Of a DNA stretch of 64,000 nucleotides, positions 1-64,000 are shown in pieces. The stretch comes from Halochromatium sp. GTDB lineage: Bacteria > Pseudomonadota > Gammaproteobacteria > Chromatiales > Chromatiaceae. The stretch is from positions 1-64,000 of the forward strand of contig POWB01000011.1 in NCBI GenBank assembly GCA_010912705.1, read 5' to 3'. Position numbers and translations under genes: made by a program. Position 1 is the first letter of the stretch. Each line of letters starts with the position of its first letter. Below the pieces are notes generated by a model, which saw nothing but the letters and a program-made list of their open reading frames with translations, was not told the origin of the DNA and did not search any database.

Positions 1-72
1 GAAGAATGGGTTGAGTCGCACCTCGGCGAATCGATGCTCAAGCGCCGCAGGCAGGCCCTGAAGCCGACATAA
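1..72 (+). CDS. C-terminal end of an unidentified protein (partial)
   Basis: The first 72 bases read in frame 1 as 23 residues ending in TAA. The tail is basic (it contains KRRRQALKPT). The gene starts before the window, so its family cannot be told. It points towards the toxin-antitoxin cassettes, which lie on the opposite strand. Confidence 0.4.
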   Translation, partial: EEWVESHLGESMLKRRRQALKPT

Positions 73-129
73 AAACTGCATGAAAATATTGAGGCTGTTG
101 GAGGGCAAATTGAACTACCTACCCTCAGA

Positions 130-204
130 GCCCAACGTTAGCCATCACCCAACGCGGAAGGAGCGCTAGCGACTGTAGCGGTCGGGTGGATGGCCTTGTT
201 GGGC
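130..204 (-). repeat. attC-like integron recombination site (75 bp)
   Basis: The site is bounded by GCCCAAC (130-136) and GTTGGGC (198-204), which fit the RYYYAAC / GTTRRRY core-site rule. Inside, the outer segments (TTAGCCATCACCC and GGGTGGATGGCC) are imperfectly complementary, as expected for the folded bottom strand of an attC site. On the minus strand it lies at the 3' end of a PIN/antitoxin cassette. The antitoxin reading frame runs into it and gains the tail NKAIHPTA, which is simply translated attC sequence. Assignment is from sequence pattern only; no integrase gene is visible. Confidence 0.7.
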
Positions 205-341
205 ATCTTTTCAAGCAGGACCTCTAAGGTACCGCTATGCGCCTTGAGATATTCTTTTTCCTGTACCCATGACATACCTTGGGTTTCTTGTGACATCTTG
301 TCTCTGATATTTCTCATTAACTCAACAGACTTAATCTTCAT
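138..341 (-). CDS. small antitoxin-like protein of a PIN toxin-antitoxin cassette
   Basis: A 67-residue protein that overlaps the 3' end of the PIN gene by 11 bp. The N-terminal 45 residues (MKIKSVELMRNIRDKMSQET...) resemble the short antitoxins that follow PIN toxins, with an RNIRDKMSQETQGMS segment rather than a classical AbrB or RHH fold that I can name. Its last about 20 residues (from NKAIHPTA) are encoded by the attC-like site, so the ancestral stop was probably lost or lay just before it. Likely role: neutralises the upstream PIN RNase by binding it. The toxin-first gene order is the reverse of canonical vapBC. Confidence 0.6.
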   Translation of the reverse strand: MKIKSVELMRNIRDKMSQETQGMSWVQEKEYLKAHSGTLEVLLEKMPNKAIHPTATVASAPSALGDG

Positions 342-792
342 AATCTATGACCTCTATTGGCGTACGAATCTCTAATATCGGATATCCAAGCCGTAAATTC
401 ACAGAATTGTATCCATATATTCTTTCGAGGTTCACGATGTGCTTGAAATTCCAACTTACAAGAACATCCACACGACTGATTGTAGCCGTTGCAATGTGCT
501 GCGCATCCACTCGGCTTTTCTTAGACACAACGCCTTCTCGCAAATATGTGTCTGCTAGATCGTTGGCTTCTTTAGTAAATTCTATAAATTCGATATGATC
601 TTTTGGCACAGAAAGCAAGACATCACGAACAGATCGGGGCGCCGATTCCAGCTCGGCAATTGTAAGATTTGAAATTACCAGTACCGTTGAGCCTGACTTA
701 AAAGTATCGAATAACGACAGAGATCCATCTTCGAACTCAACATCGAGGCAGCCACCAATTACTGATGTATCTGTATATATTCTGCGTTTCAT
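331..792 (-). CDS. PIN-domain ribonuclease toxin (VapC-like)
   Basis: PIN fold protein of about 153 residues. The acidic residues of the family are visible: the Asp in IYTDTSVIGG near the N-terminus, the Glu in TIAELESAP, and the Asp in VDAQHIATA, followed by VSWNFKHIVN. PIN toxins of toxin-antitoxin systems are Mg-dependent RNases that cut tRNA or rRNA. The chosen start is the ATG just before the first beta strand; a GTG at 816 would add eight residues. The start lies about 30 bp from the core of the next attC-like site, as in an integron cassette. Its antitoxin overlaps the 3' end. Confidence 0.75.
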   Translation of the reverse strand: MKRRIYTDTSVIGGCLDVEFEDGSLSLFDTFKSGSTVLVISNLTIAELESAPRSVRDVLLSVPKDHIEFIEFTKEANDLADTYLREGVVSKKSRVDAQHIATATISRVDVLVSWNFKHIVNLERIYGYNSVNLRLGYPILEIRTPIEVIDYED

Positions 793-823
793 TATTGTGA
801 TTGATTTCAGACTCACCTTATCT

Positions 824-882
824 GCTCAACGTTGCGCTCAGCCGCGCGAGGTACGAGCGTCGGCTGGAGCGTCTTGTTGGGC
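824..882 (-). repeat. attC-like integron recombination site (59 bp)
   Basis: Bounded by GCTCAAC (824-830) and GTTGGGC (876-882), both fitting the attC core consensus. Inner arms GCTCAGCCG and CGGCTGGAGC pair imperfectly. Its length of 59 bp is that of the classical 59-base element. It follows the 3' end of the first PIN/antitoxin cassette on the minus strand and is read through by that antitoxin (tail QQDAPADARTSRG). Confidence 0.72.
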
Positions 883-1059
883 GACAACGGTGCTGACCTT
901 TGGTTTGCGCGGTGGAAACGCGACGACGCGTTCAGGATGCGCGGCTTGCTTTGCCATTAAATCTTTGAAGATATCATTAATGTCGTTATTGAACTGAAGG
1001 GCGTACTCATTTCTGAGTGCTCGGGTTTCTGCAACGATAGGATCTTGCCACATAGTCAA
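838..1059 (-). CDS. antitoxin partner of the upstream PIN toxin
   Basis: A 73-residue protein starting at an ATG that overlaps the stop of the PIN gene by 4 bp. The core (DPIVAETRALRNEYALQFNNDINDIFKDL...FPPRKP) matches the small family of PIN-associated antitoxins with a DPIVxExRxxRxxxAxxFNxD motif. I know this family only as toxin-antitoxin partners. The final about 15 residues come from translation of the attC-like site. Expected to bind and silence the toxin and perhaps repress the cassette. Confidence 0.65.
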   Translation of the reverse strand: MTMWQDPIVAETRALRNEYALQFNNDINDIFKDLMAKQAAHPERVVAFPPRKPKVSTVVAQQDAPADARTSRG

Positions 1060-1529
1060 GGCTCCATGAGTTCAAAAGGAGTGCAGATGATTGGCGGCTC
1101 GTAGCCAAGCGCCCTGCAGGTGTCCTCGATTTTCGGCCGAGTGTGCGCATTCGCAATGTGCGTACAGTTCCAGGTGAGCAGATACGCGACGCCGTTTACC
1201 GCTGCTATAGCTACGTGATACGCATCCGCTTCCGCCTTTTCTGGAAGCGCATGGCTCTCGATTAGAGCCTGCGCCAGTTCCCTGACACCTTCGGAGATTT
1301 GAAGTAAGGGAAGGTCAGCGATGGCAGCCAAGCGACGCTGCGAAGCTTCTGGATGACCTCTGCTTGCTTCCGATATCACGAGATCAGATACGACGACACT
1401 GTAGTTTAGCCTACGTGTTTCCCACCATTCGATCGTCGTGGTCTGATTTGCCATCGCGCGCAAGTCGTTGCTCGGTCGAGCTGTCAAATAGCTGAAAAAT
1501 GACGTTTCAACATAAACAGTTTCCTTCAC
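1056..1529 (-). CDS. PIN-domain ribonuclease toxin (VapC-like)
   Basis: PIN protein of 157 residues starting at GTG (GTGAAGGAAACT). Conserved features are the N-terminal strand with acidic residue (TVYVETSFFSYL), the Glu in LVISEASRG, the Asp in EADAYHVAIAA and the C-terminal LLTWNCTHIANA. The residue after YV is Glu rather than the usual Asp; this variant is common in the subfamily. It leads a two-gene cassette with an overlapping antitoxin. The start lies 17 bp inside an attC-type core sequence at 1547-1553. Confidence 0.75.
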   Translation of the reverse strand: MKETVYVETSFFSYLTARPSNDLRAMANQTTTIEWWETRRLNYSVVVSDLVISEASRGHPEASQRRLAAIADLPLLQISEGVRELAQALIESHALPEKAEADAYHVAIAAVNGVAYLLTWNCTHIANAHTRPKIEDTCRALGYEPPIICTPFELMEP

Positions 1530-1546
1530 TGGAAATACCTATTTAA

Positions 1547-1580
1547 GCCCAACGTTTAGTTAAAAGTTAATTAGACAGAA
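1547..1580 (-). repeat. right half of an attC-like site (other half not recognisable)
   Basis: GCCCAAC at 1547-1553, read on the minus strand as GTTGGGC preceded by ACTAAAC, looks like the right half of another attC site just upstream of the first toxin. A matching left core is not clear. The nearest candidate, around 1639-1645 (GTTGGCC), has one mismatch and lies beyond a strong palindrome. Confidence 0.4.
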
Positions 1581-1594
1581 TGTGGATCGGGTGT

Positions 1595-1640
1595 ACTAGG
1601 CAGATTCTGTCTATCTCGGTTAGCATAGAATCTGCCTAGT
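1595..1640. repeat. perfect 14-bp inverted repeat with 18-bp spacer
   Basis: ACTAGGCAGATTCT (1595-1608) is the exact reverse complement of AGAATCTGCCTAGT (1627-1640). A third related piece, TTAGACAGAAT (1571-1581), is complementary to ATTCTGTCTA (1604-1613), so two alternative hairpins are possible. It sits at the entrance of the toxin cassette array. It could be a cruciform, a remnant of a small mobile element, or part of a recombination site. Confidence 0.6.
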
Positions 1641-1975
1641 TGGCCCAAAGCCTGCCACGAACCGTGCCCTGCACAGGCTCCGCAGATCCTTCCGTCCGCC
1701 AACCCAAAGCTAGCAAGTGTTACTTCCGACAGCAAAGAAAAAGTCGGCCGTCGATCGCTTTGGGAATCGGTTTATTGACCAGACGCAGATGAATGGCGTT
1801 AAACAGCCTACTTGACACTGTCACGCTCATCATGCTGCTGCCTACCTGAAAGCATTTCCTGAAGAGCGCCTCGCAGCTACAACCTTCAGGATGTGACGGC
1901 TAGCCAGAACAGCTAATCAGGCTAGATAGAATCGCTGACTGGCAGCTTGTCCAATTCGTCGATGCCGTCTGAAAA
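1641..1975. other. intergenic stretch without a recognised gene
   Basis: About 335 bp between the palindrome and the metallophosphatase gene. All frames are interrupted by stops and I recognise no RNA, promoter or protein similarity. It may hold decayed mobile DNA. Confidence 0.3.
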
Positions 1976-3172
1976 TTACCCATCACAGCAGGTGCAACTA
2001 GCGCGTCTGGGATCGACTAAGGCGACATCAGCGACTCGATTATCGCAAGCTTGCGAAGCAGACAGGATTGTCTTGCTGGCGCTCGCTTCATACGCTTGCG
2101 GCTGAGCCCAGGCACGCGGCACGCGTTCGCGGTGATCACGCTGTTCGCGGTGCGATCCGACATCAGGAGAGATCGATGTAAACGCCTCAACTGCCGATGG
2201 ATACACCACCGAGATCGCAAACGGCTCGGCAGGATCTGAGGTCAGGCTCACCCAAACGCCGCCAAGGAATGGCGAGCCTGGAACCTCAAGGCGCCATAAA
2301 CGCTCGGCGCCTTTCACCCTCGACCGAGTGCGCAGCAGCGGCTGATTGAACTGGAAGCGATGGGTGTCGCCATGGACGGCTAGCACCGGCCCTGAATAGC
2401 TGCTGAGCAACGCCTCAAGATCGGCCATGAACGGCGCGAAGCCTGGCGACGCCGGTGAGCGCTCGAACAACGGATTGGCATGGAACAGCAGCACCATCGC
2501 CCGCGCCTGAGACTGCTGCGCGACGCGGGTCGCCTCGCGCAAGAGTCTGCGATTGGCCGCCGAGCGTTGCCGCCATTCGGCCATCGCGGCGGTGTTTTTC
2601 GAGCGATGATTGTTGTCGCTGCCGACCAGATGCAGCAACACCAGCATCACGCCATCCTTGAGGGTATAGGCATTCTCCGGATAGGCCGGGTCTGGCACCC
2701 GCAGATCAAGCGCCGCGTTGTGCAGCACCTCGGGGTCAGCAAAGAAGCGCGCTCGCAGCGCTGTGAGGCGCTCGAGCGGATCGAGCCCGCCGGCGGACTG
2801 GCGATGACAGTCGGTCCACTCGTTATCGCCGGGGGTGTAGAGCATGGGCACCGGTTGGTCTTGGAACAGGCCGGCGATGCGTCGATTGCGCGCCTCGGTA
2901 CAGGGCTCGCCGCCACCTTTGATATCGCCGACATGGACGATGAACGGCGGGGCCTGCTCAGCGGCCTCTTGCAACAGGCGTTTGAAGGGCGCGTACTCGG
3001 CATTGCCATAGGGCGCATCGCCAACCACGAAGAAGCGCAGTCCAGTTCCGGGCGGCTCTGAGCCTTCCAGCGGCAGCGCTGCGCCGCGCCCCCAAAACAG
3101 ATTGAACAGCAGCGTCAGGAGAGCGATACGCCAAAACGGACGCAACAGGCCTCGCACCTCAGTAGCGGCCAT
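1976..3172 (-). CDS. secreted calcineurin-like metallophosphatase
   Basis: A 398-residue protein with a hydrophobic N-terminal segment (residues 14-27, then RGAALP), read as a signal peptide or anchor. Metallophosphoesterase motifs follow in order: FFVVGDAPYG (the usual D-x-H/A site), IVHVGDIKGGG, TPGDNEW (in place of GNHD), LLFHANP and AVHGDTHRF. This arrangement fits the dinuclear metal phosphoesterase fold, acting outside the cytoplasm; the substrate is unknown. The last about 60 residues are rich in Arg, His and Ser and look unrelated to the domain, perhaps a shifted tail. It overlaps the upstream cyclic-nucleotide-binding gene by 14 bp, so the two are probably co-transcribed. Confidence 0.75.
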   Translation of the reverse strand: MAATEVRGLLRPFWRIALLTLLFNLFWGRGAALPLEGSEPPGTGLRFFVVGDAPYGNAEYAPFKRLLQEAAEQAPPFIVHVGDIKGGGEPCTEARNRRIAGLFQDQPVPMLYTPGDNEWTDCHRQSAGGLDPLERLTALRARFFADPEVLHNAALDLRVPDPAYPENAYTLKDGVMLVLLHLVGSDNNHRSKNTAAMAEWRQRSAANRRLLREATRVAQQSQARAMVLLFHANPLFERSPASPGFAPFMADLEALLSSYSGPVLAVHGDTHRFQFNQPLLRTRSRVKGAERLWRLEVPGSPFLGGVWVSLTSDPAEPFAISVVYPSAVEAFTSISPDVGSHREQRDHRERVPRAWAQPQAYEASASKTILSASQACDNRVADVALVDPRRASCTCCDG

Positions 3173-3653
3173 GCGACCGGGTCACATAGTTGCGCAGTGC
3201 ATCGGACTCCTGATTCGCCCGCATCAGGTTGCTGTGGGTAATCCGGAACAGCGCCCGCATGACCTTGAGCACCAGCATCGGATGCTGCGCGAGCAAGACC
3301 TCAAAGTCATCCGGCTCCAGCGTCAATACCACGCCATCACCGGCCGCGCGTAATCCCGCCTTGCGCGGCGAGCCGTCAACAAAGGCGCGAGTTCCGGCAC
3401 ATTCGCCAGGCGACATCCGATAGACCGCCGAGTCCGCGCCCTGATGCTCATGGAGCACATCGAGACGGCCCTCGACCAGCACAAACAGGGTACGCCTCGC
3501 GTCGCCCTCCACCACCAGGGACTCCTGCCCTGCCAGCCGCACGACGCCCATCGCCTGCGCTAGGGTTGCGACCTCGCTCGCATCGAGCTCTTCGGCCAGT
3601 ACCGAGGCCTGCAGCCAGGCCGTCTTTTGTTGATCAGTGGTTTGATCAGTCAT
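3159..3653 (-). CDS. stand-alone cyclic-nucleotide-binding domain protein (Crp-like fold, no HTH)
   Basis: A 164-residue protein consisting almost only of a cNMP-binding beta-roll: GQESLVVEGDARRTLFVLVEGRLDVL, then the phosphate-binding-cassette region MSPGECAGTRAFVDGSPRKAGLRAAGDGVVLTLEPDDFEVLL, then a C-terminal helix (HPMLVLKVMRALFRITHSNLM). Crp has a winged helix after this; here the protein simply ends. Either it acts through a partner or it does not bind DNA. Its stop overlaps the start of the phosphatase gene, suggesting that phosphatase and domain protein work together. A cAMP phosphodiesterase-like gene lies 4 kb away. Confidence 0.75.
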   Translation of the reverse strand: MTDQTTDQQKTAWLQASVLAEELDASEVATLAQAMGVVRLAGQESLVVEGDARRTLFVLVEGRLDVLHEHQGADSAVYRMSPGECAGTRAFVDGSPRKAGLRAAGDGVVLTLEPDDFEVLLAQHPMLVLKVMRALFRITHSNLMRANQESDALRNYVTRSHGRY

Positions 3654-3843
3654 CAGCAGTCTCTACCCTTTGGGATCACGGATCGACGATTTGAACAGCC
3701 TAGCAAACCCCGGTGACGCCCCGGTGTCAATGACCAGAGGATGATCAAGTTATCATCGGGCATTGCCCGCGCGGCGAGGCATGCCAGGGCTTAAACTGTA
3801 CCTTCTGACCTGATGCAGATACTGACCAGAGCGACCTCGCCTC

Positions 3844-5721
<1,878 letters not shown>

Positions 5722-5796
5722 ATACAGGCCTGACAACCTCGCCTCGCAATGCCCAGGCTCGCGCCCTACTCTCATAGTGCGGAACCACCCCGGAAA

Positions 5797-7557
5797 ATGA
5801 ATCGCTTGAAATTCAGGTTAATCGATGCCCTGGTCACCGGCGCGGCGCTGACACTGATGGTCGTCGGCCTGCTCTGGCTGATCGCCACCGACCGCGGTCT
5901 GATCGACGAGGAGGTTGTGCTCGAGCAGGCGCCGGTGACCCTTTACCAGCCAACCAGCTCGAACCCAGCGCCAGTGGTCGTGGTCGCCCATGGCTTTTCC
6001 GGCTCGCGCCAGATGATGGAGCCCTTTGCCCGCACCTTAGCGCGTAACGGCTATGTCGCCCTCAGCTTCGATTTCCCCGGCCATGGCGCGAATCCGCTAC
6101 CGCTGGAAGGCAAGATCGGCGATCAACAGCGTGTTCAGGCCCTGCTCGATGCGCTTTCGGCGGTCGTCGACTATGCCAGCACGCTGCCGCAATACGATGG
6201 CCGGCTGGCGCTGCTCGGGCATTCCATGGCCGGCGACATCGCTGTTCGCTATGCCGACCTGAGCAGCGATCACAGCCAAGCAAAACGGCCCGATCAACCT
6301 GCGACTGGCAGGGATGCGATCCGTCATCAGCCTGGCGACCCTGAGGACACTCTCAGCACCAGCACCAGCACCAGCACCAGCACCAGCACGCATGCCGAAT
6401 CCGAAGCCGGTGCAGATACTGATGGGCCTGCCGCCGAGCTCGACGCCATCGTCGCGATCTCCCCCTATCTGTCCCATGACCTTGGCGAGCACAGATCCGG
6501 CCGCACCCCGGATAACCTGCTGTTCATCTATGGCGAATGGGAGCCGCAGATGATCCTCGACCAAGGCCGCGACGCGGTTGCGGCTGTCGCCGATCTGCCG
6601 AGCAGCGAGATCGAGCCCAACATCACCTACGGCGACCTCGACCTCGGCAGCGCGCGACGGCTGGTCGTCGCCGAGAATGTCGAGCATATTGGCGTGCTCT
6701 ACAGCGCCTCCGCGCTTGAAGCGGCCCTCGACTGGCTCGACCAGGTCTTCGACCACCAGGGCAGCGGCTGGATCGACGCCCGTGGCGCCTGGCTTGGGCT
6801 CTATTTCCTTGGCGTCGTCCTGCTCGCCTGGCCCCTCTCACGCCTGCTGCCACAGGTAAGCAGCGAGCCCCTCGGCGCCGGCCTCGATTGGCGTCGGCTG
6901 CTCCCGGCCGCGCTGCTACCCGCCCTGCTGACGCCGCTCATCCTGCGGCCCTTCCCGAGCGATTTCCTGTCGATCGCGATCGCCGACTACATCGCCCTAC
7001 ACTTTGCCGTCTATGCGCTGCTCACCTGGCTGATGCTGCTGTTGATCCGCCGACGCCCCAGCGAGAACCAAGGCCCGAATCAGGCAGCAGGTCAGCCCGA
7101 GCAACGCGGCGCGCGCATCTCCGTCTCGAGCTTCCTACTAGCGCTGCTCGCAGTGATCCTCTATCAGACCCTCAGCATCGCGCTACCAACCGACCTCTAC
7201 GTCGCCGCCTTCCTGCCCGACCCGCACCGCTTCGGCATCTTGGCGGTGCTCCTCGTCGCAACCACGGCCTGGTTTGTCGCCGACGAATGGCTGACCCGCG
7301 GCCGCGGGGTCTTCGCCGGCGGCTATGCGCTCACCAAGCTATTGTTCCTGATCTCGCTGATGCTGGCGGTGGTGCTGAACCTTGAGGAGCTGTTCTTCCT
7401 CGTCATCATCATCCCGGCCATCCTGATCCTGTTCGTGGTCTTTGGCCTGTTCAGCGGTTGGATCTACCGGCGCACCGGGCACCCGCTAGTGGCCGCGCTC
7501 GCCAATGCGCTGGTCTTTGCGGTCGCCATCACCGCCAGCTTCCCGATCGCGGACTAA
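5797..7557 (+). CDS. alpha/beta hydrolase with N-terminal anchor and C-terminal membrane segments
   Basis: The protein has an N-terminal membrane helix (DALVTGAALTLMVVGLLWLI), then an alpha/beta hydrolase domain: PVVVVAHGFSGSRQMM (oxyanion region), SFDFPGHG and the nucleophile elbow LLGHSMAGD. A late His (NVEHIGVLYS) is a plausible third catalytic residue. After the domain come about six hydrophobic segments in the last 260 residues. The hydrolase core is interrupted by a 70-residue Ser/Thr/Asp-rich insertion that holds a hexamer repeat. An ATG at 5749 would add 16 residues but would place charged residues before the anchor; I prefer 5797. Substrate unknown; likely a membrane-bound esterase or lipase-like enzyme facing the periplasm. 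Confidence 0.8.
   Translation: MNRLKFRLIDALVTGAALTLMVVGLLWLIATDRGLIDEEVVLEQAPVTLYQPTSSNPAPVVVVAHGFSGSRQMMEPFARTLARNGYVALSFDFPGHGANPLPLEGKIGDQQRVQALLDALSAVVDYASTLPQYDGRLALLGHSMAGDIAVRYADLSSDHSQAKRPDQPATGRDAIRHQPGDPEDTLSTSTSTSTSTSTHAESEAGADTDGPAAELDAIVAISPYLSHDLGEHRSGRTPDNLLFIYGEWEPQMILDQGRDAVAAVADLPSSEIEPNITYGDLDLGSARRLVVAENVEHIGVLYSASALEAALDWLDQVFDHQGSGWIDARGAWLGLYFLGVVLLAWPLSRLLPQVSSEPLGAGLDWRRLLPAALLPALLTPLILRPFPSDFLSIAIADYIALHFAVYALLTWLMLLLIRRRPSENQGPNQAAGQPEQRGARISVSSFLLALLAVILYQTLSIALPTDLYVAAFLPDPHRFGILAVLLVATTAWFVADEWLTRGRGVFAGGYALTKLLFLISLMLAVVLNLEELFFLVIIIPAILILFVVFGLFSGWIYRRTGHPLVAALANALVFAVAITASFPIAD
6355..6390 (+). repeat. hexanucleotide tandem repeat (AGCACC) x5-6, in frame
   Basis: Five exact AGCACC units (6355-6384) and a sixth with one change, encoding alternating Ser-Thr inside the hydrolase gene. 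The unit length keeps the reading frame, so copy-number change would only lengthen or shorten a flexible loop. Confidence 0.9.
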
Positions 7558-7580
7558 GCTCAGGCACCTTCAAGCATTCG

Positions 7581-7622
7581 GCAGCAGGCAGCAGGCAGCA
7601 GGCAGCAGGCAGCAGGCAGCAA
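7581..7622 (+). repeat. heptanucleotide tandem repeat (GCAGCAG) x6
   Basis: Five exact GCAGCAG copies and a sixth ending GCAGCAA, directly after the hydrolase gene and 155 bp before the cpdA-type gene. A 7-bp unit would shift any frame, and it lies outside the genes. It could affect spacing in a promoter region. Confidence 0.9.
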
Positions 7623-7776
7623 ACGCCATGATCGCTGTTGATCTGGTGTCGGACGACTCAAATCGCGAACTGCGTCATAGTTTGGGCGATGCCGCATTGC
7701 TCTCCCTAGGCGGCAATGCTATAGCCTTGTTAGCTAAGCACTCCACGCAAGGCATTGAGCTCGAAAATCGCTTCCA

Positions 7777-8661
7777 ATGGCCCAAACCGACCGATTATCG
7801 CCCGATAGCATCGACAACAAGGCCATCGAAGCGCCGCGCATCGTCGGCAGATCGAGCACTTGGACCCGGGATAGCCATTCCAACACTCAGCGCATCCTCC
7901 AGCTCACTGACATCCATCTCTACGCGGAGCCCGATCGTCGACTCTTCGACCAATGCACCCGCAGTAGCTTCGCGGCGGTGATCGCGCTCGCGCAAGCAAC
8001 ACAGTGGCCACCGGATGCGATCCTCTTCACCGGCGATCTGGTCCATGACGAGCGCGCCGAAGGCTATCGCCATCTCAGAGCGTGCATCGACAACCTCGGC
8101 TGTCCCTGTTTCTGCATCCCAGGCAACCATGATCGCCCTGATCTGCTCGCCTCGGAGGTCGAGCCGGGAGCGGACCGCGACATGCGTATTCAGCGTCTTG
8201 GTGCTTGGGATCTGATCCTGCTTGATTCGACCATCCCGGGCTCGGAAGGCGGTCGACTCCAACCGCACAGCCTCGCCACCTTAGCGCGGCATCTCGAGCA
8301 ACAACGGGAATCCAGCCAGCAACGCCCAGCGCTGGTTGCCCTCCACCACCAACCCATCCCCGTTGGCAGCCGCTGGCTCGATACCATGCAGGTCGAGAAC
8401 GGCGCTGAACTCATGGCACTCGCCGAGCAGTACCCCCAGTTGCGGGTCATCCTCTGGGGCCACGTGCATCAGACCTTCGACCGTCAGCTAGATGGCACTC
8501 GACTCCTCGCCACCCCATCGACCTGCGCGCAGTTCAAGCCGGGCAGCGACGATTTTGCTCTGGACGCACAGGCACCCGGCTACCGCTGGCTCGAGCTAGA
8601 GCCAGATGGAAATCTGAGAACCGGAGTCGAACGACTCGCTACTGAGGCGCTGGACACCTAA
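7777..8661 (+). CDS. cpdA: 3',5'-cyclic-AMP phosphodiesterase (CpdA family)
   Basis: A 294-residue class III phosphodiesterase. All metal-site motifs are present: LTDIHL, FTGDLVHDE, IPGNHD, ALHHQPIPVGS, GHVHQTFD, plus ATPSTCAQFKPGSDDF, which is typical of CpdA. It hydrolyses cAMP to AMP in the cytoplasm with Fe/Mn-type metals. The N-terminus is about 25 residues longer than in Escherichia coli CpdA; no internal ATG precedes the first strand. The cyclic-nucleotide-binding protein at 3.2-3.7 kb suggests that cAMP signalling operates in this organism. Confidence 0.88.
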   Translation: MAQTDRLSPDSIDNKAIEAPRIVGRSSTWTRDSHSNTQRILQLTDIHLYAEPDRRLFDQCTRSSFAAVIALAQATQWPPDAILFTGDLVHDERAEGYRHLRACIDNLGCPCFCIPGNHDRPDLLASEVEPGADRDMRIQRLGAWDLILLDSTIPGSEGGRLQPHSLATLARHLEQQRESSQQRPALVALHHQPIPVGSRWLDTMQVENGAELMALAEQYPQLRVILWGHVHQTFDRQLDGTRLLATPSTCAQFKPGSDDFALDAQAPGYRWLELEPDGNLRTGVERLATEALDT

Positions 8662-8679
8662 GCGCCCTTTAGAATCTGT

Positions 8680-8715
8680 CTCTAAGCAAGCCTCTAAGCA
8701 AGCCTCTAAGCAAGA
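8680..8715 (+). repeat. 12-bp tandem repeat (CTCTAAGCAAGC) x3
   Basis: Three copies of a dodecamer, the last diverging at its final base, in the gap between the convergent cpdA and acylphosphatase genes. No function is evident. Confidence 0.8.
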
Positions 8716-8774
8716 GCTCAGCAATAAGCGGCACAACGCCTTCAACGAGGCCAGCTCCAGCAGGAATGGCTCAG

Positions 8775-9080
8775 TCAACGGGTCAAAAAACCGCTCAGCG
8801 GCCGGTAATCTTGGGTCTCGCAAGCCACCGCGGAGACCTCCGCGGCGGAGGGTCCACGATGTAGCCAGGCCTTGAAGCTGGTGAGTGCATCAGAGTCGCC
8901 GCAGGCTAGCACCTCGACCCGTCCATCGGGCAGGTTGCGGGCGTGGCCGGTGATGCCAAGCCGCTGCGCCTCATGCGCTGCTGAGGCGCGGAAGTAGACG
9001 CCTTGCACCCGACCGCTAACAAAGCAGCGGATGCAGCGCGCACCGGCCCATCCAGAGGGTTGCTTGGGATCGATCATCAA
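8775..9080 (-). CDS. acyP: acylphosphatase
   Basis: A 101-residue single-domain enzyme that hydrolyses acyl phosphates. The family signature is clear: VSGRVQGVYFR, whose Arg binds phosphate, and GHARNLPDGRVEV, whose Asn positions the water. The length fits the family (about 90-100). It lies 10 bp after the thioredoxin-fold gene on the same strand, so the two are probably co-transcribed. Confidence 0.92.
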   Translation of the reverse strand: MMIDPKQPSGWAGARCIRCFVSGRVQGVYFRASAAHEAQRLGITGHARNLPDGRVEVLACGDSDALTSFKAWLHRGPSAAEVSAVACETQDYRPLSGFLTR

Positions 9081-9090
9081 AAAATCTCAG

Positions 9091-9720
9091 TCACTGGGAT
9101 AACGCGGCCTGCTGGTCTGCGTCGCGCTTGGCCCGCTTGTACTTGGTGAAGGTCGTCTCCTTGTAGGCGCCTTCAACCACGTACTGACCGAGCAGCATGA
9201 ATTCTTCGCTATCGCGCGTGGCTCCGGTATAGCGCGCAACCAGGTTGCCATCGAGGTCGAAGAAGGCAAACACCGGCGTCGCCCGAACCCGAAATTGCTT
9301 GAGTGCAAAATCCTTCTGCCTGTCTGGATTGCCACTGAAATCAACGATCTCGATATCACCCTCGACGTCGATCGGGAAGATCAGGAAATGTTCACGGAAG
9401 TAATCCTGCACCCCAGGCTGATTGAGCACATTGGCCTTCATACGATGGCAGAACGGGCATTCATCCATCTCAAACATCAGCAGGATGCCGGCTTTGCCCT
9501 CATCGCGCGCGGTTTCAAGCTCCTCGCTGAAATCACCGAAGGTCTGGTTGAAGAAGTACTGACCCGGATCGCGGCCCGGATCAGCGGCAAGCGCCGAGCC
9601 CGCGAGCAGTGCGAGTGGCAGGAAGAGAAATGGCAGCGCAGCAACAGGCTTGAGTGCAGCATAAGGCTTGAGCGCGGTCAGTATTCGAATCAAGGGCATC
9701 AAAAAGTTCCTCTTGGTCAT
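9091..9720 (-). CDS. periplasmic thioredoxin-fold protein (SoxW-like, CPFC active site)
   Basis: A 209-residue protein with a signal peptide (hydrophobic LPFLFLPLALLAGSALA, cleavage near ALA-AD). The thioredoxin fold begins around residue 60 with ILLMFEMDECPFCHRMKANVL, giving a C-P-F-C redox pair. Later IVDFSGN and VRATPVFAFFDLDGN contain the conserved cis-Pro (TPVF). Such proteins reduce disulfides in the periplasm; related proteins serve sulfur oxidation or cytochrome maturation. No sox or ccm gene is adjacent, so the target is open. Confidence 0.82.
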   Translation of the reverse strand: MTKRNFLMPLIRILTALKPYAALKPVAALPFLFLPLALLAGSALAADPGRDPGQYFFNQTFGDFSEELETARDEGKAGILLMFEMDECPFCHRMKANVLNQPGVQDYFREHFLIFPIDVEGDIEIVDFSGNPDRQKDFALKQFRVRATPVFAFFDLDGNLVARYTGATRDSEEFMLLGQYVVEGAYKETTFTKYKRAKRDADQQAALSQ

Positions 9721-9954
9721 GGAGCCGCCGCGAGGTCAGCGGGGTTCGCTCTAACGGGCAGCCCGATTGTGCGAATAAGATCGCTTAAATGCAATCTGGC
9801 GATCGCGACCATCAGGTATCGCCCCATCGATTAGGAAAATCCCCTTAGACTATGCACGCCCCAAGCCCGCTCACCTAGGCTCACCTAGGCTGTCGCGAGA
9901 CATCGGCGGCTGCTGGCTTCGTCACCGACCTGGTATCTGTGCAAACCACATGCT

Positions 9955-11220
9955 ATGACCTCGCTCATCGCCCAATTACTGCAAGGCATCCTCGGCATCA
10001 TTGTCCTGATGCTTCTGGCTTGGCTCCTCAGCGAGGATCGACAGCGCATCTCCAAGCGCGTCGTCATCGGCGGCCTGGTGCTGCAGATCGCCCTTGCCGC
10101 CCTGCTGCTGGGCATTCCCCAGGCCCGCGGACTCTTCATCGCGATCAACGGCGTCGTCGAGGGCCTGCAGCAGGCCACTAATGCCGGCACCGGCTTTGTC
10201 TTCGGCTACCTAGGTGGCGGCAAGCCGCCGTTCGAGATCGTCGAGCCCGGCAACGGCTTTATCCTCGCGTTCAGCGCGCTGCCCCTGATCCTGGTGATCG
10301 GCGCCCTCTCTGCGCTGCTGTTCTACTGGCGCCTGCTACCGCTGCTGGTCAATGCCTTCGCCTGGCTGCTGCGCCACAGCCTGGGTATTGGCGGCGCACT
10401 CGGGCTTGGTACCGCAGCCAATATCTTCATGGGCATGATCGAGGCGCCACTGCTGGTCAAGCCCTATCTCAGGGCCATGACTCGCGGCGAGCTGTTCGCG
10501 CTGATGGTCACAGGCATGGCGACCATCGCCGGCACCGTGATGATCCTCTATGCGAGCCTGATCACTGGGGTCATCCCGAATGCGCTCGGCCACATCCTCA
10601 CCGCCTCGCTGATCAGCGCCCCAGCGGCGCTGCTGCTCGCTGAGATCCTGGTGCCCTTTCATCGCGAGCGCAGCAGCGCGGAGCCAGTCCCGCAGATCGA
10701 GAGCCCCGCCACGGGCGCGATGGACGCCATCACTCGTGGCACGCTCGATGCCATCCCGCTGCTACTGAACATCATCGCCATGCTGATCGTGATGGTGGCC
10801 TTGGTGACGCTAGCCAACGAGCTGCTGGGTTTCCTGCCAAGCGTTGCGGGCGAGCCACTGACACTCGAGCGAATGCTCGGCTGGCTGTTCGCGCCGGTGG
10901 TCTGGCTGATCGGCATCCCCTGGCAGGAGGCCACCACGGCGGGCGCGCTGATGGGCACCAAGACCGTGCTCAACGAGCTGCTCGCCTACCTCGCATTGGC
11001 CAATCTACCGGCCGGGGCCTTATCCGAGCGCAGCGAGCTGATCATGACCTATGCGCTCTGCGGCTTTGCCAACCTCGGCAGCCTCGGCATCCTACTCGGT
11101 GGGCTGGGCAGCATGGTGCCCGAGCGCCGCGCCGAGATCGCCGCGCTCGGCTTCAAGTCGATCTTGGCTGGCACGCTTGCAACCCTGATGACGGGGGCGG
11201 TTGCTGGCTTGCTGCTGTGA
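9955..11220 (+). CDS. NupC-type concentrative nucleoside transporter
   Basis: A 421-residue inner-membrane protein with about ten hydrophobic segments. CNT family landmarks include GFVFGYLGG near residue 80, the EAPLLVKPYL segment after a GLGTAANIFMGM helix hairpin, and FANLGSLGILLGGLG near the C-terminus. Members import nucleosides with H+ or Na+. It runs tail-to-tail with the RNB ribonuclease gene, whose stop is only 10 bp away. The substrate range cannot be read from the sequence. Confidence 0.88.
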   Translation: MTSLIAQLLQGILGIIVLMLLAWLLSEDRQRISKRVVIGGLVLQIALAALLLGIPQARGLFIAINGVVEGLQQATNAGTGFVFGYLGGGKPPFEIVEPGNGFILAFSALPLILVIGALSALLFYWRLLPLLVNAFAWLLRHSLGIGGALGLGTAANIFMGMIEAPLLVKPYLRAMTRGELFALMVTGMATIAGTVMILYASLITGVIPNALGHILTASLISAPAALLLAEILVPFHRERSSAEPVPQIESPATGAMDAITRGTLDAIPLLLNIIAMLIVMVALVTLANELLGFLPSVAGEPLTLERMLGWLFAPVVWLIGIPWQEATTAGALMGTKTVLNELLAYLALANLPAGALSERSELIMTYALCGFANLGSLGILLGGLGSMVPERRAEIAALGFKSILAGTLATLMTGAVAGLLL

Positions 11221-11229
11221 CGAGCTTGA

Positions 11230-13080
11230 TCAACCCAGCAGCCTAAACTGACACTCAGCCTGTGCCAGATCGACCTCTGCCAATGCTAGCGGTACGGCTT
11301 GATCCAGTGCCAGGCCCTGCTTAGCGCGGATGCGCGTCTCCAGCGCCAGCTCGGGGATCAGCAGCACTGCCTTGCGCTCTTGCAGCTCGACGACAACGCC
11401 CTCGCCTTTCCACTGCGGCCGCTGCTTCAGATGCACGAGCTTCCAGTGCAGGTTGGATTGGCGCTCGGCACGCCGCACGATGATTCCGCCCTGATCGGCC
11501 TCGCCGGCGCGCTGACTGACCTGCTCAGCACTCAGCGGTTCGCGACCGCGCAGATGCTGCCGTAGCTGTTGATGAACCAGCAGATCCCCATAGCGGCGCA
11601 GCGGACTGGTGGCGCGGGTGTAGGCATCCAGACCCAGGCCGAAATGGCGCCCCGGCTCGCCAACGACAGTACGACTGGGCTTGAACAGGCGCCGATAGGC
11701 ATACATCGCGGCCATGCTCGCCGGCTGCTCGATACGCTCTGGGGTCGGCTGAGTGGCGAAGGGGATCGGCAGCTCGCGCGTCTGACAGTAACGAGCCGCG
11801 GCCTCGCCCGCCATGAGCATCAGCTCGGTGACCATCGAGCGCGAGCCCGTGCGCTCGATCGGGCGGATCAGGACTTCAGCCTCCTGCAGCCGCACACTAA
11901 CCTCCGGCAGATCGATCTCGGCTGCGCCCTGCGCCAGACGGCGCTGACGATAACGCTCGGCGATCTGCGCCAGCTCCGCCAGCGGTGCCTCCCCAAGCCG
12001 CCGATCGGCCTCGGCATAGCTCAGCCGCTCGACGCGCACCAGGCTCGGCTGGATCTCGATGTCGCTGATCTCGCCTTGGTCGTCCAGCCGCAGGCCGAAG
12101 GAGAGCGCCGGCGAGCGCGCCTGCAGTCCGAGTCCGAGCTGCTCGGTGATGGCCATCGGCAGCATGTGGATGATGCCTTCGGGAAGATAGAGGTTGGCGC
12201 CGCGCGCCCGTGCCTCGCGATCCAGCTCTGAATCTGGCTCCACCAGCGCGGCAACATCGGCAACATGCACCCAGACGCGATCCCCATCCAGGCTGATGGC
12301 ATCATCCGGGTCTTGATTGCCCTCATCATCGATGGCAAACGCCGGCAGATGGGTCAGATCCAGTCGTTCTGGCTCACCGGGCCTGTCGACGGCCGCCGCT
12401 AGGCTCGGAATCGACAGCTCAGGATTGCCTACCGGCGCGCCAACCCGGGTTGGATAGGGATTATGCGTCGGCGGCCAATAGCCAACCGAGACCAACAGCC
12501 GGTAGGCACTGACCGGGCTTTCCTCGTAGCCGAGCGCCTTGAGAATGCGACTATGCTCGCCCTGCAGGTTCGCGAGTCGCTCGACCTCCCCAAGGGCCTC
12601 CCGATCCTCGGGCTCGATGCGGCCCTCGCGCAGGCGCTCGAGCAATGCCGCCCAAGCCTGATCGGCCTTAGCCTTCGCCTCGCGCTCGGCGCGGTCGCGC
12701 TCGATCAGCTCCGCTGCGCGCGGACGCAGCGCATCCAGCGTGCCCTCGAACCAGAGCCCTTCACTGAGCCGCTCCCAGGCGCCCCAGGCCGCGCCGGGGC
12801 TATGCTCGCCATAGAGCAGCTCGGCCAGCTCCTTGAGATCGGTCTCGATGCCCTCGAGCAGCTCCCAGGCCTCTTGCGGATGGACCTCAGGCGGGCGCAG
12901 CTCGGCCAGGCTCGTGACCGGCCCCGGATGCAGCGACAACAGATCTTTGGGCCGCACGCGCTTGGTCTGCCCGCCCTCGATCTCGATCTCGATCTTCTCT
13001 GCCGCGGCCAGCACCCGCGCCGGTCGGCTCTTATATACAACTAGGCTGCCAGTTCGGGGAATGGCTTGATGAAAGGACAA
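11230..13080 (-). CDS. RNB-domain exoribonuclease (RNase II/R family)
   Basis: A 616-residue protein. An N-terminal region of about 220 residues carries a small RNA-binding-like part (VVYKSRPARVLAAAEKIEIEIEGGQTKRVRPKDLL). The RNB catalytic domain follows, with AIDDEGNQDPDDAISLDGD holding the Mg-binding aspartates, then VWVHVADVAALV, YLPEGIIHMLP and the late TSPLRRYGDLLVHQQL motif. It degrades RNA 3' to 5'. It is shorter than RNase R and lacks an obvious C-terminal S1 domain, like the RNase II-like proteins of Chromatiales. It is divergent from ygfZ. Confidence 0.88.
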   Translation of the reverse strand: MSFHQAIPRTGSLVVYKSRPARVLAAAEKIEIEIEGGQTKRVRPKDLLSLHPGPVTSLAELRPPEVHPQEAWELLEGIETDLKELAELLYGEHSPGAAWGAWERLSEGLWFEGTLDALRPRAAELIERDRAEREAKAKADQAWAALLERLREGRIEPEDREALGEVERLANLQGEHSRILKALGYEESPVSAYRLLVSVGYWPPTHNPYPTRVGAPVGNPELSIPSLAAAVDRPGEPERLDLTHLPAFAIDDEGNQDPDDAISLDGDRVWVHVADVAALVEPDSELDREARARGANLYLPEGIIHMLPMAITEQLGLGLQARSPALSFGLRLDDQGEISDIEIQPSLVRVERLSYAEADRRLGEAPLAELAQIAERYRQRRLAQGAAEIDLPEVSVRLQEAEVLIRPIERTGSRSMVTELMLMAGEAAARYCQTRELPIPFATQPTPERIEQPASMAAMYAYRRLFKPSRTVVGEPGRHFGLGLDAYTRATSPLRRYGDLLVHQQLRQHLRGREPLSAEQVSQRAGEADQGGIIVRRAERQSNLHWKLVHLKQRPQWKGEGVVVELQERKAVLLIPELALETRIRAKQGLALDQAVPLALAEVDLAQAECQFRLLG

Positions 13081-13285
13081 GGCGTTGTTATCTCCAGGGC
13101 ATGAGTGAGCGGAGCGTGGCGCTTCATTACACTATATCAGCTGCCATCATCCAGCGGTCCGATACGCTATCATCGCCCGCCTAGCACAAGCGAGCGACCG
13201 AAACCCGAATCCAACCTCGACCTACCACATCCAGTAACCGGCGGCCAACCAGCATCCTGGCCGACCGTCGGACGAGAGCCCGATT

Positions 13286-14350
13286 ATGAATACAGACTGG
13301 CAAGCCTTCCTCGAATCCCAGGGCGGCCACATCGGCAGCGACGGCGCCGCGCAGTTCGACAGCGCGCCAGCCAAGCCAGCCTCTGCGCTCATCGACCTGT
13401 CGCAGCTCGGCCTGATCGCCGTCGCCGGCCCCGAGGCGCAAACCTTCCTCCAGGGTCAGCTCAGCAACGATCTGCGTGAACTCTCCGAGACCCATACCCA
13501 GCTCAGCAGCCATTGCAGTGCCAAGGGGCGGATGCTCGCCAACTTTCGGGTCCTGCGCTTTGAAGAGAGCCTGTTCCTGCTGCTGCCGCGGGTGCAAAAG
13601 GACAGTCTGCTGAAGCGCCTGCGGATGTTCCTGCTGCGCGCCAAGGCGACCATCGATGATGCCAGCGATGCGCTGGTCTGTATCGGTCTTATCGGCGCCT
13701 GTGCCGAGACCTCGTTGACACAGGCCTTCGGTCGTCTACCGAGCGAGCCGAATGCGATGGTGCGCAAGGGCGCCACTGCGCTGATTCGCGTCGCCGACAG
13801 CAGCCCGCGCTATCTCTTGATTGGACCCGCAGAGGCGGCTCGCAGTGCCTGGGAAGCGGCTCGTGCCGCCGGCGCTGAGCCCGCCAACCCGGACCTCTGG
13901 GCACTGCAAGACATCCGCGCTGGCATCCCGACGGTGCTGCCCGAGACCAGCGAGAGCTTTGTCCCGCAGATGGTCAACATGCAGCTGATCGACGGCGTCA
14001 GTTTCCACAAAGGCTGCTATACCGGCCAAGAGGTGGTCGCGCGGATGCAGTATCTCGGCAAGCTCAAGCGGCGTATGTACATCGCCCAAGCCGAGTTGGA
14101 TGTCGACGCTGAGCCACCGGCACCTGGCACCCTGCTCAGCTCGCTCAACAGCACCTCAGAACAGGCGCCTGGCCGGGTCGTTGATGCTCGCGCCACCGGT
14201 AACGGCCGCTGGGAGATGCTGGTCGTCGCCGAGATCAGTGCCGCTGAGAGCGGCGAGCTACGGCTCGGCGACGCTGGCCCGGTGCTGAGGATCAGCCCAC
14301 CGCCCTATGGATTCCCGAGCGAAGAGACGGCACAGACTGAGCCGGCTTAA
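13286..14350 (+). CDS. ygfZ: tRNA-modifying / Fe-S cluster repair protein YgfZ
   Basis: A 354-residue GcvT-like folate-binding protein. The YgfZ signature KGCYTGQEVVARMQYLGKLKRR includes the conserved Cys; it lies near residue 245. Upstream, LIAVAGPEAQTFLQGQLSNDLREL fits the family N-terminus. YgfZ helps maintain Fe-S enzymes such as MiaB, using tetrahydrofolate. The ATG start gives the expected family length. Its promoter must lie in the 205-bp gap shared with the divergent ribonuclease gene. Confidence 0.92.
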   Translation: MNTDWQAFLESQGGHIGSDGAAQFDSAPAKPASALIDLSQLGLIAVAGPEAQTFLQGQLSNDLRELSETHTQLSSHCSAKGRMLANFRVLRFEESLFLLLPRVQKDSLLKRLRMFLLRAKATIDDASDALVCIGLIGACAETSLTQAFGRLPSEPNAMVRKGATALIRVADSSPRYLLIGPAEAARSAWEAARAAGAEPANPDLWALQDIRAGIPTVLPETSESFVPQMVNMQLIDGVSFHKGCYTGQEVVARMQYLGKLKRRMYIAQAELDVDAEPPAPGTLLSSLNSTSEQAPGRVVDARATGNGRWEMLVVAEISAAESGELRLGDAGPVLRISPPPYGFPSEETAQTEPA

Positions 14351-14352
14351 TC

Positions 14353-14394
14353 ACTATTCATCAACGACTATTCATCAACGACTATCCATCAACG
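14353..14394 (+). repeat. 14-bp tandem repeat x3 between ygfZ and ubiG
   Basis: ACTATTCATCAACG occurs twice exactly and a third time with one change (ACTATCCATCAACG), starting three bases after the ygfZ stop. The unit is not a multiple of three and lies outside genes. Confidence 0.85.
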
Positions 14395-14483
14395 ACTTCC
14401 CGATTTGAGCACCGCTAGAGTAAGCGATCACCGGGAATCACCGGATCTACCCATCGCAACTGCGATCATCGATCGAGCATCCT

Positions 14484-15206
14484 ATGACCGAAACCCTCCA
14501 CAACGTCGATCACGCCGAGGTGAGCAAGTTCGAGGCCCTCGCCTCGCGCTGGTGGGACCCGGAAAGCGAGTTCAAGCCGCTCCATGAGATCAACCCCTTG
14601 CGGCTGAGCTACGTGCAAAGCCGAGTCCCGCTGGACGGACGCGAGGTGCTGGATGTCGGCTGTGGCGGCGGCATCCTGTCCGAGGCCATGGCCCTGGCCG
14701 GCGCCAAGGTCACCGGCATCGACATGGGTGAGGAGCCGCTCAAGGTCGCCGAGCTGCACACCTTGGAGACGGGGGTCGAGGTCGATTACCGGCAGATGCC
14801 CGTCGAGCAGCTCGCTGCGGAGCGCCCGGCCAGCTTCGATCTGGTCACCTGCATGGAGATGCTCGAGCACGTCCCCGATCCAAGCTCAGTCATCGATGCC
14901 TGTGCGCGCCTGGTGCGCCCCGGTGGCTATGTCTTCCTCTCGACCTTGAATCGCAACCCGAAGAGCTACCTGTTCGCGATCATTGGCGCCGAGTACGTGC
15001 TCAACCTGCTGCCGCGTGGCACCCATGACTTCGCGCGCTTCATCCGCCCCTCCGAGATCGATCGCTGGGTGCGTGCCACGCCACTGCGCATCACCGACAT
15101 CACCGGGCTCAGCTACAACCCGATCACCCGCCACTATCGGCTCTCGAAGGATATCGATGTCAACTATCTGGTCTGCTGCCAGATGCCACGCGGCACCGAG
15201 GCCTGA
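14484..15206 (+). CDS. ubiG: ubiquinone biosynthesis O-methyltransferase UbiG
   Basis: A 240-residue class I SAM methyltransferase. The family start is typical ([35 protein letters not shown]). The SAM-binding GxGxG is [16 protein letters not shown], followed by [11 protein letters not shown] and [16 protein letters not shown]. It carries out both O-methylation steps of ubiquinone synthesis at the membrane face. Its TGA shares one base with the ATG of the next phosphatase gene, a tight operon link also known in Pseudomonas. Confidence 0.95.
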
Positions 15207-15916
15207 TGGCGCCGATGGCTGAGACGAGTCTGGCCGGCGCGGTGCTATTCGATCTCGACGGCACCTTCGCCGATACGGCGCCTGATATGGCGGCAGCGCT
15301 GAACCGGCTGCTGGCGCGTTATGACCGCCCACCGGTGCCGCTCGCCCAGGCGCGTCGTCATGTCTCATCGGGCTCACGCGGCATGCTCGCGGTCGGTTTT
15401 GGGCTGGTCCCCGGCGACCCCGACTACGAGCCGCTGCGCACCGAGTATCTCGAGCTCTATGCCGCCGACATCCACTGCGACACCTGCCTGTTTCCGGGCA
15501 TTGCCGAGCTGGTCGAGGCGCTCGAGTCACGCCAGACGCGCTGGGGCATCGTCACCAACAAGCCCGGCTGGCTGACCGACCCCTTGCTCGAAGCCATGGC
15601 GCTGCCGTTTCAGCCTGACTGCGTGGTCAGTGGTGACACCGCCGCGCGCGCCAAGCCGCACCCCGATCCGCTGTTCCACGCCTGCGGGCTGATCCACTGC
15701 GATCCGCGCGCCTGCTGGTATGTCGGTGATGATCAGCGCGACATCCTCGCCGGTCGCGCCGCCGGCATGCGCACCCTGGCCGCGCTCTATGGCTATCTCG
15801 GTGTTGAACGGCATCCGCGCGACTGGGGTGCCGATGGGCTGCTCGAGCATCCGCTCGAGGTGCTGCGCTTTCTCGATGTCGATGCACCAATCGGCGTCTC
15901 AGCCGCCGCGAGCTGA
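15206..15916 (+). CDS. gph: HAD-family phosphatase, phosphoglycolate phosphatase / MupP type
   Basis: A 236-residue HAD-IA hydrolase. Motif I is VLFDLDGTFADTAPDM with the nucleophile Asp; motif II lies in WGIVTNKPGW; the motif III Lys is in AKPHPDPL; motif IV is CWYVGDDQRDILAG. It could dephosphorylate 2-phosphoglycolate. In Pseudomonas the gene directly behind ubiG encodes MupP, the N-acetylmuramate-6-phosphate phosphatase of peptidoglycan recycling, so context favours that alternative. The sequence alone does not decide. Translational overlap with ubiG is 1 base. Confidence 0.85.
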   Translation: MAPMAETSLAGAVLFDLDGTFADTAPDMAAALNRLLARYDRPPVPLAQARRHVSSGSRGMLAVGFGLVPGDPDYEPLRTEYLELYAADIHCDTCLFPGIAELVEALESRQTRWGIVTNKPGWLTDPLLEAMALPFQPDCVVSGDTAARAKPHPDPLFHACGLIHCDPRACWYVGDDQRDILAGRAAGMRTLAALYGYLGVERHPRDWGADGLLEHPLEVLRFLDVDAPIGVSAAAS

Positions 15917-16016
15917 GCCTGAGCGGGATACCGATGCTGAACGGGATACCGATGCCAAGCGAGCCTTCCACGCCCAGTCTCCGAGCGTCGCAGACAAACC
16001 CGGCACTCCTTAGTCC

Positions 16017-17111
16017 TTGGCTAGCCCAGATCATCAGACGGTCGTGACGAACACCACTCAGGGTGACAGCGCTGCCAGCCTCGCATGGGGTTTTCCGAAT
16101 CGCGCCACCCCCGCAGGCTCCAGTGCCTACTATGCTGTGCGCATGAGTCCAGCCCCGCAGCGCAATGCACTCGCGGCGCTGTTCGCCTTACGCGCCGAGC
16201 TGCAAGCGATCCCCGAGCGCGTCAGCGACCCTGGCATTGCGCGCATCAAGCTCGATTGGTGGCGCAACGAGATCGATCGCCTCTTTGCTGGCGAGCCACG
16301 GCATCCGCTGAGCGAGATCCTGGCCCCGGTGGTTACCGAGCACCATCTTCCACAACCCGCCTTCATCGACCTCATCGAGGGGGTTGAGCGTATTCTGCGC
16401 GCACATCGCCACCTCAACCAGGAGGCGCAACGTCAGAGCGACGAGCAAGACCTCGGCGCCCTGTTCGAGCTCCTCGCCCGCTGCGAAGGTGCTGATGTTG
16501 ACGTTGACGCTGACGCTGACGCTGACGCTGACAACCAGGGCCAGCTCATCACAGCAAGGCGCACGGGCGGCTGGTGTGCCCAGGTTCGGCGCATCCGCGA
16601 CGCCGGCCTCTTACTGCGCAGCGGTCGCGAGGTACTTCCGGCCGACCAGCTCACCGCCGCCAGGCTCAGTCATGGGCAGCTTGCTAGCACCGAAGGACGC
16701 CAACGCCTGCCCGCGCTGTTGCAACCGATCGCCGAGCAATTGCGGGCGGCGACACCCGACCAGGTCGTCCCCATGCCCATTTGCATACCCAAGGCGGGAT
16801 GGAAGCAAAAGCAGGAGCAGGAGCAGGAGCAGGAGCAGAAGCCGGAATTACAGCAGACTCAACCCAGCCAAGCCTCAGCCAGCCCCCAGCGCAGCCAGCG
16901 ATTCGGCCCTCTTCTCAATCCGAAGACAGACAGGACGCTCGCCCGGCTAACGCCAGCACTCCGAGTTCAGCTCCGCTTGCACCAAGACCTGCTCAACGTC
17001 CTCGAGCGCAGCGGCTTCAACGTCGCCGATCAACGCATCAGTCTCACTCCGCTACGCAAATTCTGGCTGGCCTGGAGAGCGACCACGCGCGGCTCTGCGG
17101 TCCAAAAATGA
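16017..17111 (+). CDS. squalene/phytoene synthase-like protein, probably non-catalytic
   Basis: The N-terminal half (SAYYAVRMSPAPQRNALAALFALRAELQAIPERVSDPGIARIKLDWWRNEIDRL) clearly follows the squalene/phytoene synthase fold. However, the first Asp-rich motif, normally a DDxxD in the helix after YAFCRE, is replaced by AELQAIPERV, and no second DxxxD is seen. This resembles the non-catalytic NDUFAF6-type branch. Two in-frame hexamer repeats add an acidic DVDVDADADA stretch (about residues 160-172) and a KQKQEQEQEQ stretch (about 264-274). The start is TTG at 16017; a GTG a few codons later is an alternative. Function unknown. Confidence 0.7.
   Translation: MASPDHQTVVTNTTQGDSAASLAWGFPNRATPAGSSAYYAVRMSPAPQRNALAALFALRAELQAIPERVSDPGIARIKLDWWRNEIDRLFAGEPRHPLSEILAPVVTEHHLPQPAFIDLIEGVERILRAHRHLNQEAQRQSDEQDLGALFELLARCEGADVDVDADADADADNQGQLITARRTGGWCAQVRRIRDAGLLLRSGREVLPADQLTAARLSHGQLASTEGRQRLPALLQPIAEQLRAATPDQVVPMPICIPKAGWKQKQEQEQEQEQKPELQQTQPSQASASPQRSQRFGPLLNPKTDRTLARLTPALRVQLRLHQDLLNVLERSGFNVADQRISLTPLRKFWLAWRATTRGSAVQK
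16491..16532 (+). repeat. hexanucleotide repeat (GCTGAC) x7, partly degenerate, in frame
   Basis: Four exact GCTGAC units (16509-16532) preceded by three diverged ones, encoding alternating Val/Ala-Asp in the synthase-like gene. Confidence 0.9.
16811..16838 (+). repeat. hexanucleotide repeat (GCAGGA) x4-5, in frame
   Basis: Four exact GCAGGA units and a partial fifth, encoding alternating Gln-Glu in the same synthase-like gene. Confidence 0.88.
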
Positions 17112-17213
17112 TGCGCTAAGCTCTTGGATCATTACCACCTGTACCGGAAATCCGTCCATTACTGATGCTGCGTGATGCCCTGCAATCCGAAGGTTAATGG
17201 ATATCCATGATGA

Positions 17214-17405
17214 ATGGCACGTTGCCCGATGAATGTCGACGCCATCGGCAGCCGGCGCAGCTTCATCATGGACAAGCGCGGCGAGGGAGTCCCGATCATC
17301 ATCACTGAAAGCGAGAATCTGTCGGGAAGAAAACCAGAGTACCTGCTGATTGATGAAGCGGAGCTCAAACTGACGATCTTCGCCGCGCAGTCACCCCATG
17401 AATAG
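17214..17405 (+). pseudogene. C-terminal remnant of an AlbA_2/ATPase-type regulator (probable gene fragment)
   Basis: The 63-residue frame contains NVDAIGSRRSFIMDKRGEGVPIIITESE, which resembles the C-terminal segment (ATPase-like, with a [DE]KRGxGxP motif) of regulators that carry an N-terminal AlbA_2 domain, followed by PEYLLIDEAELKLTIFAA. Such proteins are 400-600 residues long, so this is likely the surviving tail of a decayed gene at the left edge of the accessory island. It could instead be an expressed small protein. The assignment rests on recalled family similarity. Confidence 0.4.
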
Positions 17406-17475
17406 CTGGCGAGAGGCCATCCTGAATGATTACTTTTCGCCATTGATGAAACTTTCAGCAATCAATGATGATAGT

Positions 17476-20256
17476 TTAATACTCCTCCTCTAAAAAAACC
17501 CAGTATCCAGGATCAAGAGTATCGTCTAAATACGACGGTGGCGTCTGGATGTCATTCATGCTTTGAAACACCTCGCGCATCCGGATGTTCACGCCTTGGC
17601 AGTCTTTCGTGCAAAAATTGCACTTGGAGCAGATCAGTTTGCCGCAAACGTCGCAGGTCTTTTCCCTGCCGAAGACCAATGGATAGTTCAAGCACTTGCC
17701 AATCCACTTTTTATTCTCGTCTAATTTGTCGCCACCGCAATAAGCAACCAATGTCATCCATCTAGATTGGCTATCTTCTCTGGCCAAGAGCAAACCTGAG
17801 TTGGATAGACGAAACTGTGTAAAATCCCGCAAACGCGTGCGATTTCCATGCCGCCAAAGCAAAGTCAGCGTGCTGCATAGACCTTCGACGCGACATAGGG
17901 GATCATAGAGGCCGCACGGATGCGCTGGGTTTTTTACAGGTTTGATAGATCCAGTGTCAATCGATGATTGCTTACCAACATTGCGATCGCGAGTATCAAA
18001 AAGGAGTTCAAGATAATTGGCGGGATCAAATCCTTCTGGAGGGTCGCGCAACGCAGCAAGAAAATCCGTCAAGATCGAGAGGTAGAGCCAAGGGCGGCTC
18101 AAGCGTCCGTCTAGGGCTGCACCCTGTAGGCGCTCAACGACCGCAAGCTGACAAGAAGTCAAGCGATCTCTAAGTTGTCGAGGTAATGGAAAACCAGAGC
18201 GAACAAAGGCTGGTATTGGAGGTATTGTAAGAAATTCCCAAGCTTGATCTGGAGGGTGTCGGCTTTTTTCACTTAGCAACGAAATGTGCTTCTGCTGGGA
18301 TCTGTAGTAGGTAGATGAAAACTCGACTAACCAACTTGGCACAAGGTGTTTTACGTCAACCTCAAAACTGAACTCTGGATTAACAAAGGCTCTCCTTAGA
18401 GCATCAATCTCTTCAAGAACAGTTTCGCCCAGTACACGTATATCAGGAACGCGCCAGTGCAATGGAATATTAGCTGGCTCATTAAGGTATTCAATTTTGA
18501 GGAAGGGTGACAGTACCATTGCCAGACGCACCTCCTTTCCTGCCGCATACTTGTGCTTCACATCGTGGGAAACATAGTAGTCAGAGTCACTTTGACACCG
18601 TGAATTTTTGACATCAACTCGCTCGATGCCATCAAGTTCAATGTCATGCGTTATCCAATCAGTTCCCTTAGAATCGAGTTGTTGTCTTGCTATATCGTGA
18701 ACTTGATAACCTAATCCATGATAAAATAGAGAAACGACTTTTTCTGCGCAACGGGCTGCGAGCATTTTAGCTTCCTCACCCGGGCTCGAAAGCTTCTGCC
18801 AGATCGCTGCGAGTCGCCGATCCTCATTTGTGATATTTTCACCATAGATATCCTGAGGCGCCCAAGACGACCGAGGTAAATTTTCGATATTAATGCTTTT
18901 GTTGAGTGCGTCGATCACATCCTCGTAGCAGTTTTTCCAATAGCGAGCTTTGTAGAAACGTGGCGCAATTTGAAAAAGTGGTTCGGTATGCACAGGCACC
19001 TTAGATTTCCAGAAATGGCGACTTGGAGACTGATGCTCGGATACCTCACCCTCCTGCCCAATCGCTTCCGTGATCTCTGCCAGAAACACGTCGTCATACT
19101 CTAATGCTTCGTAAATAGCGAACCGCTCCTCTAGGGGCAATAATCCGCGCAATTGCACTGCGCCAGGAAACATAACGTATTCGTGACTCAACTGCTTTAC
19201 AGCGTCAACTTTTATAGAAAGATCTAAAATCAAGTTGAGTCTCGAGACGACCTCGCCAAGGAACCTACTAGGGTCGTTGACCTTGTTCCAAATCTCAATC
19301 TGAACTGCCAATGGAGCGCGACTGCGGACACTTTCAAACTGATCTGATGTAATTACTGGGCGTTTCGCTACGTTCATCCAAAAATGGTCAACTGGTTCCT
19401 TTTCGCCTACCTCGCTAGCCTGATCAAGTGCCTCGATCAACTCTTCTATAATTTGGCTCAGATCCTCTATTTCTCCGTACAGCCTAAAGCGATCTTTGAA
19501 GCTGAGAACTGCACGCAGCTCTGTCGCTGCCGGCAAATAAAAAAAGTTTCTATCGAGACCAGGAAACAGTTTTTCAACATCCTTGAGGCGAACCGTCGTT
19601 GAGAATTGATTTTTTCCTCTATAGCAAAAAAATTGAAAGTTTGAGGAGGGAAGTTGTTGACTAGAAGCATCGCCAAGTCCTTTTGATGCCAATAAGCCTA
19701 GAGCATCTTTAAGGTAACTGATAATCTCGGACAGAAAGCAGTTTTTGTCTTGGATGCTGACGGAATTCCATACTTTGATGCGCCGCTTCATAACCGCCGC
19801 GTCGCGCAGGAGTCTTGCCCTTGGGTCGGATAAAACCGCGTCAGGAAGGCAATAGGCCATGCCAGCCTGTTGTATGGGTGTCAATCTACCAAAGAGAGGT
19901 AGGACGAGTTCGAGCATGGTATCACTGTCGACTCGTTTGCTTAAATTAGGTGCTGCAGCACAGGCAGGCTCTGGGTTTTCGATTTCAAAAGCCTGCTTCA
20001 GCAACTCCAGGTCATCCTCATCCTCCAGTAGTAGGACATTGTGCGCGAAAGAAAAATTGTGGCCATCGCAGAGATCGAAAGTAACATACTCACCGTAGCA
20101 GAATGCGGGATCTCGGCGTCTGGAATTTGTGTTGATATCACTCTCGGCAAAACGATACCGACGTCCTTTCATATCGGTGATCTGGCCAGAACGTGGCAAA
20201 CCACAGTTGCGTCTACCGTGCAACTCTAGTCGTGTGAGTTTCCCGAGTCGTCGCAT
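17476..20256 (-). CDS. large uncharacterised protein with probable PD-(D/E)xK nuclease site and Cys-rich tail
   Basis: 926 residues, AT-rich compared with its surroundings. Residues about 23-75 look like a small beta-barrel related to cold-shock domains (SGQITDMKGRRYRF ... VTFDL ... FAHNVLLL). Two copies of a module follow: about 160-295 (KVWNSV, FLSEIISYL, RFRLYGEIEDL, HFW) and about 320-415 (EIWNKV, FLGEVVSRL, RFAIYEALEYD, HFW). Residues about 505-550 (AEKVVSLFYHGLGYQV ... GTDW ... ERVDVKNSR) give a Glu, D533 and D548-x-K550 pattern of a PD-(D/E)xK nuclease. The end carries six cysteines (868, 871, 876, 879, 882, 886), likely a zinc site. I do not know a named family. A defence or nucleic-acid-processing role is inferred from the nuclease site and the island. 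Confidence 0.72.
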   Translation of the reverse strand: MRRLGKLTRLELHGRRNCGLPRSGQITDMKGRRYRFAESDINTNSRRRDPAFCYGEYVTFDLCDGHNFSFAHNVLLLEDEDDLELLKQAFEIENPEPACAAAPNLSKRVDSDTMLELVLPLFGRLTPIQQAGMAYCLPDAVLSDPRARLLRDAAVMKRRIKVWNSVSIQDKNCFLSEIISYLKDALGLLASKGLGDASSQQLPSSNFQFFCYRGKNQFSTTVRLKDVEKLFPGLDRNFFYLPAATELRAVLSFKDRFRLYGEIEDLSQIIEELIEALDQASEVGEKEPVDHFWMNVAKRPVITSDQFESVRSRAPLAVQIEIWNKVNDPSRFLGEVVSRLNLILDLSIKVDAVKQLSHEYVMFPGAVQLRGLLPLEERFAIYEALEYDDVFLAEITEAIGQEGEVSEHQSPSRHFWKSKVPVHTEPLFQIAPRFYKARYWKNCYEDVIDALNKSINIENLPRSSWAPQDIYGENITNEDRRLAAIWQKLSSPGEEAKMLAARCAEKVVSLFYHGLGYQVHDIARQQLDSKGTDWITHDIELDGIERVDVKNSRCQSDSDYYVSHDVKHKYAAGKEVRLAMVLSPFLKIEYLNEPANIPLHWRVPDIRVLGETVLEEIDALRRAFVNPEFSFEVDVKHLVPSWLVEFSSTYYRSQQKHISLLSEKSRHPPDQAWEFLTIPPIPAFVRSGFPLPRQLRDRLTSCQLAVVERLQGAALDGRLSRPWLYLSILTDFLAALRDPPEGFDPANYLELLFDTRDRNVGKQSSIDTGSIKPVKNPAHPCGLYDPLCRVEGLCSTLTLLWRHGNRTRLRDFTQFRLSNSGLLLAREDSQSRWMTLVAYCGGDKLDENKKWIGKCLNYPLVFGREKTCDVCGKLICSKCNFCTKDCQGVNIRMREVFQSMNDIQTPPSYLDDTLDPGYWVFLEEEY

Positions 20257-20296
20257 GATTTTTCTCCGTCGACTAATAATGTCTCAGCTAGTGCGA

Positions 20297-21150
20297 TCAA
20301 CGCAGATCCTGATTAGTAAGCTTGTTTAGCCAGTCAAATCCATCGCTTGGTTCACGTCACGGCCCGGTCGTCTTGCCCGCAAACAGCAGACGGCAGTGAA
20401 TCGTCTTCAGGTTGAAACGTCAGTTGAAGCAATATGCGAAAGCAGCGAGGTAGCGAGTGCGCTATTTCTCGAATTCGAAGGCATGATAGGCCCGCTGAAG
20501 CTTGACTTGAGATAACCCAAGAGCATGGTGATCTAAATGAACAGCAGAATGTACTTCGGTTTGCAAGAGCCAACGACAATGACATGATTCATGCACCTGG
20601 AATCGGTAACACCGGCAAAGGAGGCGAAGCCATAGGAGGTCACCTAGAAGCACGGGGCCAGATCGCGGGTCGCCCAATCGACAATCGCCTTACGGATGGA
20701 GCCCGTTATCAAGGCCATCTGATGAGCAGAGGGTGCCTTCAGAACTCAGAAAGACCGCGGCGACAAAGGGAATCTTGTTCTCCGAGTCGCGTCCGGATGT
20801 GCCTCCAGTGAGTTCTTCGTCGAGATAGACATCGTCGACCTAGAAGTCGCCACTGAGCGCATAAGCACGCTCGCGCTCGGTCATGGCCTGTAGCTTGTGC
20901 TGGATCAGCCAAACGGTGGGATAACTAACGCCCAGCAGACGTTTGAGAGCCAACCAGGACTGCCTGGTTTTGGCCTGACTGATCAGGTAGATGGCCAGAA
21001 AACACACTGTCAGCGCTAATCGGGTGTTCTGAAACAGGTTGCCAGCTATCAGCGAGGGCTGTGTCCGATAGGTCCGGCACTGAAAAGTCTCGTGGGCGTC
21101 GATATGCAGGATAACTGTGCGCCTTTTCTCGGCAAAAAGGGGGCTTGACT
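20297..21150 (-). pseudogene. decayed IS1595-type transposase (ISXO2-like)
   Basis: On the minus strand, RCRTYRTQPSLIAGNLF-like sequence, then YLISQAKT and LGVSYPTVWLIQHKLQAM, are typical of IS1595 transposases. An in-frame TAG at about 20840 interrupts the expected VDDxYLGGE catalytic segment (read as VDDVYLDEE). Later parts appear in other frames: GDPRSGPVLLGD, then QRAYHAFEFEK followed by a stop and RTRYLAAFAY. The first about 45 residues are missing. So the element is 5'-truncated, stopped and frameshifted. It separates the phospholipase-like gene from the 926-residue gene. Confidence 0.8.
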
Positions 21151-21233
21151 GAAGAATCTTGCTAACCAGAATCATATTTAAGGGTGAAACGCTAAAGCCG
21201 TACAGTCGCAATGATATTAAGACATTCTTCGTA

Positions 21234-22199
21234 TCAATTTCCGATGCTCCCTTGGTAGTATATGTCAAAGTAGGAACCACAACCTGAAACATATTGCTTC
21301 CAACGCATTTTGAGCTGTTCACTAGTTAATCGACACAAATCATCTGTCTGCAGACAGAGTTTGCCATTTTGATCTGCAACATCAAGGCCTATCCCAAAAC
21401 TAACACCGCCAAGCAAGGTAAGAACATATCGATTATGAAGCTTCTCACCCTTCTCCCGTTCAACCAGTATCAAGAGATCTATTTTTCGACCTTTTGGCAG
21501 TATTCTGGGTAGTCTCTCCTTGCATTTATTTAGCACAAAATCACCACTCCGACCTTTTCGAGCATCATCACGACTTGCACCTGTTACCAGCTTTGCTAAA
21601 GATGGTCGATCATGACGATTAGGGCTCCAAAGCTTTTCTAACATTAGCTCAAGTGGCCTTATGAATCTCTCTGCACCAGGATCAAAATGCGGATCAACGA
21701 AAACGACCTCCCGACAGCGGGAAAGCAATGGATTGAGAGCCCCTGCAAATTCATCAGCGTTGCGTAGTCGAGGCGAGTTGGATGGTGGAGACCAGGCATC
21801 AGGCGGAGGATGTTCAAATAGCATTTCTTCAGTCATAATCTCAGGCCTACCATCTATCCCTTTGGTCGTTATAATGCCATCGAAAGCTTGATATTCGTGC
21901 TCAGCAAGCACCTTCTCGATCCAAGTAGGAAATGCATCCTGCCGAAGTTCGCGCTCGGCCATCGGACTACATCCAAGATAGTCCAGTACTATTTCTAGCT
22001 GCCTTCTCGCCTGCGATTCAGCCGCGAATCCAGGATATTTTTCGTGGAACGCCTTGATTACTTGTCGCGTCCACTTCCTTGGATAGCGTGAAACAATTCG
22101 CCCGGTATCCTGCCTAAACGCTTCGCGATAAAAAGCCCATTTTTGCCGATCATGCCACTCCGCTACAACAAAAGGATCAAGAGCATATTCACGAATCAT
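21234..22199 (-). CDS. phospholipase D-like protein paired with an AAA ATPase
   Basis: About 321 residues from the ATG at 22199, which I prefer because it starts at MIREYALDP, a natural N-terminus, and overlaps the ATPase stop by 11 bp; an upstream start at 22268 would overlap by 80 bp. The C-terminal half holds EVVFVDPHFDPGAERF and then LHNRYVLTLLGGVSFGIGLDV, which resembles the phospholipase-D-like fold found at the C-terminus of MIT-domain proteins (His followed by G-G-x-x-F-G). The His-x-Lys pair of true PLD enzymes is H-N-R here. Translational coupling suggests that it is the effector or partner of the ATPase. Function is inferred. Confidence 0.68.
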   Translation of the reverse strand: MIREYALDPFVVAEWHDRQKWAFYREAFRQDTGRIVSRYPRKWTRQVIKAFHEKYPGFAAESQARRQLEIVLDYLGCSPMAERELRQDAFPTWIEKVLAEHEYQAFDGIITTKGIDGRPEIMTEEMLFEHPPPDAWSPPSNSPRLRNADEFAGALNPLLSRCREVVFVDPHFDPGAERFIRPLELMLEKLWSPNRHDRPSLAKLVTGASRDDARKGRSGDFVLNKCKERLPRILPKGRKIDLLILVEREKGEKLHNRYVLTLLGGVSFGIGLDVADQNGKLCLQTDDLCRLTSEQLKMRWKQYVSGCGSYFDIYYQGSIGN

Positions 22200-24468
22200 C
22201 GCCGAAAATCTCTCTACCTCTTTCCGGAAAGAACCCCTGTGGCCATGGATCAAGAAATTCTCCATCATCGTCGATTCTTATTTTCTGAATACAGGTGCCA
22301 TTTTCACCTGACTCAACAAAATGCACAGCGATGTCTTCAGGCCTGAGCACGAATCTCTTTTTTTCCTTTCTGTAAGTCACAGACTCCCGTATCCTCCTTA
22401 AACATCGAAGTAATAAATACTCGCTATGCGTTTCAACAAGAAACCAGCGATCATACTCAGCATTTCCTCTTAGCGCCGCATTTGTTTGTGCAGCACCTTG
22501 CATATATACCAAAACAGTTTCCTCTATATCAGGTGCGTCATCGGAAAGATGCGTTTTTATTTCTGCAATTTCGTTTTCGAGCTTTCTCCTAATTTCTTTA
22601 TCCGTCAGCCTTGATACTGCAGTACTGATTAGAAGATCTGCGAGCACAACCTGAAAACCTGGATGCAACTTTGCCTCAGGCTCTTCAATGATGCACAGCC
22701 TTAACCTCTGGACAAATGCAGCAACAATGATGGGCACAATTTGCCGAAGACCTGAACCCACATCGCAAGAAGCAATTCTTGTGCCGGAGTATGTATTACG
22801 CAGATATAGTTGACGTTGAATAGGTGGACTAGATAGTCGCTTGCTCAACAATGAAATGCTTTCCTGATCTGGAAAATTTCCCTTCTTGAACTGCGGAACA
22901 TCCAGGTCATTTAAGTTTACTCCAGCAGTTCGCTCCAACTCCAAGTGATGGTGACTATCAAAGTGTTCTGCCTCGTTAAGCCAAGCATTAACATGTTTAA
23001 TTATGCTGTCGTCACGCGTTGTAAGCCAATCCCATGCTGCACGCCCATTCCACCACTGTGACGAGCCGGGATTCTCCACAGGATCATAACTTCTAGGTGG
23101 TGTTTCGCGTTGTGCGCTCAGGAATGCTGACCTAGAAAGCTCTTCGACTAGCCATGCTCCTGGCGTAATAACGATTTCAGAAAGCAACCTACGCAGATAT
23201 TCGTAACTTTCTTCAGATGCTAATTTGTGTTCGTGATTTTTCTCAATCTTGATGCCAGCGCGTAAGCTCCATGGTATCTCGATCATTTCTGTCCACTTCG
23301 GCAGGGCGGTCTTCGATCCTGAGAAAGAACCCCGGTGCACAACTGGGATAGGATATTGATTTTGGAGCGGAATAAATTGCGTCTTATAGTGGCTAGAAAG
23401 GATGTCCCAGAGCCAACTTGCAAAATACTTATACTCAGTTCCGGCATCAGGCTCAACACACTTGCCCAATCTATTCGTGCTGTCTTTTTTGTTTGTTTTC
23501 TCGTGGGAACCCAAAATTTTTTTTATCTTCTCGAGATATAATTTGGTAATGCTTTTTGGCGAATCATCAGCTTTGCTTGCATCATTAATCTGGATCTTCT
23601 GATCAATTTTGCTCTCATATTCACACTCCATTAGCAAGGGGGCCAAATATTTCATGATATTGCAGGGAAGCAACTGATCCCTCTGTTGCACATCCAGCAA
23701 CCTATTCAAAGTTTTATCATCTAGGCGCTCATTACTCTTAAAGAAAACCGGATTTGCAGCTTTTAATGATTCATATTCTATTATGCTTTCAGACCATAGT
23801 TTATCGACAATTTTGTCGTCTTCTACAGGTTCACCAATTCCTTTATAAGCAAAATCTAGCTCGAGCGAAACTGTACGATTCGACTCAGATTCAGATTCAG
23901 ATTCAGATTCAGATGTTGCAGAAGAAGGAACATAACGTATCGTTGCGTAGGCATTAGAATGATTGCCAACTGCATAGGTGGTGACATAAGGACCAAGTTC
24001 CTCGTGCCAGGCAATCTTAATTTCAACCCAGACATCGGTTCGCTGGATAAGGAACTCACTCGCGGCAACCTTTATTGGATCTTCAGCGGGTCCCCCATGA
24101 GTCCAGTCCGTCTCATCTTCATTAAGTTGATAAACTGGGTCACCTTTAATAAATCGGGGGTAACCATCGCCTTTGAAAAGATGGTTTGTAAGTCTCAATT
24201 CAAAGCGCATACGGATAACACGGTTTCGATCGTGACCATGCACCATGTTAATGAATCCACCAAGATCAACTGCATCGCCGCCTAACTTAGTCTTGCGCAC
24301 ATCGCAGTTATTATGCTCCAGAACCTCGCGAGCGTACATCAATGCGTGAACGATCGTACTCTTTCCGGCGTTGTTCGGTCCAAATAGCAGCGTGATCGGT
24401 GCGAATTCGATTCGGACGGGCTCGCGAATTCCTTTGAAATTTTCCAGAGTCAAAGCTTTGAGTAACAT
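22189..24468 (-). CDS. AAA ATPase of the RecF/OLD-like type with DUF3696-like C-terminus
   Basis: 759 residues, AT-rich. The Walker A motif GPNNAGKS lies at residues 30-37 in the SMC/RecF-like opening LENFKGIREPVRIEFAPITLLFG. The ABC-type signature SGLRQIVPI and Walker B LCIIEEPEAKLHPGFQ come late, followed by ETHSEYLLLRCLRRI and the DUF3696-like end DDDGEFLDPWPQGFF. There is no TOPRIM domain as in OLD nucleases, so the nuclease or effector part is probably the overlapping downstream gene. Such ATPases occur in many phage-defence modules. Residues about 184-196 are an (SE)n stretch from a hexamer repeat. The start is 55 bp behind the PcfJ gene stop on the same strand. Confidence 0.85.
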   Translation of the reverse strand: MLLKALTLENFKGIREPVRIEFAPITLLFGPNNAGKSTIVHALMYAREVLEHNNCDVRKTKLGGDAVDLGGFINMVHGHDRNRVIRMRFELRLTNHLFKGDGYPRFIKGDPVYQLNEDETDWTHGGPAEDPIKVAASEFLIQRTDVWVEIKIAWHEELGPYVTTYAVGNHSNAYATIRYVPSSATSESESESESESNRTVSLELDFAYKGIGEPVEDDKIVDKLWSESIIEYESLKAANPVFFKSNERLDDKTLNRLLDVQQRDQLLPCNIMKYLAPLLMECEYESKIDQKIQINDASKADDSPKSITKLYLEKIKKILGSHEKTNKKDSTNRLGKCVEPDAGTEYKYFASWLWDILSSHYKTQFIPLQNQYPIPVVHRGSFSGSKTALPKWTEMIEIPWSLRAGIKIEKNHEHKLASEESYEYLRRLLSEIVITPGAWLVEELSRSAFLSAQRETPPRSYDPVENPGSSQWWNGRAAWDWLTTRDDSIIKHVNAWLNEAEHFDSHHHLELERTAGVNLNDLDVPQFKKGNFPDQESISLLSKRLSSPPIQRQLYLRNTYSGTRIASCDVGSGLRQIVPIIVAAFVQRLRLCIIEEPEAKLHPGFQVVLADLLISTAVSRLTDKEIRRKLENEIAEIKTHLSDDAPDIEETVLVYMQGAAQTNAALRGNAEYDRWFLVETHSEYLLLRCLRRIRESVTYRKEKKRFVLRPEDIAVHFVESGENGTCIQKIRIDDDGEFLDPWPQGFFPERGREIFGDDS
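23885..23914 (-). repeat. hexanucleotide repeat (TCAGAT) x5, in frame
   Basis: Five exact TCAGAT units on the plus strand, encoding alternating Ser-Glu in the ATPase on the minus strand. The same kind of repeat is found in the GC-rich native genes, so this acquired gene has been resident long enough to gain one, or gained it elsewhere. Confidence 0.9.
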
Positions 24469-24523
24469 TAAGATTCCTATTAATTCGCTTTTGTTGGCGT
24501 GTTAGTGACGACTTCAGAGAAGG

Positions 24524-26377
24524 CTACGCTGCATTCGCGGGATCAGATTGCTTCGCATCAATTCTTGGTTTTAGTAGGAACTGATTGAGCAGGTATTTGC
24601 CTTCAAGGAACCGAGCAACACTGCTGCGGCGCGCCTCCCGCGGATACGTAAATGCAAGCATCTCCGCCAACCTCTGCTGTTCCTGTGCCGTCAGCTCTGA
24701 CTCTTGTGAATCTGGCGTATCGAGCCGGTGTATAACAGGCGCTCCAGCACAACGTCGCGCATCACGAACCGCTGCGATGCGTTGAATCGGGGTTGGCTCC
24801 ATAACCCGTCTCACGAAGCGTTCCGCAACAGCCTGCAATGCGGGCTCAGGTGTTTGGTTACCTTGGGCATAGTGCTTCACCAACAGGGGTCTGCCACGGC
24901 GAAGGTCGACCTCGAAGGTCGACAATATCTTGCCGGTCGCTCGCTCTCGGATCGAGAACAGCGCACTGTCTCCGGTCAGACACTTCACGGCATAGCTGGC
25001 GACACAGTGCTCCTGCTCGCGCCCTTCTAACTCCAGCGCCTGGTGGCTAGTCAACTCGATGACCCTATAGTTGCCGTGACTGTGATCTGCCGCTCCCCCG
25101 ACAACTGGAAGCCAGTCCAAGCTAGCAGCCTCCTCTGCGCCACGGAGGCCCAACCGCTCCAAACTGAACTGCCGATAGGCATCGCGCCACTGCAAAGCCA
25201 TTTGCGCTAGGCGCCGCAAGCCGACTTGGCCAAACCAGGCTGCAAAGAAAGCCAGCGGGGGATCTTCCGCAACCGCAGCGAGCTGCCCACGCTTCGCCAA
25301 CTCAGCCTTCAACGCTGGATAGACACTATAGCGATAGGTCGCACGGGCAAATGCGTAGATGACATCGAAATCCAGCCCTGCGCCTAACTTGTCGGCTAAC
25401 GCTCGTTGACCCTGCTCCCAGCCCTGGGCAAACGGCGCTGCGAGCTCAAGCACATCGCGTTGAAGTACGCACGCGAGATCGACTAGCGGCTGCCAAAGCG
25501 CCTGGAAGACGCGATGGTCGTCATCAGTCTTCGGCAGATAGTCGGCCGGCAGCTGATCGAGCTGGCGCAGCAGCGTGCTGTGATGATCCTGACCGATCCG
25601 CGCGGGCTCGAAATAACGACAATGCTGGATCGTGCGCGGGCTAATCTGATGGACCTCGGCAAGTGTGCGCAACAGCGGCACACCCCGGTCAACCTCTCGA
25701 CGCAGCCGCCAATCGTCACGCAGTGCCTGGCTGAAGAATGGGAAACTATGCGCTGCCTGAAGTCGGTTGCGATGAGGGTTGCCCACAGCGTCCAGATAGA
25801 AGTTATAGGTTGCCCAATCGCCATGACCTTCACGTCGCAGGATGGCCAGGGTGTCAGCGTTCAAGCCCTTGGAAAACGCATCAATAGCGGTGTGCAGAAT
25901 GGCATGCTCGACCCGCGCTAGGACGCCGAGCGCGGTGGCTTGATGGGTCGATACAGAAGCTCCGCCCTGTGCCTGAGTTCTGAGCACACGTGCAGCAAGG
26001 GATTTGGCTAAAGCGCCCATCCAGTCGGAGTCAGGCTCAAGCACAGGCTTGCCGTGCAACACCACTCCGCCCACCTGAGTTGGACTGCAACAACGATCTT
26101 GTCCATACAGGAAGAGTTTTCGGTTGGGTTGCTCAACCAGCCACAGCGATTGCTGCTTTCCCAGCGCATCCGCGTCTCCAACCGGAGATCCGAGGTTGAT
26201 CAGAAGTGCTTGGCGCACGCCGGGAATACCTCTGTTTCGATACAAGCAAGCGCGATACTCGCGCAGCAACCCACTCCGGAACAATCGGCGAAGCAGCGCT
26301 GCGGCCGCCTGGTTGGTGGAATCATCACCGATTATCCGATGCGTCCAATGCGGAAAAACGTCGCCTTGCTGATACAT
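24524..26377 (-). CDS. PcfJ-domain protein under a sigma-54 promoter
   Basis: A 617-residue protein. The PcfJ-like core lies at about residues 440-535: HQALELEGREQEHCVASYAVKCLTGD, ALFSIRERATGKILSTFEVDL, then VKHYAQGNQTPEPALQAVAERFV. The Glu-x-x-x-x-HCVxxY motif is the hallmark of this family, named after a protein of plasmid pCF10; its activity is unknown. The first 400 residues are helical with no recognised domain. GC content is like the host genes, unlike the ATPase downstream. A -24/-12 promoter ends about 35 bp before the ATG, directly behind the gene for an RtcR-like activator, so expression probably depends on that protein. Confidence 0.78.
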   Translation of the reverse strand: MYQQGDVFPHWTHRIIGDDSTNQAAAALLRRLFRSGLLREYRACLYRNRGIPGVRQALLINLGSPVGDADALGKQQSLWLVEQPNRKLFLYGQDRCCSPTQVGGVVLHGKPVLEPDSDWMGALAKSLAARVLRTQAQGGASVSTHQATALGVLARVEHAILHTAIDAFSKGLNADTLAILRREGHGDWATYNFYLDAVGNPHRNRLQAAHSFPFFSQALRDDWRLRREVDRGVPLLRTLAEVHQISPRTIQHCRYFEPARIGQDHHSTLLRQLDQLPADYLPKTDDDHRVFQALWQPLVDLACVLQRDVLELAAPFAQGWEQGQRALADKLGAGLDFDVIYAFARATYRYSVYPALKAELAKRGQLAAVAEDPPLAFFAAWFGQVGLRRLAQMALQWRDAYRQFSLERLGLRGAEEAASLDWLPVVGGAADHSHGNYRVIELTSHQALELEGREQEHCVASYAVKCLTGDSALFSIRERATGKILSTFEVDLRRGRPLLVKHYAQGNQTPEPALQAVAERFVRRVMEPTPIQRIAAVRDARRCAGAPVIHRLDTPDSQESELTAQEQQRLAEMLAFTYPREARRSSVARFLEGKYLLNQFLLKPRIDAKQSDPANAA

Positions 26378-26411
26378 CCTACGCCCATGTTGCTTGCTGT
26401 CGAGCAGACAT

Positions 26412-26428
26412 GAGCAGGGACCGTGCCA
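26412..26428 (-). promoter_or_regulatory. sigma-54 (RpoN) -24/-12 promoter for the PcfJ gene
   Basis: The minus strand reads TGGCACGGTCCCTGCTC. The -24 element TGGCACG is perfect, and GG and GC are separated by exactly 10 bases as RpoN requires; the -12 element CTGCT differs from TTGCW by one base. Transcription would start near 26402, 25 bp upstream of the ATG. It touches the stop codon of the sigma-54 activator gene. Binding sites for the activator would have to lie inside the activator gene. Confidence 0.85.
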
Positions 26429-27940
26429 TCATGGCTTGAGGTCATATTTTTTGAGCCAGTTTGTTAGCGTCGTGGGATTTCCGAAGCCGAGCAGCTGGGC
26501 AGCGCGGGTCTTATTGCCCTGCGCTACCGCTAAGGCACGTTCCAGATAATGCCGCTTAACATCATCGAGAATCTTTTCTAGATCAAAGTCTTCACACATT
26601 TCTCGACCGAGGATTGAGAGGCTACCATCAGCACTTTGGGGCCCTGGCAGCAGCGCATCGCGCGCGTCATCGAGATCGATCGTCGGGCCTGGTGTCCAAA
26701 CTGCCGCACGGCGCAGCGTGTTCAGCAGTTCACGGATATTGCCGGGCCAAGCGTGCTCAAGCAAAAGTTTTCTTGCAGTGACCGAAAGTTTCTTTGGCTC
26801 ATAGCCGGGCTCGGTCTCGCTCTCGCAGTTAACCTGATCCAGAAGACGATCCAGCAGTAAGGCGACATCACCATCGCGCTCACGGAGTGGTGGCAGGACG
26901 ATGACCGCAACGGCTAGACGATAGAACAGGTCTTCGCGGAAACGACTGCTGCTGACCTCTTGGCTGAGGCTGCGATTGGTCGCGGCGATGATGCGGACAT
27001 CGACACGGATGGATCGGGTCGCTCCAACGCGAGTGATCTCGCCTTCCTGAAGCGCACGCAGAAAACGCACCTGGGCAGGCTTGGGTAGCTCGCCGATTTC
27101 ATCCAAGAACAGCGTTCCGGTATCGGCCGCCTCGAAGACGCCTTGGCGAGCGCTGATCGCCCCGGTGAAGGCGCCTTTTTCATGTCCGAACAACTCGGAT
27201 TCGATCAGATCCGGGGCGATAGCACCGCAGTTGAGGGTGACCATAGGTCGGTCGCAGCGCGGGCTAGCCTGGTGGATGGCTCGCGCGAGAAGTTCTTTAC
27301 CGGTGCCAGATTCACCCTCGATCAAAACCGGTATCGAGCGCAGCGCAACCCGGCGGGCACGGGCAACGACGCGCTGCATCAGCGCGCTCCGATGGATGAT
27401 CGCATCGAAGGCTGGCGCCGCAGGCGGAAGACCAGCGGTCATACGTGTCAGTTCGTCATCCGATCGGCGCAGCAGATCCGGAATGAAATCAGCGGCCATC
27501 TGAAATGGGATCGAGACGGAGCGCACCCCATATCGAATCGATGACTCGATCAACTCAGCGGGAAAGCGAGTCTTGGCGAGGATGATCCAGACTGCGGCCA
27601 TCGCTGGCGTGCCTGGGCTGAGGTGAAAGGTCAGCTCAGGCGGGCTGGATCGGGCCTTGATCGTCTCAGCAACGATGCGACGGGCTTCCCGATAGATGGC
27701 GTCGAAGTTAGTGGGGCTGTCCAGCTCGACCGAGTGCACTGTGACGGGCGTCTGGTTACGCTGCCCAAGCCAATCGAGATAGGCCTGCGCTTCAGTGGCG
27801 CTGTAGTCGCAGATCAGCGCCAGGTGGCTGAACCGACTCGTGTCTAGGGCTTGCGCGACTGGACCAGTGCCCACCCAGTCGGCTTCCTCAATGGCGCGGA
27901 GATCAGTGCGACCGAGCCAGCTGAAAAGGAGTCTGTCCAT
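26429..27940 (-). CDS. RtcR-like (CARF-type) sigma-54-dependent activator
   Basis: About 503 residues from the ATG at 27940 (a TTG at 27967 would add nine). The N-terminal about 165 residues form a Rossmann-like sensor (FSHLALICDYSA ... VHSVELDSPTNFDAIY ... LTFHLSPGTPAMAAVWIILAKTRFPAELIESS) similar to the CARF-type domain of RtcR and NE0113 proteins, which bind RNA ends or cyclic oligonucleotides. The AAA+ domain has GESGTGKE, GAFTGA (contacts sigma-54), GTLFLDEIGEL and the sensor region RVDVRIIAATNRSL. The C-terminal HTH reads NKTRAAQLLGFGNPTTLTNWLKKYDL. There is no phosphoreceiver domain, so a ligand is the likely signal. The predicted target is the RpoN promoter right behind it. Confidence 0.88.
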   Translation of the reverse strand: MDRLLFSWLGRTDLRAIEEADWVGTGPVAQALDTSRFSHLALICDYSATEAQAYLDWLGQRNQTPVTVHSVELDSPTNFDAIYREARRIVAETIKARSSPPELTFHLSPGTPAMAAVWIILAKTRFPAELIESSIRYGVRSVSIPFQMAADFIPDLLRRSDDELTRMTAGLPPAAPAFDAIIHRSALMQRVVARARRVALRSIPVLIEGESGTGKELLARAIHQASPRCDRPMVTLNCGAIAPDLIESELFGHEKGAFTGAISARQGVFEAADTGTLFLDEIGELPKPAQVRFLRALQEGEITRVGATRSIRVDVRIIAATNRSLSQEVSSSRFREDLFYRLAVAVIVLPPLRERDGDVALLLDRLLDQVNCESETEPGYEPKKLSVTARKLLLEHAWPGNIRELLNTLRRAAVWTPGPTIDLDDARDALLPGPQSADGSLSILGREMCEDFDLEKILDDVKRHYLERALAVAQGNKTRAAQLLGFGNPTTLTNWLKKYDLKP

Positions 27941-28115
27941 CAGAGTCTCGTTAGCATCTCTAAGCACAGGATGAGAGCAACGGCCAAACCGTCAAACAAG
28001 CCATGGTCTGGGTGCTTAACTGATTGATGACCGATGGCCTGGTAGCGCGATATTGTGGACCTATTCCTACACCCAAGTCTCCCCAACCATAGGGCTCGAT
28101 CAGCGAGGCCGCTCG

Positions 28116-28553
28116 ATGCCAGAGGACGCAAGATCCGCCGACATTCGTTGGCAACAACGCCTAAGCAACTATCTGCGCGCACTGGCACAACTCGAAGAGG
28201 CCGTGCAGTTGCGCAACCAGCGGCCGCTCTCGCGTCTGGAGCAGCAAGGGTTGATCAAAGCCTTTGAATTCACCCAAGAGCTGGGCTGGAATCTGATGAA
28301 GGATTACTTTGAATATCAAGGCAATCCAAACATCACGGGCTCTCGCGATGCGATCCGCGAAGCCTTCAAGCACGGCCTGATCCATGACGGGGATGGCTGG
28401 ATGGCAACCATCCGCAGTCGTAACCTCTCGGCACATACTTACGATGAGACCCGCGCTGATCAGCTGACGCAGATCATCGCCGAGCGCTATCTGGCGTTGT
28501 TCAAGACCTTTGCCGAGCTTATGCAGGCCCTGATGGCCAGCCAAGATGACTGA
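28116..28553 (+). CDS. HEPN-type protein of a HEPN-MNT pair (HI0074-like)
   Basis: About 145 residues from the ATG at 28116. An all-helical nucleotidyltransferase-substrate-binding-like protein: RWQQRLSNYLRALAQLEEAV, KAFEFTQELGWNLMKDYFEYQG, then RSRNLSAHTYDE, which carries the R-x4-H motif of HEPN RNases. In studied HEPN-MNT systems the HEPN protein is a toxin RNase that its MNT partner silences by nucleotidylation. The gene overlaps the MNT gene by 8 bp. It is divergent from the sigma-54 activator, with 175 bp between starts. I found no GG-N10-GC site on its side. Confidence 0.85.
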   Translation: MPEDARSADIRWQQRLSNYLRALAQLEEAVQLRNQRPLSRLEQQGLIKAFEFTQELGWNLMKDYFEYQGNPNITGSRDAIREAFKHGLIHDGDGWMATIRSRNLSAHTYDETRADQLTQIIAERYLALFKTFAELMQALMASQDD

Positions 28554-28863
28554 TCAGCAACCGTTCGGATTAGCACCGGGCGTCGTTGCCCAGCTCCGCA
28601 ACCAGCTCGCCCGCACCCCAGGTCTGCAACGTGCAGTCATCTTTGGATCACGCGCCAAGGGCGATTTTCGACAAGGCTCGGATATCGACATCGCGCTCTT
28701 CGGCCCAAAGCTGACCGAAACGGATCTTGCGGCCCTGGAAGGCCGAATCGACGACTTGCTGCTACCCTATCAGATCGATCTCTGCCAGGTTGAATCGGTT
28801 GAGAATGTGGCTTTACTCGCGCACATCGAGCGCGTCGGCCAACAGCTCTACCCGGCATCCTGA
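28546..28863 (+). CDS. minimal nucleotidyltransferase (MNT) of the HEPN-MNT pair
   Basis: A 105-residue protein with the polymerase-beta-type signature AVIFGSRAKGDFRQGSDIDIALFG, whose two aspartates bind metal, and a later Asp in QIDLCQVESV. It is of the HI0073 type. Its likely role is transfer of AMP (or another NMP) from NTP to the HEPN partner, which neutralises it. The start codon overlaps the end of the HEPN gene (ATGACTGA), implying coupled translation. Confidence 0.88.
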   Translation: MTDQQPFGLAPGVVAQLRNQLARTPGLQRAVIFGSRAKGDFRQGSDIDIALFGPKLTETDLAALEGRIDDLLLPYQIDLCQVESVENVALLAHIERVGQQLYPAS

Positions 28864-29031
28864 GTGGTTCGCTAGCATTACCGCGACCATCGCCTTCCCG
28901 CTCACTTTTGCCTTTGCCTGCACCTTAGGACATGCCGACATCCTCGAGATAACCTGACTGCCCTACTGCGACACGGCTGCTAGAATGGCGCTATGTTTGC
29001 CTAGCCCGGCCGCAAGGCCCCAGCCCTCCTG

Positions 29032-30054
29032 ATGGACATACTCCTCGCTAATCCCCGCGGCTTCTGTGCCGGTGTCGATCGCGCCATCGAGATCGTCGAG
29101 CGCGTGCTCGAACTCTATGGTGCGCCGATCTATGTGCGCCACGAGGTGGTGCATAACCGCTATGTGGTCGACGATCTGCGCAACCGCGGCGCCATCTTCG
29201 TCGATGACATTGCCGCGATCCCGAACGGCGCCACCTGTATCTTCAGCGCCCACGGTGTCTCGCAGCAGGTGCGTGAGCAGGCGGCCAAGCGTGGACTGCG
29301 CATCTTCGACGCCACCTGCCCGCTGGTCACCAAGGTTCACCTCGAGGTTGCGCGGCACTGCAAGGCTGGCTTCGATGTAGTATTGATTGGCCACCGCGGC
29401 CATCCCGAGGTGGAAGGCACACTCGGCCAATGCCAGGCCGATGGTGGCCGCATGCATCTGATCGAGACCGCTGCGGAGGTCGCGGGCCTTGAGGTCGCCG
29501 ATCCCGAGCGCGTCGCCTATGTCACCCAAACCACGCTCTCAGTCGATGAGACCGCGGACGTCATCGAGGCCCTGCAGGCGCGCTTCCCGAATCTGGTCGG
29601 CCCGAAGAAGAGCGATATCTGCTACGCGACCCAGAACCGCCAGGATGCGGTGCGCGAGCTGTCGGCCAAGGCTGACCTGATGCTGGTGGTCGGCTCGATC
29701 AACAGCTCGAACTCGAATCGACTGCGCGAGCTGGCTGAGAAACAAGGCATCCCGGCCTATCTCATCGATGGCGCTGAAGACATCCAGCGCGACTGGCTGA
29801 ACGAGGGCGCACGGGTTGCGCTCACTGCTGGTGCATCGGCCCCAGAGCTACTGGTTGAACAGGTGATCAGCAAGCTCCAAGACTGGGGCGCCGGTGAGGT
29901 CGACGAGCAAGACGGCATTCGCGAGCAGGTGGTCTTTGCCCTGCCTAAAGAACTACAGCCGACGGTTGTTGAGTCCCCTGTCGAGGTCGAGGTCGAGGTC
30001 GAGGCTAAGGCCAAGATCGCTGCCGATGCCGATGCTGAGCAGACTAGCGCTTAA
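29032..30054 (+). CDS. ispH: 4-hydroxy-3-methylbut-2-enyl diphosphate reductase
   Basis: The last enzyme of the MEP isoprenoid pathway, giving IPP and DMAPP. The three cluster-binding cysteines are in [24 protein letters not shown] and [12 protein letters not shown]; the proton-relay Glu lies in the [12 protein letters not shown] region context. The core ends near residue 310. The following about 28 residues ([24 protein letters not shown]) are a low-complexity tail built on a GAGGTC repeat, absent from the usual enzyme. ThiO starts 2 bp downstream. IspH supplies precursors for carotenoids, bacteriochlorophyll tails and quinones. Confidence 0.95.
29983..30004 (+). repeat. hexanucleotide repeat (GAGGTC) x3-4 in the ispH tail
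   Basis: Three exact GAGGTC units and part of a fourth, encoding Glu-Val repeats after the conserved ispH core. Confidence 0.85.
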
Positions 30055-30056
30055 CG

Positions 30057-31145
30057 ATGAAAAAGATACTGATTATTGGTGGCGGCGTCATCGGCCTGAT
30101 GACGGCGCGTGAGCTGGCCGAGGCCGGCGCCGAGGTGACCCTGATCGAGATGGGCAGCACCGGCAAGGAGTCATCCTGGGCCGGTGGCGGCATCCTCTCG
30201 CCACTCTATCCCTGGCGCTACCGCGGCGCGGTCACGGCCTTGGCGAGCTGGAGCCAGCGCGTCTATCCTGAGTTCTGTGAAGCGCTGTTTGAAGAGACCG
30301 GCGTCAACCCAGAATATAACCGCTCCGGGCTCTTGATCCTCGACCCAGATGCGCCCGACCTGGCGCTGAACTGGGCGGCGACCGAGCAGGCGCCGATGGA
30401 GGTGATCGCGCATGCGGCGATTGCCGAGAAGGAGCCCGGCCTCGGCATCGACACCGAGGCTGCGCTCTGGATGCCCGAGGTGGCGCAGATCCGCAATCCG
30501 CGCCTGACCAAGGCGCTGCACGCCAGCATCAGCAAACGGGTCGAGATGCGTGAGCGTGAAGAGGTGCTCGATCTGCGCGTTGAGGCCGGTCGGGTACGTG
30601 GCGTCACCACCACGACCGGCACCATCGATGCCGAGCAGATCATCGTCTGCACCGGCGCCTGGACCGCCCAGCTGCTCGAGAAGCTCGGCCGTAAGCCCGA
30701 TATCCGGCCAGTACGCGGACAGATGATCCTGTTCTATGCCAAGCCCGGCCAGATTCGGCACCTGTCGCTCTATCGCGAGCGCTATGTGATCCCGCGCAAG
30801 GACGGTCGGGTACTGATCGGCAGCACCCTCGAAGAGGCCGGTTTCGAGAAACGCACCACCGCTGAGGCCAAGGAGGAGCTATACCGAGTCGCAACCGAGA
30901 TGTTCCCGCTGCTCAAGCGCACGCCGATCGAGGATCACTGGGCCGGCCTGCGACCCGGCTCGCCGAGCGGCATCCCCTATATCGGCCCCTATCCCGAGGT
31001 CGAAGGTCTCTACGTCAACGCCGGCCACTTCCGCAATGGGCTGGTGACCGGTCCTGCCTCGGCCCGGCTGATTGCCGACCTGCTGCTGGAGCGCGAGCCG
31101 ATCCTGCCGCCGTCGGCCTACGCCTTGGATAGCGCGCGGACTTGA
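30057..31145 (+). CDS. thiO: glycine oxidase ThiO
   Basis: A 362-residue FAD-dependent amine oxidase of the DAO family. It opens with the dinucleotide-binding motif KILIIGGGVIGLMTARELAEAGAEVTLIE, then SSWAGGGILSPLYPWRY, typical of ThiO. The C-terminal FAD contact is HWAGLRPGSPSGIPYIGPYP and VNAGHFRNGLVTGPASA. It oxidises glycine to the imine used for the thiazole ring of thiamine. No other thi gene is nearby. It is linked tightly to ispH. Confidence 0.92.
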   Translation: MKKILIIGGGVIGLMTARELAEAGAEVTLIEMGSTGKESSWAGGGILSPLYPWRYRGAVTALASWSQRVYPEFCEALFEETGVNPEYNRSGLLILDPDAPDLALNWAATEQAPMEVIAHAAIAEKEPGLGIDTEAALWMPEVAQIRNPRLTKALHASISKRVEMREREEVLDLRVEAGRVRGVTTTTGTIDAEQIIVCTGAWTAQLLEKLGRKPDIRPVRGQMILFYAKPGQIRHLSLYRERYVIPRKDGRVLIGSTLEEAGFEKRTTAEAKEELYRVATEMFPLLKRTPIEDHWAGLRPGSPSGIPYIGPYPEVEGLYVNAGHFRNGLVTGPASARLIADLLLEREPILPPSAYALDSART

Positions 31146-31161
31146 TGGAGAGCACCAGCGC

Positions 31162-33087
31162 ATGAGCACGCGACTGTTCTCGAAGCAGGCGCCGGCTGAT
31201 CCGCTCCGCGCGCGCCTATTCCGCGATCTCGTGGTGTTGATCCTGGTGACCGTCGGCATCTTGAGCGCGGCCAGCGCCCTGATCATCAATGACATCAAAC
31301 GCGGCTTCGCCGAGGCCCAACTTCAGAGCGCCTCGACGCTGCTGCGGGACGAGATCAAGGGCCTGCTGCAGCCGGTGCGCCAGCAGTTGCTGATCTTGCG
31401 CGATGGGGTGCGGAACCGCGACCTGAGACCGACCGACCTGCAGGCCTTGAACGAGCAGCTGATGCCACCGCTCGCGCATATCGGACAGATCGCTGGTGCC
31501 GTGTTTGCGGATGACAGCGGGCGCGAGTATTTTCTCCGTCGCGACGGCGAACGCTGGGTCACGCTCGAGCGCCAGGCGCCGCCCAAGACCTCCGCCAACA
31601 GCGCTGGCACCATGCAGATCTCCGAATGGCTCAACGACGATGACCGCGTCAGATCGCGCCAACAGCCGAGCACCCACGACCCGAGACAGCGACCCTGGTT
31701 CCAAGCGGCGGTGCAAACGCTCGACGCCAAGCGCCAGGATTCGACACCAGACACCGGAGTGCCAACCGCAGCCCAAGCGCCAATCCCACACTCAGACTCA
31801 ACGCCAGACTTAGCCTCAGCCTCAGTCCCACACCCAGACTCAACGCGAGACTCAGCCTCAGCCCCAAACTTGGCCTCAGCCCCAGCCCCAGCCTCAGCCC
31901 CAAACTCAGCCTCAGACTCAGATACTGGTCTCGAGACTGAAACGTCCCACAGTCCAGGACCCGAGACTGAAACAGCCTCCAGCCCACCGGGACTCGCGGC
32001 GAGCGCAGCAGTGGTCTGGAGCCAGCCCTACCAGTTCGCTTCACTCGACGAGCCCGGCATCACCGCGGCCACGGCCTGGCGCGAGGATGGCGAGCTGCTC
32101 GTGCTGGCGCTGGATGTGACGCTCGCACGGATCTTGACGGCTATTCACAGGCTGCAGGCGACTTCGGCTGGTCGGGGCTTCCTGTTCGATCGCGATGGCG
32201 GCGTCTATGGCCCCCCGCCAAGCGGAGACAACAGCCATGAATCCGAGACACGCCCACCGTTCAGCGGCTTCTACAACGCCGAGCAGCGTCTCGGCGGCGC
32301 GACCGCCTTCGAGGCGATCGCAGCCTGGCGCACCGCCGGTGAGCCGGAGGACCAGCCGGTCCGCTTCGAGAGCGACGGACAGGCTTGGTGGGCGGGCTTC
32401 GTCCCACTCGATCTGGTGGAACGCCGCGTTTGGGTTGGCGTCGCCTACCCGAGTCATGGTCCGCTCGGGCTGTTGCAACAACGCTGGTCGCTGTTTGCGG
32501 GCATCGCACTGGCCATTCTGGCGCTGGGCGTCGGCCTCGCACTGCTCATCGTGCGGCGCTATAGCCATCGGCTGCGGGAGCTGCCAAAGCTCAGCATCGA
32601 CCCGAGCCAGCCCGAGACCGACCTCTACGACCTCATCGGGCGTGGCGAGAGCGCCCATCTCGAATTCAAGTCGACCATGCGCCTGAATCTGCGCAGCGGC
32701 AAGAACGATAAGGCCATTGAGCTGGCCTGGCTGAAGGGGGTTGCCGCCTTCCTCAACAGCGAGGGCGGCATCCTGCTGCTCGGTGTGGCTGATGATGGCG
32801 AGGTCTTGGGCCTTGCCGCCGATCGCTTTGCCAATGACGACAAGTGCCAGCTCCACTTCAAGAACCTGGTCAATCAGCATCTCGGCCCGGAGGCCATGCG
32901 CAACCTGCAGCTGACCCTATTCTGGCTTGAGGATAAGCAGATCGGTGCCATCGAATGCGCGCCCGCCGATGACCCGGTGTATCTGCGCCAGAGCAACAGC
33001 GGCGAGTCCTTCCTGATCCGCACTGGTCCTTCGAACAGCGAGCTACCGATCAGCCGCGCACTGGGCTATATCAAGAACCGCTTCTGA
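31162..33087 (+). CDS. membrane sensor with periplasmic domain fused to a Schlafen-type AlbA_2 domain
   Basis: About 641 residues from the ATG at 31162, preceded by a GGAG at about 12 bp. Layout: a membrane helix (LFRDLVVLILVTVGILSAASALII), a long periplasmic region resembling a Cache sensor (LLRDEIKGLLQPVRQQLLILRDGVRNRDL ... ARDPRQRPWFQAAVQ-like segment ... FLFDRDGGVYG), a second helix (LFAGIALAILALGVGLALLIV), and a cytoplasmic AlbA_2 domain (SAHLEFKSTMRLNLRSG ... KGVAAFLNSEGGILLLGVADDGEVLGL ... SGESFLIRTGPSNSEL). The sensor is broken by about 45 residues of Ser/Ala/Pro/Asp repeats. AlbA_2 domains bind or cut nucleic acid, so a membrane signal may be passed to DNA or RNA. Confidence 0.8.
   Translation: MSTRLFSKQAPADPLRARLFRDLVVLILVTVGILSAASALIINDIKRGFAEAQLQSASTLLRDEIKGLLQPVRQQLLILRDGVRNRDLRPTDLQALNEQLMPPLAHIGQIAGAVFADDSGREYFLRRDGERWVTLERQAPPKTSANSAGTMQISEWLNDDDRVRSRQQPSTHDPRQRPWFQAAVQTLDAKRQDSTPDTGVPTAAQAPIPHSDSTPDLASASVPHPDSTRDSASAPNLASAPAPASAPNSASDSDTGLETETSHSPGPETETASSPPGLAASAAVVWSQPYQFASLDEPGITAATAWREDGELLVLALDVTLARILTAIHRLQATSAGRGFLFDRDGGVYGPPPSGDNSHESETRPPFSGFYNAEQRLGGATAFEAIAAWRTAGEPEDQPVRFESDGQAWWAGFVPLDLVERRVWVGVAYPSHGPLGLLQQRWSLFAGIALAILALGVGLALLIVRRYSHRLRELPKLSIDPSQPETDLYDLIGRGESAHLEFKSTMRLNLRSGKNDKAIELAWLKGVAAFLNSEGGILLLGVADDGEVLGLAADRFANDDKCQLHFKNLVNQHLGPEAMRNLQLTLFWLEDKQIGAIECAPADDPVYLRQSNSGESFLIRTGPSNSELPISRALGYIKNRF
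31781..31925 (+). repeat. imperfect hexamer-based repeat in the sensor gene
   Basis: A run of variations on CCAGCC / TCAGCC / CCAAAC with two longer copies of a PHPDSTRDSAS-type phrase, encoding a Ser/Ala/Pro/Asp linker within the periplasmic region. Confidence 0.75.
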
Positions 33088-33306
33088 AGCAGGCACAAAC
33101 GCCTGCTTCCCTGCAGTGCGATCCAGGTATCGCACATCTTTGCAGAGAAGGGATTGTTCACCAAGACCATCGAAACGATGACTGATCGGGATCCCGATGA
33201 CCGATGCGAATACCCGCAAGACCTCAGCGACCAAGACAACGCAAGTTGCACAACAATGATCACAGTGACGGATCTAACCTAGCGATCAACAGATGAGATC
33301 AAGACT

Positions 33307-33522
33307 ATGATCCACGCGGAACTGATTGAAACCTTAAAACAACTACCACAAGCGAAACAGGCCGAAGTGCTCGACTTTGCCCGGTTTCTTGCCCATCGGC
33401 GTCAGGATGACAATGATGAACCAAAACCCCTTGCTGAGTGTTCATTTGCGAAATGGGTCAACACCCCTTTAGTGGTCAATGATTTTCAGCCAATGAGCCG
33501 AGAAGACGCGAATGCCCGCTAA
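33307..33522 (+). CDS. DUF2281-type antitoxin (VapB-like)
   Basis: A 71-residue protein with the family opening LIETLKQLPQAKQAEVLDFARFLAHRR. It overlaps the PIN toxin gene by 11 bp. Here the antitoxin comes first, the canonical order and opposite to the cassettes at the left edge. Likely role: binds and inhibits the toxin and represses the operon. Confidence 0.8.
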   Translation: MIHAELIETLKQLPQAKQAEVLDFARFLAHRRQDDNDEPKPLAECSFAKWVNTPLVVNDFQPMSREDANAR

Positions 33523-33934
33523 GGTCTTTGTCGACACCAATCTCTGGCTCTATGCGTTGGTTGCTAAAGACGATGATCCTCGACATGAGATCGCGGCTGA
33601 GTTCATCCTTGGGCTGAAGCGCCCCTGGATCAACTCGCAAGTGATTCGGGAAGCGAGCAGCAATTTGTTGAAAAAGGCGAAGATCGCAGAGACGAGGCTG
33701 CGGGCGATCATTCAAGACTGGTATCGCGACTGTGAGATTCACCCATCCAATGCAAGGCAACACAGCCTGGCCTCGGAATTACGGGAAAGCTATGCATTCA
33801 GTTACTGGGACAGCCTGATCGTTGCAGCGGCACTTGATGCCGGGTGCACCACGTTGTTTAGCGAGGACATGCAGCATGGTCTGCACATCCATCGCAGTCT
33901 GACCATCCTCAATCCCTTCATGAACCGCGCGTAA
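33512..33934 (+). CDS. vapC: PIN-domain toxin (VapC-like)
   Basis: A 140-residue PIN RNase: KVFVDTNLWLYAL (first Asp), SQVIREASSNLL (Glu), YWDSLIVAAALDAGCTTLFSEDMQHG (third and fourth acidic residues). The complete set of metal ligands suggests an active toxin. It is translationally coupled to the preceding antitoxin. It ends 280 bp before the convergent RND pump gene. Confidence 0.88.
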   Translation: MPAKVFVDTNLWLYALVAKDDDPRHEIAAEFILGLKRPWINSQVIREASSNLLKKAKIAETRLRAIIQDWYRDCEIHPSNARQHSLASELRESYAFSYWDSLIVAAALDAGCTTLFSEDMQHGLHIHRSLTILNPFMNRA

Positions 33935-34091
33935 GAGGCTCTGATCAGGCTCTGGAGTCAAGATGACCGCACCCACAAAGATCGGCCTCGATCGTCGATT
34001 GGTCCAAAACAGCGCATTTCGCTAGGAGATGGCGTCGGATGAGGGAGAGGCAGGAGCACCAGACGATGATCAAGGCCGGCCGCTAACAATG

Positions 34092-34142
34092 GCGGGGCGT
34101 CCTGCCCCGCAAGGGAAGCGCTGAATGCTTCAGCGCTTCCCT
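34092..34142. repeat. two adjacent perfect hairpins between convergent genes
   Basis: GCGGGGC/GCCCCGC (34092-34098 and 34104-34110, loop 5) is followed after one base by a 13-bp perfect stem, AGGGAAGCGCTGA with TCAGCGCTTCCCT (34112-34124 and 34130-34142, loop 5). They lie between vapC and the RND gene, which run towards each other. No T-run follows, so they may be a REP-like palindromic element or a transcription barrier rather than a simple terminator. Confidence 0.75.
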
Positions 34143-34217
34143 AGAGCATTGTTTATCTATTTAATCTGCGCTATCTGCGGTTTATAGGTTCAATTCATCC
34201 CAACCTGTAGCGGCCAC

Positions 34218-37200
34218 TCAATGCCCGATCCCCTCCGATTTCGGCTTGGCCTCCGAGGGAATCTTCTGCCGATGCGGTGCAATCCGCTCGCCGATCTTAT
34301 CGCCGATCCACTGGAACATCACATACAGCCCTGGGATCACCAGGATGCCGAAGATTGTTGCGGCCAACATTCCACCCAACACGGTGAAGCCGAGATGGAT
34401 GCGTGAGTTGGCCCCGGCGCCGGTGGCCAGCACCAGTGGCATGAGGCCGATGATAAAGGCCAAGGCCGTCATCAACACCGCACGAAAACGCATCCGGGCG
34501 CCAGCCAGCGCAGCATCGAACAGGCTCTTTCCAGCCTCGCGCTGCTCCTTGGCGAACTCGACGATCAGGATCGCGTTCTTCGCCGCAAGACCGATCAGCA
34601 GCACCAGGCCGATCTGTGTATAAAGATCGTTATCCAGGCCGACGATCATCAGCGTGACCAAGGCACCGAGCACGGCAATGGTCACGGAGGCTAGCACCGC
34701 GAACGGGATGGCCCAGCTCTCGTAGAGCGCGACAAGGAAGAGATAGCCGAAGAGGATCGCAAGGCCGAAGACGGCGGCATCGCTGCCCCCGCTCTGCTGC
34801 GCTTCCTGATAGGACATGCCCGTCCATTCATAGGAATAGCCTTCGGGCAAGGCCTTCTTCGCGGCAGCTTCCATGGCCGCCATGGCTTGACCCGTCGACT
34901 TATCAGCCGGCGCGCTGCCATTGATCGCAGCGGTCAGGAATTGGTTATAGCGAAAGACCAGCTCCGCGCCAAGCTCGTTGCGAATATTCGCAACCACCTC
35001 GATTGGGACCATCTGGCCGCTATTCGAGCGTACATAGGTCGAGCCGATATCAGACGCCATGGAGCGGGCATCCTTCTCAGCCTGTAGATTGACCTGGAAA
35101 GTGCGCCCGAGATAAGTGAAGTTATTCACATAGGTGCTGCCGAACACCGACTGCATGGTGTTGAACACCGCCGACACCGGCACATCGAGGTATTGCGCCT
35201 TGGTGCGATCTAAGTCGAGAAACAGGCGTGGCGTATCGGCATTGAAGGTCGAATAGGCCTCGGCAATGTCCGGACTCTGATTGGCCGTCGTCAGATAGCC
35301 TTTCAAGACCTGTGTCAGATCCTGCGGTGACTGGCCTCCGAGCGCCTGCAGCTGCAGCGCGAAACCGCCTGCGTTGCCGAGTCCAGGGATCGGCGGCGGT
35401 GGGAACAGCAGGATATCCGCAGCCGAGATCGCATCGAATTGGGCGCCCATGGTCTGCATCAGGCCGCGAATCTGCGTCTGCGGCGTGGTGCGCTCGTCCC
35501 AGGGATCGAGCACAATCACCGCAAGCCCGCTGTCCGACGACGGCGAGCTGGTCAACAGGCTATAGCCTGATACCGTGAGCACGCTGGCAACGCCCGGCGT
35601 GTTGGCGGCGATCTCGCGTACCTGTGATAGCACCTCGCTGGTGCGCGGCAGCGCCGCCCCACTCGGCAGGCTGGCATCGAGGAAGAGCACCCCCTGATCC
35701 TCGTTCGGCAGAAAACCGGTCGGCAATTGCTCGATGATCAGCGCCGCCGCACCACCGGCGAGCATGATGATGATGCCGGCGACAGCGGAGCGCCGCGCGA
35801 TCAGCGAGACCACCTTCACATAGCCATCTCGGGTCTTGTCGAGCCCCGTGTTAAACCACTTGAAGGGTCCGCGACGGGCCTCTTTCGGCGTGCCAAGAAA
35901 GAGCGAGGTCAGCACCGGCGACAGGGTCAGCGCATTCAGCGCCGAGATTGCAACCGAGGCCGAAATGGTCACCGCGAATTGCCGGAACAATTCACCCGAG
36001 ATCCCCGGAATAAAGGCCACCGGCGCGAAGATCGCGAACAGCACCAGGGTCGTGGAGATGATCGGCCCGGTTACCTGCTGCATCGCCTTGAGGGTCGCCG
36101 CGCGCCGGTCGAGCCCCTCTTCCAACATGATGCGCTGCACGTTCTCGACCACGACGATGGCATCATCAACGACAAGACCGATCGCTAAGACCACCGCAAA
36201 CAGGCTGATGGTATTGGCGGAAAACCCAGCCGCCAATAAGACGATAAAGACGCCGATCAGCGACACCGGGATGGTCACCGCAGGGACGATGGTCGCACGC
36301 AGGTCTTGCAGGAAGATGTAGACCACGATCAGCACGATCACCGCGGTGATCGCCAGGGTGACCATGATCTCGTGGATCGAGGCCGTCACGAACAGCGTCG
36401 AGTCATACATGATCTCGGCATTGACGCCATCCGGAAAGCGCGCCTTGAGTTCATCGAGCTTGGCGCGCACGCCTTCGGCCACGCCAAGGGCATTAGCCCC
36501 TGGCGCCTGATAGATGGCGATGCCAGCGGCTGGCTTACCGTTGTACTCGGTCAGGGTGGTATAGGACTGCGAGCCGAGCTCGACGCGGGCGATGTCGTTG
36601 ACGCGCACGATGGCACCATCGTCACCGGTGCGAACCACGATCTGACCGAACTCCTCCGGCGTGATCAACTGCCCCTCGGTGACGATGGTGAACTGCGAGA
36701 CCTGATCGTCATTCGTTGGCGGACCACCAACCGATCCTAGCGCAGCCTGGATGTTCTGCTCCTCGATCGCCTGCTGAACCTCCTGCGGCGAGATGCCAAG
36801 TGCGGCCATCCGTGCCGGCTGTAGCCAGACGCGCATGGAATAGTTGAGCGGACCGAACTGATTCGCCTCGCCAACCCCAGCGACACGCGCGAGTTCGTCC
36901 TGGATGTTGATGGTCGCGAAATTCGACAGGAACAGCGCATCCTTGCTCTGATCTGGCGAGTAGACCGCTACCACCAGCAATAGATTGGTCGACTCCGCCT
37001 GCACCGTCACGCCCAGCGCCTGTACCTCTTGTGGTAGCAGCGCCAAGGCCTGGGAGACGCGGTTCTGGGTATTGACCTGCGCGATATCGGGATCAGTTCC
37101 GATATCAAAACTGACCGTGAGCGTATAGGTGCCCGCGCTTGAGGCCACTGAGGACATATAGAGCATGTCCTCGACGCCATTGACCTGCTGCTCGATCGGG

Positions 37201-37391
37201 CTGCCGACGGTATCGGCGATGGTCTGCGCATCGGCGCCTGGATAGGTCGCCGTGACCTGGACCACCGGCGGCGTGATGTTCGGATACTGCGCCACCGGGA
37301 TGGAGAAGATCGCCAGTAAGCCAGCAACCACCAGCACGATGGACACCACGGCCGCGAGCCGCGGCCGCTCGACGAAGGTCTTGGAGATCAT
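34218..37391 (-). CDS. RND multidrug efflux pump, inner-membrane permease (AcrB/HAE1 type)
   Basis: A 1057-residue protein of the family's usual length. The start [38 protein letters not shown] is typical. The proton-relay aspartates are in [14 protein letters not shown] and the partner Lys in [16 protein letters not shown]; the large periplasmic loops include the [25 protein letters not shown] pore-domain segment. It exports drugs, bile-salt-like compounds or dyes by proton antiport as a trimer. It overlaps the adaptor gene by 4 bp. No outer-membrane TolC gene is seen here, so a shared TolC is expected. Confidence 0.95.
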
Positions 37392-39070
37392 TGCGAGTTG
37401 CTCGTGCCGTTGCTCGTTGCCGTTGCGTTAGAGTCGGAGCTTGAATCCGAGCCGGAGCCGGAGCCGGAGCCTGAGCCGGAGTCAGAGTCAGAGTCAGAGT
37501 CCGATTCAGCGCTGGAATCAGCACTTGGGCTGGTCTCGCTCTCGGTATCGCCCGTGCTGCTACTGGCACTGCTACTAGCGCCCGCGCTACTGCCCTTGGC
37601 ATTGCTCTGATGGCCGTCCTCTGACGCACCGCTCGTGGCCGAGCTGGCGCTAGAATCGCCACTCGCGCCAGCGCCACTGTTGCTGTTGCCGCCGCTCTTC
37701 GCATCCGACTCGCTCTGCTTGATCGGGTTCACCACCATCCCGGGCTTGACCTTCTGCACGCCAGAGACGATGACAATCTCACCGCTCTGCAGACCTGATG
37801 TGACCGCATAGCCGGTCCCAATCTGCACCCCGGTCTTGATCGAGCGCTGCTCCACCCGGTTATCTGGCCCAACCAGATACACCTGCTCGCCCTCTCGAGT
37901 GCGTTGAATGGCGGAAGCAGGCACCACAGGCTCTTTCTGGGTTTGGGCGGTGCGCACAACCGCCGTGACGAACTGACCCGGCAGTAGCAACCGATCAGGA
38001 TTGGGGAAATCGGCGAAGATAGGAATGGTTCCGGTGGAGGGATCGACCTGATTATCGGCAAAGGCGACCTTGCCCTGCTGGTTATAAGTGGCGCCTGTCG
38101 GCAAGATCAGATGGGGCACGAACAGATCGCGTGCTTGAATGGCGCCATCATCGGCAACGCGCTCTTGCAGCCGCACAAAATCGGAGCTTGGGATCGAAAA
38201 CACTGCTCGAATCGGATCGAGCTGAACCACGGTCGCCAGGGTGCCGCTGCTCGGATCGACCAGGTTGCCTTCGGTAAACTTAGTCGCACCGATGCGCCCG
38301 GCGATGGGACTCGCAATGGTCGTATAGCCGAGGTTGATCTTCGCCGTTGCGATGGCCGCCTCCGCCTGCTTGATGCTGGCCTTGGCGGTCTCAACGCTGG
38401 CCGCCGCCTCGTCGCGCTGCGCCTTGGCCCGATCGAAATTGGTCTGCGAGGTATCGCCCCTCTTCACCAATTCAGCAAACCGCAAAAAGTCGGCCTGTTT
38501 GTCCTCTAGGGTTGCATTGGCGCTCGCGAGCTCAGCCTGGCCGGCCGCCAGCTGCCCTTCGGCGCTCGCCAGCGCGGCCTGGTATTGATCCTGCTCAATC
38601 TGATAGAGCAGCTGACCCGCCTTGACAGGAAATCCCTGCTCGAAGGCGACCTGCTCTAAAAAGCCCTCAACTCGCGCCCGCACATCGACCGACTGAATCG
38701 CCTTGATGGTGCCGATGTAACGCCGCTCAGCGGCAACGTCCTGCGTCTCAACAGCAGCGACCACAACCCCCGGTGGCGGGCTCTGCTCGGCACTCGAGGG
38801 CGCGCTTTTGGTCTCCTTGCTCTTGCTAGCATCCTGGTCGGAATCCGCGCTCGCGGCACTAGCAAAGGCGGCCATGAGCAGGAGCAGCAGCCCGAACAGC
38901 AGCGCTTGGCCAGTGCGTCGAAGGTGGCGGGTTGCTGCCTGGCTCCCGCTCGCGCATCTGAGGGGGCTCCCACTCTGAAGCCCGGTTGCGCAGGCTGGCG
39001 GCTGAAACCGACCCCAACTGGCGTTTATGGCAGCTTGATGCGGCCTTGACTGCGATGGCATCCGACTCAT
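37388..39070 (-). CDS. RND periplasmic adaptor (AcrA type) with long low-complexity tail
   Basis: About 560 residues from the ATG at 39070, which has a GAGGAG 8 bp upstream; an upstream ATG would add 39 residues without a signal. A hydrophobic segment ([20 protein letters not shown]) precedes the adaptor core: [40 protein letters not shown], a coiled-coil hairpin, [21 protein letters not shown], and [15 protein letters not shown]. It links pump and outer-membrane channel. The last about 115 residues are almost only Ser, Gly, Asp, Ala and Glu, including (SD)n and (SG)n, with no counterpart in AcrA. Confidence 0.9.
37449..37502 (-). repeat. hexanucleotide repeat, nine GAG(CCG/TCA) units, in frame
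   Basis: On the plus strand, units GAGCCG (37449-37478, one reading GAGCCT) change to GAGTCA (37479-37496) and GAGTCC. On the minus strand they encode an (SD)4(SG)4-like stretch in the adaptor tail. Confidence 0.9.
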
Positions 39071-39119
39071 CAGCGATGACTCCTCAAGAAAGACGCTAAG
39101 CGAAATCAATGGTGACTGA

Positions 39120-39833
39120 TCAATAGCGGTAGGGATCTGGCGGCGGTGGCGCAGGCTTTGGCAGCCCTTTGACAACCCCGGCCACATCGCGGCTGAAGCG
39201 CCCGAGACAGCGGCTCATTGCGGCAACAATGGCCTCCGAATCCTGGCCGCTTTCCGCGGCCAGCAGCGGCAGTTGCTGCGCTTGCGCAGGCTGATCAGTA
39301 CTGCCAGTGGTCGTTGCTGTGGGCCTGATTGGACAGCGATAAAGATCCTCGCGCGCGGCTAAGGCTTGCTCAAGGCGCGGGTCCATCACCGCCCAGCGTA
39401 CCTTGAGCACGGCATCTCCGCCTTGCTGCGCCTCGAAGCTCACCACCTCGGCGGTGATGCGGAAATCGAGCGGCATGCGTGACTCGGAAGGGAAGATCAG
39501 GATACGGCTGCTGTTGAGCAGATAGCCTAGGTTCTCACCCCAGACGCGCAAGAAATCATCCTGCAGCGAGCCGCCCCAGCGGTTGAACTCCTCAAGGTCG
39601 AGACGGTTGGAGCCATCACGCACCACCAATTGCGGCCGATCTAGAAACTGTGGAAAGACCACCGGGCCAATGCCAATCGCGAGATCGCCACCGCTGATAT
39701 CAGCGCCCCGTCCCTGCGCCTCGGGGAGTGGTGTCAGGGTATAGAAGCGCGACGGTGGCGAGCTAGCACAGGCGCTGAACAGCACCAGCAGGGCTGCCAG
39801 CAACAGCCAGCGGCCTAATCTTGAATATCTCAT
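39120..39833 (-). CDS. pqiC: PqiC-type outer-membrane lipoprotein
   Basis: A 237-residue protein with a lipoprotein signal (LLLAALLVLFSACAS, lipobox Cys at about 22) and the DUF330 start SSPPSRFYTLTPLPE, then GIGPVVFPQFLDRPQLVVR and WGGSLQDDFLRVWGENLGYLL. PqiC rings bridge the PqiB needle to the outer membrane in lipid transport. It overlaps pqiB by 4 bp. A Pro-rich C-terminus (PKPAPPPPDP) ends the protein. Confidence 0.88.
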   Translation of the reverse strand: MRYSRLGRWLLLAALLVLFSACASSPPSRFYTLTPLPEAQGRGADISGGDLAIGIGPVVFPQFLDRPQLVVRDGSNRLDLEEFNRWGGSLQDDFLRVWGENLGYLLNSSRILIFPSESRMPLDFRITAEVVSFEAQQGGDAVLKVRWAVMDPRLEQALAAREDLYRCPIRPTATTTGSTDQPAQAQQLPLLAAESGQDSEAIVAAMSRCLGRFSRDVAGVVKGLPKPAPPPPDPYRY

Positions 39834-41545
39834 CGCTGCATTCCCCCCTTGCCCCGAATCAAGGCCTCCGGATGACGGTCCAGATAATCCGCAAAGGTGC
39901 GAATCGAGCGTGCGGCCGAGCCGATTTCGCGCATTGTACGCACTGTTTCGACACTGAGGGGGGCCTCTGGTCCAATCAGGGCATTGACATTGATCACCGC
40001 CTGCCGTGTTTGACCCAGAATGGCGGTCAATGCTGGCGCGATATCCTGATCAAGCTGGCCGGCGATCGCACTCAGGTCCGTGATCGCCTGCTGTAGCTCG
40101 GTCAGCGCCTGCTTAGTCTCGCTCGACTCCACCAAGGCGCGGGTGCTACCGAGAATACCTGTCAGATCGTCCCCGATCGTCTCGAGCGGGAAGGCCTCAA
40201 CCTTGGCTAGGATATTCTTGACCTTGGTCGTCACCTCTTCGATGGGCGCCGGTACCGTCGGCAAGACTCGATAACCATCCTGCTCACGGATGATTGCTGG
40301 CGGCGCATCCTGATGGAAATCGAGATCGACATAAAGCTGACCAGTGAGCAGACTACCGGTCTTCAGCTGCCCACGCATACCGCTCGCAATCAGCTGTTGG
40401 AGAATGGTCGGATCAGCGGCCAACACCTGGTCGACCGTGCCCGAGACGTTGATGCGCTCAGGCTCGACCTCAATCAGCACAGGGATCGAGAACACCAGCG
40501 CCTCAGGATCGAAGCGCAACTGAACATCCAGCACCTGGCCAACCTGTATCCCTTGCAGCAACACCGGCGCACCCACGCTGAGCCCACGCACCGAGCCTGA
40601 GAACACCATCAGATAACGCTGCTTATTGAGATAGATTCGCTCATGCGCGTCAGCCCGGCTGCTATAGAGCGGAAAGAACTGATCGGCAGCGGCCGGCGCG
40701 CCCTTGGTTTCCAGCGTATCCGGGGTATCAAAGGCAACCCCACCGAGCAGCACCGAGATCAGCGATTCGGTATCCAGGTTGACGCCATTGGCGGTGAGAC
40801 TGAGATCGATCCCGCTGGCATTCCAGAAACGTGTATTTGCGAACACCAGGCAGTCATGCGGCTTGGTCACAAAGATATCGATGGTGACGGACTCACCATC
40901 CTCATCCAACTCGTAGCTCACTACCTGCCCGACCTGGATGTGGCGGTAATAGACTGGCGAGCCGAGGTTGAGCGAGCCCAGGGTCGAGGAGCGCAGCCGA
41001 AAGCGCTTACCGGGCTCGTCAGTCGTGATCACTGGCGGCTCCGCCAGGCCCTTGAAGTGCCGCGCTGGCTTGCCTGTCAGCACCGGATCGATGGCGATAT
41101 AGGCACCGGAGAGCAGCGTCTCCAAGCCCGATACCCGGCTTGCAGTAATCCGCGGGCGCGCCACCCAGAAACGGGTTTGATCGGTCAGATAGCGCTCCGA
41201 GCCAGCGGTGAGCTGGGCACTGACCTTGACCCCTTCTAGATCCTGAGTGACGCTAATGTTGGTAACCTGGCCGATCTCGACGTCCTTGAACCGGACCTTG
41301 GTCTTACCCGCCTGCAGCCCAGAGGCGTTTTGGAAGCTGATGCTGATGGTTGGCCCTTGCTCGGACCAGGTCTTGTAGGCAAGCCAGCCGCCAACCACCA
41401 GCGCCAACAGCGGCAACAGCCAGACCAGCGACAGTCGCTCGCCCTTGCTAACCTTGGCCTCAGGCAGGCCGGATTCCGGCAGACCGGCCCCCAGCAGGGT
41501 CGCATCCATGTCCTCAGACTGGGGCCGCTTAGACTCAGACGACAT
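39830..41545 (-). CDS. pqiB: intermembrane lipid transport protein PqiB (three MCE domains)
   Basis: About 571 residues from the ATG at 41545, overlapping the pqiA end by 11 bp; the longer frame upstream is not needed. One membrane helix (LSLVWLLPLLALVVGGWLAYK) is followed by three MCE/MlaD domains: VRFKDVEIGQVTNISV, VYYRHIQVGQVVSYEL and VLLQGIQVGQVLDVQL. A helical C-terminal needle region follows (VKNILAKVEAFPLETIGDDLTGIL...). It forms a hexameric tunnel across the periplasm. Confidence 0.92.
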   Translation of the reverse strand: MSSESKRPQSEDMDATLLGAGLPESGLPEAKVSKGERLSLVWLLPLLALVVGGWLAYKTWSEQGPTISISFQNASGLQAGKTKVRFKDVEIGQVTNISVTQDLEGVKVSAQLTAGSERYLTDQTRFWVARPRITASRVSGLETLLSGAYIAIDPVLTGKPARHFKGLAEPPVITTDEPGKRFRLRSSTLGSLNLGSPVYYRHIQVGQVVSYELDEDGESVTIDIFVTKPHDCLVFANTRFWNASGIDLSLTANGVNLDTESLISVLLGGVAFDTPDTLETKGAPAAADQFFPLYSSRADAHERIYLNKQRYLMVFSGSVRGLSVGAPVLLQGIQVGQVLDVQLRFDPEALVFSIPVLIEVEPERINVSGTVDQVLAADPTILQQLIASGMRGQLKTGSLLTGQLYVDLDFHQDAPPAIIREQDGYRVLPTVPAPIEEVTTKVKNILAKVEAFPLETIGDDLTGILGSTRALVESSETKQALTELQQAITDLSAIAGQLDQDIAPALTAILGQTRQAVINVNALIGPEAPLSVETVRTMREIGSAARSIRTFADYLDRHPEALIRGKGGMQR

Positions 41546-42917
41546 CGGTAGCGGCCTCTTGGGTTGGCTGCAAGGCCATCGGCTTTGTGTTGACGCGATC
41601 TGGCTGTTGGCCGTTCTCGCCGGCGGCATCCCAAATCAGTCGCGGATCAAAGGCCATGGCCGCAAACATGGTCAGGATCACCACGGCACAGAAAAACACT
41701 GCACCAGCCTCGGCCTGGATGCTCGCCAGATTACCGAGATGGACCAGCGCCACCAGGATGGTCACCACATAGACGTCGACCATCGACCAACGTCCAATGG
41801 CCTCAGTAATGCGATAGAGCCGCGTCCGATCACGCGGGCGCCAACGCGAGCGCAGCTGCACCGAGATCAGTAAGAAGACCAGGATCAAGAGCTTTAATAA
41901 TGGCACGAAGATACTGGCAGTGAAGAGGATGACGGCCAAAGGCAGCATGCCATGTTGGAACAAGAAGACGACACCACTGAAGATCGTATCGGATTGCGTC
42001 TGCCCGAGGCTGGTCACCGTCATCACCGGATAGACATTCGCCGGCACATAAAAGGCCAGTGCCGCTAAGACCAGCGCCCAGGTACGCTGGATGCTCTTTG
42101 GCTTACGTCGATGCAGGATATCGCCACAGCGTGGGCAGCGTCGCCAATGCGGCCTGAAGGCCTGATCGCTCAGCTCAACAGCGATGCGAGTACCCTCGCC
42201 GCCATCCTGACGCACCTCCTGCTCTGGCACCTCCTGCTCTGGCACCACCAGCTCGCAGACATCGCAACCGAGCATCCGCTCGCCAACGCGCGGTGGCCGC
42301 CTGACAGAATCCGGCAGCGGCACCCGCGCCCAGACGATGTCCGGATCGAGTGCCGCTTGAGCCGCAGCCAGCACAAAGATCAGCATGACGAAGGCGAACA
42401 ACGAGGTCCCCGGGACGATGGTCGCCATATCTGCCAGCTTGACCACCGAGACCAGGATACCGATCAGGAACACATCCATCATGCCCCAGGGCACCACCGT
42501 CTTGAACCAACGGAATAGGGTCGGATAGCCCGGAGGCAGACCGCGCCCAAGCTTCAACGGGGTCAGCACGATCAGCAACAAGAGCAGCTGTAGCCCCGGC
42601 GCCAGGATGGCGGTGAAGAAGACCACTGCAGCGACCTCAGCCTTTCCCTGCGCAGTCAGATCGGCAACGCCGGTAAAGAGGGCGGTCTCGGTGACCTGTC
42701 CCTGCATCTCGAACGACAGGAACGGGAAGCTATTGGCGACGATGAACAGGATCAGCCCGGTCAGCGCAAAGGCCAGGGTGCGATCTAGGCTCGCCGGCCG
42801 ATGCCGATGCAGCCGATGCCCACAGCGCACGCAGGATGATGACCCACGCGGTGGCAGCGACGGGCTGCGTTGGAGCAGATCGCACTCTTCACACAAGCTG
42901 AGATGAGCATCAGACAT
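41535..42917 (-). CDS. pqiA: paraquat-inducible protein A (PqiA), inner-membrane
   Basis: A 460-residue protein with two tandem PqiA domains. Each starts with a zinc-ribbon: CEECDLLQ ... CVRCGHRLHRHRP and CDVCELVVP ... CPRCGDILHRRKP. Each then has four hydrophobic segments with the GWS/WGMMDVFLIGILVSVVKLADMATI and RWSMVDVYVVTILVALVHLGNLA hallmark. It feeds lipids to PqiB. A duplicated 15-bp unit (42213-42242) gives a repeated PEQEV in the second zinc-ribbon linker. It is the first gene of a run that continues through pqiBC into the RND adaptor and pump, with 50 bp or less between genes. Confidence 0.92.
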   Translation of the reverse strand: MSDAHLSLCEECDLLQRSPSLPPRGSSSCVRCGHRLHRHRPASLDRTLAFALTGLILFIVANSFPFLSFEMQGQVTETALFTGVADLTAQGKAEVAAVVFFTAILAPGLQLLLLLIVLTPLKLGRGLPPGYPTLFRWFKTVVPWGMMDVFLIGILVSVVKLADMATIVPGTSLFAFVMLIFVLAAAQAALDPDIVWARVPLPDSVRRPPRVGERMLGCDVCELVVPEQEVPEQEVRQDGGEGTRIAVELSDQAFRPHWRRCPRCGDILHRRKPKSIQRTWALVLAALAFYVPANVYPVMTVTSLGQTQSDTIFSGVVFLFQHGMLPLAVILFTASIFVPLLKLLILVFLLISVQLRSRWRPRDRTRLYRITEAIGRWSMVDVYVVTILVALVHLGNLASIQAEAGAVFFCAVVILTMFAAMAFDPRLIWDAAGENGQQPDRVNTKPMALQPTQEAATDVV

Positions 42918-42932
42918 TGGCGCGATTGTACC

Positions 42933-42951
42933 GCCTCTGAGGAACAGAGGC
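42933..42951. repeat. 7-bp stem hairpin upstream of pqiA
   Basis: GCCTCTG and CAGAGGC with a 5-base loop lie 16 bp upstream of the pqiA start. They would sit in the pqiA leader and could affect translation or be a protein-binding palindrome. Confidence 0.45.
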
Positions 42952-43016
42952 CTACTTGTGAATCAGGGCCTGAAGAGACGAGGCATCCTAAGCCTCTGCT
43001 CAACCACTGACCGATC

Positions 43017-43302
43017 TAATCCACAGATTACAAAACCGTAACCTGAGCAAGGACTCAGGTGCCCGTGCAGACCAGCTATACACAGGGTTATCCACAGCCA
43101 TTGTGGATAAACGAGCGATGCTGCGGCAAGCCTCGAGGTGGCTGAGCAGAAGAGAAACAACCACTGCTAACTGACTGATTTATAGCAAACGAACAGCCAT
43201 TGACCAAGACAACGATCTGCTCCCTAAATGCTTGTCTGGCCGAATAATGGCAGCAGTCATAGGCTATCTGTCAACAGGATTGTCCACAGGTTCTGTGGAC
43301 AA
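43017..43302. promoter_or_regulatory. cluster of DnaA-box-like sites, two as inverted pairs
   Basis: Perfect boxes TTATCCACA (43088-43096) and, inverted, TGTGGATAA (43102-43110) are separated by 5 bp. A second inverted pair, TTGTCCACA (43280-43288) and TGTGGACAA (43294-43302), has the same 5-bp spacing; each of its boxes has one change. Single-mismatch boxes occur at 43017-43025 (TAATCCACA) and 43076-43084 (CTATACACA). The 433-bp gap between cobS and pqiA has no gene. It may be a DnaA-titrating or replication-related locus. The pairs could also form hairpins behind cobS, but no T-run follows. Confidence 0.6.
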
Positions 43303-43350
43303 GGGTTTCAGGCTAAGATCACTGCCATGCGGCCCTGTGGCAAAGCAGCG

Positions 43351-44127
43351 CTAGTGAGGCGCAGCGATGAGCAGGCTGCTAAGCAGGATAGCCACCTCGG
43401 TCAGCTCCACCAAGGCACCGGCGGTATCGCCTGTGAAACCGCCGAGCCGCTCGAGCATGCTCCGTCGCCAGACGAGCAATAGGAGGCCGGCAACCGCCGC
43501 ACTCACCAGACCAAGCAATGCCTGGCCGACCAAGGCGAAGAGTAGCAGCGCTGAGATCCAGCTCAGGGCCAGTACCAGCCTGGCGCGCTGTCTTGGCAGC
43601 GCCTGGCTGAGCGCCGCTCCTAGCCCCTCTGGCCGTGCCGCGACGGTAGTCAACGGCAGGGCCAGCAGCTGCGCCCGCGCCAGCGCTGGCGTCAGCAATA
43701 GGATCAAGAGACCGATAGGCGTCATCGGCAACGCGGCCAGCGCGGCAAACTTGACGAGCAGCACCAGCACCAGCGTCACCACAGCCATCGAGCCGGTGAG
43801 TGGGTCCTTGAGGATCGTGAAGGTGCGCTCGCGATTGCCGAGCCCGGCAACCCAGGCGTCGGCACAATCGGCAAGGCCATCCAGGTGTAAGCCGCCGGTA
43901 CTCCAAACCCAGAACGTCAGCAGCAAGGCTGCGGTCACAAGCCCAGGGACCTGGCCAGGCAGGCTCGCGACAACCAGCCAGAGCAACAGGAGTGCTGCCC
44001 CTAGGAAGAGCCCAACCAGCGGATAACAGAGCGCCGAGCGGCCGAGCATCTCAGAGCCGGTATCGATCGGACTTGACGCCTGCGGGCTCGGCAGCGGCGC
44101 GCGGGTGAGAAACCGCCCGGCGACCAA
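43351..44127 (-). CDS. cobS: adenosylcobinamide-GDP ribazoletransferase (cobalamin synthase)
   Basis: About 258 residues; multi-pass inner-membrane enzyme that joins alpha-ribazole to AdoCbi-GDP, the last step of B12 nucleotide-loop assembly. The motif STGGLHLDGLADCADAWVAG is the family signature, followed by ILKDPLTGSMAVV. The start is a TTG; no ATG or GTG is available between the preceding gene and the conserved FLTRAPLP segment. It lies 30 bp behind the DUF808 gene on the same strand. cobU and btuB are 3-5 kb upstream. Confidence 0.92.
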   Translation of the reverse strand: MVAGRFLTRAPLPSPQASSPIDTGSEMLGRSALCYPLVGLFLGAALLLLWLVVASLPGQVPGLVTAALLLTFWVWSTGGLHLDGLADCADAWVAGLGNRERTFTILKDPLTGSMAVVTLVLVLLVKFAALAALPMTPIGLLILLLTPALARAQLLALPLTTVAARPEGLGAALSQALPRQRARLVLALSWISALLLFALVGQALLGLVSAAVAGLLLLVWRRSMLERLGGFTGDTAGALVELTEVAILLSSLLIAAPH

Positions 44128-44156
44128 GCAAGGCGCTAATAGGCGTGCGAACAGAC

Positions 44157-45077
44157 TCAGGCCTCCCGCCAGCGTTGGATGCGAGTCATGATCGCAACCG
44201 CTGCCGCCCCTGCTAGAACACCCACCAGACCATTGATGAGCATTGGTGTCAGGGCGCCGAGCATGCCACCGAAGCCTTCCGCAAGATGCTCAAGCCCATG
44301 ATGCAACGCGGGTATACCATGCACCAGGATGCCGCCACCGACCAAGAACATCGCGATCATGCCGAGCACCGAGAGCGCCTTCATCAGGTAAGGGGCAACG
44401 AACAGGATGCCGCGGCCTAAGGCGCGCTTGGCCCGATCAGCCAGCGCATTGCCCTCGGACTTATTCAGCGCGAGTCCGGCATCGTCGAGCTTGACGATAC
44501 CGGCGACCAAACCGTAGACACCCATCGTCATCAGCAAGGCAATCCCCGCGAGTACCAGCAGGCGGGTGAGGAAGGGCGCACCGGCGACCGTCCCGAGCGT
44601 GATGGCGACGATCTCGGCGGAGAGGATGAAATCGGTGCGGATGGCGCCCTTGATCTTGTCTTGCTCCAGCGTCTTAAGATCAACCTCGGGGTCGGTCAGG
44701 GCCTGGGCGATCGCTTCATGATGCACCTGCTCGGCCTCAGCACCCGGCAGATACTTGTGCGCGAGCTTCTCAAAGCCCTCATAGCACAAGAACAGCCCAC
44801 CGATCATTAGTAAGGGCGTGATCGCCCAAGGCGCGATGGCACTGATCAGCAGCGCTGCCGGCACCAGGATCAGCTTGTTGACCAGCGAGCCTTTGAAGAC
44901 CGCCCAGACCACTGGCAGCTCGCGCTCGGCGCGCACGCCGGTAACCTGCTGCGCGTTCAGCGCCAGATCATCGCCGAGCACGCCAGCAGTCTTGCGCGCG
45001 GCAACCTTGGCCAGGATAGAGACATCATCGAGGACGCTTGCAACGTCGTCGATCAGGGCAAGTAGGCTAGTGGCGAT
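44157..45077 (-). CDS. DUF808 (YedI-like) inner-membrane protein with apparent AUC start
   Basis: Conserved DUF808 sequence extends upstream of the first usable ATG/GTG/TTG: reading on the minus strand, ATC GCC ACT AGC CTA CTT GCC CTG ATC GAC GAC aligns with the family opening MAGSSLLxLIDDIA. An AGGAG lies 7 bp before this ATC. Starting there gives 306 residues, the length of Escherichia coli YedI; starting at the next in-frame start near 44981 would lose about 32 conserved residues. The rest (LGDDLALNAQQVTGVRAERELPVVWAVFKGS, then about six hydrophobic segments) is intact. Function of the family is unknown. Confidence 0.8.
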   Translation of the reverse strand: MATSLLALIDDVASVLDDVSILAKVAARKTAGVLGDDLALNAQQVTGVRAERELPVVWAVFKGSLVNKLILVPAALLISAIAPWAITPLLMIGGLFLCYEGFEKLAHKYLPGAEAEQVHHEAIAQALTDPEVDLKTLEQDKIKGAIRTDFILSAEIVAITLGTVAGAPFLTRLLVLAGIALLMTMGVYGLVAGIVKLDDAGLALNKSEGNALADRAKRALGRGILFVAPYLMKALSVLGMIAMFLVGGGILVHGIPALHHGLEHLAEGFGGMLGALTPMLINGLVGVLAGAAAVAIMTRIQRWREA

Positions 45078-45171
45078 CTCGATACTCCTAGATAAGGCAG
45101 GACGACCATCGGATCAAATGCAGTCTCAGCGATGATCCACCCGGGTCTGCTCGTCAACGTTACCAGCAGGG

Positions 45172-47286
45172 TCAAGTCCTCACAAGCACCGCCTGTTGAA
45201 ACAGCTCAAAACGCTCGATCGGCGCCTCGCATTGGGTGCCCTGGCAGCGGTAGGCGCGTATCTGCTCGCTTGGCTTCATAGACGCCAAGGTTGCCGGTAG
45301 CTCGGTGGCCTGCGCCGGGATCGCCAGCGTCAGCCGACCGGGTGCATAGTCCCTTTGTGCCAGGCTCTGCCACTGCTCGAGTTCGTCCTCAGCCGCTGCC
45401 GGCTCAGTGCCTGCGCGAATGATGATGATCTCGGGTGGCCGCAGCTGCTCGTCGAGCGCCATCAATAAGGTTCCATGCGCATACGGGAGACGGCGCACCG
45501 CATCCGCTGCTGCACCCAGCGTGCGCGCAGCGGCATCAAGGTATCTCGGCTCGGCGAGCAGATGCCCAAGACGCTGCAGACTGAGCGCGGCGATGCCATT
45601 GCCCGATGGGGTCGATTCATCGGCCATCGGCTTCGGCCGCTGCAGCAGGGTCTCATGGTCGGCGCTGGTAAAATAGAAGCCACCATTGGCCTCATCTTGG
45701 AACTGACTCAGCAGCACCTCGGCCAGCGCCTGCGCCCAATCCAGATCCGCAGACCGGAAGCGGGTCTGCAGGCGCTCAAGCAGTGCATCGAGCAGAAACA
45801 GGTAATCGTCCAGATAGGCGTTCAGATGCGCCTTGCCATCCTTATAGGTGGCCAGCAAGCGGCCATCGCGCCACAGGGTTGTCTCGATGAACGCCAGCGC
45901 ACGATCAGCCGAGTCGAGATAATCATCCCGTCCCAGCAACCGACCGGCGCGCAGCATGCCCTTGATCATCAGTGCGTTCCAGGCCGTCAACACCTTCTCG
46001 TCTCGCCCTGGGCGCACCCGCTGCGCGCGCGCCGCGAGCAGCTTGGCCTTGGCGCTGGCCAAGCGCGCGCTGGCAACATCAACTGCTAGGCCCTGCTCAG
46101 CGGCGACCTCGGCCAGACGGCGATAGCCGTGCAGATGCCAGCGGCCATCGAAGTTGGGCGCCCGATCCAGGCCGAACAAGGGCGTTACTAGCGCTAGCTC
46201 GTCGGCACTCAACAACGCGTTGATCGCCTCACGCTCCCAGACGTAGAAGCGCCCCTCCTCGCCCTCGCTATCGGCATCGAGCGCCGAGAAGTAGCCGCCC
46301 TCCTTCGACTGCATCTCAGCGATGACCCAGTCGGCGGTGCTGATCGCAGCATCGCGAAAGAGCGCATCGCCGCTGAGCTGCCAGGCATCGCAGCAGAGCG
46401 TCAGCAGTGGCCCGTTGTCGTAGAGCATCTTCTCGAAGTGCGGGATCATCCACTGATCATCGACCGAGTAGCGGCAGAAGCCACCGCCGAGCTGATCATT
46501 CATGCCACCCCGCACCATCCGCTCGAGCGTAAACAGCGCCATCTCCCGCGCCTGCTGATCTGGACTCCCGGTCGCCGCGGTCGCCGCATAATGGCGCAGC
46601 AGTAGCTCAAGATTGGTCGGATGCGGAAACTTGGGCGCGCGCCCAAAGCCACCATTAGCCTTGTCGAAGCTGCCGGCGAGCTGTCGGCGCGCCTGATCGA
46701 GCGGCGCCAGATCGCGCAGCGGCTCACCGGCCGGCCCCTCAAGCTGAGCCAAGGCAGCACGCAGCGAGGCGTTCTGCTCGCGAATCGCCTCGGCCTGCTC
46801 GCGATAGGCGCGCTCGGCACCGATCAACAACTCCTGGAAAGACGGCAGCCCATGCCGCCGCGTCTTAGGGAAATAGGTGCCAGCAAAGAACGGCGCCAGA
46901 TCCTCTGGGGTCAGAAACAGCGTCAAGGGCCAGCCACCGGCACGCTGGGCCAATAGCTGATGCGCGGTCTGGTAGATCTTATCCAGGTCTGGTCGCTCCT
47001 CGCGGTCGACCTTGATGTTGACGAAGAGCCGATTCATCAGCTTTGCTGTGGTCTCGTCCTCGAACGACTCATGCGCCATCACATGACACCAGTGGCAGGC
47101 CGAATAGCCAATCGAGAGCAGAATGGGCTTGTCCTCGGCGCGCGCAAGGGCCAGCGCCTCCTCGCACCAAGGCCACCAGGCAACCGGATTTTCCGCATGC
47201 TGTTGCAGGTAGGGACTGGTGGTCTCGGCAAGCCGGTTACGCGGATGGCCTTGGCTGTCGGCCGCGCTTGGATCGGTCTGGGGCAT
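45172..47286 (-). CDS. YyaL/DUF255-type thioredoxin-domain protein (SSP411 family)
   Basis: A 704-residue protein: an N-terminal thioredoxin-like domain with [23 protein letters not shown] and [21 protein letters not shown], which carries the CHWC pair, and [15 protein letters not shown]. An (alpha/alpha)6-barrel of the glycoside-type fold follows ([48 protein letters not shown]). The length and order match the family. Its biochemical role is not settled; it may be an epimerase-like sugar enzyme with redox partner. Confidence 0.9.
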
Positions 47287-47453
47287 GGATCAGTCGCTCA
47301 GTGGTCGAAGCAGATGCCCTCTGACAGTGGCCCCAACTCGCAGGGATTCCAGTGCTGCCTGCAAGGCTGACAGCAAATGCCATGCATCGTCCTCCATAAC
47401 GCCCTGGAACCGCGGATGACTCGGATTAACGCAGAGATGTCAGATCGACAGAC

Positions 47454-48023
47454 CTAATTCAGAGGCGGCCCCTTGAGTACCAGCGGCAATCCGGCAACCG
47501 TCAGCACCACCTGCTCGGCTTGAGCCGCGATACGCTGATGCAGACTCCCAGCCAGATCGCCATAGCGTCGGGCGAGGTCGTTGACCGGGATGACCCCCAT
47601 GTTGACCTCATTGCCGACAAAGATGAGGGTGCCGGTGAACCCAGGCAGCAGCGCATCCAAGGCCGCCAGCTCAGCATCCAGTCGCCCTGGGTCATCGGCC
47701 CAGAGCAGGTTGGCCAGCCAGAGCGTCAGACATTCGACCAGCACCACATGCCCCTCGCGGCAGACCGACGCCAAGACCTCCGGTAGCGCCAAAGGCTCCT
47801 CGATCAGCGCCCAGTCGCTAGGGCGCCGTGCCTGGTGCTGGGCGATACGCTCGCGCATCTCGCCATCGCTGGCGGTGGCGGTCGCCACATAGGTCACCGG
47901 CTGCCCGCAGGCGCGGGCAAGCTGCTCGGCGAGGCGGCTCTTGCCCGAGCGCACGCCCCCCAAGATCAGGCTGCAGTGGCGGCTTGGGGCCGGGTGCTCG
48001 GCTGTTAAGGCGATATCGGGCAA
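47454..48023 (-). CDS. cobU: adenosylcobinamide kinase / adenosylcobinamide-phosphate guanylyltransferase
   Basis: A 189-residue protein. P-loop LILGGVRSGKSRLAEQLA, then VTYVATATASDGEMRERIAQHQARRP with the His that accepts GMP, and VNEVNMGVIP-type VGNEVNMGVIPVNDLARRYGD. It phosphorylates adenosylcobinamide and adds GMP, making the CobS substrate. It lies 44 bp behind btuB on the same strand, so it is likely under the same cobalamin riboswitch. Confidence 0.94.
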   Translation of the reverse strand: MPDIALTAEHPAPSRHCSLILGGVRSGKSRLAEQLARACGQPVTYVATATASDGEMRERIAQHQARRPSDWALIEEPLALPEVLASVCREGHVVLVECLTLWLANLLWADDPGRLDAELAALDALLPGFTGTLIFVGNEVNMGVIPVNDLARRYGDLAGSLHQRIAAQAEQVVLTVAGLPLVLKGPPLN

Positions 48024-48067
48024 ACCTCATACTCTCGTCATGACACGATGGCCTAGGGCAAAATGGC

Positions 48068-49942
48068 CTAGGGTTGATACAAGAGCGTCAACATCAGGGT
48101 GCGACCGGGCTGATTGTAATAGGCGACGGTCTCGTAGTCCTCATCGAAGAGGTTCTCGACCCGCGCCTGTATCCGCAGCGCATCACTGAAGGCATAGTCG
48201 GCACGCAGATCGAACAGACTAAAGCCATCAAGCCGTATCCGATTGGCGGCATCGTCAAAGCGACGCCCGGATAAGAACAGGGTGGCGCCAAGACCGATGC
48301 GACCAAACTGCCGATCGGCATCGAGCCGAAAGGTCTGCTCGGTGCGTCGCGGCAACAGGTTGCCATCGTTTGGGCCGCTCGAGGCGTTGCGTGGATCGAG
48401 CAGGGTCAGGTTGGCATCCATGATCCAGCCGCTCAGCTCAGCCGTGGTCCAGAGTTCGAGACCACGGATACGCGAGCGGTCGATATTCTCCGGCAGATAC
48501 AGATTCGGCCCCAACTGCGCGATCGCGATCAGGTCGTCGACCTCGGTCTGATAGAGATTCGCCGCCCAACGGCCCCAGGGATGGGTCCCTGAGATCCCCA
48601 GCTCAGCGCTCCAGGATTGCTCCGGCTCGAGATCCGGATTGCCGAAACCAGGATAATAGAGTTCGTTGAAGGTCGGCGCCTTAAACGCGGTGCCATAACT
48701 GGCGGTCAATCGCAGTCCGTTGTCGAAGCTGTAGCCGAGTGCGGCATTACCCGTCCCATGGCCGCCGAACTGCGAGTCATCATCCTGACGCAGGCTCAGC
48801 TGCAGATCGACCGCGCCTAGCTGCCCCAGGTATTGGCCATAATAGCCGGTATTGTTGCGCGCATCCTGAGCATAGGTGGGCTTGGTGTTGATCTCGTCGC
48901 GCTGATAGTCGATGCCAAGCGTCAGTTGCTGGGCGCGACCGAGCAGCAGATCATTCTGCCAGCCCAGGCTGTCACGGCGGGTATCGAAGCGGTTCAGGAA
49001 CTGCTGGTCGAAGAAGACCCGTGACTGGTCCCAACTACGCCCGACATCAAGGCTGCTAGTCCAGGCGCTCAGCGGCTGCAGCAGCGCCCGCAGCCGTGCA
49101 ACCTGGAGGATGGTCTGGTTGCGGTTACCGGCAAAGAGGCTGCCATCGTAGTCGACATCGCCCTCTGAGCGGAGAAAATCCGCCTCCAGCGAGAACCGAT
49201 CAGAGGGGGTCCAGCCGGCGCTTAAGGCACCATTCTTATTGGTGTAGCCATCATCGTCCGGCTCATCGACGAAACAGCCGCCGACCAAGGGCTCGCCATT
49301 GCAGGCGTTGAAGCCAGCGCTCTGCTCGAAGCCAAGATGGGCATTGAGCCAGCCTCGCTCATCACCGACCGACAAACCACCATTGGTGCGAATCTGATTG
49401 TAGGAGCCTGCACCCAGACTCAGGCGCGGCGTCAGCGGACCCGTCCGGCCGCGCCGGGTGAAGATCTGGATCACGCCACCGATGGCCTCCGAGCCATAGA
49501 GGCTCGAGCGCGGCCCGCGCACCACCTCGACACGCTCGATCTGATCGGTCGGGATGTTCTGCCAAGGCGTTGCACCAATGGTCGCCGAGCCAACCTTGAT
49601 GCCATCGATCAAGACCAGGGTATGATCGGATTCGGTGCCGCGCAGGTAGACCGAGGTTGGCTGGCCAAGACCGCCGCTACTTGATGTGGCCACTCCCGGC
49701 AGACCGCGCAGAATATCGGTCATGGTCTTCGACTGGCGCCGATCGATCTCGGTGCGATCGATCACCGTCACCGAGGCCAGGGTTTGATCGGCGGTCTCGG
49801 CGGTCCGCGTTGCGGTGACGATGATCGGCTCGAGGTTGGTAACGTCTTCGACCTGGGCGCTCGAGGGAGCGGCCCAACAACAGGCTAAGGCACAGGGGAT
49901 TACTCGCCACCAGGCCGAAGTGGGAACTGAATGAGTCATCAA
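48068..49942 (-). CDS. btuB: TonB-dependent vitamin B12 receptor
   Basis: A 624-residue outer-membrane beta-barrel. Signal peptide (PCALACCWAAPSSAQ), TonB box-like LEPIIVTATR, plug domain (LASVTVIDRTEIDRRQSKTMTDILRGLPGV ... LVLIDGIKVG ... IERVEVVRGPRSSLYGSEAIGGVIQIFT), then a barrel ending in LMLTLLYQP with a C-terminal aromatic-type strand. It imports cobalamin with TonB/ExbBD energy. A cobalamin riboswitch sits 135 bp upstream, which fixes the substrate better than the barrel alone. cobU follows. Confidence 0.93.
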   Translation of the reverse strand: MMTHSVPTSAWWRVIPCALACCWAAPSSAQVEDVTNLEPIIVTATRTAETADQTLASVTVIDRTEIDRRQSKTMTDILRGLPGVATSSSGGLGQPTSVYLRGTESDHTLVLIDGIKVGSATIGATPWQNIPTDQIERVEVVRGPRSSLYGSEAIGGVIQIFTRRGRTGPLTPRLSLGAGSYNQIRTNGGLSVGDERGWLNAHLGFEQSAGFNACNGEPLVGGCFVDEPDDDGYTNKNGALSAGWTPSDRFSLEADFLRSEGDVDYDGSLFAGNRNQTILQVARLRALLQPLSAWTSSLDVGRSWDQSRVFFDQQFLNRFDTRRDSLGWQNDLLLGRAQQLTLGIDYQRDEINTKPTYAQDARNNTGYYGQYLGQLGAVDLQLSLRQDDDSQFGGHGTGNAALGYSFDNGLRLTASYGTAFKAPTFNELYYPGFGNPDLEPEQSWSAELGISGTHPWGRWAANLYQTEVDDLIAIAQLGPNLYLPENIDRSRIRGLELWTTAELSGWIMDANLTLLDPRNASSGPNDGNLLPRRTEQTFRLDADRQFGRIGLGATLFLSGRRFDDAANRIRLDGFSLFDLRADYAFSDALRIQARVENLFDEDYETVAYYNQPGRTLMLTLLYQP

Positions 49943-50077
49943 AGGTCCTCTCTGGTCTCACCACCCGTGAGACGCGATGGGCGAATGGCCCGACAGAGGA
50001 CAATGACGGCAGGGTGCGCTCGAGAACAGGAGACGGCCCGCACCGGGCCCCGCCCTCCGCGGCACCAGCGTGTCGCA

Positions 50078-50294
50078 GAAGGCCGGTCTCCGGGCTCACG
50101 AGCTGGTGTCAGGAACCTCTTGGTCCAACACCGAGAGACAACGCCTTCCCATGGCCCATGGGTGGGGCCACAGTGGCTTTAGGTCACCTCTCAAGCTCGC
50201 CTACCGTTGCGGGGGCAGCGCCGGCATCGCGCAAACTTAGCGTTCGCGCCGGACCGGCTTCCCGTTTAACCTCGCACCATCGGCGAGGCACCTT
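50078..50294 (-). promoter_or_regulatory. cobalamin (AdoCbl) riboswitch controlling btuB-cobU
   Basis: Read on the minus strand from about 50294: GGTGCCTCGCC, then TTAAACGGGAAGCCGGT, then GCCGGCGCTGCCCCCGCAAC, then the B12 box AAGCCACTGTG, then GGGAAGGCG, and a closing CGTGAGCCCGGAGACCGGCC. This order is diagnostic for the class. With B12 bound it should lower expression of the downstream receptor. The expression platform lies between 49943 and 50078. Confidence 0.93.
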
Positions 50295-50495
50295 ACTGCA
50301 TGGCATGGCGACACTAGGGTTATAGCGCGGCAAGGTCAATCCAGAACGACTGACTGAATGATCTAAATCAGACGCTTGCCGACGATTCCATGGCACAAAG
50401 CACGAAGTCAGATACTATTCGTCACAGATCGCCACAGGTTGTGACGCGCCTGAGATTCACAGCTTGACATTCCCCCTAGACAACAAGAGCCCGCC
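50295..50495. other. intergenic region upstream of the CheB-CheR gene
   Basis: About 200 bp that must hold the promoters of the riboswitch RNA (minus) and the chemotaxis-like gene (plus). No confident promoter was picked by eye. Confidence 0.3.
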
Positions 50496-53447
50496 ATGCT
50501 CGATCCAGAACAGCCGGCCAATAACCAAGCTACAAACGCGCTAACGAACGGGGGGCAGCTGCCCTATGTGATCGCCGTTGGCGCCTCCGCTGGCGGGCTC
50601 GACGCGCTTGAGCGGTTCTTCCAATCGCTGCCGGTGCAGACCGGCGCGGCCTTCATCGTGATCCAGCACTTATCACCAGATCACAAGAGCATGATGGGCA
50701 ACCTGCTCGGGCGCTACACCTCGATGCCAGTGGTCACGGTCGAAGATGGCATGGTCATCGAGCCAAACCACATCTATCTGATCCCGCCAGCCAGCATGAT
50801 GAGCGTCTCTGGCAACGAGCTGCATCTGCGGCCAAAGAGTCCGCGCGGTCTGGCGCTGCCAATCGACTTCTTCTTCAGCTCGCTGGCGCGCTCCCACGGC
50901 AACCGCGCCATTGGTGTGGTGCTCTCAGGCACGGGCTCAGATGGTACCCGCGGCGCCGTCGCCATCAACGATGCAGGCGGCCTGCTGCTGTCCCAAGACC
51001 CCGAATCGGCAAAGTTCGATGGCATGCCACGCAGCGTCATCGCCACCGGACTCGTCGATGCCATCCTGCCACCGGAAGAGCTTGGGCCGCGCATCCTCGA
51101 CCATATCAGCCATGCGCCGATCGAGCGCAGCCCACGGCGTAGCTCGGCGGCAAGCTATGATCGCGAGGGCGCACTCGAAGAGGCGTTGCACCTGCTGCAC
51201 CACCAAGGCGGCATCAATTTCCGCGACTACAAGCCTGCCACGGTCATGCGCCGCATCGAGCGCCGCATGCAGGTTAGGCATGTACCGGACCTCGAAAACT
51301 ACGTTCGGCTGCTCGATGGCGATACCAGCGAGATCCATGCGCTGCGCCGCGAGCTGCTGATTCCGGTCACCAACTTCTTCCGCGACCCGGAGGCGTTCGA
51401 GACCCTGGCCGAGAAGGTGATCCTGCCGATCGTCAAGGAGCACAGCGAGAACCAGCCCATCCGCGCTTGGGTGCCGGGTGTCTCGACCGGTGAGGAGGCC
51501 TATTCGATCGCGATCCTGTTCTCTGAGGCCTTCGACAAGCTGCGCCGCTGGCCGGATTTCAAACTCTTCGCGACCGACGTCGAGCAGCACAACGTCGATA
51601 CCGGCAGCGCCGGCATGTTCTCGGAGTCGATCGCCGCCGAGGTCTCACCCGAGCGACTTGAGCGCTTCTTCTATCGGCGCGGCAACCACTTTGTGGTCAA
51701 GAATGACATCCGCCACAACATCGTCTTCGCCAAGCACAACCTGCTCGAAGATCCCCCATTCACGCGCATGGACCTGGTGTCCTGCCGTAATCTACTGATC
51801 TACTTCCGCAATGACGCCCAAGAACGGGTGATGCGGCGGCTGCAGTATGCGCTCGCCCCCGGCGGCTATCTGTTTCTCGGGTCCAGCGAGACCGCCTCCA
51901 GCGTGCAACAGGACTTCAGCGCCGTCAGCTCCAAGCACAAGCTGTATCGTATCCTGCGCCATGGCACGCCACCGCTGGAGCCACATTCACCGGTTGGCCG
52001 CATCGCCGCCGCTGGAGGCCGCGGCAGCTCACAGCGGCTGCGCGCGCATAGCGATGCGGCCGCCATCGACGCTGGCCAGTCCGTGCTCCTGCGTGGCTAC
52101 GCGCCGGTCAGCCTGCTGCTCAACGCACGCCAGGAACTGATGCATGTCTTTGGTGATGTGACACGCTACTTAAGAATCGGCGAGGGCAGCGCAACCCTGG
52201 AAGTCAGCAAGCTGCTGCCGGCCTCCATCGCACCCGTCGCCCAGGCGCTGCTGCACAAGGTCTTGGTCAGCAAGGAGCCGATGCGCTCTGACGTCCTACG
52301 CGTCGAGCTGCGTGACACCGAGACCGAGCGACTACGCCTGGTGGTCCGCTATGTGCCGCAGGACGGAGGCGACGCCTGCCTGATGCTCTCGTTCGAGCCT
52401 GAGCCGATGCTGCACAGCACAGCGGGCGAAGAATCGGTGCCGACCATGGATATGAGCGCCGAATCGGCTGATCGGCTCGAAACCCTTGAGCGCGAGCTGG
52501 CTGTCACCCGCGAGAGCCTGCAAGCGACGATCGAAGAGCTCGAGACCGCGAACGAGGAGCTGCAGGCGACCAACGAGGAGCTGATGGCCTCGAACGAGGA
52601 GCTGCAGAGCTCCAATGAAGAGCTGCAGTCGGTCAATGAAGAGCTCTACACGGTCAATTCTGAGAACCAGGAGAAGATCGAGATCCTGAATCGACTCAAC
52701 GCCGACCTCGATTCGATGGCAAAGGCGGCCGCGATTGCCACGGTGTTTGTCGATCACGACCTCAAGCTGACCCGCTTCACCCCCGAGGCGACCAAGCTAT
52801 TCAAGATCCGTGAGGCCGATCTCGGGCGGCCCATCGACGATTTCACCAACCTGCTCGACTATCCGGACTTCTTTGCCGAGCTGAAGAAGACCATCCACGA
52901 CGGCGACATGCTGCAACGCGAGGTTCCTGCCGCCAACGACCGCGTCTATCTGGCGCGGGTACTGCCTTATGCGGTCCGCGCTGGGATACCGCGGGGCGCC
53001 GTCGCCACCTTTATCGATGTAACCACCTTGCGCGATATCGAGCGTATGCAATCGGTGCTCGACTCGCTCCCAGAGCATATCGCCGTGCTCGACAATAGCG
53101 GGCGCATCACCATGATCAACCGAGCATGGCGGGACTTCGCCTGCGCCAACGGCGACCCGCAGCTCGCTAACAGCGGACCTGGCAGCAGTTATCTCGATGC
53201 CTGCCAGTCGGGCGCAAACGCTGCTGACGCCGACTACGCCAAGGCCGCCTCCGATGGCATCCGCGCACTGCTCAACGGCGAGTGTCAGCACTTATCGCTC
53301 GAGTATCCCTGCCATTCACCCGAGGTCGAGCGGTGGTTTGTGATGCATGCTGCACCGATCCAGCATCCATCTGGCGGCGTTGTAGTCAGTCATATCGACA
53401 TCAGCGCCTGGAATCAACACTGCCACGCCAGCGATAGCAACCCCTGA
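50496..53447 (+). CDS. CheB-CheR fusion protein with coiled coil and PAS domains
   Basis: 983 residues. The CheB methylesterase domain (about 28-215) has its triad: Ser in GASAGG, His in IQHLSPDH, Asp in GTGSDGTRG. The CheR methyltransferase follows, with [28 protein letters not shown] and [18 protein letters not shown] (SAM site), then [13 protein letters not shown]-like [13 protein letters not shown]. After it come a coiled coil built of EELxxxNEELQ repeats and one or two PAS domains near the C-terminus ([41 protein letters not shown]). There is no histidine kinase domain. It probably sets methylation of a receptor array or feeds the GGDEF/EAL protein next to it. Confidence 0.92.
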
Positions 53448-53520
53448 GATTGGTGCCTGTTTGACAGTCGTGGCTACAGAACAGCGCGTCGCGCTCGATA
53501 CAGGCAACCAATAAGCAACC

Positions 53521-56500
53521 ATGACAGCTCCCCAAGACCCGTCAACCGAGCCCCTAGACAACGCTTCTAAGTTTGAGGAGTTTCGCGAGCGCGCACTGAC
53601 TGCGCTGCGACTGGGCCGCTTCGATCTTGCCGAGGATCTGATCGCCAGCGGCGATGTCAGCCTGAGCACACTGATCGAGAATCTGCGTATCTATCAGGCC
53701 GAACTCGAGATCCAGAACGAAGAGCTCAGCCGCAGCCAGCAAAGCACGAGTGAGGCCTTAGAACGCTTTACGGCGCTGTTCCAGAGCGCCCCCGTCGCGG
53801 CCCTGGTGATCGACCGTCATGGCCTGGTCATTTCTGCGAACCCGGCTGCAAGCCGGTTATTTGGTCTGCGTGATCTGCGTGTCCACCACCATTTTCTGCT
53901 ACGCCTCGTCAGCGAGCGCGACCGCAATAGCTTCCTGGCGACCTTACGGCAGCTGAGTCTGGGTGAGGAGCAGGAGGTGGCACAGCCGGAATTGCGCTTC
54001 GAGACGACCGAGGGTCGGAACTTCATTGGCGATCTGCATGCTGCTCAGCTCCCGCCAACGCCACATGGGGAGCCCCGACTGCTCTGCGTGATCGTCGACC
54101 GAACCGCGATGGTGCAGCAGCAGCGCGAGCTACAGAGTGCCTATGATCGCTTGGCAACCAGCCAAGAGGCTTACCACGTCCTCGCCGAGTACAGTCTTGA
54201 CTGGGATTACTGGATCAGCCCCGAAGGACGCTTCATCCACGTCTCACCTGGCTGCCGCCAGATCACCGGCTATAGCGCGAGCGCCTTTATCGATGACCCG
54301 AGTCTGGTCGCCCGACGTTTGCATCCTGAGGATCGCGAGCCTTGGCATCAGCATCTCGCCAAGATCCACATGCAGAATGAAGACGATACCGAAGTCCTCT
54401 TGCTGCGCATCCAACATCGCGACGGCAGTTGGCGCTGGATCGAGCACGAATGCCGTGCCGTGTTGGCCGATGACGGACGCTATCTCGGCCGCCGTGGCGT
54501 CAATCGTGACGTCACGGCCCGACGCAGCATGGAGCAATCGCTTCACGAGCTCCGCAACATGCTGGTCGACGCCGAGCGTATCGCTAAGGCCGGCGCTTGG
54601 TCCTGGCAGCTCGGTGATGAGCTGATTCAGGTCTCCCCCGGCTGGCAGCGTATCCATGGTGCTGTCAAGTCGGCCTATTCCTATGCCGATCTCCACCAAG
54701 AATTCACCCACCCCAAGGATCGCGAGCGAGTCGAAGCCGCACTGCAAAGCGCGCTCACCAAAGGCCGGGGATTTCAGCTAGAGCACCGTATCCTGCATGC
54801 TCAGGATGGCAGCACGCGCTGGGTGCGGACGCGTGCCGAGCCGGTCAAGAATACGGCCGGCGAGGTCGCAGCGATCCGCGGCACCAGTGCCGACATCACT
54901 GCCGAGATCGAGGCCAAATGCCGACTCGAGGAGAGCGAGAAGCGCTATCGTGCCCTCTTTGAATCGGCGGCAGAAGGGATGCTGGTGATGCAGTCGAATC
55001 GCTTTACCGAGGTCAACCGGGCCGCGCTGCGCATGCTTGGCCATACTGATCCTTCGGCCGTGTTGGGCAAGCAACCGCATCAACTCTCCCCGGCCCGGCA
55101 GCCCGATAACGAGAGCTCCGCAGCCAAGTCCTCCCGCCTCCTTGCAGAGGCCGCTGGCAAGACCCTGCGCTTTGAATGGCTGCACCAGCAGGCCGATGGC
55201 TCGCCGCTGCCAGTCGAGATCACCCTAGTTCCGGTTCAGCTCGACGGCAATCCGGCCTATTTTGTGCATTGGCACGATCGGACTGAAGAGGCCAAGGCGC
55301 GCCAACGTGAGCTCCAGGCCTCAACGGTGTTCGAGAACTCCAGTGAGGCGATCATGGTCACCGACGCCCAGCAGCGCGTGCTGGCGGTCAATCGCGCCTT
55401 CAGTGACATCACCGGCTTTCAGGAGGCCGAGGTCGCTGGCCATCGACCCAACCTGCTCAGCTCGGGTCATCATGATCCAGCCTTCTTCAAGGGGATGTGG
55501 CTGGCAATCAAGAACACCGGCTCTTGGCGCGGCGAGATCTGGAATCGACGCAAAGACGGCGAGATCTATCCAGCACGGATGACCATTACCAGCGTCAGAG
55601 ACGATCACGGGCAGCTCAGCAACTATATTGGCATCTTCAATGACATCAGCGATGCCAAGCGCTCTGAGGAAGAACTCTACCGGCTTGCCCACAGCGATGC
55701 CCTGACGGGGCTGCCCAATCGTGCCTTATTGCGCGCGCGCATGGAGCAATCACTGCAGCGCGCCAAGCGCGAGCGGGAAATGCTGGCGCTACTCTTCATC
55801 GACCTGGATCTGTTCAAGAACGTCAACGACAGCCTCGGCCATTCGGTCGGCGATGAGCTGCTAGAGGCTGTCGCCAACGCCATCCAAGCCCAGGTCCGCG
55901 ATGCCGATACCTTGGCTCGATTAGGCGGCGATGAGTTCGTGATCCTCATGGAAAACATCGAGGACCCATCGACCGTTGCGCATTTAGCCCAGCGCCTCTG
56001 CGATAAGATCGCCCAGCCCTTCCAGGTTGCTGATCGCGAGCTACAAGTGACCGCCAGCATTGGCGTCAGCCTCTTCCCTGGCGATGGTGACAGTATGGAC
56101 AGCCTGCTCAGCAACGCCGACATGGCGATGTACCGAGCCAAGGACCATGGCCGCAACACCTATCGCTTCTTCGAGGCCGAGATGACCGAGCGCGCCATGC
56201 AGCGGCTCCACCTCGAGACGGCCTTGCGCGGCGCCCTCAGCCGCGGTGAGCTGAGCCTGCTCTATCAACCCCAGGTAGGGCTGAGCGACGCTAGCCTCCA
56301 GGGCGCCGAGGCCTTACTGCGTTGGACACACCCTGAGCTTGGCCGCGTCTCACCGCTCGACTTCATCCCGATTGCCGAAGAGATCGGCCTCATCAGTGAG
56401 ATCGGAAAGTGGGTGCTGGAGCAGGCCTGTGAGCAGCTTGCCGCCTGGGACGCCGCGGGCTTTCTGGTGCCGCAACTGGCGGTCAACATCTCGGTCCAGC

Positions 56501-56979
56501 AGATTGAGCGCATCGATCTGGTCGACGAGATCCGAGAGGTCTTTCAACGCGCCGGCGTCGCCCCCGAACGCTTCGAGCTTGAGGTCACCGAATCCATGTT
56601 GATGCGCAATGTCGAGCGCGTGGTCGCCAATCTCAGTGCCTTACGCGCACTTGGCATTACCATTGCCGTCGATGACTTTGGCTCTGGCTTCTCGTCATTG
56701 GGCTATCTGAAACAGCTGCCCATCAGTCGGCTGAAGATCGACAAGACCTTCATCGATGGAGTAACGGTCGAGGATAATGATGACGCCATTGCGCGCGCCA
56801 TCATTGCGCTTGGCAGGGCCCTGGGCCTGCAGGTCATTGCTGAAGGGGTCGAAACCAGCGAGCAAGCGGCCTTTCTTCGGGGGGAAGGCTGCAACCAAGC
56901 GCAGGGCTATCACTTCGGTCGGCCGATGCACCCCGATGCGCTGCGCCAGTGGTCTATCAGCCGGACTGAGGTGGATTAG
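53521..56979 (+). CDS. diguanylate cyclase/phosphodiesterase with five PAS domains
   Basis: 1152 residues, no membrane segment. A helical N-terminus (FEEFRERALTALRLGRFDLAEDLI) is followed by PAS domains starting near FTALFQSAPVAALVID, LDWDYWISPEGRFIHVSPG, AWSWQLGDELIQVSPGW, YRALFESAAEGMLVM and TVFENSSEAIMVTDAQQ. GGDEF domain: DALTGLPNRALL ... LARLGGDEFVILME, an intact active site. EAL domain: GAEALLRWTHPELGRVSPLDFIPIAEE ... FELEVTESMLM ... IAVDDFGSGFSSLGYLKQLPI ... KIDKTFIDG, also intact. It can make and break cyclic di-GMP. It follows the CheB-CheR gene by 74 bp. Its stop overlaps the stop of the convergent coiled-coil gene. Confidence 0.94.
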   Translation: MTAPQDPSTEPLDNASKFEEFRERALTALRLGRFDLAEDLIASGDVSLSTLIENLRIYQAELEIQNEELSRSQQSTSEALERFTALFQSAPVAALVIDRHGLVISANPAASRLFGLRDLRVHHHFLLRLVSERDRNSFLATLRQLSLGEEQEVAQPELRFETTEGRNFIGDLHAAQLPPTPHGEPRLLCVIVDRTAMVQQQRELQSAYDRLATSQEAYHVLAEYSLDWDYWISPEGRFIHVSPGCRQITGYSASAFIDDPSLVARRLHPEDREPWHQHLAKIHMQNEDDTEVLLLRIQHRDGSWRWIEHECRAVLADDGRYLGRRGVNRDVTARRSMEQSLHELRNMLVDAERIAKAGAWSWQLGDELIQVSPGWQRIHGAVKSAYSYADLHQEFTHPKDRERVEAALQSALTKGRGFQLEHRILHAQDGSTRWVRTRAEPVKNTAGEVAAIRGTSADITAEIEAKCRLEESEKRYRALFESAAEGMLVMQSNRFTEVNRAALRMLGHTDPSAVLGKQPHQLSPARQPDNESSAAKSSRLLAEAAGKTLRFEWLHQQADGSPLPVEITLVPVQLDGNPAYFVHWHDRTEEAKARQRELQASTVFENSSEAIMVTDAQQRVLAVNRAFSDITGFQEAEVAGHRPNLLSSGHHDPAFFKGMWLAIKNTGSWRGEIWNRRKDGEIYPARMTITSVRDDHGQLSNYIGIFNDISDAKRSEEELYRLAHSDALTGLPNRALLRARMEQSLQRAKREREMLALLFIDLDLFKNVNDSLGHSVGDELLEAVANAIQAQVRDADTLARLGGDEFVILMENIEDPSTVAHLAQRLCDKIAQPFQVADRELQVTASIGVSLFPGDGDSMDSLLSNADMAMYRAKDHGRNTYRFFEAEMTERAMQRLHLETALRGALSRGELSLLYQPQVGLSDASLQGAEALLRWTHPELGRVSPLDFIPIAEEIGLISEIGKWVLEQACEQLAAWDAAGFLVPQLAVNISVQQIERIDLVDEIREVFQRAGVAPERFELEVTESMLMRNVERVVANLSALRALGITIAVDDFGSGFSSLGYLKQLPISRLKIDKTFIDGVTVEDNDDAIARAIIALGRALGLQVIAEGVETSEQAAFLRGEGCNQAQGYHFGRPMHPDALRQWSISRTEVD

Positions 56980-58196
56980 GAGACACCGAGCCCAGCCCGA
57001 GCAAGCTGCCGACACAGCTGAACCCGAGCGCGGTCGAGCGTCTCAGTGGAGCGGGCCAGCCGTGCCCTGAGTTCACGATTGGCTGCCAGTTGGCCCTCAT
57101 GGGCATCCCTGATCTCGTGCAGCTCAGCCTGCAATCGCTGCTTATCCTCCGTCAGCGCTTGCGCGCGTGCCGCCGCCTCAGCATTCTCTGCCTGTTGAGC
57201 CGCTTCTTGCGCTGCCAGCGCCGCTTGCGCATCGGTCGCCTTGCGCTCTGCCTCAATCGCCTCGCGCTGCGCCTCAGCCGCCTCCTGCTTCGCCTGTGCC
57301 AAGGCGCCATGCAACTCGGCGAGCTCGCGCTCGCGCTCAAGTAGACGGCCGTGCTCGTCAGCCAAGGCTGTTTGCAGAGAATCGCGCTCCGCAGCCATCG
57401 CAGCCCGCGCTGATTCGCGTTGCTCAAGCTGCTCCTCAAGCTCGGCCACGCGGCTCTTGAGCTGCTGACGCAGCTCGGCAAGCGCCTCTTGCTCACGCTT
57501 AAGGGCGGTTTCTGTCTCCTGCAGGCGATCGCGCAAACTTGTCGCCAATGCTGTGCTCTGATCGAGCGACGAGCGCAATTGCGGCGCTCGCAAACCCTGC
57601 TGTAAGTGAGCTAAGAGCGCCTCTAAGCCGGCCACTGAAACCGGCTCGAGATCGCGCCGAAAGAGCGGATCACCGCGGGGTAGCCAAGCGGAGGCTTCCA
57701 GATCTTCGAACAGATCCCAATACTGCGGCAGTGACCACTCGAACAGCTTGGCTAAACCCAACCCCATCGCATCGCTAAAGGGCCGCTCAGCCTGGGGCGC
57801 AAGCTGACCATTCAAAGAGTGCTCTTGGCTCTTGGGCAACCCAAGCTGAGCCGCCAGCTGCATCCCCGTGACGCGCTCTGCATTGACCAGTAGCATCCGT
57901 TCGCCGAGCGTTCTGCGCAGCGCCAAGGCTGCCCGCTGCTGCTGATACCAGCGCGCCAGCCCAAGCCCCACTGCCTCTGAATCGCCACCGCGGTAGGCTG
58001 AGGTTTGTAGCATCCAAGGCGGCAGATAAAGCCAGAGCAAGGTCTGCACAGCCCCGATGTCAGTCTTCGGCAACGGCGTCTCAGCCTGTCGCAAGAACTC
58101 ATCTGGGGTGGCCCAGTGCAGCTGTTGATGTGGCCAATAGGCCTCGAATAACGCCGCGCAAGCGTCGTTATCCAAACCAGAGATCAAAACACCCAT
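56976..58196 (-). CDS. uncharacterised protein with long C-terminal coiled coil
   Basis: 406 residues. The first about 200 (MGVLISGLDNDACAALFEAYWPHQQLHWATPDEFLRQ...) match no family I know; QPYWDLFEDLEASAWLPRGDPLF-like sequence suggests a compact domain. Residues about 225-390 are an Arg/Glu/Ala/Gln-rich coiled coil. It is the last of three minus-strand genes; the gap to the previous one is 37 bp. The content resembles accessory proteins of polysaccharide or sulfotransferase clusters in Chromatiales, but that is only a guess. Confidence 0.65.
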   Translation of the reverse strand: MGVLISGLDNDACAALFEAYWPHQQLHWATPDEFLRQAETPLPKTDIGAVQTLLWLYLPPWMLQTSAYRGGDSEAVGLGLARWYQQQRAALALRRTLGERMLLVNAERVTGMQLAAQLGLPKSQEHSLNGQLAPQAERPFSDAMGLGLAKLFEWSLPQYWDLFEDLEASAWLPRGDPLFRRDLEPVSVAGLEALLAHLQQGLRAPQLRSSLDQSTALATSLRDRLQETETALKREQEALAELRQQLKSRVAELEEQLEQRESARAAMAAERDSLQTALADEHGRLLERERELAELHGALAQAKQEAAEAQREAIEAERKATDAQAALAAQEAAQQAENAEAAARAQALTEDKQRLQAELHEIRDAHEGQLAANRELRARLARSTETLDRARVQLCRQLARAGLGVS

Positions 58197-58233
58197 GCCA
58201 GCGAGACCCTCTAATAATGTGGCGGTCGACCCT

Positions 58234-59613
58234 TCATAGGGTCTGCTCGCGCAGCAACAGATCCTTGACCAGATCCAGCTGCGCCTCGGCCTTGATCAGC
58301 TCTTCGTCGAGCAGACGCTGGCGGCTGCTCGATTCGGTCAGCTCGTACTCGAGCTGATCAATGCGCTGCTGTTGCGTCGAGAGCTTCTGCTCGGCACGAT
58401 CCAGTTTCGCAATCAACTCATTGGCACCCCGTTTGGCCTGCTCCTCGCGACCTGCTTCCAAGGCCTGCTTTTCCTCATGCAGGCGGGCCCGCTCGGCCCG
58501 TAGTTGACTAACCTCATCATTCAGTGTGCTCAGCTGGTGCGCCTGCACATCCTGCGCTTCGCCGAGTGCCTGCTTATCTCGAGTCAGCCGTGCGATCTCA
58601 GTATCAAGCGCTTCTAAGCGGGATTCGGCTGCAGCCACGCGGGCTGCCTGTGCATCACGCTGGTCGGTCATAGACCGCAACTGCCGCGCTAGGTCGCGCT
58701 CTGACGCACGCTGCTCATCCAGCTCCTGTTGCAGCCGCTCAGCGCGCGCTGCCTGAGCATCACGCTCTTCTGTCAGCGTTGCTTGTGACGCGGTCAGGCG
58801 GGCGTTGACCTCATCTGCGGCTTGCAGCCGTTGTAACAGCCCATCACGCTCAGCGCCTAGCTCGGCGAGCTGATGCTGATATTGCTGCGCCCGCCAGCTA
58901 GCGCGCTCGCGCGCCTCACTCAGCTCGCTGTGTAAGCGCTCGACCTGATTCTGCTGCCGCAGAACCTCAATGCGATGATCATCGCGACGATAGAGGGTCA
59001 CCACCTCGGGATAGAGCGCGTCTGGGTCTTCTTCAACGCGAACAAAGCCGAGCCCTGCTAGGCGCTCGGTACCCTTCTCGTGCGATTGCTCACCCCGATA
59101 CAGCTCAGGCACCGCACTCGCGTGGACGATCAGCCAGGCAAAGCGCTGGATGAGGCTGCCGTCAGTGCACTCGAGCAGCTCAACACCCAGTCCTGGCGCA
59201 TCCAGGATCAGCAGGTTGTTGGCATCGGTCTGCGGAGCAACCGTCTCAATGGCATCTGCCAGGGTGCGGACAGAGACCTCGATCGGTGCCTGCTTACGGA
59301 GATTCGGCCCATGCTCCAGCAGTCGCCCAGGCTCGCAGAGGCTGCTATAGCGCAGGTTGCTCAGCACCAGCAGCTTGCGTGGCTGTGTCGAGTCCGGCGC
59401 AATCGCCAATGGCCAGACCTCTTCGCCATCGGTTGGGCGAATACGCGCCGAGAGCTCACTGGCATACTGCGGATGAGGCTCAACCAGGACCAGCCGCTGC
59501 TGCTCGAGACGACGCAACAGCTGCAGCTCAGCGCCATGACCGGCGCCAACCACCAAGGTGGTGCCAGCGGCGCGATTCGTCTCCGCCGCAATGCGTGCGA
59601 GCAGCTCTCTCAT
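58234..59613 (-). CDS. FkbM-like methyltransferase-fold protein with coiled-coil tail
   Basis: 459 residues. Residues 1-210 resemble an FkbM-type methyltransferase fold: TTLVVGAGHGAELQLLRRL in place of the GxGxG site, LVLVEPHPQYASEL, then VSVRTLADAIETV and NLLILDAPGLGVELLE, which is the usual IDxxGxE segment with Ala-Pro. Residues about 225-450 are a long coiled coil. Since the Asp-x-Glu-G pattern is altered, catalysis is uncertain. It overlaps the upstream repeat protein by 4 bp (ATGA), so the two are translated together. Confidence 0.65.
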   Translation of the reverse strand: MRELLARIAAETNRAAGTTLVVGAGHGAELQLLRRLEQQRLVLVEPHPQYASELSARIRPTDGEEVWPLAIAPDSTQPRKLLVLSNLRYSSLCEPGRLLEHGPNLRKQAPIEVSVRTLADAIETVAPQTDANNLLILDAPGLGVELLECTDGSLIQRFAWLIVHASAVPELYRGEQSHEKGTERLAGLGFVRVEEDPDALYPEVVTLYRRDDHRIEVLRQQNQVERLHSELSEARERASWRAQQYQHQLAELGAERDGLLQRLQAADEVNARLTASQATLTEERDAQAARAERLQQELDEQRASERDLARQLRSMTDQRDAQAARVAAAESRLEALDTEIARLTRDKQALGEAQDVQAHQLSTLNDEVSQLRAERARLHEEKQALEAGREEQAKRGANELIAKLDRAEQKLSTQQQRIDQLEYELTESSSRQRLLDEELIKAEAQLDLVKDLLLREQTL

Positions 59614-62600
59614 CGCGACCTCTCAGACCGCGCTAGCAGGTCGCCGTCTGCGAGCAGCAGCTCGAGCACCCGCAGCGAGTTATCAAAGGCGATTACCGCT
59701 TCGTCCTCATCGACAGCGGAGCCACTCGGCGGCCCCTGATGACGCGCGAGCAATGTCGATAACTTGTCCAGGATCATCAGATTCTCCGGCTCTTCGATCA
59801 GGCGTGTTTTCAGCAAGCGAATCCCCTCGTCGAGCCGCCCCTCGGCGACTAGCCGGTCAACGCGTATCGGCACCGCGCGCGCGCGTACCTCGTCGAGGCG
59901 TAGCAGCACAAGCGATTCGCGCGGATTCATCCGCAGTGCCGACTGGTAGGCATCCTCAGCTTCAACGAATTGATCACGCAGCTTAAAGGCGTTGCCAATC
60001 CCAAGATAGGCCCAGAACAGGGGCGATGGCTGCGATGCCGCCTGACGATAGGCATCAAGCGCTGGGTCGGGCTCGCCATCGAGGAGCCAGGTCTCCGCTA
60101 GCTTACAATGGCAGAGGGCGTTCTTGCCAAGCTGCTCCAGCAGTTGCCGATAGATCGCCCGGGCGGCCTCGGTTTGGCGCATCTCTTGCCGTAGACAGGC
60201 TTCGCGGAGCCGCTCGCGACAGTGCTCAGCATCTAGCGTCCGGCTGGCGACATCCGGCTCTGCCAGCAAGACCTCAAGCTGTTTCAGCGTCTCTGAGCGT
60301 GGCATCAAATCGAACGGCCAGTTGGCGCTTGCCTGCTCAAACAGATGTGGGCCGTGTGTCAGCGATTTGCCTGTGTGGGCCTCGCGAGCGGTCAGCCAGT
60401 GCGGCTTAGCATCGAACAGCTCGTAGGAGATGGGTACCGAAAACGCGTGCCGCCCGTCGCCAATACCAGATGCATAGAGGTCCTGCCGGAAGCTGTTGGC
60501 CGGAGCGCGCCCGACCACCCCCCCTTCACAGAGGATCTCAACCTCGAGCCGATGCTCGGGACGGCTGAGATCCCAGGCGTAGCCAAGTGCGCGCGTTCCG
60601 GATATGGCCTCGAAGGCCCCTTGCACATCGGCCGGGCGCACCCGGGCTGGCGGCGCCTCGCTCTGCAGCCGCTGCGGGCTTCCTGGCAGGAGCTGTTGTG
60701 TGCGCAAGGCGCGCACGCTGAGATCGTGCGGTTGTCCATCGAACAATCTCGCGTCCAAGGTCAACCTGAAGCCATGACGGCCATCACCAAGCACAACCTC
60801 GGCTAAGTCTTCCCGCTCGAGATCCGCCCGCGTTCTGGCGATTGGATCGCCGTCGCAGAGGATCTCAAGCTCAACCCGCATCTCCGGACGCAGAGGATCA
60901 ATCGCCCAGCCGCAGACCTGGCCATTAGTAATCCCCTCAAAGCGACCTTGCAGCTCTAACGAATGTTGCAACGGCTCTGGCTGTTCTGAAGGCTCAGACT
61001 GCTCTGGCAGCTTGGATTGTTCTGGCGGCTTGGCCTGTTCTGGCGGCCCTTGCAATGCCGGCTGCTCAGATGTCGGTAGCGTTGGCTCTGCTGCTCCTGT
61101 CTGCATTGCCGGCTTAGGATCTTGCACGGCGGGCGTCCGCGCTGGCTCTGCGGCTGGCTCGAGCCCCCTCACCGCAACCCTCTCCAGCTGCGGTATCTTC
61201 ATCCGCCAGACCAGTGGACTGCCTTCCAGCAGCTGTCCGGATTGACATTCGCGTACAACCAGCTCGTGCTCACCCTCATTACGCAGCGCTGAGCTCAGCG
61301 GCAGTGCAAAGGCATGCCGGCCATCGCCGACTCCCGCTTCGGCTAGATCCTGCCGGTAAAGATCAGCAACAGAGCGACCCTGCACCTGTCCGTCGCAAAG
61401 CACCTCGATCTCTAGCCGCCGAGTTGGATCATGCGGATCAAACGCCCATCCTTCGATATGGCCATGGCGTACCGCCTCCAATCGGCCCTCTAACTTCGAT
61501 GTTGTCTCTGGCTTGGCAGCCTTGGCCACCTGATCAGAGCCACCCTGCTGCTCAGGACTGGCGCCGCTCAGCGCCGACTCATGCGGACTCGCCTCTGGGG
61601 CAGCCAGGTGCCTTGGGCGACTGACCACCTGGGTCGCTTCCTCAGTAGCCGTCTGCAGCTCATCGGTGAGCGGTTCGATCAAGGGCTCGCCTAGAGGCTC
61701 GATGACCGCTTGCTGTAGTACCTTTGGACTACCCTCCAGGATTGTTCCAGTCTGCGGCTCACGGACTAGGAGCTGGTGCGGCTGTCCATCGAAGAGTAAT
61801 GAATTGATCGGCAGGCTAAAGGCGCAGTGTCCATCGCTGATGCCTGCCTCTTGCAGGTCTGGACGCAAGCGACTGGCCTGCCCCCTGGCAACCACTCGAC
61901 CATCACAGAGTAGCTCGACATCGGCTCGCCGGTGCGGCTGATTGGGAAAGTGGACCCAGCCATCAGCGTTGCCATAGAGTATATCGTCGAAATGTCCCTG
62001 GACCCTCGTAGGCTCATCGTCAAGCTCATCGCCAAGCTCATCATCAAGCTTGTCGTCACCCTGATCCCGAGGCGCATGCGCATCGATGGCAGTCTCTTGC
62101 TCCTGGCCCCTAGCAACAGCCTTTGCCTGCTGTGGACTGCCGGTCAGGGTCTGGCCCGAATAGGCCTCGCGGGCGATCAGCTGGGGCGGGTCCCCTTGAC
62201 AGAGACTGAGGTCAACCGATAGATCGAAGCCGTGCCGGCCATCACCAATGCCAGCCTGAGCCAGATCTGCACGCTCGACATGGGCGAGGCCGCGGGCGAC
62301 GACCCGATCATTGCAAAGGATCTCGACCTCAAGCCGCGTCCCTGGTGCGTCCGGGCTGAAGACCCAGCCAATAGCGCGGCCATCGATCAGTTGATCAAAA
62401 GACCCCTGCACTGCAAGGCTATGCGTTCGTGACGGCGGTCGCGGCGCGAGGACGGTTGCGGCTTCTGCGCGAACCGCCGAGGGCTCATTGAGCGACCCCG
62501 CACCTGGCTGCGGCGGTAAAGCCTGTGGAGCTGAGGCTGAGGCTGAAGCTGGGGCCGGTGGAGTTGTTGCTGGGACTGGCGCTGGCTCACTAGACTGAAA

Positions 62601-62906
62601 CTGCTGGCTGCCACCAGCAAGCACCTGTCTGGTAAAGGCCTCACGCACGCTCAGATGGTGAATCTCACCATCATTCAGCGCAGTTGGAACCGCAATCGAA
62701 AAGGCATGCTTACCGTCCCCAATACCCGCCTCGAGGAGATTTTGCCGAAAGCCATTCGCGATGCCCCTCGCGATCACCTGGCCGTCAGACACCAGCTCGA
62801 CCTCGAGCCGGGTTCTAGGGGCATCGGCGCTGTAAAGCCAGCCGCAGGCGTGATAATCGACGATGCCATCGAAGTGGCCTTCAAGCTTTGGTAGTGGAGC
62901 GGACAT
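59610..62906 (-). CDS. protein with six GW-type beta repeats and TPR-like C-terminus
   Basis: About 1098 residues from the ATG at 62906. Six copies of a roughly 95-residue unit are visible, with the core GxxxGW ... RLEVEILCDGxxVARGxAxxxRxDLxEAGIGDGRHAF ... VREAxTGxxLxGSPQ. They are separated by Pro/Glu/Gln-rich linkers (for example PEQSEPSEQPEP). The C-terminal about 220 residues hold TPR-like helices (EACLRQEMRQTEAARAIYRQLLEQLGKNALCHCKLAETWLLDG, FWAYLGIGNAFKLRDQFVEAEDAYQSAL). Similar units occur beside glycosyltransferases in purple bacteria. A surface or glycan-linked role is inferred from that. Confidence 0.75.
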   Translation of the reverse strand: MSAPLPKLEGHFDGIVDYHACGWLYSADAPRTRLEVELVSDGQVIARGIANGFRQNLLEAGIGDGKHAFSIAVPTALNDGEIHHLSVREAFTRQVLAGGSQQFQSSEPAPVPATTPPAPASASASAPQALPPQPGAGSLNEPSAVRAEAATVLAPRPPSRTHSLAVQGSFDQLIDGRAIGWVFSPDAPGTRLEVEILCNDRVVARGLAHVERADLAQAGIGDGRHGFDLSVDLSLCQGDPPQLIAREAYSGQTLTGSPQQAKAVARGQEQETAIDAHAPRDQGDDKLDDELGDELDDEPTRVQGHFDDILYGNADGWVHFPNQPHRRADVELLCDGRVVARGQASRLRPDLQEAGISDGHCAFSLPINSLLFDGQPHQLLVREPQTGTILEGSPKVLQQAVIEPLGEPLIEPLTDELQTATEEATQVVSRPRHLAAPEASPHESALSGASPEQQGGSDQVAKAAKPETTSKLEGRLEAVRHGHIEGWAFDPHDPTRRLEIEVLCDGQVQGRSVADLYRQDLAEAGVGDGRHAFALPLSSALRNEGEHELVVRECQSGQLLEGSPLVWRMKIPQLERVAVRGLEPAAEPARTPAVQDPKPAMQTGAAEPTLPTSEQPALQGPPEQAKPPEQSKLPEQSEPSEQPEPLQHSLELQGRFEGITNGQVCGWAIDPLRPEMRVELEILCDGDPIARTRADLEREDLAEVVLGDGRHGFRLTLDARLFDGQPHDLSVRALRTQQLLPGSPQRLQSEAPPARVRPADVQGAFEAISGTRALGYAWDLSRPEHRLEVEILCEGGVVGRAPANSFRQDLYASGIGDGRHAFSVPISYELFDAKPHWLTAREAHTGKSLTHGPHLFEQASANWPFDLMPRSETLKQLEVLLAEPDVASRTLDAEHCRERLREACLRQEMRQTEAARAIYRQLLEQLGKNALCHCKLAETWLLDGEPDPALDAYRQAASQPSPLFWAYLGIGNAFKLRDQFVEAEDAYQSALRMNPRESLVLLRLDEVRARAVPIRVDRLVAEGRLDEGIRLLKTRLIEEPENLMILDKLSTLLARHQGPPSGSAVDEDEAVIAFDNSLRVLELLLADGDLLARSERSR

Positions 62907-63280
62907 GGAGCCTCTCACCATCTGGTCTTCACGTCCGTGCTAAGTTGCAGTGGATGGGTGGATATGGGCTGCTCGTTCAGCCGTATCCCTGCATTCGATG
63001 GCCGACAACAGAAAGCCACGAGGCCAGACAGAGCGTTGCGCGTCGAGGGCTTGGTGTCGACGCGAGTAATCGCTTGTCTTGATGGCTTGTCAGAACGCGA
63101 AACTGTCGGGTATCTTAGCTATATAGTCAATGCACGGCAAACGAAAGTAAACGCGGACCTAAGGTAGAGCATTCGGTTGGCCATAAGCCCAATAACGAGC
63201 CTGCCAAATGGCGACCCTGTTTGGTTGGTTCAAGCTGCTCTTTTCTGTTGACTGAGGCAACCTACTGCGGGACCAACCCC
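62907..63280. other. divergent intergenic region
   Basis: About 370 bp between the minus-strand operon and the plus-strand gene at the edge. On the minus strand, TTGCCG, then 17 bases, then TAAGAT (around 63105-63135) is a possible sigma-70 promoter for the operon. No RNA gene was recognised. A short frame from an ATG at 63208 ends at 63255 and is probably noise. Confidence 0.35.
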
Positions 63281-64000
63281 TTGACGAAGAAAAAACGTCG
63301 GCAGGCATTTCAAGATTGGGAAGAGGCGCTGGTGCAAGAGCCACCCCAGCAAGCGCGCCCTCAACCGACCCAGAGCGGCAGCGCAGAGCCTGGCCCCATG
63401 GAGACCCTACCGCATGACGTCCATCTGCTCGAGCGGGCGCGAACGCAGTGGCAATTTGGCCAATGGCAAGCGCTCTCTGCACTCGACCCCGAGTCGATCC
63501 ATCATCATCCTGATCGCGCCAAGCTTGCCTTGCTCGCCGCCACCGCACATGCCCAGCGCGGTCAGACCGGGCAAGCGCGCGCCTTGACACGTCAAGCAAT
63601 CGACTGGGGCGTTGATCGAGAGCTGATTACGCGCTTTCTGCTCAGCGGGATGCACAATAGCCTGGCTCGAGCTGCCGCCCTAGCCGGACAAGACAAACGG
63701 GCTCGACGCCACTTTGAAGACGCCCTCAACGTCGGCATTCCTGGTGGCGGAGCCCCGATGGCGGTGCGGGCTCGCGCCGAAACCGAGCTTACGCAGATCG
63801 GTCTTGATCAGGCCTTACCTCGGCTGATTCCCGCAACGCCACCGCAGGACGCCCCAACCTATCTGAAGCGCGCAGCCAGCGAGCCAAGCCAAGACCTGAT
63901 GGTCTTCCTGCCAGACCGAAGTCAGCGCCTGATCACACTCTACCCGGACCATCCAGATTACCTGAGCCATCAGGGCGACCGCATCCTTTTTGACGTCCCT
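63281..64000 (+). CDS. TPR-like helical protein of unknown function (3' end outside window)
   Basis: An uninterrupted frame runs from a TTG at 63281 to the window end (240 codons); an ATG at 63398 is in frame and could be the true start. Residues such as ARTQWQFGQWQALSALD, DRAKLALLAAATAHAQRGQTGQARALTRQAIDWG, NSLARAAALAGQDKRARRHFEDALNVG and AVRARAETELTQIGL are regular helical hairpins of the TPR kind. The last visible part (QDLMVFLPDRSQRLITLYPDHPDYL) may open another domain. Its divergence from the repeat-protein operon suggests a shared pathway. A frame on the other strand over the same bases is weaker. Confidence 0.6.
   Translation, partial: MTKKKRRQAFQDWEEALVQEPPQQARPQPTQSGSAEPGPMETLPHDVHLLERARTQWQFGQWQALSALDPESIHHHPDRAKLALLAATAHAQRGQTGQARALTRQAIDWGVDRELITRFLLSGMHNSLARAAALAGQDKRARRHFEDALNVGIPGGGAPMAVRARAETELTQIGLDQALPRLIPATPPQDAPTYLKRAASEPSQDLMVFLPDRSQRLITLYPDHPDYLSHQGDRILFDVP

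Follow-up and report, generated by a model that had tools for sequence, protein, structure and literature searches.

A CARF-like sigma-54 activator appears to switch on a PcfJ gene and neighbouring defence-type genes through a putative RpoN promoter behind its own stop codon

In the window analysed here, a 64,000-nucleotide stretch of DNA from the purple sulfur bacterium Halochromatium sp., a sensor-activator appears to turn on a PcfJ gene and neighbouring defence-type genes via a promoter located directly behind its own stop codon (Table 1). We consider it fairly probable that the locus is a ligand-triggered defence-type operon, in which the activator and the stop-abutting RpoN promoter would drive PcfJ and its probable followers and in which the cargo is exchangeable. 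Comparison with related loci supports the view that activator and promoter form a conserved portable cassette, the defence-type genes downstream of which have been exchanged in evolution.

Table 1. Positions of the features of the activator-PcfJ locus in the window.
Feature	Position	Strand	Basis
344-aa protein, no family match	21234..22268	minus	recurs beside DUF3696 ATPase
DUF3696/OLD-like AAA ATPase	22189..24468	minus	Pfam AAA_15 and DUF3696, neighbourhoods
PcfJ-domain protein, 617 aa	24524..26377	minus	PF14284 above cut-off, alignments, AlphaFold models
Putative -24/-12 (RpoN) promoter TGGCACGGTCCCTGCT	26413..26428	minus	sequence; site at same base in 20/47 related loci
Activator, RtcR_PspF2 family	26429..27967	minus	Pfam, PADLOC PDLC01995, alignment of relatives
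CARF-like sensor	about 27413-27940	minus	part of activator
Sigma-54 AAA+ domain and lid	activator residues 190-446		Pfam
Fis-type HTH	activator residues 467-508		Pfam

The activator ORF comprises 512 aa, with an internal ATG at 27940 as the likely start because relatives align from about there; 27940 is also where the first-pass annotation had placed the end of the feature. Its domains are arranged in the order CARF-like sensor, sigma-54 AAA+ domain with lid (Sigma54_activat, E 1.4e-68) and Fis-type HTH (HTH_8, E 5e-7), and both motifs that a first-pass annotation had attributed to it, SPGTPAM and GAFTGA, are found in the translation, as is the HTH of the type it had named. The N-terminus gave weak Pfam matches to RtcR (E 0.01) and Csm6-CARF (E 0.009), both below the cut-offs; since the sensor is weakly RtcR-like, the ligand may differ from that of RtcR. 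The PADLOC model RtcR_PspF2 CARF_AAA_HTH (PDLC01995) covers residues 12-510 (E 1.9e-196), while the competing models PspF1 (E 1.3e-71) and RtcR (E 8.8e-59) score weaker, and the NCBIfam RtcR equivalog (NF038308) is matched with 335 bits, short of its cut-off of 650. Judged by its sequence, the protein is a member of the known RtcR_PspF2 family and not RtcR itself. An rpoN match (RpoN domain) is present in the same genome, which is 89.8% complete and consists of 43 contigs.

The TGA stop codon of the activator occupies 26431-26429, and TGGCACGGTCCCTGCT begins at the next base, 26428, facing the PcfJ gene. It differs by one mismatch from TGGCACRNNNNTTGCW, the -24/-12 consensus, and a transcript start would be expected near 26402. 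These positions bear out the earlier description of an activator ending beside a near-perfect -24/-12 site, and together with the Pfam and PADLOC domains they support an RtcR-type, RpoN-type activator positioned to drive PcfJ. Two sites with ≤1 mismatch were observed in the window against 1.43 expected by chance, so the single match carries no weight. For the comparison across loci, GG and GC were fixed, ≤3 mismatches were allowed, and 47 related activator loci with sequence behind the stop were searched: a site starts at the exact first post-stop base in 20 of them and ≤20 nt after the stop in 26, with 27 having none at the first base, and the background over the same loci is 604 sites in 1,397,000 positions (4.3e-4 per position); being related, the loci are not independent events. 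On the 47-row activator tree, all 20 first-base sites are confined to a single part of 25 rows, which covers two sister clades and several families. The Lamprobacter modestohalophilus site (L015) is identical to TGGCACGGTCCCTGCT, and that of Allochromatium palmeri (L016) reads TGGCATGGGTTTCGCT. With regard to an enhancer site, neither synonymous-site conservation in 18 activator genes nor inverted repeats upstream of 27 promoter or activator-stop regions yielded a shared motif.

The order activator-promoter-PcfJ is common to three genomes, namely the window, L. modestohalophilus (L015/L126) and A. palmeri (L016/L127), and in these PcfJ is first and open, with 45-89% identity. In Thiohalocapsa (L021/L131), which is included in all PcfJ counts, PcfJ is inverted; the better promoter there, with a single mismatch, is directed at a reverse transcriptase, and the site that follows the activator stop deviates at three positions. 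Recurrence of the pair and its promoter in other genomes, which had been proposed as a check, was thus found, in four loci only and all from one bacterial family. The three relatives (L015, L016, L021) also carry a reverse transcriptase with an attached histidine-kinase-like domain, in place of which the window has a DUF3696 ATPase. This reverse transcriptase has a YADD motif, a leader with a conserved hairpin, a HisKin-conflict-like domain and a receiver-like partner, several of the matches to the kinase-like and receiver domains being below cut-off, and the site before it in L016 has four mismatches. Searched against Rfam, the three loci returned nothing but a tRNA at E≤0.1, so that at this threshold no known family matches the leader hairpin. 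In the sister branch of PcfJ, CRISPR genes lie near three of four loci, one of which, in A. tepidum, contains a full type III-B locus and is the only demonstrated type III-B case. That PcfJ is kept open and first in three genomes and has CRISPR genes near three of the four sister loci suggests a role of its own.

Forty-eight activator loci, including the window, were classified by cargo; L095, L096, L107 and L123 (truncated or short frames), a broken G344 copy and the weak or partial matches L054 and L072-L076 were left out, and the 48th locus, L086, is without usable post-frame sequence and absent from the 47-locus site count. The genes behind the activators differ and code for Type I restriction-modification, a DUF3696 (OLD-like) ATPase or PcfJ. 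A DUF3696-type homologue (partly aligned) is the first large gene behind seven related activators, without PcfJ; PcfJ and DUF3696 cargoes interleave in a 15-row clade of the activator tree, on which the loci with PcfJ show no clear clustering (a value as low arose in 56 of 500 shuffles). Between the window and L. modestohalophilus the alignment holds at 92% up to 24596, inside the 3' end of PcfJ, beyond which the two carry different genes. In the window, the DUF3696 ATPase gene sits 55 bases behind PcfJ on the minus strand and, going by strand and spacing only, probably shares an operon with it. The ORF of the 344-aa protein overlaps that of the ATPase, and its true start may lie inside the ORF; searches of Pfam, PADLOC, NCBIfam and PHROGs assigned the protein to no family at the limits used, and homologues adjoin the ATPase in L083, L087, L089, L092, L098, L112 and L118. 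The first-pass view of PcfJ as the target of the activator therefore stands in part: PcfJ is placed to be driven, but it is one of several cargoes, and the unit probably reaches the DUF3696 ATPase.

Alignments and AlphaFold models give PcfJ an N-terminal alpha/beta part, a helical middle and a C-terminal PcfJ domain (about residues 430-545) in which HCV..Y is invariant in the alignments. PF14284 is matched with 37.5 bits (cut-off 25) over residues 433-512, corresponding to profile positions 62-141 of 147. When the domain model was searched with Foldseek, acetyltransferase/GNAT labels appeared in 34 of the 50 matches listed (of 750 at E≤10), the best match having E 0.013 and prob 0.99 and none reaching E≤0.001; the full-length model gave weaker matches, likewise none at E≤0.001, and the sequence profile had 0 matches in the PDB. 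PHROGs gave two weak matches of unknown function, and among viral contigs no PcfJ relative was found (20 pattern matches, 0 confirmed). The conserved domain thus models as GNAT-like, without statistical significance, and one may guess at a GNAT-like transferase whose substrate would be RNA or a component of translation.

Upon ligand binding the activator would oligomerise, and its GAFTGA loop would open RpoN polymerase at the -24/-12 promoter; the architecture for this step is in place. The resulting transcript would carry PcfJ, which would be one of the group's effectors or accessory proteins, and, judging by spacing and strand, would probably extend over the genes for the DUF3696 ATPase and for the 344-aa protein. 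Sensor-activator and promoter would form a single unit, an arrangement that would account for different defence genes under one inducible switch, and the uncharacterised PcfJ domain gains two defence-type settings where CARF proteins occur. A broader proposal, which we advance tentatively and regard as rather doubtful, is that two CARF-signalled immune arms in Chromatiaceae have PcfJ in common as an effector or adaptor. One PcfJ branch would be switched by the CARF/RpoN activator, together either with a retron-like reverse transcriptase/histidine-kinase/receiver module that has a separate RpoN promoter and leader RNA or, in the case of the window, with the DUF3696 ATPase; the sister branch would act inside type III CRISPR; activator and promoter would be a moving 'plug-in' switch for defence genes landing behind them, and the PcfJ core would be a GNAT-like transferase.

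PcfJ could instead be a passenger inserted between the promoter and its cargo, the true target being the DUF3696 ATPase or, in the relatives, the module with the reverse transcriptase. The seven loci with a DUF3696-type homologue first and no PcfJ are in line with this, as is L021, where PcfJ has the opposite orientation and it is the reverse transcriptase that lies in front of the better promoter; the open, leading PcfJ of three genomes and the CRISPR genes near its sister-branch loci argue against it, and we think it unlikely. A chance or vestigial -24/-12 match, with PcfJ read from another promoter, is very improbable: although the single match is at chance level in the window and L085 and L078 have no site at the corresponding place (GG and GC fixed, ≤3 mismatches), the exact-base site recurs in 20 of 47 loci, all within the 25-row part of the tree described above. 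Control of RNA repair or of some other housekeeping response to stress, with PcfJ as an RNA-repair accessory and not a defence effector, would fit RtcR as the best-studied relative, the weakly RtcR-like sensor and the RtcB genes in the genome. However, the RtcB matches are on other contigs (C10 and C39), away from the locus, no RtcA, RtcB or Ro-type domain was found with Pfam in the seven locus proteins scanned (17476-28863, activator and PcfJ included), the RtcR equivalog cut-off is missed, and a large share of the cargo in related loci is of defence type, making this explanation quite unlikely. The ligand-triggered defence-type operon is thus the reading that we prefer.

The name PcfJ stems from the Enterococcus plasmid pCF10, whose PcfJ has the PF14284 domain in common with the protein of the window; its setting is presumably different. 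Retrons I-C, XI and XII (PADLOC models) are similar to the relatives' cargo in the YADD reverse transcriptase and hairpin leader, from which the relatives differ by the HisKin-conflict-like domain joined to the reverse transcriptase and its receiver-like partner. For the window a retron was rejected, as the relatives' reverse transcriptase has no match in its genome (89.8% complete) and the seven locus proteins contain no reverse transcriptase domain. The locus had also been taken for a module of an undescribed kind, which does not hold: papers of 2014 and 2024 describe RtcR-like activators beside defence genes (PMC4012209; PMC11090510), and PADLOC models the family. A link to PcfJ appears to be new to the literature searched, in which no paper was found on RtcR and PcfJ together or, judging by titles and the beginnings of abstracts, on PcfJ function. 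RtcR of the rtcBA RNA-repair operon is described as a sigma-54 activator with a divergent CARF sensor (Hughes et al. 2020, PMC7790460), a build that the window's activator appears to share; among the seven locus proteins scanned, the window's activator has no rtcBA product beside it, and RtcR proper was rejected on this ground and on the bit score. In RtcR-associated CoCoNuT superoperons an RtcR homologue heads co-directional defence genes, as here; the word PcfJ is absent from the main text of that paper (PMC11090510), and CoCoNuT was rejected for the window, as Pfam gave no McrB/C-type (McrB-type GTPase included) or coiled-coil nuclease domain in the seven locus proteins. The RtcR_PspF2 or non-rtc RtcR-like regulators (Makarova et al. 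2014, PMC4012209; PADLOC PDLC01995) have the same CARF-AAA-HTH architecture and adjoining defence genes; the word PcfJ is absent from the main text of the 2014 paper and a promoter abutting the stop codon is unmentioned in the sections available, and it is by its PcfJ cargo and by such a putative promoter that the window is distinguished.

In the window, the gene for a 512-aa activator with CARF-like, AAA+ and Fis-HTH domains, a -24/-12 site and a PcfJ gene (PF14284 domain) follow one another on the minus strand (see table), all three at the positions given by the first-pass annotation; alignment with activator relatives begins about the ATG at 27940. The GG (26427/26426) and GC (26415/26414) of the site are separated as in RpoN promoters, and their position predicts a transcript start near 26402. 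An RpoN domain match is present in the same genome. By itself, the promoter match is of no significance, because two sites with ≤1 mismatch were observed in the window vs 1.43 expected. A HEPN/MNT-type toxin-antitoxin pair (NTase_sub_bind and Polbeta, 28053-28863) lies divergent from the activator. Elsewhere in the window, 17476-20256 encodes a 926-aa protein for which Pfam, PADLOC, NCBIfam and PHROG searches gave no match within the limits applied, and 20840-21322, downstream of a 344-aa gene, resembles by eye a fragment of an IS1595-type transposase.

Coordinates of features in the window and in related loci (L-numbers)
Feature	Position	Strand	Remark
Activator ORF	27967-26429	minus	TGA stop ends at 26429
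-24/-12 site TGGCACGGTCCCTGCT	26428-26413	minus	first base after activator stop
PcfJ start codon	26377	minus	35 bases separate promoter site from start
RT + histidine-kinase-like domain, receiver-like partner	L016:5394-8600		Allochromatium palmeri
RT + histidine-kinase-like domain, receiver-like partner	L021:5290-8225		Thiohalocapsa
RT + histidine-kinase-like domain, receiver-like partner	L015:11558-16243		Lamprobacter modestohalophilus
Sister-branch PcfJ	L013:10001-11887		A. tepidum pAt1; type III-B locus, between csx16 and csm6

A sensor profile made from four activators, which match by construction, had matches at E<=1e-8 in 30 of 210 order genomes and 23 of 398 phylum-drawn genomes (own genome in both counts). 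Forty-eight activator loci were classified, 47 of them with sequence after the stop. With GG and GC fixed and ≤3 mismatches, the -24/-12 site started at the very first base after the stop in 20 of the 47 and lay ≤20 nt from it in 26, the background in the same loci being 604 sites in 1,397,000 positions on both strands. The site was retained although the stop codon (TGA, TAG, TAA) and the cargo, i.e. the genes downstream of activator and promoter, differed. Among the 27 loci without a first-base site are ones with inverted next genes (L090-L092, L094, L098, L119), and all 20 first-base loci fall within one 25-row part of the 47-row activator tree. This conserved placement makes the window's promoter credible.

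Of 210 order genomes, 9 contained relatives of the window's PcfJ, at 10 places with E<=1e-5 (eight of them long, own genome included); of 200 genomes of the phylum sample, 2 did, one being its own. From 40 candidate stretches, a scan of genome contigs confirmed six PcfJ loci: two in A. palmeri and one each in L. modestohalophilus, a Thiohalocapsa MAG and two other MAGs. The activator-PcfJ pair, whose recurrence the first-pass annotation had left to be checked, is present in other genomes: the activator occurs at four of the eight long places. Besides the window these are L. modestohalophilus (listed under the same genus as the window's genome), with 96% identity in the activator, 89% in PcfJ and an identical promoter; A. 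palmeri, with 70% and 45% and the promoter TGGCATGGGTTTCGCT likewise at the first base after the stop; and Thiohalocapsa, whose PcfJ gene is inverted. Other PcfJ genes stand in CRISPR settings: the plasmid pAt1 of A. tepidum also carries cas10 and cmr genes, the sister-branch PcfJ of a short MAG contig (L017) adjoins a CARF5/Csx1-type gene, and the second A. palmeri copy (L020) has Cas1 and, by eye, Cas2 nearby. The fourth place without activator (L019) is a 3.9 kb contig too short to show its setting; its row falls on the CRISPR side of the PcfJ tree. One branch of this tree (96/97; 8 different sequences) parts the activator setting from the CRISPR setting in a small sample, nearly all of one family.

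Up to 24596, a point slightly within the 3' end of PcfJ, the DNA of the window and that of L. modestohalophilus share 92% identity. Beyond it they diverge, with a DUF3696 ATPase (24468-22189) in the window vs a reverse transcriptase (RT) in L. modestohalophilus; these different genes at one chromosomal place are our principal evidence for cargo exchange. The aligned DNA (24596-28864) also includes the HEPN/MNT-type pair. The RTs of L015, L016 and L021 match RVT_1 (E 1.3e-19 to 7.8e-22), contain the motif YADD and are fused to a HisKin-conflict-like domain, which exceeds its cut-off in L016 only; the receiver-like domain of the next protein is below cut-off in all three (E 0.0011 to 4.5e-6). 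A TOTE-type helicase follows in L016, with a homologue in L021. Near-full-length matches to the RT profile occurred in only 3 of 204 genomes, by construction the same three used for the profile, with none in the window's genome. In front of the RT, L021 has a -24/-12 site with one mismatch, L016 a weak one with GG and GC but four mismatches, and L015 none. The leaders of all three loci share a CCCATG...CATGGG hairpin without Rfam match, and matches of NCBIfam retron models to the L016 RT part were below cut-offs. RT module, hairpin and RpoN-type site could possibly form a retron-like module under RpoN control.

Cargo behind related activators sorts into groups. Type I R-M genes (two representatives: REase_I E 2.5e-258, MTase_I E 3e-174) occur on named plasmids of Azotobacter (in pieces), Pseudomonas luteola and Vitreoscilla. 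In seven loci (L079-L084, L087) the first large gene encodes a DUF3696/OLD-like ATPase, by BLAST segments spanning part of the protein and in some cases after intervening small ORFs; it lies downstream of R-M genes in L108, L112 and L118. On a Rhodoferax plasmid, an activator relative precedes genes annotated vWA, PP2C, kinase and AAA; L101-L105, not aligned to that set, resemble it in gene sizes and order, with a kinase-type PADLOC match in L103 and no promoter behind the activator stop. Four cargo labels required 6 changes on the activator tree, in which several long branches are flagged unsure, vs a shuffled mean of 15.7. PcfJ and DUF3696 cargoes are intermixed in one 15-row clade, and the PcfJ label alone did not clearly cluster (56 of 500 shuffles as low).

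AlphaFold models of PcfJ, made from seven sequences, reached pLDDT 79 and pTM 0.60 at full length and pLDDT 76 and pTM 0.69 for residues 368-548. The modelled core runs beta-alpha-alpha-beta-beta-beta-alpha, the order in the first half of the GNAT fold. Among the Foldseek matches listed for the domain, 34 of 50 were labelled acetyltransferase or GNAT; the best had E 0.013 (prob 0.99), none E<=0.001. Among the invariant residues are HCV..Y and, close to the last strand and the last core helix, H502, N507 and P510. A GNAT-like fold is a lead suggested by the model.

The activator would bind a ligand and switch on the promoter; cyclic oligoadenylate is a possible signal because a Cas10-type domain is found elsewhere in the window's genome. 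We infer the extent of the operon behind the promoter and its role in defence. In the activator, Pfam identifies a sigma-54 AAA+ domain (E 1.4e-68), a Fis-type HTH (E 5e-7) and, at the N-terminus, only weak matches to RtcR and Csm6-CARF. It belongs to a known family, RtcR_PspF2 (PADLOC, E 1.9e-196), with the model of RtcR, the activator of rtcBA RNA repair, far behind (8.8e-59) and the NCBIfam RtcR cut-off not reached (335 vs 650 bits). A second RtcB match in the same genome (C39:1176-2051) was reported as two pieces. The first-pass annotation had suggested a module of a kind that it did not know to be described, which does not hold for the activator family. Our literature search found no publication treating both RtcR and PcfJ, nor, judging from titles and abstract openings, one on PcfJ function. 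According to a 2014 paper (PMC4012209), RtcR-like proteins unlinked to Rtc are frequently associated with R-M systems, and the positive residue of other CARF domains is mostly absent from the RtcR family; large defence superoperons headed by RtcR homologues are described in the 2024 CoCoNuT paper (PMC11090510).
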